DNA of 64,000 nt from Aeoliella mucimassa (GTDB lineage Bacteria; Planctomycetota; Planctomycetia; Pirellulales; Lacipirellulaceae), in the NCBI RefSeq assembly GCF_007748035.1, contig NZ_CP036278.1:1984001-2048000 (forward strand). Reading direction: 5' to 3'. Shown piece after piece: positions 1 through 64,000 of this stretch; position 1 is the stretch's first letter; each line of letters begins with the position of its first letter. Both the position numbers and the translations under genes were made by a program. The notes beneath the pieces were generated by a model that worked only from the letters and a program-made list of their open reading frames with translations, did not search any database and was not told the DNA's origin.

Positions 1-179
1 TCTGGCGGCCGGTCGCAGAGTGATTTCCGTTCAGAAACTCATGTCTTCCTGCGACTAATACAACAATACGACCCAATCCCCGAGGTTTTTAGAGAGGGAA
101 ACCCGCGGAATCGTGTGAGTGACCACATGCGGTGTGTGGCTGGCCGAATCAAGTGGACCTGTGGGGCCTCAATCTACCC

Positions 180-794
180 TTACTGCTCCGCTTCAACCAC
201 AATTTTTACTAGTTCTGCTACGGAATCGGCCTGTAGCTTCGTAAATACGTGCTGACGGCGGACCTCGACCGTGCGGACACTAATATCGAGCGAGGTCGCG
301 ATGCGTTTGTTGGGTTCGCCGGCGACGATGAGGTCGAGCACCTCTTTCTCGGCTGGCGTCAGCTGATCAATTCTTGCTCGCAATTCGGCTCGGCGAGTCT
401 CGCGACGATAATTTTCTTCGTCCCGGGCTAGTCCTTCGCGAATGGCGTCCCACAGTTCATGCTCGCGGCATGGTTTTTCGAGCAGTGTGACCGCCCCGTT
501 TTTAATCGCTCGCACCACGATCGGCGTATCTGCGTAGGCGGTCACCACGACCACCGAAATGGTAATGCCTCGGCGTTGCAGTTCTTCCTGCAACTCCAGT
601 CCGCTCATCTGCAGCATCCGCACGTCGGTCACCAGGCAACCAGGCCGCGCTCCATCGTAGGTCTCCAGGAATTCCTCGGCCGAGGCGTACGCGCGGAACG
701 GCACCTTCATCTCGGCGAGCAATGTCTCCACCGAGTCGCGAGAGTCGTTGTCGTCGTCGACGATGTAAACGGTCGGGGTATCAGCCACGTTCAC
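180..794 (-). CDS. FixJ-like response regulator with LuxR-type HTH
   Basis: A 204-residue cytoplasmic response regulator. The receiver domain covers about residues 8-120, with acidic pocket DDD at 13-15, phosphoacceptor Asp57 in CLVTDVRM, a switch Thr in VVTAYAD and Lys107 in LEKPC. A LuxR/GerE-type helix-turn-helix follows at about 140-200 (LTPAEKEVLDLIVAGEPNKR). This receiver-HTH layout is that of the FixJ/TodT class, which activates transcription after phosphorylation. The start codon lies inside the last codons of the kinase gene upstream (14-bp overlap), so the two are cotranscribed and probably translationally coupled. The target genes cannot be read from the sequence. Confidence 0.93.
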   Translation of the reverse strand: MNVADTPTVYIVDDDNDSRDSVETLLAEMKVPFRAYASAEEFLETYDGARPGCLVTDVRMLQMSGLELQEELQRRGITISVVVVTAYADTPIVVRAIKNGAVTLLEKPCREHELWDAIREGLARDEENYRRETRRAELRARIDQLTPAEKEVLDLIVAGEPNKRIATSLDISVRTVEVRRQHVFTKLQADSVAELVKIVVEAEQ

Positions 795-3402
795 GCTCCG
801 AGTCGGAGGGGAGCAAAACAGAGAAGGTCATTCCATGGTCGGAGTTCAATTCTCCCCAAATCTTCCCATGATGACTAGCCACGATCGATCGACATAAGGC
901 GAGGCCCATGCCCATGCCTTCCTCCTTATTGGTCTGGAAGGCGTTGAATAGCGGCTCGATTTCGGTGTCGGTAGTCAGCCCACAACCATTGTCTACCACC
1001 TGCATGAGGATTCGCTCCTCGAACGGCAACGTGCGAACGATCACCACTGGGCTGTGCGAACATTTTTCGGCTGCCATATGGCAGGCGTCAAACGCATTGC
1101 GGAGCAGATTGACGATGACCTGCTGCACCTGAATCCGGTCACCGATCACCGGGCTTAGCGATTCGTCGAGGTCGAACGACAGCCGAATGTTCTTGCAATG
1201 CGAGCCAAAACCAGGCATCTCGGCCGATTCGCGGATCAGTTCGTTCAGATCGAACTTGGCCATGCGTACCGGGCGAGGGCGAACAAATTCGCGCATGCGA
1301 CGAATGATGTCGGCCGCGCGATTGATTTGCTTCGAGATTTTCTGCACCATTTCGGCCACGCGGTCCATGCAATCGGGATCGCGATTCGAAATCGCCGTGT
1401 TCACGGCCGAGGCAAACGTGGCCGCTGCGTGGAGCGGTTGATTGACCTCGTGGGCGATGCCGGCCACGATCTCGCCCATCATGGCAACCCGCGACAGATG
1501 CGCCAGCCGGGCGTCGGCCTGTTGCAGGCGTTCGCGGTCGGCCAGTTGGTCGGTGATGTCGCGATCGACCCCCACCATACGAAGCGGTTTGCTCTGGCCA
1601 TCGCGTTCGATCACCCGCCCACGGTCGAGTGTCCAGCGAAACTTATCGCCTGGCATCCGCACTCGGTACTCGCACTCGAAAGCAGTCGTACGCCCCTGTA
1701 GGTGGGTGTCGAGCAGTTCGACTACTCGCAGCCGATCCTCGGGGTGGATGAATGCTTGCCAGTCTTCGAGCGTCCAGATATTTGCGCCCGCGAGCAGCCC
1801 GCGATTCTCGAGCCAGTTGTCGCTCACATACACTTCGCCGGTGGTGATGTTCCAGTCGTAGAAACCATCGGCAACCGCGTCGATTGTCGACCGCAGCCGT
1901 TCTTCGCTGTTGGCCAGTGCTTCTTCGGCTGCCTTGCGTTCCATGGCATTCACGAATACTTCGCCGATGAGCCGCAGCAGATAGATCGTGTCTTTATTCC
2001 AAGGATTGTTGTCGTTCGCTCCGGTAATGCTGAATGTTGCATAGAGCCGACTATGGAGCAGCACCGGTACGGTGATTAGCGACACCGAGCGGATTTCCTT
2101 GAGCATTTGCCTAAGGTTCTCGGCTTCTTTGGGCAGGTCGTCCAGGTGGTTGATGACCACCGGTTGCCCTTGCTTGAAAGACTCCACCGCCCACAGATGC
2201 TCGTCCAAGGGAAGTCGTAGCAGGCTGCTGGGAGTCGGTACCGCATCGTCGGCAACCCACTGGTACGAAAGATCCGCCGCGTCGGTCTCTTCGTTCATTA
2301 CGTAGATGTAGGTCCGCTCGCCGCCGACGAATTCGCTGACTTCGCGGAGGGCGTCGGTGATCTCGTGCTCGAGCCGATCGGGCGGCAAGTTGATGAATCT
2401 CAGCGTCAGCATGAGAATCAGATTCTCTAGCTGCTGACGGTATTCGAGCTCTTCCCGTGCGCGCTTTTGCTGCGTGATGTCGCGGCCGATCGATTGAATC
2501 TCGACCAGGTTTCCCTCCGAGTCGAACAATCCGCGATCCGACCATTCGTGCCAGCCGACGGTTCCGTCGGAGAGCTGCATGTGGTGCTCTTGGGTGTTGA
2601 ACGGATTGTCGATCGTGAGAATCGAGATCTTTTGCCGGATCTGGCTGGCTTCGTCGGGAGGGAAGTGTTCGAAGATGTTCTTGGCCAGAAACTCCTCTTC
2701 TGACATCTGCCAAAACCGACAGAGCGCACTGTTCACGAACAGTGGGGTGCCATCGGGTTTCCATCGCACGATGTAGTTGGTGAGATCCTGTACGACCGAA
2801 CGGTATTGCTCGCGACTGGCTTGTAGCTTGCTGTACGAGCGATGGCGGTCGATCGCATTCATGACGATTTCGCCAACGATGCGCAGCAGGCTTACGTTCT
2901 CTTCCGACCAGATCTTGCTTACCGTGGTGCACGATAGCCCCAAGGCCCCCACAAACTTGCCGCGAGTCATCAGCGGCAGCAGCAATGCAGAGCGTATCTG
3001 CAATGCTTCGTACAACACCCGCAGCGACTCGGCTTCGTCGGGCAGCTTGTCGCGGTTGGCCACGTGCACGATTAGGCCAGCCGAGAGTTGGTCCATCAGC
3101 CACCGCAGCGGGCCCACGTGCAGCGGTTGCATGCCTTGCTTGTGCGGGGTCACTCCCTCGGCCACCCATTCGTGGGTAAGGTGCGCCCACTCGCCATCTG
3201 CTTCGTTCAGCAAGTAGACAAAGCAGCGGTCGACCCCGGTGTAGTCGCCAACCTGGCTGAGGGCTTCGACAATGTCGTCGTCGATCGCCTCGATCGGCAG
3301 GTTGATGAATCGCTTGCTGAGCGTAATCAGCAATTGCTCAAACGCCGAACGGGATTTCGGGTCGCTGAGCATCGACGAGGTGACGGAAGAAGAAGATGCC
3401 AT
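781..3402 (-). CDS. GAF-PAS-GAF-PAS sensor histidine kinase
   Basis: An 873-residue kinase with no membrane segment, so probably a cytoplasmic sensor. Domains in order: GAF about 20-190, PAS/PAC about 195-315, a second GAF about 325-500, a second PAS about 505-630, then the kinase core. The phosphoacceptor His is near residue 651 (GIAHEVNQPL), with an N box (NLLRNAFDAC), a G1 box (VVDNGCGL) and a G2 box (GMGMGLALCRSI). The HEVNQPL form is typical of FixL/DctB-type kinases. The two GAF domains resemble each other, both containing RFINLP. An upstream TTG at 3546 would add 48 unlikely residues, so the ATG at 3402 is preferred, although its ribosome binding site is weak. The partner is the overlapping FixJ-like regulator. 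The ligand is unknown; no heme-specific feature is evident. Confidence 0.9.
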   Translation of the reverse strand: MASSSSVTSSMLSDPKSRSAFEQLLITLSKRFINLPIEAIDDDIVEALSQVGDYTGVDRCFVYLLNEADGEWAHLTHEWVAEGVTPHKQGMQPLHVGPLRWLMDQLSAGLIVHVANRDKLPDEAESLRVLYEALQIRSALLLPLMTRGKFVGALGLSCTTVSKIWSEENVSLLRIVGEIVMNAIDRHRSYSKLQASREQYRSVVQDLTNYIVRWKPDGTPLFVNSALCRFWQMSEEEFLAKNIFEHFPPDEASQIRQKISILTIDNPFNTQEHHMQLSDGTVGWHEWSDRGLFDSEGNLVEIQSIGRDITQQKRAREELEYRQQLENLILMLTLRFINLPPDRLEHEITDALREVSEFVGGERTYIYVMNEETDAADLSYQWVADDAVPTPSSLLRLPLDEHLWAVESFKQGQPVVINHLDDLPKEAENLRQMLKEIRSVSLITVPVLLHSRLYATFSITGANDNNPWNKDTIYLLRLIGEVFVNAMERKAAEEALANSEERLRSTIDAVADGFYDWNITTGEVYVSDNWLENRGLLAGANIWTLEDWQAFIHPEDRLRVVELLDTHLQGRTTAFECEYRVRMPGDKFRWTLDRGRVIERDGQSKPLRMVGVDRDITDQLADRERLQQADARLAHLSRVAMMGEIVAGIAHEVNQPLHAAATFASAVNTAISNRDPDCMDRVAEMVQKISKQINRAADIIRRMREFVRPRPVRMAKFDLNELIRESAEMPGFGSHCKNIRLSFDLDESLSPVIGDRIQVQQVIVNLLRNAFDACHMAAEKCSHSPVVIVRTLPFEERILMQVVDNGCGLTTDTEIEPLFNAFQTNKEEGMGMGLALCRSIVASHHGKIWGELNSDHGMTFSVLLPSDSERERG

Positions 3403-3609
3403 GCGTGCATCGAGTCCAAAAGTTGCGAGGGGATGGGCGAAATCGACGGAAACACGCCAAGGCGGGCCAATATCTAAGTCTAGTCGATTCCAGTTGGAAC
3501 GATCAACGCATCGCTCACTGGCGGTAGCTGACCAGGTGACCGACAACTACAATCGGCGGAAGTAACCGTTAATTCCCACCACCAAACTGACTTTTAGCCC
3601 TCTCCCAGC

Positions 3610-4185
3610 ATGCTTCACCTGCAGTCTACTACCTCCCAGCGTTGGTTCGACCAAGTTGACCAATCGTTGCCCGAGATTCTTATCGATCATGCCCATTGTG
3701 AGAAAAAAGCGGCCGGCACTGCGATGAATTTGATCTTCGCGTACGTCGACGACATCGAACTCTGCCGCGAAATGACGCTGATTGTCAACGAAGAGCTGGA
3801 GCACTTTCACATGGTGATCGACTTGCTCGATCGCCGGGGAATCAAGTTCCGGCGGCTGAAACCTTCGAGCTATGGCCGCCAACTGAACGACTTGGTCCGC
3901 ACCGGCGAGCCCGAAAGGGCGGTCGATCGACTGTTGGTCGCGGGGCTGATTGAAGCCCGTAGCTGCGAGCGGTTCTCGGCCTTGGCCGATCATGTGCAGG
4001 ATGCGGAACTGGCGGAGTTTTACCGCAGCTTGTTTGAGTCGGAAGCCCGCCATCACACCACCTACACACGACTGGCCAAGCACTTTGCCAGCGAAGAGGT
4101 GGTGATGCAGCGTCTGGACGAACTGGCCGCCGCCGAGGCCGAAATCATTGGCCATGGCGAAGACTTGCCGCGGATGCACAGCTAA
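3610..4185 (+). CDS. miaE: tRNA-(ms2io6A)-hydroxylase MiaE
   Basis: A 191-residue protein of the MiaE family, a non-heme diiron monooxygenase that hydroxylates the isopentenyl group of ms2i6A at position 37 of some tRNAs. It has a ferritin-like helical character with paired carboxylate/His motifs that fit the metal site: Glu31 (CEKKAAG), ELEHFH near 62-67, IEARSCERF near 114-122 and ESEARHH near 143-149. The length matches the family. The gene is transcribed divergently from the kinase, with about 200 bp between them, and converges on fabH. It stands alone; no miaA or miaB is in the window. Confidence 0.88.
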   Translation: MLHLQSTTSQRWFDQVDQSLPEILIDHAHCEKKAAGTAMNLIFAYVDDIELCREMTLIVNEELEHFHMVIDLLDRRGIKFRRLKPSSYGRQLNDLVRTGEPERAVDRLLVAGLIEARSCERFSALADHVQDAELAEFYRSLFESEARHHTTYTRLAKHFASEEVVMQRLDELAAAEAEIIGHGEDLPRMHS

Positions 4186-4241
4186 GCATTGTGAGCTGCA
4201 CTGAGTTCCGCGGGCGTAGCGACTGGTTGCCAGCGCAGTTG

Positions 4242-5276
4242 TTACCAGCGAATGAGCGTGGTCGCCCACGAGAGTCCTGCGCCGAAACCGCAGAACATCA
4301 CCAGGTCGCCCCGTTCGATTCTGCCGGCGGCCAAGGCTTCGTCGAGCGCGATCGGAATGCTTCCGGCCGACGTATTGCCGTAGCGGTCGAGGTGCACTGG
4401 TACCTGCTCCGACGAGATGCCGCAGGAGTTGACCGCGTAGTCGATGATTCGCTGGTTGGCCTGGTGCATGAACCACAGCTTCACGTCGCTGTAGTCGACC
4501 TTGGCCGCTTCGCACACTTGCGCGAAGTTGTCTTCGATCAAGCGGACCGCCCATTTGAAGATGGGGCGCCCTTCCATGCTCACCAGCCAAGGGCAGTGCG
4601 ACTTATCGTCCGAAGGTTCGTAAGGCACCTTGGCCCCACCCATCTCGCGATACAGTAGCTTGGTGCCTGCGCCGTCGGCTCCCATGGTGTAAGCAAGCAT
4701 GCCTTGCTCGTCGGAGCCTTTGGCGAGCACCACCGCACCGGCTCCATCGCCGAATAGCGGGTAGGTGATTTTGTCGTTAGGGTTCAGCACCCGGCTGTTC
4801 GCGTCGGCCCCGATCACCAAAGCGTACTTGCTGGTTCCGTTGGCGACGAACTGTGCGGCAGTGATGAACGAGTAGACGAAGCCCGCACACGCGGCCGAAA
4901 TGTCCATCGCGGGACAGTTGCTTAAGCCAAGGTCGTGCTGCGTGGTGGTGGCCGTCTGGGGAATCGGATGGTCGGGCGTGAACGTGCCGAGGATCAGCAG
5001 GTCGATTTCGCTCTTGTCGATGCCGGCCGCTGCGATCGCCCGCTTGGCGGCTTCGGTTGCCAGATCGCTGGTCGTCATGCCCGGCGGAACATGCCGGCGT
5101 TCGCGAATGCCGGTTCGCTGGATGATCCAGTCGCTGTCGCACCCGAGCTGACTGAGGTCTTCGTTGGTAACCACGTTGTCGGGCAAATAACTGCCAGAAC
5201 CAATCACCTGCACGCCCATCAGGCGGTTCAGTGGTCCACGGCTGACTTGTACATTGATCGCTTCCGACTCGCCCAA
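4242..5276 (-). CDS. fabH: 3-oxoacyl-ACP synthase III (FabH)
   Basis: A 344-residue beta-ketoacyl-ACP synthase III, which condenses acetyl-CoA with malonyl-ACP to start fatty acid synthesis. The Cys-His-Asn triad is visible: Cys130 in DISAACAGF, His271 in FMHQANQRIID and Asn301 in RYGNTSAGS. The fold opens with VIGSGSYLPDNVVTN, typical of FabH. The proposed start is a TTG with an AGGACAGGAAG tract directly upstream; an ATG at 5219 would give a 325-residue protein starting at MGVQVIG, and either is possible. No other fab genes are next to it. A slightly divergent starter-unit specificity cannot be excluded. Confidence 0.93.
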   Translation of the reverse strand: MGESEAINVQVSRGPLNRLMGVQVIGSGSYLPDNVVTNEDLSQLGCDSDWIIQRTGIRERRHVPPGMTTSDLATEAAKRAIAAAGIDKSEIDLLILGTFTPDHPIPQTATTTQHDLGLSNCPAMDISAACAGFVYSFITAAQFVANGTSKYALVIGADANSRVLNPNDKITYPLFGDGAGAVVLAKGSDEQGMLAYTMGADGAGTKLLYREMGGAKVPYEPSDDKSHCPWLVSMEGRPIFKWAVRLIEDNFAQVCEAAKVDYSDVKLWFMHQANQRIIDYAVNSCGISSEQVPVHLDRYGNTSAGSIPIALDEALAAGRIERGDLVMFCGFGAGLSWATTLIRW

Positions 5277-5389
5277 CTTCCTGTCCTCTAACTACGGTGC
5301 CAAGTACGCGTGGGGTATTCCAAGCAGATTACGCCTTGCTTGGTTGCGGGGCAACCCCGTCCGGTGCCGGGTGGTCGCGGCTAACCGAG

Positions 5390-6097
5390 CTAGGCGCTCT
5401 TTCGTCGCCGCCGTACGGGTTCGTAAAGCAGGGCATTTCCCGACTTTCCCACTTGGCGGACGATGTCCATTTCGCGAAAGCAATAAGCCATTCGCTGAGC
5501 TACCCATCGCCCAACGCCTAATTGTTCGGCCAAGTGCCCGGTATGAAAAGGCCGCGGCAGGCCTGCTGGAGCAAGTTTCCATAAATCCTTGGCAGTCCGA
5601 AAACGATGCGTCTCCTTCACGGCCACCAGGTGCTGATCCTCGCGCTCGTGGTCGGCACGTCGCCAACGCCGACGCTTGCCATGCCCGGGATAGCGATACT
5701 CTTCGATGTCAACCAGCAACACCTCGAGCGTTAGCCGGCGATGCGGGAAGACGCGGGTAAAGTGGACCAGCTCGTCGAATAAGTCGAGCAGGGTCCCCCG
5801 TTTGGGGCTGCGGCGACGCGAAACCACGGGGCCACCTTTTTCGGTCCGTTTCACCAGCACCTTCGAGGCCACGATCGGCTTCACGACGCGAACTTTGTGC
5901 TCGTCGAGCAGTTCGCGGATCTTGTCGCGGATGGCTCCCAGCGAGCCATGTTGGATTTCCACCAGCTCGCGGTTCACCACCGCATCGATACGGTACCGCC
6001 CCAGGCGCACTTCCGTTTCGCCTTTGGTGCCCGCGTAGCGGTCTTTGAGCTGTTGATGCAGTGAGGTTTCCATACCAGCGTAGGGTCTTGCAGGCAT
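5390..6097 (-). CDS. Conserved-looking basic protein, possible nuclease-like fold
   Basis: A 235-residue soluble protein that I cannot assign to a named family. The N-terminal half holds RLGRYRIDAVVNRELVEIQ followed by HGSLGAIRDKIRELL, an Asp-x(n)-Glu-x-Gln arrangement reminiscent of PD-(D/E)XK nucleases (inference only). The middle is very basic (RRRSPKRG, GKRRRWRRADHER). The C-terminal part, with GHLAEQLGVGRWVAQRMAYC, looks like a winged-helix segment. A second ATG at 6073 (METSLHQQL) is an equally good start. It lies between fabH and pyrE on the same strand. A DNA- or RNA-related role fits the charge, but no function is shown. Confidence 0.7.
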   Translation of the reverse strand: MPARPYAGMETSLHQQLKDRYAGTKGETEVRLGRYRIDAVVNRELVEIQHGSLGAIRDKIRELLDEHKVRVVKPIVASKVLVKRTEKGGPVVSRRRSPKRGTLLDLFDELVHFTRVFPHRRLTLEVLLVDIEEYRYPGHGKRRRWRRADHEREDQHLVAVKETHRFRTAKDLWKLAPAGLPRPFHTGHLAEQLGVGRWVAQRMAYCFREMDIVRQVGKSGNALLYEPVRRRRKSA

Positions 6098-6125
6098 CTC
6101 TCGTCGATCGTAAGGCGGCCGTGCC

Positions 6126-6674
6126 TTACTCGACAGTGATGCCGAAATCTTCCACGGTAAACAGCGTGGTTAGTTCATAACCTTTGTCGGCAAAGGCTTG
6201 TTTGCCACCTTCCAGGCGGTCGACAATGGCCAGCACGCGCTCGACTTTCAAGCCAACTTCTTCGCAGTATTCAATCGCTCTCAGGCTCGAACCGCCGGTG
6301 GTCACCACGTCTTCGACGATGACCACGCGTTCGCCTTCGCGATAAGGACCTTCGACAAACTTCTTGGTGCCATGGCCCTTGGCTTCCTTACGAACCATGA
6401 TGCCCCGCAGCGGTTGGCCTTGCTGGCCAGCGATGGTGAGGATCGACGCGGTAATCGGATCGGCACCGATCACCATGCCACCCACGAGTTCGGGCATGTC
6501 GTCGGCCATCAGTTCGAGCATGCCAGCACCCACCAGCGGCAACGCCTCGGCCTGCAGGGTGACCTGCCGACAATCGAGGTAGTAGCTCGCTTTCTTGCCC
6601 GAAGCCAGGGTGAAATCACCGAACTTCAAGGCGTGTTGGCGGATGAGATCCTTCAGTTTTTCGCGGTCGTACAT
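6126..6674 (-). CDS. pyrE: Orotate phosphoribosyltransferase
   Basis: A 182-residue PyrE, which transfers orotate onto PRPP to make OMP in pyrimidine synthesis. The PRPP-binding signature VVIVEDVVTTGGSS is present, as are the upstream phosphate-loop region GGMVIGADPI and the flexible catalytic loop with RKEAKGHGTKK. The start is set at the ATG at 6674 because an AGGAG lies about 8 bases upstream; the in-frame extension to 6749 lacks this. No other pyr gene is nearby, and the enzyme looks complete. Confidence 0.95.
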   Translation of the reverse strand: MYDREKLKDLIRQHALKFGDFTLASGKKASYYLDCRQVTLQAEALPLVGAGMLELMADDMPELVGGMVIGADPITASILTIAGQQGQPLRGIMVRKEAKGHGTKKFVEGPYREGERVVIVEDVVTTGGSSLRAIEYCEEVGLKVERVLAIVDRLEGGKQAFADKGYELTTLFTVEDFGITVE

Positions 6675-6755
6675 GGTCGAGGCTCCTGGTAGCTTTGATT
6701 GCGGAGCCTGCAACGTAGCAAAACCGCTTTCAGGCGGATAGGATGCCACCCGCGA

Positions 6756-7985
6756 CTACTTGCGAATCATCACTCGCGAGCCGATCGACAGGATATCGAA
6801 CAGGTCGTTTTGATCCTGCGGAGCGACGCGAATGGCGCCAGCTGAGCGAGGGCCAGTATCCGACGCGGGGCCGAGCACCAATTGAGTTCCGGTGCTGCCA
6901 CCCTCGGGTTCGAGAATCACGACTTTGCTGTCGGTGGTGACACCGTTGGGCATTTGTTTCTGAGTGACGACCCACGCGCCTTCGTTGGCGGCTTGGCCTT
7001 CGGTCTTTACGTTAAACCGGCCCGCGTAACGTTCGGAGACCAGCAGCGCGAGTTGCTGACGTTCCACGTCGACCACGGCCGAGAACGGGCCTTGGATCAC
7101 CTTCAGCTCCTGGCCTGGCTGCACCCCGGCCGACTGCGAGACTCCATTGATCTTAGCCAGTAGTTGCCAAGGTACCCCGTAGACTTGACCGATCGTTTCG
7201 AGTGTTTCGCCTTGGCGAACCACGTGGGGGCTCTCGAGCGAGTGATTCGTGGAGTAGATCACCGAACCCGCAAGTTGGGAGAGCAACTCTTCAACTTCGC
7301 TCTGCTCCGCGGGAGGCAAGCTACGGTCGCCATACCATTTGGTGAGCAACAAGTGCGCCTGCTCGAGTTCGCCGCGAGCAAGAGCATCGTTGATCGCTGG
7401 TTTTTCTTTGGCAAAGCCGGACGCTAAAGGGACCATTTCGGCCCTCGCCATGCTGGTCAAATCTTCGTCCAAAGGAGCTTGGTTGCTTTCGATCGGGGGA
7501 AGCTGGCTGCTTTCGGCAATGGGAGGCAGTGCCATGCTGTCGATCGAGTTCTCCGGAGCTGGAGCAGGTACTACAGCGGTATTGCCGCTACCCGTGGGAG
7601 TGGGCAGGGGAGGGAGTTCGGGCATCGCCGAGGTATCTTCGGGAGAGAGCGGAGTGATGCCGCCAGCTACTGCCGAATCGGGAACCGGGCCGAAATCGAA
7701 CTCGGGCTCTTGCGGCGGAGCCACTGGTGCTACCGTGGGGGGAGTGTCCTTTACGATTGGCATAGCCGGCTCAAACGCTGGAGGAGCAGACGATTCGAAC
7801 GCGGGAGGTCCCGGTTCCACACCTGCTCCGGCACCAAAATCGAACTCCACAGGCGGAACGCCTTCTTCCATCGCCAGTTGATTCTCTGTCGATGTCTGTA
7901 GATCGGGAGTGTTGATCTGTTGCCATAAGATGTAACCTAACACCATCAGTGCGGCGATAGTTGCGAGCGGGCGGATGGCACTCAT
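6756..7985 (-). CDS. LysM protein with inactive L,D-transpeptidase-like domain
   Basis: A 409-residue envelope protein: an N-terminal membrane anchor or signal (about 8-25, TIAALMVLGYILWQQ), a long Pro/Ala/Glu-rich linker to about 215, a helical segment, a LysM domain near 250-295 (VVRQGETLETIGQVYGVPW) and a C-terminal YkuD/ErfK-like domain. In active L,D-transpeptidases the signature is roughly HGx(n)S-H-G-C-[IV]-R. Here the matching stretch is SAGAIRVAPQDQNDLFDIL, with Ala in place of the catalytic Cys, and no matching His is seen. It probably binds peptidoglycan or serves a structural role rather than crosslinking. The start is placed at 7985 because GGAGG lies 8-9 bases upstream. Confidence 0.82.
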   Translation of the reverse strand: MSAIRPLATIAALMVLGYILWQQINTPDLQTSTENQLAMEEGVPPVEFDFGAGAGVEPGPPAFESSAPPAFEPAMPIVKDTPPTVAPVAPPQEPEFDFGPVPDSAVAGGITPLSPEDTSAMPELPPLPTPTGSGNTAVVPAPAPENSIDSMALPPIAESSQLPPIESNQAPLDEDLTSMARAEMVPLASGFAKEKPAINDALARGELEQAHLLLTKWYGDRSLPPAEQSEVEELLSQLAGSVIYSTNHSLESPHVVRQGETLETIGQVYGVPWQLLAKINGVSQSAGVQPGQELKVIQGPFSAVVDVERQQLALLVSERYAGRFNVKTEGQAANEGAWVVTQKQMPNGVTTDSKVVILEPEGGSTGTQLVLGPASDTGPRSAGAIRVAPQDQNDLFDILSIGSRVMIRK

Positions 7986-8144
7986 CGAACGGTCCTCCAT
8001 GACCTGTGGCAGGCAATTGTCGCTGCCAGCTTGTTGAATGGTGCGCCCAGTTGCCTGGGGCTATGTGAATTAGTTGGAAATACGTGATCGAATATGTTTA
8101 GGCACTACAGTGAGTAAGCCACTGCGATGCCTGAGGGGATAACA

Positions 8145-8411
8145 ATGGACGACGACTGGGACGACTGGCAGGACGATTCAACCGATTGGGACGACTCGGA
8201 GTACCCTGACGAGTACGAATCGTCGGACTCGTTCGATCTGGTGCCGTGTCCCCATTGCGGGGCCGACATCGTAGACGAAGCGGTGCGTTGTCCAATTTGT
8301 GGCGAATACGTGTCATTCAGTACCAGTCCCTGGCAGGGAAAACCCTGGTGGTGGATCGTGGTCAGTCTGCTTGGGGTCGGCGCAACCATCGTTGCATTAC
8401 TACTGCTGTAG
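8145..8411 (+). CDS. Small acidic zinc-ribbon membrane protein
   Basis: An 88-residue protein in three parts: a highly acidic N-terminal tract rich in Asp and Trp (MDDDWDDWQDDSTDWDDSEY), a zinc ribbon made of CPHCG and CPICG about 16 residues apart, and one C-terminal transmembrane helix (WWWIVVSLLGVGATIVALLLL). The start at 8145 is supported by GAGGGG 7 bases upstream; an ATG at 8127 would add six residues. Zinc-ribbon plus transmembrane proteins of this size are common in planctomycetes, but their role is unknown. The gene is transcribed divergently from the LysM gene. Confidence 0.78.
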   Translation: MDDDWDDWQDDSTDWDDSEYPDEYESSDSFDLVPCPHCGADIVDEAVRCPICGEYVSFSTSPWQGKPWWWIVVSLLGVGATIVALLLL

Positions 8412-8512
8412 ATGGCAGCACGGGGGGATCGTAGGGATTCGCCGAAAAGACCGCTACAGCAGAATTTTTCCCGCCGCTATCGGTGATAGCATTGACGCGT
8501 GCCGAGTGGAGA

Positions 8513-9838
8513 TTACTCGCCCCGCAGACGCTTGCGAACCCATGCCAGCCGCTCGGTATGCACCTTTTCGTAGCCGCGAGTGGTCGGCTCATAATACTGC
8601 CGATCGACCCCCAGGTAATCTTGCGCGGCAACGCCATCTTCGGCTTCATGACTGTATTGATAGCCTTGCCCGTGCCCGAGTTGCTTCGAGCCTGCGTAGT
8701 GACCATCGCGCAAATGCCGTGGCACCGGAACGATCCGCCCGTCGCGAATGTCGCTACGAGCAGAACCAATGGCCATGGTCGCTGCGTTCGACTTCGGCGC
8801 TAGTGCCAGATAGAGCACCGCCTGCGACAAGGTGAGCTGACATTCCGGCAGCCCCACGAACTCGGTTGCCTGCATGGCCGAAACTGCCAGCGTCAGCGCG
8901 TGCGGATCTGCGTTGCCGATGTCTTCGCTGGCGAGAATCACTAACCGCCGGCACAAGAACCGAGGATCTTCACCCCCCTCGAGCATGCGGGCGAGCCAGT
9001 ACACGCTGGCATCGGGGTCGCTGCCGCGGATGCTTTTGATCAGCGCACTCGCGCAGTCGTAATGCTCGTCGCCCGAGCCATCGTAGGCGACCGCGCGTCG
9101 CTGTACCGCCGAGGCAATCACCGGCTTGGTGAGGTGGATCTGGCCATCGCTCTCTTTGTCGCTGGAGAGTACTGCGATCTCCAGCGTCGAGAGGGCCTGA
9201 CGGGCGTCGCCATCGCAGACCTGGCTCAAATAGTCGAGCGCTTCGTCGTCGGCGACCACCTGGAACTTGCCCATTCCGCGGACCTTGTCAGCCAGTGCCG
9301 AGTCCAAGAGTCCACGAATATCGGCCGGAGCCAGTGGTTCGAGCTCAAACACTCGGCTACGACTCACCAACGCCGAGTTCACCGCAAAAAACGGATTCGA
9401 CGTGGTCGCTCCCACCAGAATCACGACCCCGTCTTCCACGTCGGGCAGCAGGGCATCTTGCTGGGCGCGGTTGAAGCGATGGATTTCGTCGATGAACAGC
9501 AGCGTTTGCTTGCGGCCGGTCGCCACGCGGTCGCGGGCCGACTCGAGTTGCTCGCGAATGTCTTTTACCCCGCTGGTGACCGCGCTCAGCTGGCGGAACT
9601 CGTAAGCCAGATGCTGAGCGAGCAACCGCGCCAGCGTGGTTTTGCCGGTCCCCGGCGGGCCGTACAGGATCACCGACCCTAGCTGTTGTGCTTTGAGCAA
9701 CCGCCAGAGCAGTTGCCCTTCGCCAATCAGGTGTTGCTGCCCAGCGTACTCCTTGAGCGATCGCGGGCGCATCCGCGCGGCGAGCGGCTGAACTCTCTCG
9801 AAGTTGTTCGCTTCCTGGCTGGCAAACAGATCGGCCAT
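8513..9838 (-). CDS. rarA: Replication-associated recombination protein RarA
   Basis: A 441-residue AAA+ ATPase of the RarA/MgsA (WRNIP1) family, which acts at stalled replication forks with SSB and RecA. Visible motifs: RMRPRSLKEYAGQQHLIG at the N terminus, Walker A GPPGTGKTT, Walker B LLFIDEIHRFN, sensor GATTSNPFF and the C-terminal region with RGSDPDASVYWLARMLEGG, typical of this family. The length fits. The start at 9838 has GAAAGG about 8 bases upstream; the extension to 9907 is not supported. Same strand as the CorA-like gene upstream, with about 90 bp between them. Confidence 0.94.
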   Translation of the reverse strand: MADLFASQEANNFERVQPLAARMRPRSLKEYAGQQHLIGEGQLLWRLLKAQQLGSVILYGPPGTGKTTLARLLAQHLAYEFRQLSAVTSGVKDIREQLESARDRVATGRKQTLLFIDEIHRFNRAQQDALLPDVEDGVVILVGATTSNPFFAVNSALVSRSRVFELEPLAPADIRGLLDSALADKVRGMGKFQVVADDEALDYLSQVCDGDARQALSTLEIAVLSSDKESDGQIHLTKPVIASAVQRRAVAYDGSGDEHYDCASALIKSIRGSDPDASVYWLARMLEGGEDPRFLCRRLVILASEDIGNADPHALTLAVSAMQATEFVGLPECQLTLSQAVLYLALAPKSNAATMAIGSARSDIRDGRIVPVPRHLRDGHYAGSKQLGHGQGYQYSHEAEDGVAAQDYLGVDRQYYEPTTRGYEKVHTERLAWVRKRLRGE

Positions 9839-9931
9839 GGGGCACCTTTCGTGGGGATGGGTATCGCCTCCCATGGTACCACTGACCAACGAATCGAGAA
9901 TAGGCAACGCAGACGCGCTACGGATCGACGG

Positions 9932-10729
9932 CTAGGAATCGCCGAGTTTCTTGTGTTTTGTTTTCTTGACGCCGGGTGGCTGCATCACAAAAAACGTGAG
10001 GATGCCACCCATGAGGAGTCCGAGCAGCAGCACCACCACCATGACGACGGCCCCGGCTTTCTCCGAGAACTCTTCGAGAGGGTTATGCAGGTTCATACCA
10101 AACACGCCGGCCAGCGTCGCGATCGGAAAGAACAAGGCGACCAGCAGGTTGAGTCGGTACGAAGCAACGGCCATCCGCTCGCTGTTTTCGGTTTGCTCTT
10201 CCGCCCGCATGGCGATGTGGTAGTTGAGCGAGTGCCGAGTGTCGGCCGCGAGCAGTTCGACTCGTCGCGACATGGCGTAGGCCGAGTCGCGGAGCAGCAG
10301 CAGCTCGCGATCGTTCGGCATCGCTTCGCGGGCCTTCTGCAGCGTGTTGTAAAAGTTGTTGGCCGCCCGCACTAATGGGTTCAGGTCGCGGAGCAGGCTG
10401 AAGTATTCGTCGGGCGAGTCGGCGATCTCTTCGCGGTCGTCGAGTTTGTCGATCATCTGATCGTACTTGGCCAGCAGTTCGGCGATCGGCAACTCGCCGC
10501 GGCGTTGGGCTTTGGGTTTCCACGCTCCTTCGGGCGATCGCCAGAAGAAATGGCCCACGCGAAAGTCGTCGTCGGCATCTGGCGGTTCGTGCAAGATGAT
10601 CAGCAGGTGCCCTTCGGCCTCCATGAGCCGTTGCCGACCAACCCGGCGACCAAGCCGATCGCGAAATTGCTGGGGAACTTTCCAGTTGGGAGGGAGCAAG
10701 GATTGGGTGCCGGGTTGTACTTCCATCAA
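9932..10729 (-). CDS. CorA-like divalent cation transporter
   Basis: A 265-residue member of the CorA superfamily. Two C-terminal membrane helices are joined by the GMN signature: TLAGVFGMNLHN sits at the end of the first helix, and VVMVVVLLLGLLMGGILTFF is the second. Before them is a long helical cytoplasmic segment (about 75-195). The N-terminal alpha/beta domain is short compared with typical CorA of 310-350 residues. The basic tail KKTKHKKLGDS follows the last helix. The substrate is probably Mg2+ or another divalent ion, inferred from the family only. Confidence 0.85.
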   Translation of the reverse strand: MMEVQPGTQSLLPPNWKVPQQFRDRLGRRVGRQRLMEAEGHLLIILHEPPDADDDFRVGHFFWRSPEGAWKPKAQRRGELPIAELLAKYDQMIDKLDDREEIADSPDEYFSLLRDLNPLVRAANNFYNTLQKAREAMPNDRELLLLRDSAYAMSRRVELLAADTRHSLNYHIAMRAEEQTENSERMAVASYRLNLLVALFFPIATLAGVFGMNLHNPLEEFSEKAGAVVMVVVLLLGLLMGGILTFFVMQPPGVKKTKHKKLGDS

Positions 10730-10762
10730 AGATTCCCTCAGGTTAACAGAATCACGATCCGC

Positions 10763-11986
10763 TTAACTTCTGCGTCGAGTTCGGTGGGCGGAGGGAGACT
10801 GGTCGCCCTCGACAGACATAAAGTCTTGTCTACCCACCAAGTTACCAAACTTCGAATGCAGTCCCGTCAATTGTAATTCCCTTGCCGATGTGCCGACACC
10901 GCGGAAAAGGAACCAAGCAATTCCCGTGGTTACGGCGAAACCTAGGTCGCGCGGCACGCCAATTTCTATTATCAGCAACCACGGCAACAAAAGGGTAACA
11001 GTAAGCACCAGAAGTGGCACCAACAGAATACTATCGTGCCGCCAAAGCAGCCAGCGACGGTTTGCCCAGCGATAGCCGAAGCAGAGATGATCGCACAACC
11101 CTGGAGAGTAACTTGCGATCCACCCAAGAGTGGCAAATATGCTTGCGATGGTTAGCGTAGTGCTGATGCCTATCGTGTCGTCGCGTAGATCTTCCGTAGG
11201 AATGCGGGCAATAGTTGCCCAGGCCAGCGTTGCCATGATACCTGATTCGAGCAGGGCTCGACGGCAATTGGTGACGATTTCAATTGAGGGATTCAGCATT
11301 AAGGTGTGGTAGGGCCAGCCAATCATGACGTGGTCGTTTGATTCTTGCAATTTCGTGGCTTGGTTGCCGGGATTCTTGCCCCAGGGGAAACGCTGGAGAG
11401 ACTGCCAAGTGCCCCAGCAAGCAATCGAGGCGGCCAGCACCGGTACTATAAGCAACGCCACCGCGGGAACCGGGAGCACGAGCAACAAAAAGACCGAAAC
11501 CAAGGTTAGGTATACCCAGGTCTGCTCATCCGTCAGCCAGTTGGCCAAAGAACACGTGGTTGCAAGGCCACCGCAATAGGCAACGAATGGTACAAGTAAT
11601 GGCAGCCAACTTGGATGCTCGAAGGTGGGGACGAGTATGGCTCCGAGCAGGGATAGTATTGCCACGACCATCGCATCAGTAGGAACTGGCAGTGGTGAGC
11701 CCTTAGGGAGCGGATGCTTGGGGGTCCAAGGTGTATTCGATAGCCATTGAAAGTAGTCGTTGTCGAACAGCGGGTGATTCATGGTGACACGAATCACGCC
11801 ATAGGCAAAGCACAAGGTGCAAAGGATGAAAAAAATAGGGATGGTGAGATGCCAAGCGGGAATGGCGGTGGTTGCGATCAGTCCAAAAGCAGCGGCGAAT
11901 ATCGAAAAAAGAACCACCGTCGATACAAGCGTGGTCATTACGTATTTGTATCTCAGCGTTTGTCGCAAGGTACCACTAAGCTTCAT
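10763..11986 (-). CDS. ABC transporter membrane subunit (probable)
   Basis: A 407-residue multi-pass membrane protein with about 8-10 hydrophobic segments (for example TLVSTVVLFSIFAAAFGLIA and LVSVFLLLVLPVPAVALLIV). The ATG at 11986 overlaps the end of the ABC ATPase gene by 11 bp, so the pair is translationally coupled and this is most likely the permease or membrane partner. No known permease motif is recognised. Starting upstream at 12124 would place 46 residues wholly inside the ATPase gene and is rejected. The substrate is unknown; the layout resembles ABC-2 type exporters of planctomycetes. Confidence 0.72.
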   Translation of the reverse strand: MKLSGTLRQTLRYKYVMTTLVSTVVLFSIFAAAFGLIATTAIPAWHLTIPIFFILCTLCFAYGVIRVTMNHPLFDNDYFQWLSNTPWTPKHPLPKGSPLPVPTDAMVVAILSLLGAILVPTFEHPSWLPLLVPFVAYCGGLATTCSLANWLTDEQTWVYLTLVSVFLLLVLPVPAVALLIVPVLAASIACWGTWQSLQRFPWGKNPGNQATKLQESNDHVMIGWPYHTLMLNPSIEIVTNCRRALLESGIMATLAWATIARIPTEDLRDDTIGISTTLTIASIFATLGWIASYSPGLCDHLCFGYRWANRRWLLWRHDSILLVPLLVLTVTLLLPWLLIIEIGVPRDLGFAVTTGIAWFLFRGVGTSARELQLTGLHSKFGNLVGRQDFMSVEGDQSPSAHRTRRRS

Positions 11987-12758
11987 CGCTCGATTCTCCG
12001 AAATACCTTCCCACCACGTTTCGATCCTCGGGGTAGAGCAGTTGCTGCAACGCTTCGTCGAAGTCGTCGGTTTCAGCGATAGCCCGTAGCTTGTCGGCAG
12101 TGCCGTAGGCGGCGAGTTGGCCATCGCGGAGCACAGCTACGCGGTGGGCGAGTTCTTCCACCAATTCGGGTACCGGCGTTGTCATCACCACCGTCACGTT
12201 TTCGTCGGCGGCCAAACGTTTGAGTACCGCTTTCATTGCCAAAATGCCAGCCGGATCCAGGCCGCCGGAGAAAGGTTCGTCTAATAGCAAACAGGGAGCC
12301 TCGGTAATGAGTGCCGACGCCAGGGCGATTTTCTTTCGTTGTCCGGTCGAGTAGCTCGAAATGGCCGAGTCGCCTTTGTCTTCCAAGTGGAACAAAGCCA
12401 TTAGTCTCTCGGCATGATCGAACAGGCGGAAGTCGTCGATATCGTAAAGGCGACCGACCGCCAACAGAAATTCACGGCCCGTTTGATGTCGCGGGAGCCA
12501 GGTGTTGTCAGGCAGGTAAACCACCTGACGACGGATGGCCAGCTCGGATTTTTCATCTAGCCGACGCGGAATACCATTGCACAGCACCTTTCCACGAGAG
12601 GGGTAAATGGTGCCTCCCATGCAACCAAGGAGCGTCGTTTTACCAGAGCCATTCGGCCCGAGCAGTACGACCAGTTCGCCCTTTGCGACCTCCAGGGAGA
12701 TGTCCTGCAGCACCGGCCGCAGGCCATAGTGGTGAGTCACATCGCGTACTTCAATCAT
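11976..12758 (-). CDS. ABC transporter ATP-binding protein
   Basis: A 260-residue cytoplasmic ATPase. Walker A LLGPNGSGKTT lies near residues 33-43, the signature YSTGQRKKIALA follows in the middle, and Walker B CLLLDEPFSGGLDP lies just after it, with an H-loop-like region later. The signature is STGQ rather than LSGGQ, as in exporter-type (CcmA/NatA-like) ATPases. The next gene overlaps by 11 bp and encodes the membrane partner. The start is ATG at 12758 (MIEVRDVTHHYG), the canonical beginning of such proteins. The exported substrate is not evident. Confidence 0.92.
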   Translation of the reverse strand: MIEVRDVTHHYGLRPVLQDISLEVAKGELVVLLGPNGSGKTTLLGCMGGTIYPSRGKVLCNGIPRRLDEKSELAIRRQVVYLPDNTWLPRHQTGREFLLAVGRLYDIDDFRLFDHAERLMALFHLEDKGDSAISSYSTGQRKKIALASALITEAPCLLLDEPFSGGLDPAGILAMKAVLKRLAADENVTVVMTTPVPELVEELAHRVAVLRDGQLAAYGTADKLRAIAETDDFDEALQQLLYPEDRNVVGRYFGESSDEA

Positions 12759-12841
12759 GGATCTTCCAGGGTCGGCGTATCACTCAAGCTTTCACGGAGT
12801 GCTTCGCCGGGGGGCCATGATTCTTGGGATCTCCGGCAATG

Positions 12842-13870
12842 CTACCGCGAGATCCAATAGAATGGTGTCCCTGCTTCGTCGACGAGGATGTCGCCTCGTA
12901 AACGGCCTTGGAACAGCAAGCGGTCGGCCACGCGGCCCAAACGGGTGCGTTGCCGCGCCAGGCGAACGTTCACCTCGTTGGGGTCGATCTCCTTGGCCTG
13001 CATCGTCGCGTGATCCCAGTATACCGGAATACCCAACCGCGGTTCGATCGATTTCATCGCTTCGGCCAGGGTAAAGCCCTCGACCTCGGCGTTGATCTCC
13101 TCGGCGGTCGCAGGGGCCAGTTCACTTGGCGAACGATTCGGCTTCCAACCGATCGGCCAGCTATCTCCAGTGGCGTCGCTCGCCCGTTCGATGCGTAGCT
13201 CGACTTCCTTGCCTTGCGGTTTAGTGGGTACCAGTACCAGCCCTTCGCGTTTCAGCATGATGGCCAGCGCCGTGCCGGTTGTGAGTGTCTGAAACTCTTC
13301 AGGCACCGGCTGGGCCTTGGAAACCTGTCGCCAGACCTGGTCGTCCATGTGCAGCGATAGCTTGGTACCTTGATCGGCTTGCTTTAGCACATCGCCGAGC
13401 GCGATGCCGGTGGTCGCAAAGCCTAGCGGGCGGGCCAGGTCGTCGGTCACCTGCTGGGTTTGGTTCTTGGTGAGTCCGAACTTGCCTCGCTCGGCGGTCA
13501 CCCCTTCGGTGCCATCGGCCGAGAGACTCTCGAAGTATTTTCGCAACTTGCTGACGTCGCGCTGGCCGAACCGCCCGCCAGGTAGCAGCAGTTGGCCGCG
13601 ACTGTCGACCGCGCCGATCAGCTTGTAGCGGGGGCGTTCGGCAGAGCCGGTTTGCGTGAGCGAAGGTTCTTTGCTCCGGCCGCTATTCACCACCCGCACA
13701 TCGTCGGCCCCGGCGGAGCTCAGGGTCTCGAGCCATTCGCGCTGGGCGAGGGGATCGTTCTGCGAAGTCAGGATGAGTTCCACCGAGATCCAGGCGTCGC
13801 CCCGAGCAATCGATGCAATCGGCAGAGTCGCCACGACTACGGTGAACCAGTACAAGTATGTCTTATTCAT
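12842..13870 (-). CDS. Secreted protein of unknown function
   Basis: A 342-residue protein with an N-terminal signal peptide (MNKTYLYWFTVVVATLPIAS, likely cleaved near ARGDA). The rest is soluble. It has a repeated theme around ALGDVLKQADQGTKLSLHMDD and TLAEAMKSIEPRLGIPVYWDH, which resembles the small STN/secretin-like domains found in many planctomycete periplasmic proteins (weak inference). It ends with VDEAGTPFYWISR. I do not recognise a family. The gene is transcribed divergently from the isomerase gene with about 180 bp between the starts. Confidence 0.72.
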   Translation of the reverse strand: MNKTYLYWFTVVVATLPIASIARGDAWISVELILTSQNDPLAQREWLETLSSAGADDVRVVNSGRSKEPSLTQTGSAERPRYKLIGAVDSRGQLLLPGGRFGQRDVSKLRKYFESLSADGTEGVTAERGKFGLTKNQTQQVTDDLARPLGFATTGIALGDVLKQADQGTKLSLHMDDQVWRQVSKAQPVPEEFQTLTTGTALAIMLKREGLVLVPTKPQGKEVELRIERASDATGDSWPIGWKPNRSPSELAPATAEEINAEVEGFTLAEAMKSIEPRLGIPVYWDHATMQAKEIDPNEVNVRLARQRTRLGRVADRLLFQGRLRGDILVDEAGTPFYWISR

Positions 13871-14054
13871 GCTGGAATTATAGCACAGTGCTTGGGTCGC
13901 CTACGGGGAGGGATCATTGAAGCGAGTCCCCGCGGGCGGTCTAATAGACGGATTGCCTGCTGGTGCTAGCAACTGCTTCGCACCTGGCAGACCATGCATA
14001 CCTGCATGTTCGCAAAACACGTTTCCGATTCTTCCGCTGCTTCAGGAGGTACCC

Positions 14055-15053
14055 ATGTCGCGTCCCGTTACTCTGTTTACCGGTCAGTGGGCCGATCTTA
14101 CTTGTGAAGAGATGTGCCAAAAGGGCCGCGACTTTGGTTACAACGGTTTGGAGCTCGCCTGTTGGGGCGACCATTTCGAAGTGAACAAGGCGATGGAGGA
14201 TCCCAACTACGTGGCCGCCAAACGCGACCAGTTGGACAAGTACGATCTGGAGTGCCATGCCATTAGCGCCCATCTGGTGGGACAAGCCGTGTGCGACCTG
14301 GTGGACGAGCGTCATAAGAGCATCCTGCCCGACTACGTGTGGGGCGATGGCAACCCGGCCGGAGTCAACGAGCGGGCCGCCGAGGAGCTGAAAAACACGG
14401 CTCGGGCAGCCCAAAAGTTTGGTGTCGAGGTGGTGAACGGGTTCACCGGATCGAGCATCTGGCACCTGCTGTACTCGTTTCCGCCAGTTCCGGAGTCGAT
14501 GATCGAAGACGGCTTCAAGCTGTTCGCCGACCGGTTCAATCCCATTCTCGATGTGTTTGCCGAGTGCGGCGTGAAGTTCGCCCTCGAAGTGCATCCCACC
14601 GAGATTGCCTTCGACATTTACACCGCCCAGCGGGCGCTCGAGGCCATCGACAACCGCCCCGAGTTCGGCTTCAACTTCGACCCCAGCCATCTGTTGTGGC
14701 AAGGTGTCGATCCCGTGGAGTTCATTCGGGCGTTCCCCGATCGCATTTATCATGTGCACATCAAGGATGCCATCGTCACGCTCAACGGCAAGACCGGCAT
14801 CCTGGCCAGCCATCTGAACTTCGGCGACGATCGCCGCGGCTGGGACTTCCGCTCGCCGGGACGCGGTGGCGTGAACTTCGAGGAAGTGCTGCGGGCGCTC
14901 AATCGGGTGGGCTACGCCGGCCCGCTGAGCGTGGAGTGGGAAGACTGCGGAATGCAGCGTGACCACGGGGCCAAGGAGGCCGCCGAGTTCGTGCGCCGCA
15001 TGGATTTTGCCCCCTCCGACGTGCAATTCGACGCCGCTTTCGAGAAGGAATAG
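14055..15053 (+). CDS. Sugar phosphate isomerase/epimerase (TIM barrel)
   Basis: A 332-residue member of the xylose-isomerase-like/AP endonuclease 2 superfamily. Metal-ligand type motifs are in the expected order: Glu in [13 protein letters not shown], Asp in [10 protein letters not shown], His in [10 protein letters not shown] and Glu in [10 protein letters not shown] near the end. The ATG at 14055 follows an excellent AGGAGGT, so the in-frame extension to 13917 is rejected. Planctomycetes carry many such enzymes, often linked to inositol or keto-sugar metabolism; the exact substrate cannot be named. The DUF1570 gene follows about 90 bp downstream on the same strand. Confidence 0.88.
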
Positions 15054-15143
15054 CCGGCCTGGGCCAAATTGGCGGGCACCGGGTGCTACAATAATAACAG
15101 TACGCCCGATGCCTGCCGGTTCGCCCAACTGCCGAGATTCCGC

Positions 15144-16487
15144 ATGCTTGCTGTTCGCCTGTCGATGGCCGCGATGGTTGCCGTTTTGGTAGCCGGGTTG
15201 TCGCATGCGCAGACGGTCGACGAAATCCGCACCCAATGGCAATCGCTGCGGCGGTTTCAGTCGCCGCCGGTCGGGCAGTGGCTCGCCGTGGCGGCCGACG
15301 ACTATTCGGGCACCACCAGCACTTCGCCAGCCGACCCCGAGCAGGCCGAGAAGCTCTCGCAGCTGGCACACAAGGCTGCCGAACTGGGCGAAGCCGCGTT
15401 GGCCATTCGCCTGGCGACCGAAGCAGTCGACGCCGACCCGAATTGCGAGTCCGCCCGCCTGGCCCTGGGCTACGAGCGGTACGAAGATCGCTGGCTGACT
15501 GCATACGGGGTGCGCATGGCCAAGCGGGGACAAGTCTGGAATGCCGACTACGGTTGGATCGAGCCGGAGGACCTCGCCCGCTACCAGGCCGGCGAACGAC
15601 CAATGCGCCGCCGATGGGTGTCGGCCGAAGTCGATGCCGAGGCCCATCGCGAAATCGAAGAGGGCTGGCAGATTCGAACCGACCACTTCGTGGTGACCAC
15701 CAACCATAGCCTGGAGGCCGGCACGCACCTGGCTGCGAAGCTTGAACAGCTCTATCAGGTGTGGTTGCAATTGTTTGCCGATTTTGCCATCGACAACAGC
15801 GAGCTTCTCGACCGGTTCGAGAAGCATCGGGTACCAGGCGTGCGTTCGCGGCCGTTTCAGGTGGTGTTCCATCGCGACCGCGACCAATACAACCGCCAAT
15901 TGCTCCGCCGGCAACCGCTGATCGGTAAGACCATCGGCATTTACTTCGACCATCAGCGCGAAGCGCACTTCTTCCATTCCACCGAGTTCTCCATCGACAG
16001 CACGTTGCTCCACGAGTCGGTGCATCAGTTGTTCCAGGAGTCGGACTCGGCTCGTCGTGATCCGGGGACGAAGCATAATTTCTGGGCCATCGAGGGAGTT
16101 GCTTGCTGGTTCGAGACACTCGCTCCCGTAGCCGCCGAGCAGGGAGAGCGGCTCTTCACCATCGGCACCCCCACCGCAGGACGACTCCCTGGGGCTCGTC
16201 TGCGATTGGTCGAGCAGGGCTATCATGTGTCGCTGGCCGAACTCGTTTCGCTCGGCAAAAACGATCTGCAGCAGCGGAGCGACCTCGCCCCGCTGTACGG
16301 AGAGGCGACCGCCCTGGCGGCATTCTGCTTGCAGACCCCTCCGCGGCATCGCTCGTTTGTCGAGTACCTGCAGCAGGTGTACGCCGGCAAGGACGACTCA
16401 ACCACGCTGGCCGAACTCATGGGGGCCTCGTATCCGGAATTGGATGCCGAATTCCAGCAATTCGTGCGACAACTGCCCGCCGAATAG
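15144..16487 (+). CDS. Secreted DUF1570 protein with HExxH-like motif
   Basis: A 447-residue exported protein: signal peptide 1-22 (MAAMVAVLVAGLSHA then Q), a helical region, then a DUF1570-type domain starting near 185 (FVVTTNHSLEAGTHLAAKLE). It carries LLHESVHQLF with His290, Glu291 and His294, which fits the HExxH zinc-metallopeptidase motif, followed by FWAIEGVACWFE about 20 residues later, which could supply the third ligand (Glu). Peptidase activity is inferred. The start is chosen at the ATG that opens directly into the signal peptide. It probably shares a transcript with the isomerase gene. Confidence 0.85.
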   Translation: MLAVRLSMAAMVAVLVAGLSHAQTVDEIRTQWQSLRRFQSPPVGQWLAVAADDYSGTTSTSPADPEQAEKLSQLAHKAAELGEAALAIRLATEAVDADPNCESARLALGYERYEDRWLTAYGVRMAKRGQVWNADYGWIEPEDLARYQAGERPMRRRWVSAEVDAEAHREIEEGWQIRTDHFVVTTNHSLEAGTHLAAKLEQLYQVWLQLFADFAIDNSELLDRFEKHRVPGVRSRPFQVVFHRDRDQYNRQLLRRQPLIGKTIGIYFDHQREAHFFHSTEFSIDSTLLHESVHQLFQESDSARRDPGTKHNFWAIEGVACWFETLAPVAAEQGERLFTIGTPTAGRLPGARLRLVEQGYHVSLAELVSLGKNDLQQRSDLAPLYGEATALAAFCLQTPPRHRSFVEYLQQVYAGKDDSTTLAELMGASYPELDAEFQQFVRQLPAE

Positions 16488-16590
16488 GGGACTCCGCGGG
16501 CTGTTTCGACTAGCCAAACGCTCCCGAATCGGCTAAGACATAAGACCGGATTTCACCGAACCATTCCCTCGATTTAGGGTCCCTACTGCC

Positions 16591-16710
16591 ATGTCCCTGC
16601 TTGCCCATATTACACACGTCGAATCTCCCTCGTTGGCCCTGGTTTACTTGCTGGGCGTTGCTACCGGCGTAGCCGCTGCTGTGGTATTCCGCTACTGGCG
16701 TGCCCGATAG
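16591..16710 (+). CDS. 39-residue single-pass membrane protein
   Basis: A small open frame starting MSLLAHITHVESPSLALVYL and ending FRYWRAR. It has one hydrophobic helix (about 16-32) and a positively charged tail, so it probably sits in the inner membrane with a cytoplasmic C terminus. The composition and codon use look coding-like, and no other gene occupies this space. No strong ribosome binding site is seen (TAGGGTCCC upstream), which lowers confidence. The function is unknown. Confidence 0.45.
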   Translation: MSLLAHITHVESPSLALVYLLGVATGVAAAVVFRYWRAR

Positions 16711-16750
16711 CCACTTGCTCAAAGGCCCCAAAACAAGGTACGATTCTTGC

Positions 16751-16776
16751 TTCGCCGAGCCACCCAGCTCGGCGAA
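16751..16776. terminator. Hairpin upstream of tRNA-His
   Basis: A perfect 10-bp inverted repeat, TTCGCCGAGC and GCTCGGCGAA around a 6-base loop, 9 bases before the tRNA. It lacks a T tract on either strand, so it may be a weak terminator or a processing element rather than a classic intrinsic terminator. Confidence 0.45.
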
Positions 16777-16785
16777 CCACCCACG

Positions 16786-16859
16786 GTGGCTGTAGCTCAG
16801 TTGGTTAGAGCGTCGGATTGTGATTCCGAAGGTCGGGGGTTCGAGACCCCTCAGCCACC
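16786..16859 (+). tRNA. tRNA-His (GTG)
   Basis: Cloverleaf: acceptor GTGGCTG pairs with CAGCCAC, the D arm has GCTCAGTTGGTTAGAGC, anticodon stem TCGGA/TCCGA encloses TTGTGAT with anticodon GTG at 16820-16822, and the T arm has GGGGGTTCGAGACCCC. A G at 16785 and discriminator C73 fit the G-1:C73 identity pair of bacterial tRNA-His. The CCA end is not encoded. Confidence 0.97.
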
Positions 16860-16860
16860 C

Positions 16861-17302
16861 TTTTTATAAGTCCTTTTCTGCAAGGCACTTACGGCAATCG
16901 GCCAGAATTGGCCCATCTTGCGTACCCGATTTTGTACCCGATTTGGAACGAAATCCGAGCGAAATCGGGTACAGATTTCAGAGGTTGTTTGTCCAAAAGC
17001 TCCAATTGATTGGAAGCTGTTTGGAGTATCAGAACGCTGCATACTGAATAACACCAATCCCCGAGAATCGGGCGATAAAGAGTATCCAAGTTGTCCCATT
17101 TCAGGGCTTGCAGCAGCCTGCTAACTCCAATTGACTGGAGCTTCGCGGCGAACGCTGAGGAAGAAATTGCTGCCGATCGTATGATTGTAATAGGGGATGC
17201 ACTCCTAGCTTTCGCTTGGCGTTAGTACGGTGCTTCCTGCAACCTTACACCCCACCGAGAGTGCTTGAACCGAATCGATTTGTTTAACAATCAAAGGTAG
17301 CC
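16861..17302. other. Gene-free stretch behind tRNA-His with short repeats
   Basis: No convincing gene. It contains GTACCCGATTT twice in direct orientation (16922-16932 and 16934-16944) and once inverted (16962-16972), an inverted repeat GGCCAGAATTGGCC (16900-16913), and two related palindromes, TCCAATTGATTGGA (17001-17014) and TCCAATTGACTGGA (17126-17139). Composition is A+T-richer than the surroundings. It could be an old integration scar or operator sites for the next gene; no integrase is present. Confidence 0.5.
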
Positions 17303-17875
17303 ATGAAAGTCTTAAAAGATCAAGAGAGTGTTTTGCAGGCCATCAGGGAAACGATGCAGTTGAAGCCTTTGGCATGCATCGGAATTGACGGCTGCATGAA
17401 CTCGGGGAAAACGACGCTTGCGGATTATGTTGCAAAAGAGCTTCCAGCTACAGTTATTCATGTGGATGAGTACTTAAACAAGGGTGAGTCCCATTCACAT
17501 CTCGAAGCGATCCGGATGAATGAGTTGGCTGCTAAGCTAGGTGAATCACAGGAAAGCATACAACCGATTATTGTGGAGAGTATTTGTTTATTGAAGGTGC
17601 TGGAGCAACTATCCGTAAGCCCAGACTTGCTTGTCTATGTCAAGAGACTTAGCAGCGGAACTTGGCACGACGAAATGCATATGGAGGAAAGCGACTCGGA
17701 GACATTCGCGTTTGTGACGAAAGTCCCGTTGTTGGAGGAAGACACCTTTTTGGAGAATAGCCAAAAGGCTTACCACGAGAACTTCGAGCCACTACAAAAG
17801 GCGGACCTAATATACGAAAGGAGCGAAGATCAATCCTGTAAAGAAGCCCCCGAGACAAGCCGGGGGGGCCGATGA
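17303..17875 (+). CDS. P-loop kinase-like protein
   Basis: A 190-residue protein with a Walker A motif near the N terminus (IGIDGCMNSGKTTLADY) and an adenylate/uridine kinase-like layout: a VIHVDEYLNKG segment at the expected nucleotide/acceptor position and a putative Walker B region IIVESICLL. It resembles small uridine-kinase-like NTPases. AAAGG 6 bases upstream supports the start. The codon use is A+T-richer than its neighbours and it lies behind a tRNA, so it may be acquired. The last about 18 residues (after IYERSED) are polar and overlap a GC hairpin (17847-17866). The substrate is unknown. Confidence 0.65.
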   Translation: MKVLKDQESVLQAIRETMQLKPLACIGIDGCMNSGKTTLADYVAKELPATVIHVDEYLNKGESHSHLEAIRMNELAAKLGESQESIQPIIVESICLLKVLEQLSVSPDLLVYVKRLSSGTWHDEMHMEESDSETFAFVTKVPLLEEDTFLENSQKAYHENFEPLQKADLIYERSEDQSCKEAPETSRGGR

Positions 17876-17965
17876 AAGCGAGCCGATTGCGACTCGCTGC
17901 GACTCCAATCGCCTACGCCCCTTCCTCTCTATCCAGCAGCTGTGGCAACGAAAGGTATTTGACCG

Positions 17966-19006
17966 ATGAAATGTTCCGCCAAGCTCAGTCAATTCGTCTC
18001 CTTCCACCCCGCTGGTGGGGTTGCTTTGTGCTGCTTGGGATTGCTGGGAGTTGGTTTGGCCTTGGGTGCTGAGAGCCTGGCCGAGTCGCCTGAGGGGGGC
18101 GCGCTGGCGGGCGAGCGGCCACGGGTGATCATTTCGACCGACATCGGAGGATCCGACCCCGACGACTTTCAGTCGATGGTCCATCTGCTGCTGTATGCCG
18201 ACTCGCTGCAGATCGAAGGGCTCATTTCGTCGCCGCCCGATAAGGGGCGACTGGAGCACATCCACGAAGTGCTCGACGCGTACGAAGCCGACTATCGAGC
18301 GCTCTGTCGCAACAGCGGCCGACAGTTCCCGACGGCCAGCGAGCTTCGCGAGTTGTCGGTGCAGGGGGCCATCGATGCTGCTCCGGCCAAAGGGTGGAGT
18401 CAGCCGACCGATGGTTCGCGGCGGATCGTGCAGCAAGCCAAGCTCAAAGCCGACCGCCCCTTGTGGGTGCTCGTGTGGGGCAGCATTACCGATGTCGCCC
18501 AGGCGGTGCACGACGATCCTACGATCAAAACCAACCTGCGGGTGTATTCCATTGGTTCGTGGAACACCAAGATGGACGAGTCCGCCCGCAAGTACTTGTA
18601 CGAGAAGCATCCCGATCTGTGGTGGATCGAAAACGACACCACCTTCCGCGGCATGTACCAGGGCGGACTGCAGCAAGGCGAGTGGGGCAATCGCGAGTTT
18701 ATCAAGCGTCATGTGCGCGACTTTGGGGCTTTGGGAAGTTTGTACTGGGACAAGAAGCAAGACATCAAAATGGGCGACACTCCGTCGCTGCTGTACCTGC
18801 TGCGGGGCGACATCAACGATCCGACCGCGGACCACTGGGGCGGTGCCTTTCAACCAACCGACCATGGCCCGCACTACTGGACCGACGATCCACAACCAAG
18901 CCTGAGCGACCAAAATCGAGCCGGCGCGAAAACCGTGAATCGCTGGCGGCAAGACTACCTAAGCGACTGGCAACAGCGGATGACTTGGCTTCGCGACGGG
19001 CAGTAG
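17966..19006 (+). CDS. Secreted nucleoside hydrolase-like protein (DUF1593)
   Basis: A 346-residue exported protein with an N-terminal hydrophobic signal (GGVALCCLGLLGVGLALGA). The mature part starts with PRVIISTDIGGSDPDDFQSM, which matches the Asp-rich Ca2+ site of nucleoside hydrolases (DxxxDxDD type), and continues with VLVWGSITDVAQAV and a C-terminal region rich in Trp. This is the DUF1593/Sde182 family, found in polysaccharide-degrading bacteria and planctomycetes, with unproven substrate. The length fits the catalytic domain alone. Confidence 0.86.
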   Translation: MKCSAKLSQFVSFHPAGGVALCCLGLLGVGLALGAESLAESPEGGALAGERPRVIISTDIGGSDPDDFQSMVHLLLYADSLQIEGLISSPPDKGRLEHIHEVLDAYEADYRALCRNSGRQFPTASELRELSVQGAIDAAPAKGWSQPTDGSRRIVQQAKLKADRPLWVLVWGSITDVAQAVHDDPTIKTNLRVYSIGSWNTKMDESARKYLYEKHPDLWWIENDTTFRGMYQGGLQQGEWGNREFIKRHVRDFGALGSLYWDKKQDIKMGDTPSLLYLLRGDINDPTADHWGGAFQPTDHGPHYWTDDPQPSLSDQNRAGAKTVNRWRQDYLSDWQQRMTWLRDGQ

Positions 19007-19011
19007 CTCGG

Positions 19012-19232
19012 AATAGATTCCCAATTTACCCACCAGTGGGAAAATTGAATCTGCACGCACTCTACAAAACCAGTGGTTTTCGCCTGCGAATAGATTCCCA
19101 TTCTGCAAAACGCATCGAGTGGGAATCTATTATCGCCGTGGGTATCAATCGCAAGTCGTTTGCCTGTATGCATTTGCAACAACACCTCCGTTGAAAGCGC
19201 CCAAAATAGATTCCCAGGGGTGGGAAACTATT
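19012..19232. repeat. Three palindromic AATAGATTCCCA elements
   Basis: The 12-mer AATAGATTCCCA occurs at 19012-19023, 19089-19100 and 19205-19216. Each is followed by its inverse: perfect TGGGAATCTATT at 19120-19131, TGGGAAACTATT at 19221-19232 and a decayed version at 19037-19050. The middle copy would form a 12-bp stem with a 19-base loop. They resemble REP/MITE-like elements or decayed copies of one palindromic unit. No gene is present. Confidence 0.75.
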
Positions 19233-19250
19233 ATTGGGAGGATTCAGGAT

Positions 19251-19293
19251 TTGGGGGTCAGGGGTCAGGGGGCAGGGATCAGGGATCAGGGGG
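19251..19293. repeat. G-rich degenerate tandem repeat
   Basis: About six copies of a 7-8 base unit varying around GGGTCAGG, GGGGCAGG and GGGATCA. Such tracts occur between genes of several bacteria. From here to 19732 I see no gene and no other structure. Confidence 0.7.
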
Positions 19294-19732
19294 AAGCGGA
19301 ATGCGGACTGTCATGCTGCGGTAAGTTTCCAGTGACCCGAAGGGCTAGCCTATAGAGCCTACGGCTTTACCATCCGCGCAGCAGCCAACGCCCACGCGAG
19401 CAAAACATCGCCAGCGCGTCGCTAAGCGTTCGAATAAAAAGCGTCACATCTCACCAACCTCCTTCCACCAAACAGGCTACAGTTCTATCTGCATGTTCAT
19501 TTGATCATGTGTGGTGGCCAATTTCCAGCGAAAAGTGGAGGATTTAGAAAATCCCGGTCCGCCTGCTGCGATAGCGTAGACTAGCGAGGAAGCCCGTCGA
19601 TTCACGAACGACCTTTCCCTCAAAGTTGCAGGGGCCCAAGTGAAGCTCGCTCACGCCAAAGTCGCCGCCGGTCCGGGTACTCCCCGCCACGAATGCACAG
19701 CTGAAGTTCCCGTTCTCCACGGAGTTCATCCC

Positions 19733-22561
19733 ATGCTGGTTAAGCGTCACTCTCCATTCCGAATACTGGTTCTCCATCTGCTGTTCTTGTCGCTGAGCGT
19801 TTCGTACAGTTTGACGCCAAGCAGTGAGGTTTGTGCTCAAGAGCTGGATCGTCACCGACTTGAGTTAGAGTCTTCCATGATTGTCGACGAGACAAGTTCA
19901 GACCGCGAGCATCCGCTTGTGGATGAACAGCAGGAGATTATCGGCACCCCTGTGGGCAAGCCGATTTCTGGTTGGAGCACTCCTCGCAACGGCAAAGGTA
20001 ACTACCCGCATCATGCGACGATCGATTTGAAGTCGGAGCGGCGTTTGGCTTCGCTCTGGATCTTCGACACCAACGGCACGGGCGAACTTCAGGTTTCGAT
20101 CGGACGCCCTGACAACTGGCAGCTTGCCACGACCCACCGCTGTTCCAAATACCAACAGTGGGTAGAGATTCCGTTGGATTGCGAAACGCGTTATCTCCGT
20201 TTGACCCGCATGGATGGAGCCGCCAATTTCAGCGAGATTGCCCTCTATGAGTACACCGACGAGGCCTACCAAGCGATGCAGAAACGCAAGGCCGCCATGG
20301 CCCAGGCAGCCGCCGCGCGTGAGGCAGCCTTGGAAAAGGCACGTGACGAAATGCGGCGACGTCCCAAGGTGAAGGTCGCAGAACCCTTCGGCGAACTCTA
20401 TCTGATTGATGAGATCGATACCTCCAAGGTCGCTCCCCTCCAACAGAGCCCCGAAGATATTAGTCGGGTGGAAACGATCTTGGGCAAGCCGTGTCGTGTT
20501 TTGCCGAAGATCAAAGGCCAGGCAAGCTACATGACCTACCGCATCGGCAAGCTGAAATTGCTGGAGCCTGGCATGACCTATGTACTCGAGGTGGAATTTC
20601 CCGAAGACGCCCCGCGTAGTTGGATTGTCATGAACGCCGGCGACGAAACGGGTACGGGATTTCATACCGGCACCACCTTTGGCGATGCGCTCTATCCCAA
20701 GTACGTGACCAACCTGAGTGAATCGTTGGACATTCCGCTTTCCGGCGAATACCGCACTTGGACCAGTCTGTTTCAGCTTCACGATCGAACGCCGCGTGTG
20801 CAGTTCATCCGTGGCGACAGCCAGCCTCGGCAAGACACTCCCGAAGAAGGTTTTACGGTCACTATTGCTCAGTTTTCGGAGCAAAACATTCCCTTTTCTC
20901 ATGGCGCAGCGGTCTCGCGGATTCGGCTTTTGGCCGTTCCCGATCCAGCGCGATTCGACGCACAGGTTCGCTTGCCGAAAGATCTGCCGCACCGCCACCT
21001 TTTTTGGCGAGAAGAAATGTCGGATGGCGTACTGGCCGGCGACCAGTCGCGCCGTGGGGTGACGAATCCACTCGACTGGTGGCGGTTCAAGCGTGATCGA
21101 ATGAAGTTCTTGGGATTCAATACATTCAGCAAGGATCTGCTTGAGTTCGGTGCGGTGCAGCATTGGGATACAACCCCTCACGGCGGCAACGATTGGGCGT
21201 ACTTCAATGCGGAGCAAAAGGACTTGTGGTCTCAAATTGTCGCGTTGATGGGAGAAGCCGACTTCAACGTATTGCCCTACTATGAATATTCCGGCAGCAA
21301 AGGTGCCCACGGGCTTGGGAACCAAAAGCTGGCGAAGCCGTTAACTCGGGATGATGCCTATTCCCATATTACGTGGATCGAAAATAGCAACGCCGATATC
21401 ACCGACCCGAAGACGTACCGCGACTTCGAAAAGATGCTGGATCTGACCATTGTGCGTCATCGTCAGAAGGCAAACTTTGTGGGAGCCTGGTTGCGCAGCC
21501 GTGGTCAGATGCCAATGAGTTTCGCGGATTCGACGCGCGAACGTTTCGCCGACGAAGCCAATCAGTCCGTCGCTGTCACGCGGCAAGACTTGATCGATGA
21601 TCCATCGCTGCTGAAACGCTACAAATCGTGGTGGAATGACAAACGTCGCGAATTCCTCGTGGCGATGCGCGACTACCTTCGCGACCAGGGAGTCGCGGAA
21701 GCTCAAGTACTCTTCACCGCGGAAGCCGCTGAGAGTGGTGTCCGCTTTCCGACTTGGGACAATGTGGTTGCGACTGATGAAATCAATCGGCTGCGACCGA
21801 TCCAAGACCTCGTCAGCGACAAGCGGCTTGCGCCTGTGACGGTTAGCGAAATCCAATCGTCGCATCGATACCTTGAAGCGCTGCTTGCGGAACCACTCAA
21901 CTGGGGCGGGTGGGAGTTGAATCACCGCAATCCCCCCGCAGACCCGGCAAACTACACCGATGTCGACGGGGTGTTGATGACTCACGCGTTTAACCGGCTC
22001 TATACCGTTGTTGATCCGGAAACCTTCGATGCGTTTCGTGGTGACTCGGGACTAGCACTCATTCGGCACTATCCGTTGAACGAGGACATGATGTTCGACC
22101 AGAACGACGATCCACTCTTGGGATACTTCGTTGCGGATATCGAGAGAGCGGGGCCCTATTGCATGATGGCCGAAGCCTATGCGATGGCCAACGGGGATCC
22201 ATGGTATCTCGGCTACCTGGCCGGCAATAATTTCAATCGAGGATTTCCCCAGTACGTTCGGGCATTCAACACGGCCTTCCTGTCGTTGCCGGCACTACCG
22301 AGCACGCGTTTACACGGCGCTTCGTCGCATCCCGAAGTCGTGGTGCGGGCAATCGAGACCGACGGCCAAGGCGTTTATCTTGCCGTCGTCAGCCTGAGTA
22401 GGAAGCCGCTATCGAACATCCAGATTCGATTGCCGGGCGACGGACAGGTGGTGGATGCTACGACCGACGAGCCGCTTGCTCGCTCGGGCGACTCGGTTCA
22501 GATGTCGCTGTATCCGTTTCAGTTGCGGGCGCTACATCTTCGTGACTTGGGGAGTCCGTGA
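19733..22561 (+). CDS. Large secreted protein, probably glycosidase-like
   Basis: A 942-residue exported protein. A signal peptide (FRILVLHLLFLSLSVSYS) is followed by a discoidin-like beta domain (about 60-175: GELQVSIGRPDNWQLATTH, RYLRLTRMDGAANFSEIALY), an alanine-rich coiled coil (about 180-215), a second beta domain, then a large region from about 440 with TIM-barrel glycosidase character (RMKFLGFNTFSK, WSQIVALMGEADFNVLPYYE, MTHAFNRLYTVVDPETFDAF) and a C-terminal beta domain. No catalytic residues can be assigned. The start at 19733 opens directly into the signal; a frame back to 19640 is unlikely. Its last 104 bp overlap the convergent gene. Confidence 0.78.
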   Translation: MLVKRHSPFRILVLHLLFLSLSVSYSLTPSSEVCAQELDRHRLELESSMIVDETSSDREHPLVDEQQEIIGTPVGKPISGWSTPRNGKGNYPHHATIDLKSERRLASLWIFDTNGTGELQVSIGRPDNWQLATTHRCSKYQQWVEIPLDCETRYLRLTRMDGAANFSEIALYEYTDEAYQAMQKRKAAMAQAAAAREAALEKARDEMRRRPKVKVAEPFGELYLIDEIDTSKVAPLQQSPEDISRVETILGKPCRVLPKIKGQASYMTYRIGKLKLLEPGMTYVLEVEFPEDAPRSWIVMNAGDETGTGFHTGTTFGDALYPKYVTNLSESLDIPLSGEYRTWTSLFQLHDRTPRVQFIRGDSQPRQDTPEEGFTVTIAQFSEQNIPFSHGAAVSRIRLLAVPDPARFDAQVRLPKDLPHRHLFWREEMSDGVLAGDQSRRGVTNPLDWWRFKRDRMKFLGFNTFSKDLLEFGAVQHWDTTPHGGNDWAYFNAEQKDLWSQIVALMGEADFNVLPYYEYSGSKGAHGLGNQKLAKPLTRDDAYSHITWIENSNADITDPKTYRDFEKMLDLTIVRHRQKANFVGAWLRSRGQMPMSFADSTRERFADEANQSVAVTRQDLIDDPSLLKRYKSWWNDKRREFLVAMRDYLRDQGVAEAQVLFTAEAAESGVRFPTWDNVVATDEINRLRPIQDLVSDKRLAPVTVSEIQSSHRYLEALLAEPLNWGGWELNHRNPPADPANYTDVDGVLMTHAFNRLYTVVDPETFDAFRGDSGLALIRHYPLNEDMMFDQNDDPLLGYFVADIERAGPYCMMAEAYAMANGDPWYLGYLAGNNFNRGFPQYVRAFNTAFLSLPALPSTRLHGASSHPEVVVRAIETDGQGVYLAVVSLSRKPLSNIQIRLPGDGQVVDATTDEPLARSGDSVQMSLYPFQLRALHLRDLGSP

Positions 22562-23042
22562 TGCACGGAGCAACCGACGCGTGCATGGTTTCGGACAAAT
22601 GGTTCAAGAACTCCTCGGCTGCCTGACCGCTATCGTCCTGTTGCCAATGCTTGAGGAGTTCGACGGCCGACTTACGTTGGGCCTCGACGGTCATGTGGCC
22701 TAGTTCCCAAATCATCTGGAGCTCTCGCATCTGCTGCAGGCAACCGTGGTACCGATAGTGCGGCGAATGATCGACGCAGGGCGAGAACGTTTGCACGCGT
22801 TGCCAGTCGGCGGGTACCTGGTCCGTTGCCAACACACGGCTGATCGGCGACTCTTCCACCCGCTCGCGAACTGCCATACCAAGCACGATCTGTTGCCGCA
22901 TGATACGGCCCGACTGAAGATCAACGTACTCGTGCCGGCAATTGAGCGGCGACCACATAAGCAGTGGATAGCACCCCAGCCCCACGATCCAGCCGAGGAG
23001 CAACAGCGACACGGCAGTAAGGAGGATGGTCTTAGGTTTCAT
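22458..23042 (-). CDS. Membrane-anchored protein of unknown function
   Basis: A 194-residue protein with one N-terminal membrane helix (ILLTAVSLLLLGWIVGLGCY), then a soluble part with CRHEYVDLQSGRIMRQQ and an acidic, low-complexity tail. The first two thirds look coding; the final about 35 residues overlap the 3' end of the upstream secreted-protein gene on the other strand. The pattern of a membrane anchor plus a short periplasmic domain recurs in planctomycetes. No family is recognised. Confidence 0.6.
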   Translation of the reverse strand: MKPKTILLTAVSLLLLGWIVGLGCYPLLMWSPLNCRHEYVDLQSGRIMRQQIVLGMAVRERVEESPISRVLATDQVPADWQRVQTFSPCVDHSPHYRYHGCLQQMRELQMIWELGHMTVEAQRKSAVELLKHWQQDDSGQAAEEFLNHLSETMHASVAPCITDSPSHEDVAPATETDTATSEPSRPSEQAARRS

Positions 23043-23322
23043 GGGGGGGAGGCTCGTTGGCGGGCGAGTTTGCCGTTAGCGAGTTCAAGTGCCGACCTAA
23101 AGGAAGGCAATCTTCGATGGGATATATGATGATAAGTGACTGGAGCCAGTTGACCTATCTGCTCAGTTGCTATTCTTTATTCCCCAATGGTCATCCGGTT
23201 GCAAAGGTCGCCCAATGAGCAGCTTCCAAAACCGAAAACCGGCAGAAAACCACTAGTTCCGGGGCAGCGATTAGAGACCGCTGCGAAGCTCTCCAGCTGA
23301 CGTATTGGCAGGGCAGGGGGCC

Positions 23323-23361
23323 AAAAAAACAGCGGCCCGAGTGGAGAGTCTCGGGCCGCTG
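23323..23361 (-). terminator. Intrinsic terminator, minus strand
   Basis: A perfect 12-bp stem (CAGCGGCCCGAG and CTCGGGCCGCTG, 8-base loop) followed on the minus strand by seven T. It lies about 180 bp beyond the stop of the XRE-SnoaL gene and is probably its terminator. The rest of 23043-23540 shows no gene. Confidence 0.8.
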
Positions 23362-23540
23362 GAGTAGCTGGATTCTTCGGGTGCCTGCCCCCCATGGAGG
23401 CACGCGTCGAACCAGCCAAGTTGTGTTATCTGCCGGAGCAAAATCCATGGGTGGCGAGTAGCAAACACTCGGTAGCCCGCGTTTCAGTTCCAGTATAATG
23501 CTGGCTTCCGCAGAAAACCGGCACTTTGCTAGCGAGCGGC

Positions 23541-24206
23541 TCAGGATTGCTGTGCGGCCAGAAAATCGCGGTAAAGTCGCTCGACGGCCAGCGTGTCGAG
23601 GTAGCAGAGCCACTCGATGATTTTGCCCCGTTTTACGCGGTAATGGTTCACTTGCCAGACATCGTGATGGTTTGACGAGCCGATGCCTTTCCAGGTCATC
23701 GAGCCGTTGTAGATCACGTTCGAGCCATCAACGTAAAGCCGATGCGTCGAGGGATTCACCTCCACGGGGGCGAGAATCGACATCAGCGTTTGGGCGTACT
23801 TCGACAGGCCTTCGTACCCGTGCCAAGTACCCGCAAACGGCAGCAGCGACTCGTCGCCAGCCACCCAGAAGCGGAAGTTCGGCGAAACAATGTCGTCGAC
23901 GTTTTCGCCGACTTCAACTCCATGTTTTTGAAATCGCTCGAAAAACGCCTGCACGATGAGGCCCGGCGCTGCCACCACGTCTTCTGGCGGCAGCGGGTCG
24001 TCGCTGGTCGAGAGGGCTTCGGCGAGAATCTCGATGGTGTCGATGTTTACCGGCTGCCCGGCTTCTGCCTTACGAACCAATCGCAGGCTGTAGCCCGAAC
24101 GAATGGCCAGCTCGTCCTGGGTCCAACCACGTCGCTTTCGATAACGGCGCAACACGTCGCCCATGCACGAGAGCGAACTCTCCGGTGGTCGCTTCTTCCA
24201 ACCCAT
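23541..24206 (-). CDS. XRE-type HTH fused to SnoaL-like domain
   Basis: A 221-residue protein with two parts. Residues about 15-75 are a Cro/C1-type helix-turn-helix (LRRYRKRRGWTQDELAIRSG, SLRLVRKAEAGQPVNIDTIE). Residues about 95-215 look like a SnoaL/NTF2-like pocket domain (FFERFQKHGVEVGENVDDIV, VIYNGSMTWKGIG, KRGKIIEWLCYLDTLAVERL). The fusion suggests a ligand-responsive repressor or activator. GGGAG lies close to the start ATG. An ATG at 24164 just before the HTH is an alternative start. The regulator target is unknown. Confidence 0.82.
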   Translation of the reverse strand: MGWKKRPPESSLSCMGDVLRRYRKRRGWTQDELAIRSGYSLRLVRKAEAGQPVNIDTIEILAEALSTSDDPLPPEDVVAAPGLIVQAFFERFQKHGVEVGENVDDIVSPNFRFWVAGDESLLPFAGTWHGYEGLSKYAQTLMSILAPVEVNPSTHRLYVDGSNVIYNGSMTWKGIGSSNHHDVWQVNHYRVKRGKIIEWLCYLDTLAVERLYRDFLAAQQS

Positions 24207-24456
24207 CGACTCCCATCCCCCCGTCCTTGGTTTCCCTTACGATTTGAACAGGGTAAGTCTAGGTGTCGGCTATCGGAGCGACTAGTGGTAAAACACCGTT
24301 TAAATCGACTACGACGGATCGTAGCAGCGATCGGGGGTTGGAAATTAGTAGTTTTCTGGGAGATTTTTCAGTGTGATGGATGGTGGAGCTTGAGGGTTGC
24401 GATGCAATGGCGGTCATCCGCGTTTTTGAGATGGGGTCGCAAAAGCGTCGGCGGTC

Positions 24457-25254
24457 TCACACCACATCGCGGCCGTCGCCGGCGCGGAACTTACAAACCA
24501 GATCGAGCTGGTCTTTCGCGTCGTAGAACTTCAGCACGTTGCGAACATGCACCTTCGCGGTGTTCTCTGTGATGTGCATCAGCTCAGCGATGTCGCTCCG
24601 ACGTCGTCCCTCGAGCAGGTAGACGAGCACCATCCGCTGGGTCGGCGTGAGCTGCGGCACCGCATTCTCGCGATGCTCCGGAAGCCCTGCGAAGTGTAGC
24701 CATTCGACATTCGACAGGATGATATGCGTGACTCGGCGATGATGGTCGGCAAACGGCTCGCGGCCCACGTGGCGGAACAGCCCGATAGCGCTGCACATGT
24801 CGTCGCCGCCGAGGGGGTAGATGCTGTAGAGAAAGTCGTCGATGCCGCGGTCGAGTCGATACTTCTTAACCGTGGGGCTGTTGTACCACTCCGCGTCGGT
24901 GACCAACTGTCGGCGAGTACGGGTGTAGTGCATGCCTTTGGCAAGTTCGCGCCCGAGCGGTTGGTCCTCCGGGGGTTGTGGGCGAGCGACCTGGCTGGCT
25001 TCGAGCCATCCGCTGAACTGCGAATCGGTAAGCCCTTCGTGGATCACGCCGACCGACATCGGTCGGTTGTTCGAAGCATCGCGAAAGGTCACGGACCACA
25101 GCCATCCATCGGCGTCGGTGAACTCTTTGAGCCGCTGCATTAACAGTCGCTTTCGCTCGTTCACGTCCCCTTCGTGGCCCGCGACGTCGCCCAGGAGCTT
25201 CACGGCGGCCACGGCATCTTCCATGGGAATCAGGTTTTGATCCGAGTCGGGCAT
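24457..25254 (-). CDS. LuxR-family transcriptional regulator
   Basis: A 265-residue regulator. The C-terminal HTH (about 200-260) reads LTPTQRMVLVYLLEGRRRSD then IAELMHITENTAKVHVRNVL, a LuxR/GerE motif. The N-terminal about 180 residues form an uncharacterised sensor-like region with no receiver Asp. The ATG at 25254 is preferred over the in-frame TTG at 25266; GAGAG precedes it. An IS inserted 44 bp upstream has separated the gene from its original upstream DNA, so its native promoter is probably damaged. Confidence 0.82.
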   Translation of the reverse strand: MPDSDQNLIPMEDAVAAVKLLGDVAGHEGDVNERKRLLMQRLKEFTDADGWLWSVTFRDASNNRPMSVGVIHEGLTDSQFSGWLEASQVARPQPPEDQPLGRELAKGMHYTRTRRQLVTDAEWYNSPTVKKYRLDRGIDDFLYSIYPLGGDDMCSAIGLFRHVGREPFADHHRRVTHIILSNVEWLHFAGLPEHRENAVPQLTPTQRMVLVYLLEGRRRSDIAELMHITENTAKVHVRNVLKFYDAKDQLDLVCKFRAGDGRDVV

Positions 25255-25327
25255 CGATTCTCTCAAGGGTTGGACAAGACATAAGGATAAGCCCGACGTG
25301 TAAGCGTCACAATTGTGGGCAGTTTGC

Positions 25328-26581
25328 TTAAGCTGCGTACTTTTGCCAGTAGTCTTCCCAGCAGCCGCGTTGGCTGAGGTAGAGGGCGCGGAGGTGGCAC
25401 ACGGCGTTTGAGCCGTGCTGGCTCCAGCGCATGCCGCTTTGCTTCAAGCGCCCCGCCACGACGGTTTTGCACGCGCTCTCGACCGGGCCGCTGCCGATCT
25501 GCCAGCCGTGGGCCACGTAGCGGGGGTAGTTCATCTTGTGCTGGTGGTTTTGGAAGTATCGCAGGCAGGTCGTATAAGCTTCGCGTTGAGCGGAAGACCA
25601 GTTGGTCTTCTCCAGCGACTGCAACATCCACACGATGCTCAAGCCTCCTTGGTGCTTCAGCCGGTGACACCACGATGCCAACTGAGCAGTGCGATGCTCC
25701 TCGTCGTCCGGATAGAGCGACTGGCTTAATTCCACCAGGTACTCACTCGCGTGCCAGAAGTCGAGGATCCGCTCCGCACGCGGGAAGTGCACTCGCAAGA
25801 ACTCTTCTAAACCAGCACCGCCATCCGAGATCGCGATCTGCTGCTCTGCCTCGTCCCACCCAACCGCGGCGGCTTGGCGACGCAGTTGCCGCCCAAGTTC
25901 CGGGAGTTCATAAAACCCCGATAAATACCGCACCGAATGCGGGTCGGGCGAGCGAGCATCCTGCTCGCTGTTTATGTTGTAAATCATGCCGACGTACGCC
26001 ATGCGGCCCTCGGCCTGCGCGCCACGAGGGCCTTGCTGTCGCACGCCTGTGGCGTCGAGACTCACGTACGCGCACGTCTTGCCATGCGCATCGCGTTGCC
26101 AGGCGAACGGCTCTGTGTTGCCAAACGTCTCGCCTTCGGCGAGTAACGTTTGGAGACGCTCGCCAGCGTCTTCGGTGACTCGTTCGACGGTCGACTCGCT
26201 GACTTTCAGTCCACACAGTTTACGAAGTGTCACTTCGCTCGACTGAGCGAAGCTCGTTTGCACGCCGGCGATGCTCACCACCTGGGCCGCGGCCGGACTA
26301 AACTTTCGCTTGCCGAGTCCCAACGTTTTGTCCCGCGGAAACAATCCGTGACGGCACCGGCGGCAGTGGTAGTAGTGACGCCTCACTTGCAGTGGGCCGA
26401 GCAGGCTATCGACCCACCGCGAGCGAACGTTCACGCAGCGGGCGTCGCCATTGCAGGTCGGGCAGACGCAGCTAGCTTTCTCGTACCCGTCCCTTTTTTT
26501 GTCGCTCGTTGGCGACTGTTTCCAAGGCCTTGGCTCCGAGTGCATGCACTCGGTCGCGGAGGTCGAACTCCGTCTGCCCAA
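25328..26581 (-). CDS. ISKra4-family transposase, main frame
   Basis: This frame holds the catalytic part: a cysteine-rich region (CVCPTCNGDARC, YHCRRCRHG), then a DDE core with Asp in SLDATGV, Asp in ISDGGAGLEEF and Glu in GSGPVESACKTVV, followed by GRLKQSGMRWS, all typical of ISKra4 transposases. The first about 27 codons before the A7 run at 26494-26500 look non-coding, so the natural protein is probably made by shifting from the upstream frame there, giving about 460 residues. A frameshift mutation is the alternative. Confidence 0.85.
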   Translation of the reverse strand: MGRRSSTSATECMHSEPRPWKQSPTSDKKRDGYEKASCVCPTCNGDARCVNVRSRWVDSLLGPLQVRRHYYHCRRCRHGLFPRDKTLGLGKRKFSPAAAQVVSIAGVQTSFAQSSEVTLRKLCGLKVSESTVERVTEDAGERLQTLLAEGETFGNTEPFAWQRDAHGKTCAYVSLDATGVRQQGPRGAQAEGRMAYVGMIYNINSEQDARSPDPHSVRYLSGFYELPELGRQLRRQAAAVGWDEAEQQIAISDGGAGLEEFLRVHFPRAERILDFWHASEYLVELSQSLYPDDEEHRTAQLASWCHRLKHQGGLSIVWMLQSLEKTNWSSAQREAYTTCLRYFQNHQHKMNYPRYVAHGWQIGSGPVESACKTVVAGRLKQSGMRWSQHGSNAVCHLRALYLSQRGCWEDYWQKYAA

Positions 26582-26717
26582 ACAGATTCGAGTCGTCCTT
26601 GCCAGCGAGCGCCTTCGCGATCCGCCGGCGTTCCTGCTCGAAGCAATCTCCCAGCAGCTCGTAAACTCGCTGCTCCTCTTCGTTTAGCTCGATTGGCTCA
26701 CGCGGCGAATAGGCCAT
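26472..26717 (-). CDS. ISKra4 transposase N-terminal frame
   Basis: An 81-residue frame starting MAYSPREPIELNEEEQRV with AGGAG 8 bases upstream. It ends soon after an A7 run on the minus strand (ERQKKGRVRES then stop). Its sequence matches the expected N terminus of the family and reads straight into the main frame if one base is skipped at the A run. It is therefore not an independent protein but the first part of a two-frame transposase. Confidence 0.75.
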   Translation of the reverse strand: MAYSPREPIELNEEEQRVYELLGDCFEQERRRIAKALAGKDDSNLFGQTEFDLRDRVHALGAKALETVANERQKKGRVRES

Positions 26718-26816
26718 GATCATCTCCTGGCGTGTGGCAAAATAGGAAGAGTCACCCGGCACAATATATTAGAACCGATTTCATGCCTACTTTCGAGACG
26801 CTTACACAAGCCCGAC

Positions 26817-27624
26817 TATTATGCTTACTTTTTGTGGCGGATTTCACCCCCTGGGGTGATATTCATTGCGCAAATTGGGTTGCATACTTGGAGGGCTGCG
26901 ATCGAGAAGGGGACTAAGGTTGTCAGCAACAAGTGATGCTTTGAGCGAAGTTGGACGACCAGCGGGGAGGGGAGCTGTCGGGTACATGCTCGCTTGGCAT
27001 TTGGGGGGCAGGCGTGTAGGGTCGATAAAAGGGGGGCCCTACACGTCGACCTACCTTCTTTCTCAGGGGGATACTCGATTGCTGTTCTTCAACCACCGCT
27101 TTGGGATCTAGGGGGTTGGACAACTTGCTCATCTTGCCTCGAGTAATAGCCATCTATCGACTGTGATTTTGGTGTGGCCTTTCAGCCATTGCCTGTTAGC
27201 GGGGTGAGGGTCGCCCGGTAGTAAGCGATATGGCGCGCCTCGAAATACTGGTTGCCAGGCTGTTGCAGTAGTAAAATAGCTGCGGCGACCCGCCGAATCA
27301 CCGACCTTTTCCGCAACACTGGCCCCAAGTCTTGCAATCGGTTTCATGCGACTTGCGAACGCCGTTCAGACGGCTAGTATGAGATCATCAACCTATTTAG
27401 TTTTAGCGACACAATCGCTACAGGCGTAGCTTTTCTTAACTGTTCCTCATTGAAGCGGTGGCGGGGGTTCACTTTTTCTAGTGCGATCGAGGTTCCCCAT
27501 TCGGGTGCCATGATCAGCCGGCGGTTTCTTATTGCGCTCCATTGTTTTCCCACGGGATCACAAGTGCGCTCGTGCTTCGAGCACCACAAACTTTTCCAGC
27601 AGTATTCAGGAGTTGCGTAATACG
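26817..27624. other. Intergenic region downstream of IS
   Basis: No convincing gene in about 800 bp. It has a 9-bp inverted repeat CGTGTAGGG/CCCTACACG (27013-27045, 15-base loop). The first bases are the original upstream DNA of the LuxR gene, including CATAAT on the minus strand (26818-26823) that could be its old -10 box. The part before 27625 should carry the promoter of the surface-protein gene; no clear promoter was identified. Confidence 0.5.
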
Positions 27625-30600
27625 ATGGCTACTTCTCGTTTAGCATCCAAGGTTTCTATGAACACAGTGGCGCTGTCCATCGCTCTGATGGTCGCCGGAA
27701 GCCAAACGCTACTGGCGCAAAGCGGTACCTGGACCAGCGCAACAGGGGGCGACTACGCTTCGGCGAGCAATTGGGCAGGCGGCACCATCGCTGGCGGTGC
27801 CGGCAACACGGCCGACATGAGTACGCTCGACGTGGTCGACTACGCTTCGATCATTGTCGACTCGCCAATTACCTTGGGACACTTGAGTTTCGGCGACACC
27901 AACATTACCACGCCAGGCGTGTGGGATATGTCGACTACCAATAACTCGGGCATCGTGCTCGACAACAACGGCGCCTCGCCCACGATTACCGTTGGTCAGC
28001 TCGGCGTGGTGGAAGCCGACGGCGCCGACGACGTGATTCTCGGCTACGACAACGAACTCGACGAAAACGACGTCCTTTCGGTCACCGGTTCGTCCGGCTT
28101 TACCAAGTTGGGAGCCGGCATCATCACGTTTGGTTTTGACCTGAGCGGTCTGACGGGCCCCATCAACATCAACGAGGGGACCGTACGCATCGCGGATACC
28201 TACGGAGAGGCGAGCTCGCCGATCACGATGAGCAACAATACCCGCCTCGAACAAACCAATGCGTCGGGAAGCACGGCATTTACCGACGTTACCGTGGAAG
28301 CGGGCGCTTCGGCGACGATTCAAATGCTGCGTGGTTCGAACTGGCTTACCGACGTTCGTCCAGCGGGAGCCGGTGCGACCTTCAATCTCGAAACCGAGCG
28401 AGATGCGACCACCGTCACTGCCCAAGGTGATTGGCTTGGAGCTGGTGGTGGTTTCGCAGTCGCAAATCTGGTGAACCAAGAAGCTGCGGATGGCCCAAGT
28501 TGGTTCCGCGCTCGCTTTAACCGCTCGGGGGCACCCTCCGGCGCGATGTTTGCCAGTACCGAAGTGAATCTCACCGCGTTTAACTTGGTGTATCAAACCA
28601 ACTCGTACGGCAACAACGTGGAACTCGGCGCACTGAACGGCGACGCCGGCTCGTCCCTCTACGGCGGCCACAACGGCAGCGGCGGTAGCGCCCCGCGGTA
28701 CATCATTGGTGGTCTCAACACCGACAGCAATTTCGCCGGCACGATCGTCGGCAACAGTGCTCAAGGTGGTATCTCGATCGAGAAAGTCGGCACCGGTACC
28801 CATACCTTCTCTGGCATGTTCGATGGCGACTCGTTGATTGCTTCGAGCACCGATATCGGTCGCCAAGGCGGAGTGATTCGCGTCACCGAAGGCACGCTGG
28901 CATTTACCGACGCGATCGACTCGATTCCCGGCGGGGCAGGTACCGACAAGTCGACCGTCGACGTTCTGGCGGGCGCGGTGCTTGATGTTTCTGGCACCGA
29001 CTCGACCTTCTCCAGTTCTCCGTTGCAACAATTTCAAGGGAGCGGGACGATTGTCGGTGATTTCAATCACGACGAAGGCGACATCCGCCCTGCCGATGTG
29101 TCGACCCCCGACAACGACACCACGCTCACCAACGTGCCGATCCCGACCATTGGTACCATCACCTTCGATGGCAATCTTGCCTTTAACGGCGGTACTGTGG
29201 TGTTCGACATGAGCGAAACTCCCGGCACCGACGACTTGGTCCAGGTCACCGGTTCCACCAGTGTCTCCGGCGGCGGTATCGTCGACCCGAACTTCATGGG
29301 CGCGGCTCCCGCCCCGGGCGAGACTTACACCTTCCTGACATCGACCGGCGGTTTTAGCGACGCAGTAAGTGGTTGGACAGTCAACTGGCCCGGTCGCGGT
29401 GCGAAGCCGAGCGTGTTTATTCAAGGCAACGACCTGAAGTTCACCACCACCGCGGTGGGAGCCTCGGCCGACCTGCTTTGGACCGGAGCGACGAACGATG
29501 CCTGGGACATCGAAGCTACGGTGAACTGGGAGAACATCAACAGCAGTGCTGCCGAAACGTTCTTCCAAGGCGATAACGTGACCTTCGACGATACCGGAGC
29601 GAACGTCGCGGTGGTGCTTGCTTCGGCCGTATCGCCGAATAACATGGTAATCGACTCCGATACGAACAACTACAGCTTCTCGGGGGCCTCGATTACCGCC
29701 ACCGGCACACTGCTCAAGAGCGGTGCCAGTACGGTAACCTTCACCGAAGCCAACACGTTTACCGCCGCGGCGGTGGAAGACGGCGTCGTGGAACTCGCCG
29801 ACATCGGTGGGGCCCTTGGTACCGGAACCCTCATGCTCGGGGCACCAGGAGCGGGGGCGACGATCAACACTACCGCCGCGGCACTGACGGTCAACGACAT
29901 CGTACTCTCAGGCGGCGACAATGTGATTCGCGCCGATAGCGGAGCTGTATTCTATCCTGCCGCTCTGTCGGGTAGCGGCAACCTGGAGTTCGCTAGCGAT
30001 TCCACCGATTTGCGACTCGACATCGGCGGAGTCGACTCCGCCCTGACTGGTACCATTACCATCGGTACCGATCCCGACGAGACCGAACCAGCCGAAGGCA
30101 TGTGGGTTCGTATCAACGGCGCTGATAACGATTTTCCAAACGCCGACGTAGTGCTGGTTGACAACGCCCAAGTGGTCAATCGGGCTGGTTCAAGCACGGT
30201 CACCACCATTCAGCTTGGCTCGCTCACCGGCGAAGCCGGCACGCTGCTCACGCCCTTCGGCGGCGGCGGAGCCACGCCCGGCACGAACTGGGAAATTGGC
30301 AATACCGGCGCTTCCACCACGTTCGATGGCGTGATCGAAGATGGCGGCAACGGCTATCCCGACTCCGAGATCCCGGCTCAAGGATATGTCACCAAGGTCG
30401 GTTCCGGTACGCTGACCCTCACGGGCCTGAATACCTACACCGGTGATACAACAGTCAGCGGAGGTACGCTCAGCGTCACCAACGCCTACCTCGCCGACAC
30501 GGCCGATGTGTACATGGAAACCGGCGCGTTGTTCGATCTTAGTTTCTCCGGTACCGACGTGATCGACTCGTTGTTCCTCGACGGGGTCTCGCAACTCACC

Positions 30601-30987
30601 GGTATCTACGGCAGCAGTGCCGACATGCCGGCCGGGGCCGACTACTACGTCGACTACCTGACTGGCCTCGGGTTGCTTGAAGTCACTACCTACGTCGCCC
30701 CACCAGTGCTTCCGGGCGACTACAACTACGATGGCATCGTGAACCTGGCCGATTATACCGTGTGGCGCGACAATCTTGGTGCTGCGGAAGGCACGTTGGG
30801 CGTGAACGACACGGTCGGCGGAGCCATCGGTTTGGACCAGTACGATTTGTGGAAAGGCAACTTCGGTGCCACGGCCGCCGCGGCTTCGCTTAGTGATCAA
30901 GCGAACGTGCCCGAGCCTGCCTCGGCAGTGGTTTGCCTGCTATTGGTAACCCTTGGAGTGGCAGCCCGCCGCTGCAGCATCAAGTAG
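27625..30987 (+). CDS. PEP-CTERM surface protein with autotransporter-like repeats and dockerin-like pair
   Basis: A 1,120-residue exported protein. A signal peptide ends near residue 32. The body is a long beta-rich repeat region in the style of autotransporter-associated repeats ([49 protein letters not shown]). Near 1029-1085 comes a pair of EF-hand-like segments ([20 protein letters not shown] and [12 protein letters not shown]) as in dockerin type I. It ends with a PEP-CTERM sorting tail (VPEP, hydrophobic helix, RRCSIK). It is probably a surface adhesin or scaffold. It is the first gene of the pectin-related locus; the start at 27625 opens the signal peptide. Confidence 0.88.
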
Positions 30988-31131
30988 TGGAGTGTCAGGT
31001 CGTCGGTGAAACGTGTGTCGGCCCTGGCTGGCATACCTTCCACCGAACGATCGCTTTCGGACGCACGGAATCGCATTTCCTTTTCTCTCGCGTGATTACT
31101 CACCTTGGACTCTCTTCCTCTGGAGCGACTA

Positions 31132-31929
31132 ATGAAACGACTACAACCGAAACGCTGGCTCGTGGCCTGGGCCGGTGCCGCCTTAGCCTGTTACTTGGCT
31201 GGTCCCGCAACCGCGGCTACCATTTCACTCGATTCCAGTAGCGACACTTGGATTCGCGATGGGCGGAGCTACTCGGCCAACGGGATCGACGGAGTACTCG
31301 ACGCCCGCACTGAGTTTGTGCCGTACGTGCAGTTCGATATGTCGGGCCTCGATATCGACAGCATCACCGATGCCGCGCTGCGACTTTGGAAAGTGCCCAG
31401 CGCCCGGAACGATACGATCGTCACGGGACGCTACGCGACTTATGGTTTGAGCGACCTGCCAGGCAACACCCTGCAGAACTGGCACGAAACCGATGATTTC
31501 GATCCCGGCGATGCGACCAACGGGCTCGACTTCCGCAATACCGGTGCCGAATGGAGTCCCAATTACACCGCGACGACCGGTACCCAGGCCAACGGTATCG
31601 ACCGCGATTTGCTCACGAGCCTTGATATGGAAGATGGAGCCAATGTGGTCGAAAGCGTCAACAACTCGACCGGCGAGATCGTGCTCACCGGTGCCGATCT
31701 GATCGCCTTCCTCAACTCGCGAGCCGACGACAACGGGCTAGTCACGTTCTTGTTGCCGGTCGAGGCCGATGGTGGTCGCGGGTGGGGCATTGCTTCGAAA
31801 GAGAATGTGGATTCCGCACTGCATCCGCAGTTGGATCTTACCTACTCGGCGAACGTGCCCGAGCCCACCTCGTTGGTACTTTGCGGCTTGGCCGGAGCCA
31901 TGCTGCTGGTCGCCCGTCGTCGTGGCTAA
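31132..31929 (+). CDS. DNRLRE-domain PEP-CTERM protein
   Basis: A 265-residue exported protein: a signal peptide to about residue 29, then one DNRLRE-type beta domain (SSDTWIRDGRSYSAN, FVPYVQFDMSGLDIDSITDA, FLNSRADDNGLVTFLLPVE) and a C-terminal PEP-CTERM tail (VPEPTSLVLCGLAGAMLLVA then RRRG). The domain is clearly homologous to the N-terminal domains of the two PL11 lyases downstream. GGAG 9 bases upstream supports the ATG at 31132. It may bind carbohydrate at the surface; this is inference. Confidence 0.87.
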   Translation: MKRLQPKRWLVAWAGAALACYLAGPATAATISLDSSSDTWIRDGRSYSANGIDGVLDARTEFVPYVQFDMSGLDIDSITDAALRLWKVPSARNDTIVTGRYATYGLSDLPGNTLQNWHETDDFDPGDATNGLDFRNTGAEWSPNYTATTGTQANGIDRDLLTSLDMEDGANVVESVNNSTGEIVLTGADLIAFLNSRADDNGLVTFLLPVEADGGRGWGIASKENVDSALHPQLDLTYSANVPEPTSLVLCGLAGAMLLVARRRG

Positions 31930-32047
31930 CTAGCAAACCTTTACCACCTCCTTCGCTGGCGATCGCCGAGTGCCGGGCAGCAAACTCGTCGGTCGCCACG
32001 AGGGAGGAGTGGTAACTTTTCGCGATTATTGGACCCCGGGATTCGAC

Positions 32048-33382
32048 ATGCTTCGCTTACAATTTACGACCCCGCTACGGCGAGCTACCGCTCTGCCGTT
32101 TTTTGCGTTTACTATGCTCCTGTTTGGCTCCATTGCTGTGGGGGCCGATCTCAACGTAATCGACCATGGTGCAACGCCTGGCGGGCAAGCTCTTTGCACG
32201 CAGGCCATCCAGCAAGCCATCGACACCGCGGCCGACGACGGGGGAGGGCGGGTTGTCGTGCCGGCCGGCGTGTTCAAGACCGGCGCGTTGTTCCTCAAAC
32301 AGGGGGTCGAGCTGCATCTGGCCGACGACGCAGTGCTGCTCGGTTCGACCGACCTGGCCGACTATCCGAAGCGAGTCACTCGTATCGAAGGGCATTTTGA
32401 GCCCTGGCGGCCCGCGCTGGTGAATGCCGAAGGGATGTCGCGAGTTGCGATCACCGGCCAAGGCACCCTCGATGGCAACGGCAAACCCTTCTGGGCCGCT
32501 TTCTGGAAACGCCGCAAAGAGAACCCCAAGTGCACGAATCTCGAAGTTGAACGCCCTCGGTTGATGTTCATCGATGGTGCTTCTGAGGTGCTTGTGCAAG
32601 GTATCCACTTCAAAGACTCCGGCTTCTGGAACTTGCACGTTTATCGGTGTCGCAATGTGGTGATCGATGGCATCACCATCACCGCTCCCCATGGCGATCC
32701 GCCACAGATTACCGACATTTCGCAGCCCTGGGACGAGATCTCCATCGACCGGGCCCCCAGCTCCGACGGCATCGATGTCGATAGCTGCCAGGGAGTGACC
32801 ATTCGCAACTGTACCATCTCGGTCGGCGACGACTGCATCGCGTTGAAGGGATCGAAGGGGCCGCTTGCCATGCAGGACGAGTCGAGTCCTCCGGTGGAGA
32901 ACGTGCTGGTGACCGATTGCAATTTCGAGAACGGCCATGGCATGCTCACCTGCGGTAGCGAGGCCACCATCATCCGCAACGTGGTGGTCCGCCGGTGCCG
33001 AGTGGGCAACGGAGTACCGATGGTGCGTTACAAACTGCGACCCGATACGCCGCAGCTCTACGAGAACTTCGTATTCGAAGACCTGGAACTCGCGGGCGCC
33101 CAAGCGTTGTTCGACGTCAAACCATGGCGGCAGTTCTTCGACCTCGGCGACCACGCCCCGCCTGTCTCCACGGTGCAGAACGTAGTGATTCGTAACCTCA
33201 CCGGCAACGTGCGATCGCTCGGCGAGCTGCGCGGTAACGAGGGGGACGTGATTCGCAACTTGACCATCGAGAACGTCGACCTGTCGACCGAGAAGCCAGG
33301 CTTCCGCATCGGTGATGTCGAGGGACTCGTTGCCAAGCAGGCCTTCGTCGACGGCAAGCCGCTCGTTTGGGAGCAACCGTAG
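32048..33382 (+). CDS. Secreted glycoside hydrolase family 28 (pectinase)
   Basis: A 444-residue exported GH28 enzyme (polygalacturonase or rhamnogalacturonan-type hydrolase). A signal peptide is followed by a right-handed beta-helix with the family motifs in order: SSDGIDVDS near 237, GDDCIALKG near 259 and NGHGM near 293, supplying the catalytic Asp residues, then VRYKLRPD in the position of the conserved RIK. The upstream GTG at 31970 is rejected in favour of ATG 32048, which opens the signal. It hydrolyses alpha-1,4 galacturonate linkages in pectin; endo or exo mode is not known. Confidence 0.92.
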   Translation: MLRLQFTTPLRRATALPFFAFTMLLFGSIAVGADLNVIDHGATPGGQALCTQAIQQAIDTAADDGGGRVVVPAGVFKTGALFLKQGVELHLADDAVLLGSTDLADYPKRVTRIEGHFEPWRPALVNAEGMSRVAITGQGTLDGNGKPFWAAFWKRRKENPKCTNLEVERPRLMFIDGASEVLVQGIHFKDSGFWNLHVYRCRNVVIDGITITAPHGDPPQITDISQPWDEISIDRAPSSDGIDVDSCQGVTIRNCTISVGDDCIALKGSKGPLAMQDESSPPVENVLVTDCNFENGHGMLTCGSEATIIRNVVVRRCRVGNGVPMVRYKLRPDTPQLYENFVFEDLELAGAQALFDVKPWRQFFDLGDHAPPVSTVQNVVIRNLTGNVRSLGELRGNEGDVIRNLTIENVDLSTEKPGFRIGDVEGLVAKQAFVDGKPLVWEQP

Positions 33383-33467
33383 CGGGGTCCAATTCGATCG
33401 GCGGGCAGAATGACACTGAAGATGGGGGAGAAGCGAGGTCGGTGCGAGTAAGCCTCGCGAAACGCAA

Positions 33468-33498
33468 CAGGCCGCCAATCACGCGGATTGGCGGCCTG
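33468..33498. terminator. Hairpin between convergent genes
   Basis: A perfect 13-bp stem (CAGGCCGCCAATC and GATTGGCGGCCTG, 5-base loop) between the GH28 gene and the convergent lipoprotein gene. No T run follows on the plus strand; TTGCGTTT follows on the minus strand. A bidirectional transcription end is likely. Confidence 0.6.
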
Positions 33499-33578
33499 GG
33501 GATTCGCGAGTCTTTCACAACTCTTGCCGATGAGACGACCTGCTGGCTATCGTCGCATCGGGCGTCGAATGCGGGTTG

Positions 33579-33998
33579 TTAGTTCTTCGACTTCAGCTCG
33601 ATCGTAAAGTCGTTACCGCCCGATTCCACGTCGTATTCCAAACCCGACGAGTCGGGCGAGGTATAGAACAGCGGAATCAGCGATCCCGAGTCGACCGAAC
33701 CATCGGGCTGGTCGTACTTCGGTGGCCAGTTGGCCTTGGAATAAGCCATCACGGCCACTTTGTGCTTGCCCAGCAAGGCTCCGTCGGAGTCGCTAAAAGT
33801 GCCAAGCCTAAATGTTCCGTCGCTGGCAATCTCGCCTTCGGCCACCTTGCCATTTTCAGGGCGAAATATCACTTTGCCTTGCGAGAGAGGGTTTCCATCC
33901 AGCAGTACGGTGCCGGTTACTTTGGCAGTTTCGGGGCCTCCTCCACACCCTAAGCTAGGGAGCAGGGAGACCCCGACTGCCATGATAATCGTACGCAT
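33579..33998 (-). CDS. Lipoprotein with transthyretin-like domain
   Basis: A 139-residue lipoprotein: a signal ending in the lipobox-like SLLPSLGC, then a small beta-sandwich (VTGTVLLDGNPLSQGKVIFR, EGEIASDGTFRLGTFSDSDG, KHKVAVMAY) like the carboxypeptidase-regulatory/transthyretin-like proteins that planctomycetes keep next to DUF1559 genes. The ATG at 33998 is preferred over 34043 because it opens the signal. It follows the DUF1559 gene by about 50 bp, so the two form an operon. The role is unknown. Confidence 0.8.
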   Translation of the reverse strand: MRTIIMAVGVSLLPSLGCGGGPETAKVTGTVLLDGNPLSQGKVIFRPENGKVAEGEIASDGTFRLGTFSDSDGALLGKHKVAVMAYSKANWPPKYDQPDGSVDSGSLIPLFYTSPDSSGLEYDVESGGNDFTIELKSKN

Positions 33999-34049
33999 GA
34001 TCCGAGTTGGTTTATCTACAGGTGCCTGGAGCATTGGTATCACTTGGAG

Positions 34050-35153
34050 CTAGAAGCCAGATTCGTAGATGTCGCCCGAATCGCGGCTGGCCATCGGCCG
34101 CAGCACTCCTTCGAGGCTCACGTCTTCGCTGATAAAGTGCACCGACGCATCGCACATCAGGATGTTTACTCCGCCGGGATGCTCGCTACCGAGACTCAAG
34201 TCGGTGAGTGGGTAGCTGGTCGGCGAGGCGGTTTGTGGATCGCCATCGCCGGGAGTGTAGTAAGCCGCTGCTTTGATGGGGTGGTACACGTTCTTGGCGT
34301 TGAATACCCAACCACGAGAGTGACGGATTTTATCCTTGGAATTGGGGTCCTGGTAACGACCACTAAGGCTGCCGACGATCCAGGGCATCGAAGCCCCGGC
34401 TTGCCAAGACAGTTCGCCGAGCATCATGGTGTTCGAAGTGCCATCGGTAATGCGGGCCAGCTTCATATTGTTAAACGGATAGATCGCACCGTTAATCGCG
34501 ACTCCGCCCGAGCTGCCAGATCCACCACAACTGTACTGGGTATAGGTATTCTCGGGGAAATTGAAGCGGGCACCACGACCACCACCGGAGGGAGGGCACG
34601 CCGAAATGGTGTTGCCCTCTTCGTCAGGGCCAGGCTTGGCACCCATGATCGGTACGTAGTGCGGCATCAGATCGGTTTCGGCATAGTCCGGAATCGACGA
34701 GCCATCGGGCTTGGCCGGCGCAGACGTGAACTCGGTCCATTGCACCTGGGCGGCCGAAGGACATCGCAACTGCGGTACGGGAGTCCAATACGCGACCCCG
34801 TTAGCACCTTGCGACCAGTGTTGGTCGGGGTCGATCAGGTCGACCAGCACCTGGTTCTCCATGAATGGCATCAACCGCGCATGGGCGCTGAGGGCCGTGG
34901 GAGCGTCGGCGTGCGGGGGAAGCTTTCCATAGGTGTCGGCATAGTTATGAGCCGCGATGCCGAGCTGTCTTAGACGATTCGCACAGTCCATGTGTCGCGC
35001 GGCTTCACGGGCTGCTTGCACGGCCGGCAGAAGCAACGCGACCAGGATGCCGATAATGGCGATCACCACCAGTAGCTCGACAAGCGTAAAGGCGCTTTGC
35101 GAGCCGCGCAACCGTCCATCCATACGGCGATAACGCCACAGAGTCTTGAACAT
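34050..35153 (-). CDS. DUF1559 prepilin-like protein
   Basis: A 367-residue protein with a type IV prepilin-like N terminus ([20 protein letters not shown]), so it is processed by a prepilin peptidase and enters a pseudopilin-like assembly, and a DUF1559 body. It ends in the DUF1559 H-x9-DG region ([20 protein letters not shown]). These families are hugely expanded in planctomycetes. The start ATG lies just before the helix. Upstream is a 530-bp divergent gap shared with the first PL11 gene. Confidence 0.92.
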
Positions 35154-35684
35154 CGAAAAGCTCCAGCCTGGGAGGCCCCTTATTGGCGACCTCGAACGAG
35201 GGAAAAGTCGAGAAGTTGAATCTTCGCGTTGGAAATCGTTTGAAAAGCTTGGATAGAGGAGAGCCGTCCCGCCCGCTATCGCGTCCGACTAAAAAAATTA
35301 TACAGATGCGATTTAGCCGGCCAATTGGTTTGGGCTGCGATTGCGAAATATGGCCTAGAGGTTGCGGGAATTAACTCGGCAATATGGTGTGACTCGACAA
35401 ATGGTCTAGATATAATAAATCTTTAGAGAGTGCACGGCAGGCGAGCGTCAGGTGTACGTGCAACAGAAGGCACTCGCTGTGCGTTGTTGGCAGCTTGTGA
35501 TCGTCGCAAAGCTTCGCCTGTCGCGCGGTGAGTGCAACTCGCTATCGGCGGTCTCGTTTGTCTACTCTCCTCATGGCGAATGCGGTGTCGCGCTGACGCA
35601 AGCATTCGCAACTTTTCAACGGCGCGGAACTCTTCCCACAGAGCGCTCGCGCCGCAGGTGGAACGTCGGAACAGGTATCGCACC
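35154..35684. promoter_or_regulatory. Divergent intergenic region, A+T-rich
   Basis: About 530 bp between the DUF1559 and PL11 genes with no convincing gene. It has A+T-rich parts and a good -10-like TATAAT at 35411-35416 on the plus strand, but no matching -35 box at 17 bases. It is likely to carry both promoters. Confidence 0.45.
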
Positions 35685-38600
35685 ATGCAACATTCGTCGC
35701 GCTCCAAAGCGAAAGCGCCTCATCGTAGTCGTAAGCTCATGTTCGAATCGCTCGAAGCGCGGCAGTTGTTGTCGGTCACCACGCTTTCGGCCAGCGACGA
35801 TACCTACCTGCGCTCCGGCTATAGCAATGGCGGAGTCGACGTGCTCGACTCCCGCTACAGCTTTGTACCTTACATTAAGTTTGACCTCTCGCAGCTCAAT
35901 ATCGATGAGATCACCTCGGCGACGCTCACGGTCACCAAAGTGGCCAGCGTGCGGAACGACGCGATCAACGAAGGTCGCTTCGCCGTGTATGGTCTCGCCG
36001 ACCTGGCTGGTAACACGCCGCAAGATTGGAACGAGTCGACACTCGTCGCCGGCACGAACAACGGGGCGGAGTGGAACGACGACAGCAGCACCAATGGCAT
36101 CGACCGCTCTCGGCTTACTTCACTCGACCCCGAGGATGGTGCCGACGTCACCGAGACCATCAACAACAGCACCGGAGCGGCCCAGACCCTTACGGGAACT
36201 GCGTTGGTCGACTTTCTCAACTCGCGCGTCGACGACGACGGTTTTGTGACCTTTGTGATTCCCGTCGAAGCCGACGGTCGCGGGTACGGGCTCGCCAGCA
36301 AGGAATACGCCGACCAGAGCATGCACCCCACGCTCGAGATCACCTACGACGAAGGCTCCGGCGGCGGCGACTCAAACGATCCCTACCCAGAGAACCCCAC
36401 TCGATTTGCCCGCCAGGTCGAGCAGCTCAATCGCGGAGTGGTCGCGCTGCGAACTTCATCGTCGAGCGTGATGCTCAGCTGGCGGCTGCTGGGCGACGAT
36501 GCCGCCGACATCGGTTTTAATGTCTATCGATCGACTAGCGGGCGCGATTCCTACAAGCTCAATAGTGCGGTCATCACCGACGCGACGATGTTCGTCGACA
36601 ACTCGGCCAGCGACGCGTTCAGTTACCTCTACACGGTGGTGCCGGTCGTTGATGGGGTGGAACTTGCCAGCAGCGAGACCTACTGGCTCGACTCCACGAC
36701 CGATGTGCAGCAACATATCGACATCCCGCTGGTGATTCCCCCGAGCGGAGTCACCCCCACCGGCGAGAGCTACACCTACTCGGCCAACGATGCGACCGTC
36801 GCCGACCTGGATGGCGATGGCCAATATGAAATCATCCTGAAGTGGGACCCCTCGAACGCGCAAGACAACTCCAAGCCCGGCTACACCGGCAACGTGTACG
36901 TCGACGCCTACACGCTCGAAGGAGAGCTGCTCTGGCGGATCGACCTCGGCGTGAACATCCGCGCCGGCGCGCACTACACTCAGATGCTCGCCTACGATTT
37001 CAACGGCAACGGTCGCGCCGAGGTCGTACTGCGAACCGCGCCCGGCACTGTCGATGGCCAAGGCAACTACGTGCTGCTCAACGACGACAATCCCCAGGCC
37101 GACTATCGCAACTCGGGTGGCTACATCCTCACCGGCCCGGAGTACCTAACCGTGTTCGATGGCTATACCGGCGGCGAGCTGGCGACCATCAACTTTCCGC
37201 TCGAACGCAACGACGTGAGTTCTTGGGGCGACAACTACGGCAACCGAGCCGACCGGTTTCTGGCCGCGGTCGCGTACGTCGATGGCACACGGCCGAGCAT
37301 TGTCTGGGCGCGGGGCTATTATGGTCCCCGTAGCGGCTATCAGGCACGTAACGAGCTGGTCGCTCTCAACTGGCGGGATGGCGAGCTCACGCAGGTCTGG
37401 CGGTTCAATGCCGCCACCAATGGTGAGAACTCCGAGTACATCGGGCAGGGAGCCCACTCCATGGTCGTGGCCGACGTCGATGGCGACGGCTACGACGAAA
37501 TCGTGTACGGCGCTTCGGTCATCGACCACGATGGCACCGGGCTGTACTCCACTGGCTTAGGGCATGGCGATGCGCTGCACGTATCGGACATGGACCCCAC
37601 AAACCCAGGGCTTGAGATCTTCATGGTCCACGAGTCACCTGGTGCCTACGAATCGCAGGGACGCGACGCCGGGGCCGAGGTGCACGACGCCATGACAGGC
37701 GAGCTGCTGGTGCAGGTTCCCTCGAACAACGATGTCGGCCGCGGCGTCGCCGGCGACATCGATCCCAACCACGAAGGCTACGAGTTCTGGGCCACCACCG
37801 ACGAGGGCACGCGCTACATCTACAACGTCTCCGGCGACGCCCTGTACGAAACGCCGGGCAACATGATGGTCAACTTCCTGGTCTACTGGGATGGCGACCT
37901 GTCGCGGGAACTGCTCGACGGCACCACCGTTTCGGAATGGAACAACCCGGGCCGTACGAACCTGCTGTCGTACTCGGCGAGCAGTTTCAACAACACCGGG
38001 CATCTGGCGAGCAACAACAGCACTAAGAGCACTCCCTCGTTGGTGGCCGACCTGCTCGGCGACTGGCGCGAGGAGATCGTCTGGCGGCGGGCCGATAACT
38101 CGGCCTTGGAGATCTGGATCTCAGCCACCCCGACCGACACCCGCCTGACCACGTTGATGCACGACACGCATTACCGCGAAGCGGTGGCTACGCAGAACTC
38201 GGCTTACAACCAGCCGAACCATACCAGCTACTGGATCGGCGAGGGGATGACCACCCCGCCGCAGCCGCTGATCTATTACGGCGGCACTCTGCCTGGCGAC
38301 TACAACCAAGACGGAGCGGTGAGTCTCGCCGACTACACCGTGTGGCGCGACTGGCTCGGTAGCACCACCAATCTCGCTGCCGATGGCGATCACAACGGAG
38401 TGATCGACGATGCCGACTACCAGATTTGGAAACAGAACTTCGGGGCCGTGCTCGACGAGGTGCCGAGCTTCTCGTCGCGAGAGCTCGCAAGCTTGTCGAC
38501 CACCGTGTCGGCTTCCACCGCTGCCACCGATACGCCGGTGATGGCCGAGCCCAGCCCGTCTCTGGCGGCTGCGTTTGCTGCGTTCGGTAGCGAATCGCAA

Positions 38601-38840
38601 GCTCCGAGCCCCAAGGCAATCGGTCCTCAGCCGCTGGAGCAACCTGCTGCGAGTAATCTCGACCTGCAGATAATGGTTCGCCAGCACGCTCAGCAGGCGA
38701 CGGAGCAATCGTTCGCCCGCCGCGACCACCGGGCTCGCCAAGCTGCCTCAATGTCCTTGTCCACATCCTCGGACTCTTCATCATCCGGTAGCTTGCCGCA
38801 TTGGATTCCTCTGGTCGGCCCGCTGCGCGAGTTCTCCTAA
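35685..38840 (+). CDS. Rhamnogalacturonan lyase PL11 with LEPR motif, DNRLRE and dockerin-like domains
   Basis: A 1,051-residue secreted enzyme. Domains in order: a basic leader with LEPR-type motif ([11 protein letters not shown]), a DNRLRE domain (about 30-220), an FN3-like segment ([20 protein letters not shown]), the PL11 beta-propeller (about 350-850; [54 protein letters not shown]), a dockerin-like EF-hand pair (about 870-930; [20 protein letters not shown] and DYQIWKQNF), and a Ser/Ala-rich tail. The family cleaves the RG-I backbone by beta-elimination. The ATG at 35685 is chosen as the last start before the leader. It is followed by a paralogue 72 bp downstream. Confidence 0.92.
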
Positions 38841-38912
38841 TCCACATACTTCTAACGGGAGAGAAGCCTCCTGGCTTGCCTCCCCAGCTCGTTTGCCCCA
38901 GTACCAGCCGCC

Positions 38913-41900
38913 ATGCACCGCACCAAGTCACGTCGCACGCTTCGGGCAACCTCGTCGAAGCTCCGCATCGAGCCGCTCGAACCTCGCATCGCCCTCACGG
39001 TGGTCACGCTGCAAGCGAGCGCCGACACCTACACCCAGGCGGGAGTCGGCGCCGGCAGTGCCGAGGTGTTCGACCTGATCGACGGCAACGGCGGATTCGC
39101 CGATCGCATGGCCTACGTGCAGTTCGACCTTAGCGGGCTGTCGCTCGACTCGCTCGAGTCGGCCACCTTGTCGTTCGTCAAGCAGCCGAATCTAGCTGGT
39201 GGGCGCAGCGACTATGTCACCACCGACCGGTTCGACGTGTACGGGCTGCTCGACCTCGCTGGCAACACTCCGCAGGGTTGGAACGAAGCGACGCTGGCCG
39301 AAGGCAACCTGGGAGCCGAGTACACCAACACCAGCGGCAACGGGCTCGACACCGCGCGACTTCAGAATCTCAACCAAGAGACCGGTGCCGACGTCATCGA
39401 AAGCGTGATCAACGCCGATGGCAGCCCTTCGTCGATCACCGGGCCCGACCTGGTTGCGTTTCTACAGCAGCGGGCCGATGCCAACGGACTGGTGACCTTC
39501 ATTACCTATGTTGATGCTGGCAACGTGCGCGGCTACGCGTTTGGCACCCGGGAGAATCCCAACGCAGCCGTTCGCCCAACGCTTGAGTTGGAGTTCCCCA
39601 GCGATCCGCTGCCCGATCCCTATCCCGATGAGCCCGTCGTGTTGCCGCGGCAGATGGAGAAGCTCGACCGGGGAGTCATCGCCATGCGCACCAGCAGCAG
39701 TTCGGCCTACGTCGGCTGGCGATTGCTGGGCGACGATCCGGCGGGCGTCGGCTTTAATCTCTATCGCTCTACCAACAACGGCACCGCTTACAAACTCAAC
39801 GCGACTCCGATCACCAACACCACCGACTACGTCGATAACTCGGCTAGCAGTGCGTTCAGCTACACCTACTCGATCCGCCCGGTGATCGATGGGGTCGAGC
39901 AAGCAGCGAGCGAAACCTACACGCTGCTTTCGAGCACCGCGGCTCAGCAGTTTATCGAGGTGCCGATCGTCGCCCCACCCGATACCATCGTGAACGGTGA
40001 GAACTGGCACTACACGGCCAACGACGCCAGCGTGGGCGACCTCGATGGCGATGGCGACTACGAGGTGGTGCTCAAGTGGACGCCCGAAATCACCAATCCA
40101 AATCCCGATACCAATTATTTGTACGCTCCTACGGCCAACATGTATGTCGACGCGTACGACATGGATGGCACGCTGCTCTGGCGAATCGACGCGGGCCCAA
40201 ACATTCGCACCATTGCCAGTTCGCTGCAGTTTATCGTGTACGATCTCGATGGCGATGGCCGCGCCGAGGTGGCCATGAACTCCGCCGATGGCACCACCTC
40301 GTACCATGCCATGAACGACGGCGGGCGGTTGAGTTTCTCCACCAACGATGTCGTGGGCGATCCGAATGCCAACTGGGTCGATCCCTCCGGCTGGATCACC
40401 ACCGGGCCGGAGTACCTGACCGTGTTCGATGGTTACACCGGCGACGTGCTCGCCAGCACCAACCTGCTGCCCGCCCGCGGCACCGTAACCGACTGGGGCG
40501 ACAACTACGGCCACCGCTCGACCACCCATAAATACGTGGTCGCTTACCTCGACGGGCAGCACCCGAGTCTCGTCACCGGCCGAGGCATCTATCATGGCCA
40601 GGCCCAGTATGGCACCGCCAAAACGGAACTGACCGCCTGGAACTTTGGCGACGGCCAACTGACCGACCTGTGGTCCTTCACCGCGACCGAAGGCACCGGC
40701 AACGACGTGAACGCCGACTACGTAGGGCAGGGCAATCAGGCGGTGAGTGTTGCCGACGTCGATGGCGATGGCTACGACGAAGTCATCTGGGGAGCGATGG
40801 TGGTCGATCAGGATGGCACCGGGCTGTACAGCACCGGTCGCGGGCATGGCGACGCGCTGCACGTGGCCGACATGGACCCCGACAATCCCGGCCTCGAGAT
40901 CTTCGAGCCGCACGAAAGTCCCGGCGAGTACGGATTGGCCGGCGGCGACTATCGCGACGCGATGACCGGCGAACTGCTGATTGGCATCGAGACCACCGGC
41001 GACGTCGGTCGCGGGGTAGCGTTCGACATCGATCCCAATTACCCGGGCTACGAGTTCTGGACCTCGTACGTCGAGCCGGGCAACAGCGGGCCGACCATTT
41101 ACAACGTGCAAGTGGGAGCCATTTACGAAGCTCCATCGAACGTGCACATGAACTTTGGCATCTGGTGGGATGCCGACCCGCTGCGTGAAACCCTCGATGG
41201 CACCACGATTTCGAAATGGCATTACGAGTGGGCGAACCCAGGCCGGCAGAACCTGGTGTCGTACGGCAACAGCGGCATCAACAACAACGCAGGGCTCAGC
41301 AGCAACAACGGCACCAAGCGTAATCCCAGTTTAACGGCCGACCTGTTTGGCGACTGGCGCGAGGAGGTCATCTGGCGGCGGGCCGATAATTCGGCGCTTG
41401 AAATCTGGTCGACGACCATTCCTTCGACCATGCGACTACCGACGCTCATGCACGACCTGCAGTACCGCGAAGCGGTCGCCTGGCAGAACGTCTATTACAA
41501 TCAGCCGCCGCACCCTAGCTACTTTATTGGTGCGGGGATGGGCGAGGCGCCGACCCCGCCGCTTTTCTTCGGCGGAGAACTCTCTGGCGACTATAACCAG
41601 GATGGCGTCGTGAACCTCGGCGACTACACCGTGTGGCGCGACTGGCTCGGTAGCACTACCAACTTGGCCGCCGATGGCGATCACAACGGAGTGATCGACC
41701 AGGGAGACTACCAGGTATGGAAAGAGAACTTCGGCGCGGTCGCCCAAACGCCGCTGCTCAGCGGAGTGGCCGCGGCCTCATCGACGGAGTCCAGCAGCGA
41801 ACCAGCGGTGGGGAGCCTATTGGCCGGGACTCCTACCGACAGCGCGGTGCCGGATACGACAGAGCCCACTAGCAACGCAGCGCCCGCCGACGGGCAGCCG

Positions 41901-42284
41901 AACATCGATGCGGCCGTGACTGGCGACACGGCCACCAGTAGTGCCAGCGGCGACTCGTCGAACAGCACCAGTGGACTGTCGCCGCTCGCGGCCAATCCTC
42001 TGGCAGTCAGTCTTGGTGAGGGTGGCAGACCAGTAAGCAGTCGATCGCATGCGTTGTCTGGTGCCCCCTCGGGTGGGGGTGTTTCTGAGACCTCCTCCGA
42101 GGTCGTTTCGCCTTCGGTTCCGCGTCAGACGCAGTCGCTTCCATTCACTTCTAGGAGTCTTGGCGCTCGCCAGACCAATGAGCAGCAGATGCGTGAGCAT
42201 TTCGCACCGCAGCGTGGCCCGATCGGGGCCGATCGCCCGCTCGATTTGGCGTTTGCCGAATGGGGCGTTTCTCGCCAGTTTTAG
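38913..42284 (+). CDS. Second rhamnogalacturonan lyase PL11 with LEPR motif and dockerin-like domain
   Basis: A 1,123-residue paralogue of the previous gene with the same domain order: a basic leader with IEPLEPRIAL, a DNRLRE domain (about 35-220), an FN3-like segment (RQMEKLDRGVIAMRTSSSSA), the PL11 propeller ([40 protein letters not shown]), a dockerin-like pair near 892-950, and a longer Ser/Thr/Pro-rich tail. The two dockerin regions share runs of 36 and 29 identical bases, showing recent duplication or gene conversion. Endo- and exo-acting division, as between YesW and YesX, is possible but not visible. Confidence 0.92.
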   Translation: MHRTKSRRTLRATSSKLRIEPLEPRIALTVVTLQASADTYTQAGVGAGSAEVFDLIDGNGGFADRMAYVQFDLSGLSLDSLESATLSFVKQPNLAGGRSDYVTTDRFDVYGLLDLAGNTPQGWNEATLAEGNLGAEYTNTSGNGLDTARLQNLNQETGADVIESVINADGSPSSITGPDLVAFLQQRADANGLVTFITYVDAGNVRGYAFGTRENPNAAVRPTLELEFPSDPLPDPYPDEPVVLPRQMEKLDRGVIAMRTSSSSAYVGWRLLGDDPAGVGFNLYRSTNNGTAYKLNATPITNTTDYVDNSASSAFSYTYSIRPVIDGVEQAASETYTLLSSTAAQQFIEVPIVAPPDTIVNGENWHYTANDASVGDLDGDGDYEVVLKWTPEITNPNPDTNYLYAPTANMYVDAYDMDGTLLWRIDAGPNIRTIASSLQFIVYDLDGDGRAEVAMNSADGTTSYHAMNDGGRLSFSTNDVVGDPNANWVDPSGWITTGPEYLTVFDGYTGDVLASTNLLPARGTVTDWGDNYGHRSTTHKYVVAYLDGQHPSLVTGRGIYHGQAQYGTAKTELTAWNFGDGQLTDLWSFTATEGTGNDVNADYVGQGNQAVSVADVDGDGYDEVIWGAMVVDQDGTGLYSTGRGHGDALHVADMDPDNPGLEIFEPHESPGEYGLAGGDYRDAMTGELLIGIETTGDVGRGVAFDIDPNYPGYEFWTSYVEPGNSGPTIYNVQVGAIYEAPSNVHMNFGIWWDADPLRETLDGTTISKWHYEWANPGRQNLVSYGNSGINNNAGLSSNNGTKRNPSLTADLFGDWREEVIWRRADNSALEIWSTTIPSTMRLPTLMHDLQYREAVAWQNVYYNQPPHPSYFIGAGMGEAPTPPLFFGGELSGDYNQDGVVNLGDYTVWRDWLGSTTNLAADGDHNGVIDQGDYQVWKENFGAVAQTPLLSGVAAASSTESSSEPAVGSLLAGTPTDSAVPDTTEPTSNAAPADGQPNIDAAVTGDTATSSASGDSSNSTSGLSPLAANPLAVSLGEGGRPVSSRSHALSGAPSGGGVSETSSEVVSPSVPRQTQSLPFTSRSLGARQTNEQQMREHFAPQRGPIGADRPLDLAFAEWGVSRQF

Positions 42285-42711
42285 CTGGAATTTGGCCACC
42301 CATCTGCTCTAATGATAAGTGGTCGCATGTATAGGTGTGACCCGCTGGCCGTGGTGGCTCAGCGACCACGACCGTATTGCCCCCACCCGGCCGGTGGGTG
42401 GGGCGAAATCGCCTTTGACCGAAATCTCACCAAATGTCCTTTACCCTGCAAAACAAGGTGGTTTTTAATGCTCTCGCGGTTGATCCCCGGCCGAATAAAG
42501 CCCCCACGAATCGTTTTCGGTACTTTGGGGGCATTTGCCCCTCGAAAACTATCGCAACATCCGCTGTCTGTTATGGACAAGCGGACGACCGGCGGGAATA
42601 ATGATTTCTAAACTATTTTGCTTTTTATTGTGCTGCTCCCCTCATCGGCGGAACTTAGCTTGGCCGGGCGGGCAGCATCCTAGTCTTCTATCAACTGGAG
42701 GGATTTCTCCC
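42285..42711. other. Intergenic region before GH51
   Basis: No gene. A strong GC-rich imperfect hairpin lies at 42380-42404 (arms ending CCCGG and CCGGTGGG). It should contain the GH51 promoter; none was identified with confidence. Confidence 0.4.
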
Positions 42712-45144
42712 ATGCTTGGCAAGTTGACGAATCGTCTGCTGCTTGGGGTTGCTGCCTGCGTGCTGGCGACCGGATCCGTTTCGCAGAGTCTGGCCGTCGA
42801 GGCCGAAGTACACGTGCATCTCGATCGGCCATCGGTCGAACTGAGCCCGGTACTGTACGGGCTATTTTTTGAGGACATCAACTACGCAGCCGACGGCGGG
42901 CTGTATGCCGAGTTGGTGCAGAACCGCTCGTTCGAGTACTACCCGCTCAGTAACAATCGCCGGCTGCATCCGCTGAGTGCCTGGGAGCGTGTGCAACGCG
43001 ACGGTGGCACCGCCAAGTTGGCCGTGGTCGACGAAGCGCCGCTGAACGACAAGAACACCCATTATGTGAACATCGCCCTCGATGGCACCGGAACCGCTGG
43101 CATCGCCAACAGCGGCTTTGCCGGCATTGTGCTCGAGAAGGATGCGAAGTACGACTTCTCGGTCTACGCCCGCAGGACCGAGGATGCCGACAAGGCGATC
43201 AACGTGCAGCTAGTGAAGGACGATGGTTCGGTACTGGCCGAAGGCTCCATCGATGCGGTTTCGGCCGAGTGGAAGAAGTACGAGCTGACGCTCACCGCCA
43301 GCGACGACGCGACCAAGGCCAAGCTAGTGGTCACCACCACCGGCGGCGGTGTGCTGTCGCTCGACATGGTTTCGCTGTTCCCGCAGGAGACGTTCAAAGG
43401 CCGCAAAAACGGCATGCGCAAAGACCTGGGCCAAGCCCTGGCCGAGTTGAATCCCAAGTTCCTCCGGTTCCCTGGCGGCTGCATCGCCCATGGCAGCGGC
43501 CTGGCCAATGCGTACCGCTGGAAAGACACTGTGGGCGACGTTGCCGAGCGGAAGCCGAACTGGAACCGCTGGGGGTATCACCAAAGTTACGGGCTCGGCT
43601 ATTTCGAATACATGCAGCTGTGTGAAGACATCGGTGCGACTCCGCTGCCAGTGGTGCCAGTGGGCGTCGCCTGCGGTTTTACGCGTCCGTTCGACAAGGT
43701 GCCGATGGAAGACCTGCACATTTGGGTCGACGACGCGCTCGACCTGATTGAGTTCGCCAATGGCCCGGTAGAGAGTGAGTGGGGCAAGCTGCGAGCCGAG
43801 ATGGGCCACCCCGAGCCGTTTAATCTGGAGTACGTCTGCCTGGGTAACGAAGAGCACGACACTCCCGAAGTGCGGGAGCGGTTCCCTTACTTTGTCGCGG
43901 CGATTCGTGAGCGTTATCCCGACATTAAAATCGTCGGTACCTCGGGCCTCGGCGAGGGAATCCCGCTGTACGACCTGATGACTCGCGAGCAGGTATACAG
44001 CAGCGACGAGCACTACTATATGAATCCGAACTGGTATTTGAGCAACACTCGCCGGTTCGATTCGTTCGATCGTAACAAGCCGAAGATCTTCGTCGGCGAG
44101 TACGCTTCGGAAGGCAACAGCATGTTCAATGCCATGGCCGAAGCCGCCTACTTGACCGGCATCGAACGCAATGCCGACATCGTCGACATGACCTGCTACG
44201 CCCCGCTGCTGGCCAAGTACAACTACACGCAGTGGCCCAAGGCCGACCTGATTTGGTTCGACAACACGCAAGTGGTTCGCACGCCGAACTACTACGTGCA
44301 GCAGATGTTCGCCACGAACAAAGGCGATGTTTACCTGGATAACAGTGTCGAGATGGCTCGTAACGTGGTCGATAAGCGATACGCGGGCCGAGTTGGCATT
44401 GGTACCTGGCTGACCACCATCGAGGTCGAATCGGCCAAGCTCAATGGCAAGCCGCTCAACTTCGCCGATTGGGAAGTGCTGGGAGGCGACTACGACAACA
44501 CGAAGAGTGCCTACTTCCAACGCGATGTTCGTGCCGAGCCAGCGATGAGCCTCGCCCCCGAAAGTGCCGATGGCAGCAAGACCGTGTACGAAGTGCGGGC
44601 TCGCAAGACCGGCGGCGAGGAAGGTTTCTTGCTGGCGTTTGGTTACGACGATGGCCACTACTACTGGTGGAACATCGGCGGCTGGGGCAACACCCAGCAT
44701 GGCATCGAAGTCCGCCAGAACGGCCAATCGACCGATCGCCTGGTCACCACCCGTGGCAGCATCGAATCGAACCGCTGGTACGACCTGAAGGTCGAACTCG
44801 ATGGCGGCCGCATCCGTTGCTACATCGATGGCAAGCTGATTCACGACTTCCAAGCGATGTCGCCTGAGTTGTGCGTATCGCCGACGATGGATCGCTCGAA
44901 CAGCGAAGTGATGGTGAAGCTGGTGAATCCGAGCGACGAGCCAGTCGAAACGACCGTGGTGCTGCAGGGGGGCCGCCTGGCCGACGAGGCCACGCTGACC
45001 ACGATCGACGGCCCCGCCGGGGCGGTGAACACCCGCGAGTCCGAAGCGGTGCAGCCGGTCGTTACCGAGCTGAAAGCCGCTCGCACGATGAAACTAGAGC
45101 TGCCGCCGATCTCGGTGCAGGTGCTCAAGGTGAAATTGAAGTAA
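42712..45144 (+). CDS. Secreted GH51 alpha-L-arabinofuranosidase
   Basis: An 810-residue exported enzyme. A signal peptide is followed by HLDRPSVELSPVLYGLFFED, a carbohydrate-binding-like beta domain (about 105-220), then the GH51 barrel. The acid/base Glu380 is in CLGNEEHDTPE and the nucleophile Glu463 in KIFVGEYASEGN. A laminin-G/concanavalin-like domain (about 610-720; GEEGFLLAFGYDDGHYYWWN, KVELDGGRIRCYIDGKLIHD) is inserted before the C-terminal beta domain. It removes arabinose from arabinan or arabinogalactan side chains of RG-I. GGAGGG lies about 10 bases before the ATG. Confidence 0.94.
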   Translation: MLGKLTNRLLLGVAACVLATGSVSQSLAVEAEVHVHLDRPSVELSPVLYGLFFEDINYAADGGLYAELVQNRSFEYYPLSNNRRLHPLSAWERVQRDGGTAKLAVVDEAPLNDKNTHYVNIALDGTGTAGIANSGFAGIVLEKDAKYDFSVYARRTEDADKAINVQLVKDDGSVLAEGSIDAVSAEWKKYELTLTASDDATKAKLVVTTTGGGVLSLDMVSLFPQETFKGRKNGMRKDLGQALAELNPKFLRFPGGCIAHGSGLANAYRWKDTVGDVAERKPNWNRWGYHQSYGLGYFEYMQLCEDIGATPLPVVPVGVACGFTRPFDKVPMEDLHIWVDDALDLIEFANGPVESEWGKLRAEMGHPEPFNLEYVCLGNEEHDTPEVRERFPYFVAAIRERYPDIKIVGTSGLGEGIPLYDLMTREQVYSSDEHYYMNPNWYLSNTRRFDSFDRNKPKIFVGEYASEGNSMFNAMAEAAYLTGIERNADIVDMTCYAPLLAKYNYTQWPKADLIWFDNTQVVRTPNYYVQQMFATNKGDVYLDNSVEMARNVVDKRYAGRVGIGTWLTTIEVESAKLNGKPLNFADWEVLGGDYDNTKSAYFQRDVRAEPAMSLAPESADGSKTVYEVRARKTGGEEGFLLAFGYDDGHYYWWNIGGWGNTQHGIEVRQNGQSTDRLVTTRGSIESNRWYDLKVELDGGRIRCYIDGKLIHDFQAMSPELCVSPTMDRSNSEVMVKLVNPSDEPVETTVVLQGGRLADEATLTTIDGPAGAVNTRESEAVQPVVTELKAARTMKLELPPISVQVLKVKLK

Positions 45145-45212
45145 AGCGGCGATGCTCGTCGAACTCGGCAAGGGATGACGAGAACGACGAGCGGCAGCCG
45201 TTCGCATCGGGC

Positions 45213-45250
45213 GTTCGGGCATCCTCTTTCTTAGATGGGGATGCCCGAAC
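45213..45250. terminator. Hairpin after GH51
   Basis: A perfect 12-bp stem (GTTCGGGCATCC and GGATGCCCGAAC, 14-base loop) about 70 bp past the GH51 stop. No T tract follows directly, so a terminator role is likely but not certain. The remaining stretch to 45532 shows no gene. Confidence 0.6.
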
Positions 45251-48200
45251 TGCCATTTCCTGCAAAAACTAGAAGTTAACTAGGAGATCTGATCGAATAA
45301 AGCAAAAAACTGCCTGTAGAGAGCATTGCTCGTGGGGCGAATCGGCTCACTGGGGACCGAATTGCGGAGGACCGGTTGTAACGCCTGGGGGCCTGCAACT
45401 GGTGTAATTCGAACCCCCCGATGCTCAGAAAGCCGAGAATCCTGCGAATTGATTGTTGATTCGGGAGTTAGCGATCATACTGAGAGCTTCACTTCCCCGC
45501 ATCATTGATTGACACTACAGGCACTCTCAGCAATGAATCTTCGCCAGTGGTATTGGCGCTATCGCCGACCCTCCCGCCGTCCCGCCCGCCCGCAACGCAC
45601 CTTCCAAACGCTTGAACCTCGTTGGATGATGGCCGCCGATACGGTCGGCGACGAGTCGTTAATAAACGACCTGGTCGTCCACGCCCAGTCGACAGCCGGC
45701 TCGCAAATGGCGGTCGGTATGAGCGACTCGAACAGCGTGGTCGTCTACAGCGGCGCCGGCGCGACTGACAACTCAGGCGTGTTTGCCAAAGTATACGACT
45801 CCGACGGCGATGTCTTGTTGGAGGACTTTCAGGTAAACAGCACCTTCGCCGGCACGCAGTCCGAAGCATCGGTCGAGGTGTTCGAAGATGGCTCGTTTGT
45901 GATCACCTGGAGCGGACGCGGTGAAGGAGATAGCCAAGGCATCTTCATGCGGATGTTCGACGCCGATGGAGCCGCCTTGGGCGACGAAGTACTGGTGAAC
46001 ACCACGGTCGGCGGTAAGCAGTTCGATCCGGCGATCGCAATGGCCTCCGACGGGTCGTTCGCTATTGGTTGGAGTGGTCAGAGTACCGACGACTCGACCG
46101 GCGTCTACCTGCAACGGTTCGACGCCGACGGCGAGATGGTCGGCGACGAAGTGCTGGTGAACACGACAACCGAGAAGAGCCAAACCGGAATCGCTTTGGT
46201 CTTCGACAGCGAAGACGTGCTGGTCGCCAGTTGGAGCAGCATGGGCCAGGATGGCAGCGACTGGGGAGTATATGGTCAACGGTACGACACCGATGGCGAG
46301 CTACTCGGCGAGGAGTTTGCCTGGAATACAACGACGGACGACGCACAACAGAATGTATCGCTCGCTGCTGGGCCCGATGGCGAAGTGGTCGCCATCTGGC
46401 AATCGCGCGAGCAGGATGGCGATGGCTGGGGCATTGTCGCCCGGGTGCTCGCTAGCGATGGCGAGACCTTCGGCGACGAAATCCTCGTAAACGACGAAAC
46501 GGAAGGACAACAATACGACGCGAAGCTAGCGATCGCCGACGATGGCTCGTGGCTCGTCACCTGGACCACCGGAACCGACGACGGAGCCGGATGGGAGGTC
46601 GCCGCCCGGTCGTTCGACGAAGATGGCACCCCCGAAGACGATTCGTTTGCGGTGAACCAGGAAATGGCGGGAGCCAATTCCGGGCATCAGCACTACGCTT
46701 CGGTGGCTATCCAAGGCGACAAGGCGGTGATCGTGTGGTCGGGCCGTGGCACGACCGATCGCTATGGCGTTTATAAACAGGATTACGACTATGAACTAGA
46801 AGCCCAGGTCGCTCCGGATCTCGAAGAGATCGACGACGACAACGCGACGGTCGGCGTAGAATACTCGGTAACGGTCACAGCGTCCGACGAGAACTCGCGC
46901 GACACGCTGAGCTTCTATCTCGATACCGAGAACGTGCCAGAAGGAGCGACGATTGAACAAATCGATAACAACACGGCAGTGATTCGATGGACCGCCACCG
47001 AGGACCTGCTCGGCGAGACAGTCACGTTCCGCGTGCTCGTAGCCGATGATGGTGAGCCGGTGATGGTCGACTCCGAGGAATTCACGCTGACCGTCGTTGA
47101 ACAAGAGGCTCCTGTCATCGATACGATCGACGACGGCGAAGCATCGGTCGACGAAGAGTACTCGATCACGATCACCGCCACCGATATCAACACGCAAGAC
47201 ACGCTGACGTTCTCGCTCGATGGCGACAACTCACCAGCCGATGCGACGATCGAACAAACCGACAACAATACTGCGATTATCCGTTGGACTCCGAGCAGTG
47301 ATTTCGAAGGCACCTCGGTGAACTTCCGTGTGGTGGTGACCGATGACGGTGATCCCGTGATGGAAGCCTACCAGGACTTCACGGTGGAAGTATTGAATAC
47401 TCCACTGACCGTGGATCTGAACGGTGAAGAGGTCGATGGAACCGATACCTCGACAACCTATGCGGTTTCGAGTGGAGCGGTGGCCATCGTCGAAGACGTG
47501 CTGGTCATCAATGGAGCCGAAGACGACACGGTGTCGGGCGCGACCGTGGTGCTCGACGATTCGGCCGACGGTACTGTCGAAACGCTGGCTGTCGATGTGC
47601 TCGATACCGCGATTACCGCGTCCTACGATACCGCGACCGGCACACTGACGCTCACCGGCAGTGATACTGCCGAAAACTATGCTCGCGTGTTGCGAACGCT
47701 GACCTACGAGAATAGTTCGGACTCGGCGACCGGATCACGCACTGTGTCAGTGAGTGCCACCGATAGCCTTGAAACGAGCGAGCTCGCAGAGATTACGATT
47801 TCGATCGGAGCGATGGACTTGGTAAGCCTCGCCCAGGCGATCACCGACTCGGGCGCCAAGTTCTACGGAGCTGCCTGGTGTGAGAACTGCACCGAACAGA
47901 AAGAACTGTTTGAAGACGGGGCACAACTGCTTCCCTTTGTTGAGTCATCCGACGAAAATCGCGAATTGAACGACGTGGGAGAAGAGAACGAGATCGAAGA
48001 GTTCCCCACCTGGGTGTTTGCCGATGGCACTCGCCTGGTTGGTGTGCAGTCGCTACAGACACTCGCGGCCGCAGCGGGCGTGACGATTCCGGTCTCGGAT
48101 ACTCCGTACCTGGCAGAGATTGCCGACGATACGTTGCTGGTTGGTTCGCCACTGTTGATTCCACTCGACGGCTATGATCCAGCCGGCGGGGCATTGACCT

Positions 48201-48581
48201 ATACCATCACCACCGACAACGCCGACGTCACCGCCGAACTGCTAACCGGCAATCGTTCGATGGTGATCGATGTCGAAGGCTACGGTGACTTGGTCTTCCA
48301 GTTGTTCGAGAACTACACGCCGACCGCTACGCAGCGGATCATCGATCTGGCGATGGCCGATTTCTACGATGGTGTGTCGTTCCATCGCGTACTGAACAAC
48401 TTTGTGATTCAAGGTGGCGATCCCGATGGCGATGGCACCGGCGGATCGGACCTCGGCGACTTCGACGACGAGTTCAATCTTGATCTGCAGCACAATCGCA
48501 CTGGTTTGCTGTCGTTTGCGAAGAGTGCCGACGACACCAACGATTCGCAATTTTTCATCACCGAAGGGGACAGCGACAGCC

Positions 48582-49616
48582 GGCCTTGTTGAACAATTAG
48601 TCACAAACCTCCGTAAAAACTAACGTGGAATGGAACCACGTACCTTTTTTACGGAGATCGAACATGGCTACGAAAGAAAAACGAACCTACAAAGTCACGA
48701 ACTGGAAGGAGTATAACAAGTCGCTCATCGAGCGTGGAAACATCACTATTTGGTTTAGCGACGAGGCGTTGGAGAACTGGGAACATCCTAACGACCAGAC
48801 AAAAGTCGGTCGCCCTTTTGTCTTCAGCGATACGGCGATCGAGTGCTTGCTGACGATTCGCGAACTGCTGAAACTTCCCTATCGGCAGACTGAGGGATTC
48901 GGCCGCTCGCTGGTGGCGATGTTGGGCGTCGAGGCAGCGATTCCCAATTATTCTTCGCTCGCCAAGCGAGCCAGCAAGCTGAATGTTTCGCTCGATATCG
49001 CTAACAAGAGGGGCGACATCGATATCGTGGTGGATAGCACCGGCATGAAAGTGTTTGGCGAGGGCGAATGGAAGATGCGGACGCATGGCAAGTCGAAGCG
49101 GCGGACATGGCGGAAGCTGCATTTGTCGGTGAATCCTGACACCCGCGAGATTGTGGCGGAGATTTTGACCGAGAACAGTTGCCACGATGCCGATGCGGTT
49201 CCCGAAATGCTGGAGCAGGTGGAGCAGCCCGTAAAAAAGTTTCACGGCGACGGTAGTTACGACAAGTGGAAGGTTTATGAAGGGCTGGAATCCGAAGGCA
49301 TTGAGCCGGTGATTCCGCCGCAGCACAACGCCAAGATCAAACAACATGGCAACTCTGCGGAGGAGCCTTTGCCCCGGGACGAGGCAATTCGTCAGATTCG
49401 ACGCAAGGGGCGTAGGAGTTGGAAAGAGGAAGTGGGCTATCATCGTAGAAGCTTGGCGGAAACGACCATGTACCGAGTGAAACAAAGCTTTGGGAGCCAT
49501 CTCAAAAACCGAGTATTCGAAAACCAACAAACGGAAGCCCGCTTGCGCTGTAAAATCATCAATCAATTCACCCAACTCGGGCTTCCACAGTTCGAGTGGA
49601 GTTAGTCAACAAGGCC
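48582..49616 (+). mobile_element. IS5-family element, IS903 group
   Basis: A complete 1,035-bp element bounded by GGCCTTGTTGA and its inverse TCAACAAGGCC, and flanked by the 9-bp direct repeat GCGACAGCC (48573-48581 and 49617-49625). IS903-group elements make 9-bp duplications and have similar GGCTTTGTTGAA-type ends. The exact repeats and intact transposase point to a recent insertion. It lies in the coding sequence of the LEPR/cyclophilin gene. Confidence 0.95.
48664..49605 (+). CDS. IS903-group transposase (IS5 family)
   Basis: A 313-residue DDE transposase. N-terminal YKVTNWKEYNKSLIERGNIT is characteristic of the group. Catalytic residues: Asp in IVVDSTGMK, Asp in FHGDGSYDKWK and Glu in RRSLAETTMYRVKQSFG. 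No stop or frameshift is present, so the element is likely active. GGAG 8 bases before ATG 48664 supports the start. Confidence 0.95.
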   Translation: MATKEKRTYKVTNWKEYNKSLIERGNITIWFSDEALENWEHPNDQTKVGRPFVFSDTAIECLLTIRELLKLPYRQTEGFGRSLVAMLGVEAAIPNYSSLAKRASKLNVSLDIANKRGDIDIVVDSTGMKVFGEGEWKMRTHGKSKRRTWRKLHLSVNPDTREIVAEILTENSCHDADAVPEMLEQVEQPVKKFHGDGSYDKWKVYEGLESEGIEPVIPPQHNAKIKQHGNSAEEPLPRDEAIRQIRRKGRRSWKEEVGYHRRSLAETTMYRVKQSFGSHLKNRVFENQQTEARLRCKIINQFTQLGLPQFEWS

Positions 49617-50408
49617 GCGACAGCCTAAGAAACCTTGACTTCAACCATTCGATATTTGGTCTGTTGGTCGAGGGCGAATCGGCTCGAGCGGCGATGAGCG
49701 ACATTGCGGTGGAAGAGTCGGCCTCGACCGGCGAAGTGTCGAGCCCCGCGTTTGACCTCATCATGAACGATGTCGAAATCTTTACCGACAACGAGAATGC
49801 GGTCGTCCTGCTTAAGGCCGCCGAAGGAGTTAGCGGGCCCGTGGAGATCACGGTAACGGTTACTAACAGCCTCGGCAATTCCTATGAGCAGAAGTTCACA
49901 GTGGATGTTGAGGACGACACCTACGATACGCGGCCGTTCCTGGCGGATATCGATCCTGTGTCGACTACCGAGGGGACAGCCGTTTCGATTCAGCTGGAGT
50001 ACTTCGACGCGGAAGACGACCCCGTGGTGTACCAGGCGTACACGGTGGGCGATGTCGATTACACCTACGAATTGAGTGATTCCGGCCTGCTGACCGTGAC
50101 TCCCCCCGATGGATTCACCGGCGAAATGCAGATCGGCGTGCTCGTCGCCCGCGAAACGCCGCTGAACTCCAGCGACTACGACTCGCAGGTCATTACCATC
50201 GAGGTGTTGGCCGACAGCATGACCTAGTCAAAGATAACTACGCTGACACCGACCGACGCCATGGCACGGTCGGTGTCAGAATATATAGCGAAATTACTTG
50301 AGTAAACTTGCAATGCCGGATGTGGCCAGGATAATAGGTCGCACTCACTGGCTAATACGTTCAGGCAACGAAGGATTGACCACAGTGGCACGATTTGAAA
50401 ACGGCGGA

Positions 50409-53069
50409 ATGAGAAGACGCTTGCAGTATTTTATGACTCGGACCAAGAGCAAGACTGCACCCGCTCAGCGTCGCCCTCTGGGGCATGAGTCGCTTGAGCA
50501 GCGCATCGTACTCGACGCGACAGGGTTAGAAGGAAATCCTTACACTCCTGATCTCGATTTGTCGGCCATCGCCACTCAAGAGGTGGTTGCCGGCGACACG
50601 TTGACGCTCGACTTACTAACCGCCGGTGGTACCATCTCAGATCCCGATGGAGAAGGCAACGAATCGGGCGATACGTTCCGCTTCATGCTCGATCCCGACG
50701 TGCCCGACGACACGCCAACCGGGGCGACTATCACTTCCGATGGTGTGCTTACGTGGACTCCGACCGAGAGTCAGCTAGGCACGTTTGAGATCGTGATTAT
50801 CGTGGTCGACGAGGGATCGCCAGTTTTGGCGGATGCCGAGACGATTACTGTGGTGGTCAGCTCGGCGAATGCGTCGCCTGAGGTCGATCTCAATGGTTCG
50901 GAAGAGGGAACCGGCTACGCAGCCTCGTTTACTGAAGGGGATGATCCGGTCACGATTGTGGACGACGAGAACCTTACCGTATCGGATGAGGACAATACCG
51001 AACTAGTTTCGGCTTCGATCATCATCACCAATGCCTCCGATGGGGAAGACGAGGTACTTTCGGTCGATACGACAGATACCAATATCAGCGCCGAGTTTGA
51101 CGAGTCGACTAATACTCTCACCCTGACGGGTGCCGATACGCTCGAGAATTACCAAAAAGTGCTGCGAACGCTTACCTACGAGAACACCTCGGCCTCACCG
51201 ACCGAGGGCGATCGCACCATCGAAGTGCTCGTTAGAGATGGCGATGCGGTGAGCGACGCGGCTGTTTCAACAGTCACCGTAAGTGGAGAAAATACCACGC
51301 CGGAAGTCGACCTGAACGGCGAAACGGATGGCCAGAACAGCACTGCAACGTTTGTCGAAGGGGCAGGGGCCGTCTCCATTGTCGACGCGTCCATGACCGT
51401 GGTCGACGCCGACAACGACAACCTCGACATCGCGGTGATTACCATCAGCAACCTGATGGATGGCGATGCAGAGCTGTTGGCTGTTGATACCACCGGTACT
51501 AATATTACCGCCGGCTATAATAACGCGAACGGCGTTTTGACCCTGTCGGGTAGCGACACTGTGGCCAACTACCAGCAGGTGCTTCGTACGCTGACCTACA
51601 ACAATACCTCGGACGATCCTTCGACGGACCCTCGTGCCATTCTGGTGATCGTCAGCGATGGTGCGAACTACAGCACGATTCGCACCTCGACCATATCAAT
51701 TACCACTGCGAACGACGCCCCCGCGTTTGCCGATCTTGAGACTCAGACCGCTTACGTGGGCGAAGAAATGGTGGTGGTGGTCACCGCCTCGGACGTCGAC
51801 AGCAGCGACACACTGACCTTCAGTCTGGATACAAGCAACTCGCCAGCCAGTGCGACCATTACGCAAACGGGTGCGAACACCGCTGAGATTCGCTGGACTC
51901 CGGGGGCGAGCGACGAGGGTAACTCGGTTGGTTTCGCCGTGTTGGTGAGCGACGACGGCACCCCCGTGATGTCGGATAACCTCGAGTTCTCGGCCATGGT
52001 CAACGCGGCCCGCCCAACGGTCGATCTGAATGGCGATTCGGAGGGAACTGGCTTCCTGGTGTCGTTCATCGAAAACGACTTTGCGGTGCCATTGGCTGAA
52101 CCCGATGTGGCAATCACCACCGATTCAAGCACCACCATCACTTCGGCTACCGTGACGATCACCAACTTCTCCGACGGAACCGCGGAAGTGCTGGCGGCCG
52201 ACACTACGGGTACCAGCATTACCGCCAGCTACGACGACACGACGGGCATCCTGAGCCTGACTGGAGTCGACACGATCGCGAACTATCAATCGGTAATTGC
52301 GTCGCTGAGCTACCAGAACACCTCTGAGGACCCCACAGCGGGGGATCGAGCTATCGAGGTCGTCGTGAACGACGGAGTGGTCGATAGCCTGCCGGCTACG
52401 GCCACGGTTACCGTGTTCGCGATAAACGACGTGCCTGATTTGACGTTACCCGCACCGTACGACGCCCCCGAAACACCGGTGGAGGTCACCGAGTTCACCA
52501 CGGTTAGCTTCACCGCTACCGGAACCGATCTCGACCATACTGCGGATGAACTCCAATTCCTTATCGACTCTGACGACAGCGGCCTGCCTGACGGAGCGGC
52601 GATCCCCACGATCACCAACCCAGGCGGGGTGTTCAGCTGGACTCCCGATGCGACCGGCACCTATAGCTTCCGCATCCTCCTGGTCGACAGCGAAGGCGAC
52701 GTCGACCAGGAACTCGTAACGTTCACCGTGGTCGACGATACGACCGCTCCGACGGTGGTTACGGCCCCCAGCGGTGATCTGACGGGCTCTATCGGCTCGC
52801 TCACGGTGACCTTCAGCGAGGCCATGGGGTCGGCTGCCTTCGACATCGGCAACTACACGCTGGAGATCGTAGGGGGCACCAACGATGGCACTGTTGTTAG
52901 CTTTGTGGATCTGACTCAAGTGAGTGATACTTCGGTAACGCTCAATCTGGCGACCGATCTGGCGATCGAGAGCTACGAACTAACGCTCGATAACTCGCTG
53001 ATCGACGACCTGGCCGAAAACCTACTGACAGGAGATAACACCTTCGACTTTGCGGTGCTAGGCACCTAG
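50409..53069 (+). CDS. LEPR-type protein with repeated cadherin-like modules
   Basis: An 886-residue modular protein (an ATG at 50433 is also possible). The leader contains LGHESLEQRIVLDATG. The body has an N-terminal Ig-like domain, then about 130-residue modules of one type (VDLNGSEEGTGYAASFTEGD, ADTLENYQKVLRTLTYENTS; SDTVANYQQVLRTLTYNNTS; VDTIANYQSVIASLSYQNTS), one He_PIG-like module (FADLETQTAYVGEEMVVVVT) and C-terminal Ig-like domains. The repeated modules are homologous to one in the interrupted gene upstream. No catalytic domain or PEP-CTERM tail is present. It is probably a surface or matrix protein. Confidence 0.85.
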   Translation: MRRRLQYFMTRTKSKTAPAQRRPLGHESLEQRIVLDATGLEGNPYTPDLDLSAIATQEVVAGDTLTLDLLTAGGTISDPDGEGNESGDTFRFMLDPDVPDDTPTGATITSDGVLTWTPTESQLGTFEIVIIVVDEGSPVLADAETITVVVSSANASPEVDLNGSEEGTGYAASFTEGDDPVTIVDDENLTVSDEDNTELVSASIIITNASDGEDEVLSVDTTDTNISAEFDESTNTLTLTGADTLENYQKVLRTLTYENTSASPTEGDRTIEVLVRDGDAVSDAAVSTVTVSGENTTPEVDLNGETDGQNSTATFVEGAGAVSIVDASMTVVDADNDNLDIAVITISNLMDGDAELLAVDTTGTNITAGYNNANGVLTLSGSDTVANYQQVLRTLTYNNTSDDPSTDPRAILVIVSDGANYSTIRTSTISITTANDAPAFADLETQTAYVGEEMVVVVTASDVDSSDTLTFSLDTSNSPASATITQTGANTAEIRWTPGASDEGNSVGFAVLVSDDGTPVMSDNLEFSAMVNAARPTVDLNGDSEGTGFLVSFIENDFAVPLAEPDVAITTDSSTTITSATVTITNFSDGTAEVLAADTTGTSITASYDDTTGILSLTGVDTIANYQSVIASLSYQNTSEDPTAGDRAIEVVVNDGVVDSLPATATVTVFAINDVPDLTLPAPYDAPETPVEVTEFTTVSFTATGTDLDHTADELQFLIDSDDSGLPDGAAIPTITNPGGVFSWTPDATGTYSFRILLVDSEGDVDQELVTFTVVDDTTAPTVVTAPSGDLTGSIGSLTVTFSEAMGSAAFDIGNYTLEIVGGTNDGTVVSFVDLTQVSDTSVTLNLATDLAIESYELTLDNSLIDDLAENLLTGDNTFDFAVLGT

Positions 53070-53239
53070 CCCGCAAGAGTTGCCCGAATTGCTAGCATTC
53101 GTTGAGCGGAAAAGTCGCTTCAACTGGATTTGTTTGCGCAGCTTGCCGATAACAACACACGGACACCCTGAAGCCATGGGGCTTGGGGTACCGTGTCTTT
53201 TCTGCAATTCGCGTATAACTCGTTCAGGGGGCCAGGCAA

Positions 53240-54502
53240 ATGGATTGCCGCCGAACTTCGAAACTGACTCTCTTACTCGCTACCTTGAGTCTGACGGCTT
53301 TCGCCACGACCAGCTATGCTCAGCGTTCTTCAACGCAGCGTACCGCCTACAACCCAGTGAACGGGCGAGTCGAGCAAGATGCTCGCTACCGTTCGCAAGC
53401 CGAATCTGAAGCCAGGTACCAGGCTGGGCTGCAAGATCCGTCTTATCGTGCGGAGAACGTGGGAAGCCAGGTGCCAATGGCGAATCCGGCGATTGAACAA
53501 ACTTCGTACTACGAAGGCGAAGCCGCCTACATGCCTTTTGAGCCCGCCTGCGGCACCGAGATCGGCTGCTGCGACACCGTGTGTGGAGACTCGATCTGTG
53601 GCTCGATGACGACCCGTGGAGCAGTGCTCTACGCAGGTTTCGAAGCCACCTTTGTGAAACCTCACCTGGGTAGCAACACTGCGTTTACCATCTCGGATGA
53701 TACGAATACCACTCCGGCAGATACCACGATTTCGCAGACCGATTTCGACTACGATTTCGAGTTTACTCCCCGAGTCTTCCTCGGTTGGAGTCGCTGTGGC
53801 GGAGACGTCGGACTGCGGGCCACCTGGTGGCAGTTCGATCACGAGTCGAACATCGCGACTGGCAATCCTCCCTCGTCGGGGCTGGGAAGCTTGACTCATC
53901 CCACGTTCGCCGATGTCGATATCTCGTCGGTCACGGCCACCGATACCTTCAGTGCTTATACCGATCTGAACGCCTATACCATCGATCTCGAAGGGGTAAA
54001 GAACACCGAGTTCTGCAAGTGGCAGTTTGGAGTCTCCGGTGGCTTGCGATACGCTTATGCGGAGCAAGGCTACTACGCGACCATGAGCGACGATACTGCC
54101 ACGCTGCTCGACCAAATTACCTATACCCATTCGATTTCGGGGATCGGTCCTACGGTAGCAATCGAAGCCTATCGTCCGCTTGGATGCCGATCGGGCACGT
54201 TCTGCAAGGCTCGTGGATCGCTCTTGTTTGGCGACAACGACAGTTCGTTGCTAGCCCAAGAAGATATCTCCACCACCACCGCGACTACCACCAGCACCAC
54301 GAGCAGCGACGACATTCTGTCGATCTATGAGATGCAAATTGGCTACCGTTGGCAAGGACCGATTGTTCGTTATCGTCCTTGGCAGCCGTTCTATTCGGTA
54401 GCCATGGAAGGTCAGATGTGGGACGGAGCCGGCAACGCTTCGAGCCAAGATGGCACGCTTGGCTTCTTTGGCCTCAGCACTCGCGTGGGCGTTAATTGGT
54501 AG
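53240..54502 (+). CDS. Outer-membrane beta-barrel protein (Legionella OMP-like)
   Basis: A 420-residue protein: signal peptide (TLLLATLSLTAFATTSYA then Q), a Cys-rich segment (GTEIGCCDTVCGDSICGS), then a barrel-like region of alternating strands (VLYAGFEATFVKPHLGSNTA, FTPRVFLGWSRCGGDVGLRA, QFGVSGGLRYAYAEQGYYAT) ending in an aromatic residue (STRVGVNW), as outer-membrane barrels do. It matches the Lpg1974/Legionella_OMP-like families common in planctomycetes. The 3' end overlaps the convergent gene by 11 bp. Confidence 0.85.
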   Translation: MDCRRTSKLTLLLATLSLTAFATTSYAQRSSTQRTAYNPVNGRVEQDARYRSQAESEARYQAGLQDPSYRAENVGSQVPMANPAIEQTSYYEGEAAYMPFEPACGTEIGCCDTVCGDSICGSMTTRGAVLYAGFEATFVKPHLGSNTAFTISDDTNTTPADTTISQTDFDYDFEFTPRVFLGWSRCGGDVGLRATWWQFDHESNIATGNPPSSGLGSLTHPTFADVDISSVTATDTFSAYTDLNAYTIDLEGVKNTEFCKWQFGVSGGLRYAYAEQGYYATMSDDTATLLDQITYTHSISGIGPTVAIEAYRPLGCRSGTFCKARGSLLFGDNDSSLLAQEDISTTTATTTSTTSSDDILSIYEMQIGYRWQGPIVRYRPWQPFYSVAMEGQMWDGAGNASSQDGTLGFFGLSTRVGVNW

Positions 54503-55448
54503 CCGTACCATGCATTCCGGCGATGGCTTTCATGTCGGCTTCTAATTCCTGCGGAATATCAAACTGGCCCCCGATGTCGTAAAAGCGTCCAGAGGGACGG
54601 CATCGGGTGACGCAAAGCGGGATGCGGAAGATGTAGTGAGGCATCGTAATCGACGACCAGGCAACCACTAAATCGGTTGCCGGAATCGCCCGCGTATGCA
54701 AAAGTCGCACGCCAGAAGCGGAAATGTCACTCAGTACGACGTTCACTGGGAAGTCAACAGCCTCATAGTTTTCGTCTACTTGAAAAGCTGTAGCAACTAC
54801 CTTGATGTCGACGCGATGCGCCCCGCGAGTGTTCGCTTCGCTGGAAATTCCAGCCTCTTTTTGGGCGGTTTCTTCGTCTTTGAGTCGATCAATATACTTC
54901 ATCAAGCCTGGCGGGATTTCCGGTACGGAGTACTCCTGCTCAAAGAGATCCGCCACCCGATCCGCAAAGTAATCCGACAGCAACTGTAGTTGCTGTTCGA
55001 TTAGTTCCAGGCGGTCGTAGGTCGTGAGTTGTGGTTCCGGATCATCGGTGGCTGCCATCTGGCCTGCTCGCCAAGTTCCCAGATCGAAGAGCGATTGTGC
55101 CTTGGTTACCAGTAGTTCCACTGGTACCGATTTGTGCATGTAGTCGTCGATGCCCCGCGAGAGCAAATCGCGGACAATCCGGGCGTCTACCAAGTCGCTT
55201 AATGCGATAATCCGTGGCTGGGGATACTGGCTCAGTGTCTCGACGATGAGTGCATGCCCGTGAAGCTTGGGAAGCACCACGTCGGTTACCAGCAGGTCAA
55301 ACGAACCCTCTTTCAGCCGAGCCACTGCCTGGTGGCCATCCTCGGCCAATACGCACTTGTAGCCTGCCTGTTGAAAGGCAAGAAAGGTGCGTTCCCGAGT
55401 GCTCGGGTCGCTGTCTGCAACAAGTACTGTGCGGCGAGAGTTGGACAT
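54492..55448 (-). CDS. Receiver-PilZ response regulator
   Basis: A 318-residue protein. Receiver domain at 1-120 with Asp56 (LLVTDVVLP) and Lys106 (DYMHKSV), a helical linker, then a PilZ domain (about 205-318) with the c-di-GMP-binding signature: RGAHR (RxxxR) and DISASGVRL (DxSxxG). It should couple phosphorylation to c-di-GMP sensing. The start is ATG 55448 (MSNSRRTVLVADSDPS); the extension to 55544 is rejected. It faces the diguanylate cyclase gene across a 330-bp divergent gap (to 55782) with no gene in it. Confidence 0.88.
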   Translation of the reverse strand: MSNSRRTVLVADSDPSTRERTFLAFQQAGYKCVLAEDGHQAVARLKEGSFDLLVTDVVLPKLHGHALIVETLSQYPQPRIIALSDLVDARIVRDLLSRGIDDYMHKSVPVELLVTKAQSLFDLGTWRAGQMAATDDPEPQLTTYDRLELIEQQLQLLSDYFADRVADLFEQEYSVPEIPPGLMKYIDRLKDEETAQKEAGISSEANTRGAHRVDIKVVATAFQVDENYEAVDFPVNVVLSDISASGVRLLHTRAIPATDLVVAWSSITMPHYIFRIPLCVTRCRPSGRFYDIGGQFDIPQELEADMKAIAGMHGTATN

Positions 55449-55781
55449 GCCCAACCATAGGTTTGCTATGTGTAGGTGAAAGCTGGAAGATTGAAAGATG
55501 CGGTGAACCCCGCGTAATTCATAGTTTTTACCTAGCTGTTGCATGCGGAAAATCGCAGCTGCAGTTTGGCCAGTTCATCGCTTATTGAAAGCGGCAGAAT
55601 CGATGCAGGTGGAATCACCGAAAACCTCCGGGCCAAAATGTTGACCCCCCTACAGGGCAACCTACTTTTCTGCGGTAGAAGTATTGCCAGTGGTCGATTG
55701 CTGTTTGCAACTCCGAGTTAGAGCGGGGGGCAGCAAGAGGCTCACTGGTTCCCCTTTTGGCTCCTACATACTTAGAGAACG

Positions 55782-57263
55782 ATGGCCTCCACCGATTCCA
55801 TGAGCCTGTTAGTTGTATTGAATCTGACCTTCGCAGTCATTGCGTTGGCTGTTGGTTTTGTTGCCGGTGTCTGGTTAACCGGAAAGCGGCGTGCTGCGCA
55901 CGAGACCGGTCTCGACGAAGAAGTCGAACTGCAAAAGCAACTGGAGCGCGAACGCGCGGCTTTAGCTACCGAACGTTTGCGAGACTTGGCTGGCAACGTT
56001 GCTAGTGATGTTGGCGAACACAACAAAAGCATGGGCGAAATCACCGCTGGTTTGCAGTCGCTCGACGTCACCGATGTCGAAGCAACTGGTGCGGGGCTCG
56101 TCGACGCTCTCTCGAAAATCGTCACGGCCAACGAAGTACTGCAAGAACGCCTGGCAAAGGCCGAAGAGCAAATAGCTGCCCAGGCCCGTGAAATCCATCT
56201 GCACGAATCCGAAGCACGCACCGACTCGCTAACCGGTTTAGCCAATCGTCGTGCGTTTGACGACGAGATGCGCCGGCGCCATTCGGAAGCTTCTCGCAAA
56301 GGCACCGTGTTCTCGATGCTGATTCTCGATATCGACTTCTTCAAGAAGTTCAACGATACCCACGGCCACCAGGCTGGGGACGAAGTGCTGCGGGCTGTCG
56401 GTCGCCAACTGGTGAAGACATGCGGCGATATGGACCTGCCTTGTCGCTACGGCGGCGAAGAGTTTGCCGTTGTGATGCCGGCCACTTCGGCGAAAGATGC
56501 CAAGACGGCCGCCGAGCGGATCCGTGCCGACCTTGAGTCGCTCACCGTTGTTTACGAAGGCAAGCAATTGCAGATTACCACCAGCATTGGCTTGGCACAG
56601 TGGAACACTTCGGAGGATGTCTTTCATCTGCTGAAACGCGCCGACGATGCGTTGTACGCTTCGAAGAAAGCTGGCCGCAACTGCTGCCATTGGAACGAAG
56701 CTGGTGAGAACATTCCTTTCACTCCGCGACTTCTGAAGAACGACGAGCCGACCAAAAAAGTAAAGAAGGCCAACTCGCTCTTGATCGATACCTTGCCAAG
56801 TCGCACTAAATTTGCCGATGAAATTCGCCGCCGAATGGCCGAATCGGCCCGTACTGGCAGGCCCATCAGCCTGGTTGTGTTCGAGCCCAACTCCTACGAA
56901 TACATCGCAAAGACACATGGTCTCGACGTCGCACGAGCTACTTTGGACGTGATTGCGGTAGGGGTCCAAAACACGATTCGCGAAATGGATCTCCTGGCCC
57001 GACTCGATGATAGTCGGCTGATTGTGATGCTTCCCGAGAACGACTCGGAAACCGCTTCGTCGGTTGCACTGCGGATCAATTTGGCTCTGAATCAGTGTCG
57101 TCAGCAGTTGGGCGACGAGGTGCCTGAGTTCGAAGTCGAGTACGGTGTATCAGAACTCGAAGCAGGGGACACCGTGGAGTCGCTTGTCGGTCGAGCAGTC
57201 GACGACCTCGCCAAGCAAAGCGAGCCGGATAAAGTGCTGCAGTACCAATTCGACGCGGAGTAA
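55782..57263 (+). CDS. Diguanylate cyclase with second degenerate GGDEF domain
   Basis: A 493-residue membrane-anchored protein. One helix (about 7-31), a coiled coil (about 43-140), then a GGDEF domain with the intact signature RYGGEEF (residues 224-228) preceded by DILDIDFFKKFNDTHGH-like metal-site residues. No RxxD inhibitory site is seen. A second GGDEF-like domain (about 330-490) has ARLDDSRLIVML where the signature should be, so it is inactive. It should make c-di-GMP at the membrane; the receiver-PilZ gene next door is a plausible effector partner. Confidence 0.9.
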   Translation: MASTDSMSLLVVLNLTFAVIALAVGFVAGVWLTGKRRAAHETGLDEEVELQKQLERERAALATERLRDLAGNVASDVGEHNKSMGEITAGLQSLDVTDVEATGAGLVDALSKIVTANEVLQERLAKAEEQIAAQAREIHLHESEARTDSLTGLANRRAFDDEMRRRHSEASRKGTVFSMLILDIDFFKKFNDTHGHQAGDEVLRAVGRQLVKTCGDMDLPCRYGGEEFAVVMPATSAKDAKTAAERIRADLESLTVVYEGKQLQITTSIGLAQWNTSEDVFHLLKRADDALYASKKAGRNCCHWNEAGENIPFTPRLLKNDEPTKKVKKANSLLIDTLPSRTKFADEIRRRMAESARTGRPISLVVFEPNSYEYIAKTHGLDVARATLDVIAVGVQNTIREMDLLARLDDSRLIVMLPENDSETASSVALRINLALNQCRQQLGDEVPEFEVEYGVSELEAGDTVESLVGRAVDDLAKQSEPDKVLQYQFDAE

Positions 57264-57351
57264 CCAGAGTTTCTCTGTGGTAGACTACTTCGCGAACCGC
57301 AGAGCCTGTTAGCGTAGGCTCATGTTGTGTCTAGCGAATGGGGTCGAAGCA

Positions 57352-57810
57352 ATGGAACATCCACAACCACCTCCGGTGCTCAATTCAAAGCGACCGAAAG
57401 CTCGTCGCCTGCAATACAACACCGCGACCCTGCTGGGCCTGATGGCTTTGGTTGCCGTGACCTGCGTAGTGGCTGGTGTATTGCCGGGGCTTCTCTGGAT
57501 GGGTGTCCTGTTCGCTTTGAACCTTGGCCTGATTTGCTACAGCTCGTTTCTCGTTGCGGGAGCACTAGGCGCATCAGGGCGGACACGGCTTTTCGCTGTT
57601 GCTGCATTAGTGTGCCTGGGATTGTCAGTCAGCAGCAGTTATCGGTTCATGCCAATCCAGCTGCTAGTTGAAGTAACACTTCCAAGTAGGTTTGTCAGAG
57701 GGTTCGCTGAGATGTTGGAACCTCTGCAGCACATGATGATCTCAGTCGTTGGTGGTTGGCTTGCATTGCGATTCGAACCCTACTGGATCGACAAACAAAA
57801 GACCGAGTAG
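57352..57810 (+). CDS. Small multi-pass membrane protein
   Basis: A 152-residue protein with a basic Pro-rich N terminus, then about four hydrophobic helices (LLGLMALVAVTCVVAGVLPG, LLWMGVLFALNLGLICYSSF, FAVAALVCLGLSV and an amphipathic C-terminal helix). No family is recognised. It lies about 90 bp after the diguanylate cyclase and may share its transcript. The ATG at 57352 is chosen over 57322 because it begins right before the conserved-looking leader. Confidence 0.65.
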   Translation: MEHPQPPPVLNSKRPKARRLQYNTATLLGLMALVAVTCVVAGVLPGLLWMGVLFALNLGLICYSSFLVAGALGASGRTRLFAVAALVCLGLSVSSSYRFMPIQLLVEVTLPSRFVRGFAEMLEPLQHMMISVVGGWLALRFEPYWIDKQKTE

Positions 57811-57930
57811 CCCATTCGGACGACTGCAAAAACAAGGCGTAACACTCGCGTTGAAAGAATGTTTCGCCGATATATCCACCACCCACTTGTGCTTGGCTCA
57901 AGTCTACGTACAATTCGAGCCGACGTAGTG

Positions 57931-57942
57931 AGTTCCGGAACT
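57931..57942. repeat. Perfect 12-bp palindrome
   Basis: AGTTCCGGAACT, with partial symmetry extending further on both sides, about 120 bp past the membrane-protein gene and about 90 bp before the rRNA promoter. Could be an operator or a small hairpin. Confidence 0.5.
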
Positions 57943-58022
57943 TACTTTCCTCACAACCCGTGAGAGAGTAGACCCCGGAAACCAGCCTCAGAAGTTTTTT
58001 GTCAAAAATGCCTTCCGGCCCT

Positions 58023-58051
58023 TTGACAGCTCTGAAACCTGCTGGTAGTAT
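58023..58051 (+). promoter_or_regulatory. rRNA operon promoter
   Basis: A perfect -35 TTGACA (58023-58028), a 17-base spacer and a -10 TAGTAT (58046-58051). Transcription would start near 58058, giving a leader of about 500 bases before 23S rRNA. This is the best sigma-70 promoter in the window. Confidence 0.8.
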
Positions 58052-58174
58052 TTGCGTTTCCCTGGTGCTGAGAGGCGGAAGCCTTAAGGCAGTAAACCAG
58101 AGCCGGCAGAATGTGGCCGGCTGATTCAGCCGACCGCGGCTGAGCCCGCAAGGGTTTGGTTGCAGTTTGCGAAT

Positions 58175-58189
58175 CGCTCTTTGACAATT
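58175..58189 (+). promoter_or_regulatory. rRNA antitermination boxA
   Basis: CGCTCTTTGACAATT closely matches boxA (TGCTCTTTAACAATT type). It normally lies before 16S rRNA; here it sits in the leader of a 23S-5S operon. The rest of the leader to 58570 has no gene. Confidence 0.8.
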
Positions 58190-58558
58190 TGGTGATACAA
58201 GCAAGAGTGGCATCTTGAAATTGGAGATAGCCAAGTCTGTTTTGCAGCAGACGCTGGCGAGTCTCCATTCCGAGCTCTTTGTCCTTAGACAGGACACTTC
58301 CCTCAATTAGACCTCCTTATATCGTTGGAGTGAGGGAAGTAAAAATGTGGATCTAGTTACTCGCCACCGTTCACCCTGCGGGGTGTAACCAAGCGGTGGC
58401 ATAGTAAGCAGTCCCATTGATCTCTTGTTCTCGCACTCACTTCTGTGCACTGCAGTCCCCGGGTTCATCTCCCAAGCTTCATCGGCATCGCTTCATCAGC
58501 GTTGGTCAGCGAAGCGAGTTAAGTGGATTCGCAATCTGTGGTCGTTGGAAGTTGGTTG

Positions 58559-58576
58559 CAAGAGCGCTGGATTAAT

Positions 58577-58585
<9 letters not shown>
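58559..58585 (+). other. 5' arm of 23S processing stem
   Basis: CAAGAGCG, four bases, then ATTAATGTGGCCAAG pairs with the mirror at 61429-61455: a 15-bp and an 8-bp helix separated by a 4x4 internal loop, the RNase III-type stem that brings the two ends of 23S rRNA together. Confidence 0.88.
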
Positions 58586-61437
<2,852 letters not shown>

Positions 61438-61579
61438 ATTAATCTTACGCTCTTGACGATTCTCAATTGAGAGTCGAAAGTGCGAGTCAAGAAGGCCAAA
61501 GAGGGAGAGTTATTCTCCATCCACTCTTGCATCACCAAGTCAAAGCGGCATGTGCGGTTTCGCAGCCCACATGTCGATT

Positions 61580-61689
61580 TCTGGCGACCATAGCCGAAAG
61601 GAAACACCTGTTCCCATTCCGAACACAGTAGTTAAGCTTTCGGTGCCGATGATAGTGCCTACCAGTGCGAAAGTAGGTATCGCCAGGTT
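61580..61689 (+). rRNA. rrf: 5S ribosomal RNA
   Basis: About 110 bases whose ends pair (CTGGCGA with TCGCCAG) and which contain ACCTGTTCCCATTCCGAACA and TAGTGCCTACCAGTGCGAAA, standard 5S landmarks. It follows 23S by about 135 bases. Confidence 0.95.
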
Positions 61690-61693
61690 TTTT

Positions 61694-61731
61694 AAAAACC
61701 CCGTTAGAACTTCGGTTCTAACGGGGTTTTT
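61694..61731 (+). terminator. Intrinsic terminator of the rRNA operon
   Basis: A perfect 17-bp stem (AAAAACCCCGTTAGAAC and its inverse) closed by a TTCG loop and ending in TTTTT. Directly follows 5S. Confidence 0.97.
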
Positions 61732-62103
61732 GCGTTTTCAGCGATCGAATGTCACTTGTCAGGAGAGTAGTTGTTCTCACCACAGCAGTTGCTACTGGCT
61801 GTGTGTACTGTATCTCAGGGGGGCTACTGTCTTTTGAGAGTGCGGATGACGATCTGATGCTGGTTACGGTCTCGTCGAGTTTTAGGTAGCAGTATTATTG
61901 CTGTCTGCTGCCGGTTGTCTTACGACGTTCAACAGGGCATTTTTACTAACCACCTGTGGTTCCACTGATTCTTTTTTGTGGAGGTGGTTTAGAGAGTCCT
62001 AGATGCAACGCCTCCTCGCTTCGGAAGGAAGCAGAGGAGGGCGTTTCTTAGAGTGGGAATACCTAATAGCATCGATAAGGGAGAAGATGGGGGTGATTAG
62101 CTG
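61732..62103. other. Gene-poor stretch with hairpin
   Basis: No convincing gene. A hairpin at 62007-62045 (AACGCCTCCTC and GAGGAGGGCGTT, one bulge) followed by TCTT may end transcription from either side; the DUF1080 gene ends just beyond on the minus strand. Confidence 0.5.
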
Positions 62104-62835
62104 CTACTTCTCTTCCCATTTCGTATCGTCGGCACTTAGTTCTTTGATAGGGGTAAGCTCCATTTTACGGAACTCGACCTCAGAGCCTTCGGCTTGCACT
62201 GCTATATGCCCTTTGCTGGCAGTGCATTTGTAGCCGTGGTTTACGAAGTCGCCGTTAACCCAGACTTTTACGTCGTCGCCGACGCATTCGATAATCATGG
62301 TGTTCCATTCGCCGACTTTGTTTTCTGATCCGTCGGTCAGGTTGAGAATGCGGCGAGATTTGCCTTCGGTGATGCCCCATTTGTCTTTCGGGCCACGTCG
62401 TTCGACCATGTTATCGACGGTGATATCTTCTACGATGCACCAGAAATCACCTGCATTCTCGTGCATCATCTGCACTTCGATTGACTGAGGAAACATATCG
62501 TAAAGTGCCCGTGGTTTGGAAGCATGCACGAGCACCCCACAGTTTCCTGGCTTGCCGGCGAACCGGTATTCGACCTGGATCCGGTAGTTTTCGTGTTCTT
62601 CATCGGTAATGAGATGACCACCAGGCGTGCCGAGACTCACAAGATTGCCGTCTCGCACTATAAATGGCCCTGTTGCATCGGAATCGTTGTCTAAAGCTGG
62701 CACGTCAGCATGCCAGCCAGTTAGATCCTTGCTATTGAAGAGGGATACCGTATCTGTTTCCTCAGCATACGCAACAGACGCAGCTAGGATTAGCAAACAG
62801 CAAACGGCAACCATGGATCGAAGAGCCCGTAGCAT
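62104..62835 (-). CDS. Secreted DUF1080 (3-keto-disaccharide hydrolase-like) protein
   Basis: A 243-residue exported protein: signal peptide (VAVCCLLILAASVAYA, cut before EETD), then one DUF1080 domain, a concanavalin-like beta sandwich (SLFNSKDLTGWHAD, YRIQVEYRFAGKPGNCGVLV, SIEVQMMHENAGDFWC, GEWNTMIIECVGDDVKVWVN). Some members are 3-keto-glycoside hydrolases; in planctomycetes the family is greatly expanded and the substrate of this one is unknown. The convergent/downstream gene context gives no hint. Confidence 0.9.
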   Translation of the reverse strand: MLRALRSMVAVCCLLILAASVAYAEETDTVSLFNSKDLTGWHADVPALDNDSDATGPFIVRDGNLVSLGTPGGHLITDEEHENYRIQVEYRFAGKPGNCGVLVHASKPRALYDMFPQSIEVQMMHENAGDFWCIVEDITVDNMVERRGPKDKWGITEGKSRRILNLTDGSENKVGEWNTMIIECVGDDVKVWVNGDFVNHGYKCTASKGHIAVQAEGSEVEFRKMELTPIKELSADDTKWEEK

Positions 62836-63235
62836 TTTAAAGCCTCGCGTTCAGGAGAAAGAGTGTCCAAGCACGGCCGGTATCATACCGCCGGGCTTTC
62901 GGGGGATGCAAATCAACTATTCAGTTGTTGTTTGCCATATCTTGGCGTCTCGCTGGTCTGCGAGATCCAGAAGTTGAAGTTCGGGTAAGTAACGGCTGGC
63001 GCGACTCTTTCGGTCAGTATTCCAGAGTCGTCGGCTTAGTTCGTCTTATTCCTAGGGGGCCATAGTCGGAGCGGGGCGATTCGCCTAGCAACCAAACTTA
63101 TCTTCAGTAGCGGTATTCCAACCCCCTCTTTCTATAGAGGGGGATCTACGGGTGCGCAAAACTCTTGCTAGGTTCACGAAAGAGCGGGAGATTCTGTCAA
63201 CCTGCGCGTTACGAATGGGCTGAAATCGGTATTAG

Positions 63236-63484
63236 TTGGTAGAGCTTCTCCGACTTGTCTTGGAACGGGGAAAACCGATAAGGCTCGTGCTGATAGCCGC
63301 ATGTTTGTTGGTGCTTGGCGGCTTCTTGGGGGAGTGGCTATCCGCCAAGCTGCGGGTACGCGTCGAATCTTGTTTGGTTTGTCAGCTCGTGGATTCCGTT
63401 TTTGGCGTGCATATCTGGTGGGATTGCGCCTGGATTGGTACCGTTGTAGCAGGAACAAGTGGAATTGGATTCTTCGCTCGATAA
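63236..63484 (+). CDS. Possible small membrane protein
   Basis: An 82-residue frame with two hydrophobic segments (IRLVLIAACLLVLGGFLGEW and WDCAWIGTVVAGTSGIGFFA) and CLVCQ between them. It starts only with TTG and has no clear ribosome binding site, so it may be a decayed or unexpressed remnant. The remaining DNA from 62836 to 63566 shows no other candidate. Confidence 0.28.
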   Translation: MVELLRLVLERGKPIRLVLIAACLLVLGGFLGEWLSAKLRVRVESCLVCQLVDSVFGVHIWWDCAWIGTVVAGTSGIGFFAR

Positions 63485-63566
63485 CTCTTCTGATGAATCG
63501 AGCCGAGCTGTGTTGTCTCTGCACCTCGAATCGCCTCGATGAACTAGGCATGATGGCCTATCGATC

Positions 63567-64000
63567 ATGAATATACTGCGTGCTGTGCTACTGCTGACTC
63601 TGGGTTGTTGCTTGTTTGCAGGTAGCCGACTCGATGCTTACGACTTGGGAGGACGATGGACTCGTACCCAATCCGATGGCAACGGTATCGAACGAGGAGA
63701 TCCTGTCACGTTGCTCTGGAGTATTGTTCCAGATGGCAGTAGCTACGATCGATCAGACAACAGCGATCTCGTGCAGTTCATGGATAACCTGTGGAACGTG
63801 CCTACGGAGTCAAGAATAAACACTTTCACCGAGCGATCCTGGTTTGCACCGATTCAGGATGCCTACGACCAGTACTCTTATGTCTCGGGAATATCGATGG
63901 TCTACGTCGCCGAGCAGGACGAGCGTGGGCGGTCGACCGGTCAGTTCGGTGATATGCGGATTGGCGGCGAGGCATTCGATACCAACCCCAACGTGAATGT
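63567..64000 (+). CDS. Secreted protein, 5' end only (matrixin-like)
   Basis: An open frame of 144 codons that runs off the window. A signal peptide (MNILRAVLLLTLGCCLFAGS) precedes YDLGGRWTRTQSDGNGIERG, GDPVTLLWSIVPDGSSY and AYDQYSYVSGISMVYVAEQD. This opening is like the N termini of planctomycete secreted proteins that continue into a matrixin-type metalloprotease domain and PEP-CTERM tail, but the catalytic part is not in the window, so the function is only suggested. Confidence 0.7.
   Translation, partial: MNILRAVLLLTLGCCLFAGSRLDAYDLGGRWTRTQSDGNGIERGDPVTLLWSIVPDGSSYDRSDNSDLVQFMDNLWNVPTESRINTFTERSWFAPIQDAYDQYSYVSGISMVYVAEQDERGRSTGQFGDMRIGGEAFDTNPNVN

What the first reader, a model, noticed from the sequence alone, without database searches (positions are those of the whole stretch)
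45533..50227. Secreted modular gene cut by an IS903-group element, ancestor exactly recoverable
The 9-bp repeat GCGACAGCC flanks the element on both sides. Deleting the IS plus one repeat joins the frames as TEGDSDS-LRNLDFNHSIFG, which reads through a cyclophilin domain to a stop at 50227. The gene was therefore intact until recently and its ancestral protein (1,216 residues) is known to the residue. The disruption removes the end of the cyclophilin domain.
Basis: seen in the sequence. Interest (0 to 1): 0.75.

Follow-up and report, generated by a model that had tools for sequence, protein, structure and literature searches.

The report
Jumping-gene burst broke a cyclophilin-domain gene
A marine planctomycete gene was cut by a small jumping gene just as described, and that jumping gene is one of 65 identical copies left by what looks like a very recent burst.

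Summary
A 1,035-bp IS5-family element (48582-49616) sits between two copies of GCGACAGCC; without it and one repeat, the flanks form one 1,216-residue frame. Of 11 homologue loci fetched, eight reach this site and all eight run through it. The insertion cuts off about a third of a cyclophilin domain.

The event is ordinary; its context is less so. The genome matches Aeoliella mucimassa Pan181T by exact size. It holds 65 copies, with zero mismatches over 1,035 bp in every copy. The species description lists 3 transposable elements (PMC7717034).

Of the 65, 57 keep 9-bp duplications around a palindromic, A+T-rich target. Seven are a longer mobile form with a duplicated 69-bp right end that starts at the element's own best-scoring internal target, probably from insertion into itself. 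Eight lack duplications; five of these have exactly exchanged flanks, implying inversions, the widest about 736 kb. One integrase-like gene's apparent halves lie 113 kb apart.

New member of a known kind.

The parts
45533..48581 (+). 5' part of the interrupted gene (fn3-like stretch, thioredoxin-like domain, start of cyclophilin domain)
47849..48145 (+). stretch holding a thioredoxin-like domain with a CENC motif; closest solved relatives are VKORC1/thioredoxin domain proteins
   Evidence: 3kp8_A, E 2.1e-11; Pfam below cut-off
48266..48571 (+). cyclophilin domain, profile positions 4-113 of 159; the rest lies beyond the insertion
   Evidence: (PF00160, E 1.1e-24)
48573..48581 (.). target-site duplication, left copy GCGACAGCC
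48582..49616 (+). IS5-family insertion sequence (IS903-group features), 1035 bp, one of 65 identical copies
48582..48599 (+). left terminal inverted repeat (first 11 bases perfect, 14 of 18 match the right end)
48664..49605 (+). transposase, 313 aa if it starts at ATG 48664 (the mechanical ORF starts at GTG 48625)
   Evidence: NF033579, 317.4 bits, cut-off 140, with the 326-aa ORF; Y(2)R(3)E(6)K at residues 259-273
49548..49556 (.). CTGTAAAAT: best-scoring insertion target inside the element itself, and start of the 69-bp tail repeated in 7 of 65 copies
49599..49616 (-). right terminal inverted repeat
49617..49625 (.). target-site duplication, right copy GCGACAGCC
49626..50227 (+). 3' part of the interrupted gene: end of cyclophilin domain and a bacterial Ig-like domain (Big_9)
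50298..53069 (+). next gene, 923-aa repeat protein; a relative (906-aa frame, 56% identity over 896 aligned positions) follows the orthologue in G001 too

Best explanation
An IS5-family element with IS903-group features recently multiplied to 65 identical copies in this chromosome. One copy inserted, with a 9-bp duplication, into an intact gene for a large modular protein with thioredoxin-like and cyclophilin domains. The gene now encodes a product that picks up three residues from the element, stops, and lacks about the last third of the cyclophilin fold, so that domain is very probably inactive (inferred). Shown: boundaries, duplication, intact pre-insertion frame, uninterrupted homologues, 65 identical copies in the assembly. 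Strongly inferred: a palindromic A+T-rich target preference; a longer mobile isoform born by insertion of the element into its own best target; inversions by recombination between identical copies. Not shown: when the burst happened, what set it off, and any effect on the cell.
For: Duplication and joined frame. Of 11 homologue loci, the 8 that match both pieces have them contiguous; the other 3 do not reach the junction. 65 left ends and 72 right ends (65 plus the 7 extra ends of the long copies), all with 0 mismatches although 3 were allowed; 0 mismatches over the whole 1,035 bp in all 65. Duplications in 57 of 65, 56 exact and 1 with one mismatch. Target matrix, leave-one-out: 54 of 57 sites exceed the 95th percentile of local random sites, 49 the 99th. 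CTGTAAAAT inside the element ranks 1 and 2 (its two orientations) of 2,012 internal sites/orientations and is where the tail of the 7 long copies begins; all 7 have exact duplications outside the tail. Exchanged flanks among L050/L057 and L051/L053/L055. Two integrase-like half-frames, 113 kb apart and on opposite strands here, have their matches side by side at 26 of 32 places.
Against: This gene's own target is poor (4th lowest of 57). Zero mismatches in 65 copies could partly reflect assembly polishing, and exchanged flanks could be misassembly across identical repeats; nothing here looked at reads. Integrases are a multi-gene family (an uncut one lies at G000:C1:2259634-2260779), so the relatives show that the two halves make one kind of protein, not by themselves that they were one gene; the shared 9-bp duplication ATTGCGGGC links them. 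Three of the eight duplication-less copies (L032, L048, L072) have no clear partner.
Confidence: 0.93

Rival explanations
1. The 65 identical copies are old but kept identical by gene conversion, so the insertion need not be recent.
For: Flank exchange between copies points to recombination among them.
Against: No end with even 1 of 3 allowed mismatches was found on either side; 56 of 57 duplications, which lie outside any tract converted between copies, are exact too. In the 42 other family genomes searched only one full-length relative passed the limit, 74% identical (at most 10 candidates per genome were scored). Copies with ends diverged by more than 3 bases would have been missed by the patterns.
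Confidence: 0.07
2. The gene was already decaying, or homologues naturally end here, and the insertion changed nothing.
For: The thioredoxin-like CXXC is lost in two relatives (G002, G030), so parts of this protein family are not under strict constraint.
Against: The joined frame has no internal stop in 1,216 codons. The 3' piece matches G001 and G003 at 62% and 63%, as high as the whole joined protein does (63% and 62%). All 8 informative homologues continue through the site.
Confidence: 0.04
3. The 69-bp tail of the long copies arose by slippage or unequal recombination, not by self-insertion.
For: The intermediate (element nested in element) is not among the 65 copies.
Against: The tail starts with exactly the 9 bases expected of the inner target duplication, at the best-scoring target in the element.
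Confidence: 0.12

Closest known systems
IS903 group of the IS5 family
   Same: IS5-family transposase model NF033579, 9-bp target duplication, ends beginning GGC, about 1 kb, one transposase frame. The features of IS903 are recalled, not looked up.
   Different: Transposase is at most 75% identical (best segment) to the 24 loci found in named genomes and under 60% in the 5,000 best plasmid records. The target consensus here is A+T-rich and palindromic; the IS903 target paper is not held, so I could not compare.
IS transposition bursts and IS-mediated rearrangements (PMC4687120, abstract seen; PMC11708052, abstract and passages seen)
   Same: Many identical copies; copies without duplications attributed to recombination between identical ISs, as PMC11708052 describes.
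   Different: Here all 65 copies are identical and a second mobile isoform, apparently from self-insertion, is present; the host is a planctomycete isolate.
Cyclophilin-type peptidyl-prolyl isomerases (PF00160)
   Same: The first two thirds of the domain align well, e.g. to ppi1 (3jb9_d), residues 10-105 of 155.
   Different: Sits in a large modular protein behind a VKOR-type thioredoxin-like domain; here cut by the IS.

Membership tests
IS5 family, IS903 group | Transposase matches an IS5-family model above its cut-off | tested here: met
   NF033579, 317.4 bits against 140
IS5 family, IS903 group | Y(2)R(3)E(6)K signature around the catalytic glutamate (motif recalled) | tested here: met
   YHRRSLAETTMYRVK, residues 259-273
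IS5 family, IS903 group | 9-bp target duplication (recalled) | tested here: met
   57 of 65 copies, 56 exact; 8 without
IS5 family, IS903 group | GGC-starting terminal inverted repeats of about 18 bp (recalled) | tested here: met
   GGCCTTGTTGA perfect for 11 bases, 14 of 18
IS5 family, IS903 group | Placement by the ISfinder reference collection | not testable with these tools
   ISfinder not available
Cyclophilin-type isomerase (interrupted gene) | PF00160 match | tested here: met
   5' piece, E 1.1e-24, profile 4-113 of 159
Cyclophilin-type isomerase (interrupted gene) | Complete domain in the present gene product | tested here: not met
   Profile positions after 113 lie beyond the insertion
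Planctomycete extracellular (LEPR-XLL-like) proteins | PF07595 motif above cut-off | tested here: inconclusive
   16.3 bits against cut-off 25.5, residues 32-44

The most novel reading that the evidence does not exclude
The broken gene is one scar of a near-simultaneous burst of some 65 insertions in a cultured type strain. During it the element created a second, longer mobile isoform by inserting into its own best target, and recombination between identical copies inverted segments across about 0.74 Mb. The burst may be recent enough to have happened, or to be continuing, in culture.
Probability: 0.3. Interest if true: 0.6.

Novelty: new member of a known kind. Interest (0 to 1): 0.38.

Why it matters
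Planctomycete type strains serve as references for gene content and gene order. If 65 insertions and several inversions are this recent, some gene losses and order breaks read from this genome are products of one burst rather than of the species. The set is also a clean natural data set (57 duplicated targets, one element sequence) for IS target choice, and an example of how an IS can gain a new end by self-insertion.

Tried and rejected
Naming the host through genome contigs gave nothing for the gene and only relatives of the element for the transposase; the name came from the exact genome size in a published table. Rfam on four loci gave only a tRNA, so the dispersed repeat near some insertions has no Rfam match. 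A solved-structure search with the 3' piece gave one weak hit (8ga7_A, E 0.0023) that I do not interpret. Paper searches on IS903 target choice and on nested IS insertion gave nothing I could use for those points; led to PMC11708052. I considered natural truncation of homologues and prior decay of the gene and rejected both. The target-matrix run stopped on an N and was repeated without windows holding N. The match between the right flank of L032 and the left duplication of L044 is left unexplained. The open-frame count used 56 of the 57 duplicated sites; L063, which holds 512 masked bases, was dropped from it. It measures open frames, not genes.

Full report
OBSERVATION. The element is 48582-49616 (1,035 bp). 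GCGACAGCC lies directly on both sides, 48573-48581 and 49617-49625. Joined without the element and one repeat, 45533-50227 gives 1,216 codons with no internal stop. At present the frame adds R-P-C from the element and ends in a stop at 48592.

WHAT THE GENE IS. Pfam places a cyclophilin domain at the end of the 5' piece, profile positions 4-113 of 159, and a bacterial Ig-like domain in the 3' piece. Just before the cyclophilin part lies a thioredoxin-like domain with CENC, closest among solved structures to VKORC1/thioredoxin domain proteins (3kp8_A, E 2.1e-11). Against ppi1 (3jb9_d) the 5' piece covers residues 10-105 of 155, so about a third of the fold is cut off. In the alignment the well-kept segment LDFNHSIFG follows the insertion point. 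Loss of isomerase activity is inferred.

EMPTY SITE. Of 11 homologue loci that came (L010-L020), 8 match both pieces, and in all 8 the two matches meet within a few residues. The joined protein aligns through the junction with all 8, at 36-63% identity. The other 3 (L014, L017, L019) match only the first part of the protein and say nothing about the junction. In G001 the gene is followed by a relative of the next window gene (56% identity over 896 aligned positions), so the gene order is kept too. None of the three other genomes of the genus showed the element (7 and 10 candidates per genome were scored).

HOST. The window is G000:C1:1984001-2048000; G000 is one contig of 6,608,792 bases. PMC13315336 Table 1 gives exactly this size and one closed contig for Aeoliella mucimassa Pan181T (one section and passages seen). 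PMC7717034 reports isolation from the hydrothermal vent area off Panarea, a generation time of 21 h, and 3 transposable elements (passages and part of one section seen). How those 3 were counted I did not see. The name rests on the size match, not on a label.

THE BURST. A pattern of the first 59 bases, allowing 3 mismatches, finds 65 places, all with 0 mismatches and none in the reversed control. The last 53 bases give 72 places, all with 0 mismatches, which is 65 plus the 7 extra ends of the long copies. All 65 were fetched and all are identical over 1,035 bp. With 67,275 bases and no difference, the 95% upper bound on divergence is about 4.5e-5 per base. At an assumed 1e-10 to 1e-9 mutations per base per generation (recalled range), that is fewer than about 450,000 to 45,000 generations, if copies evolve independently and the assembly is faithful. 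Copies are spaced as at random (CV 0.96; 95% of simulations 0.78-1.22). In the family search, 42 genomes besides this one gave one full-length relative at the E <= 1e-100 limit, 74% identical (G005). I saw no report of the burst in searches; one search was too loose to count for much, and only open-licence papers are held.

TARGETS. 57 of 65 copies have duplications, 56 exact and one with one mismatch. The 57 sites give a palindromic, A+T-rich consensus, roughly ATTnnnA-[ATTnnnAAn]-TnnnAAT. By leave-one-out scoring, 54 of 57 exceed the 95th percentile of 25,943 local random sites. This gene's site ranks 4th from the bottom. At 40 of 56 sites an open frame of 200 or more codons crosses the site, against 84% of 4,320 control positions. 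So genes are probably hit less often than chance would give, but often.

THE LONG FORM. Seven of 65 copies carry 69 extra bases, a repeat of the right end starting CTGTAAAAT, and each has an exact 9-bp duplication outside the extra bases. They therefore moved as a unit. CTGTAAAAT is the best-scoring target within the element, ranks 1 and 2 of 2,012. The simplest reading is insertion of one copy into another at this site, then movement of the inner left end with the outer right end. The nested intermediate is not among the 65 copies.

REARRANGEMENTS. Eight copies lack duplications. L050 and L057 have exactly exchanged flanks, and L051, L053 and L055 form a three-way exchange. Their orientations fit three inversions within 2.22-2.96 Mb (my inference from the order of flanks). 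A test from outside the IS: the left flank of L051 and the right flank of L053 each hold half of an integrase-like frame, 113 kb apart on opposite strands (only the right half matches a Pfam model, PF00589 at 27.0 bits, just under its cut-off of 27.1). Searched apart in 39 genomes, the left half gives 32 places; at 26 of these, in 17 genomes, a match to the right half lies next to it on the same strand, at 25 within 20 bases (recount). One of the 26 is an uncut relative in G000 itself. The closest is G003:C16 at 59% and 54%. L032, L048 and L072 remain unexplained.

VERDICT. The finding is confirmed and ordinary in kind. Its setting, a large and unusually clean burst with what looks like a self-made isoform, is of moderate interest.

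Noticed in passing
L071:3197-4226 and, by my count, 39 other places in G000: Dispersed repeat with no ORF over 115 aa in L071, 75-90% identical in its long matches, most often the last 316 bp or so, with an inverted repeat TGGGAATCTATTTT/AAAATAGATTCCCA. Only 40 of 205 candidates were scored. A 23-base motif of it occurs 72 times with up to 3 mismatches, none in the control. 6 of 65 IS copies lie within 300 bp of that motif against 1.1 in random placement. No Rfam match in L071, L084, L040, L081.
   Followed up: partly
window 47849-48145 and homologues L012, L015: The thioredoxin-like domain keeps CXXC here and in five aligned homologues but has lost it in G002 and G030; the eighth (L020) lacks the domain in the stretch aligned.
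   Followed up: no
L058/L059 (G000:C1:3098761-3101678): Two copies in inverted orientation 848 bases apart, each with its own exact duplication: a composite-transposon-like arrangement.
   Followed up: no
L075: The only duplication with a mismatch (ATCCCAATT against GTCCCAATT), while 67 kb of element sequence shows none.
   Followed up: no
L040, L081 and L050/L057: Three insertions at the same spot (TTTATGATTTCTGAATGATGA) of separate copies of the dispersed repeat.
   Followed up: no
L035, L062, L068 and L052, L072: Flanks share identical stretches of about 0.9-1.2 kb, pointing to other recently multiplied elements in the same genome.
   Followed up: no
PMC7717034 Table 2: Published count of transposable elements for Pan181T is 3, against 65 copies of this one element.
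   Followed up: partly
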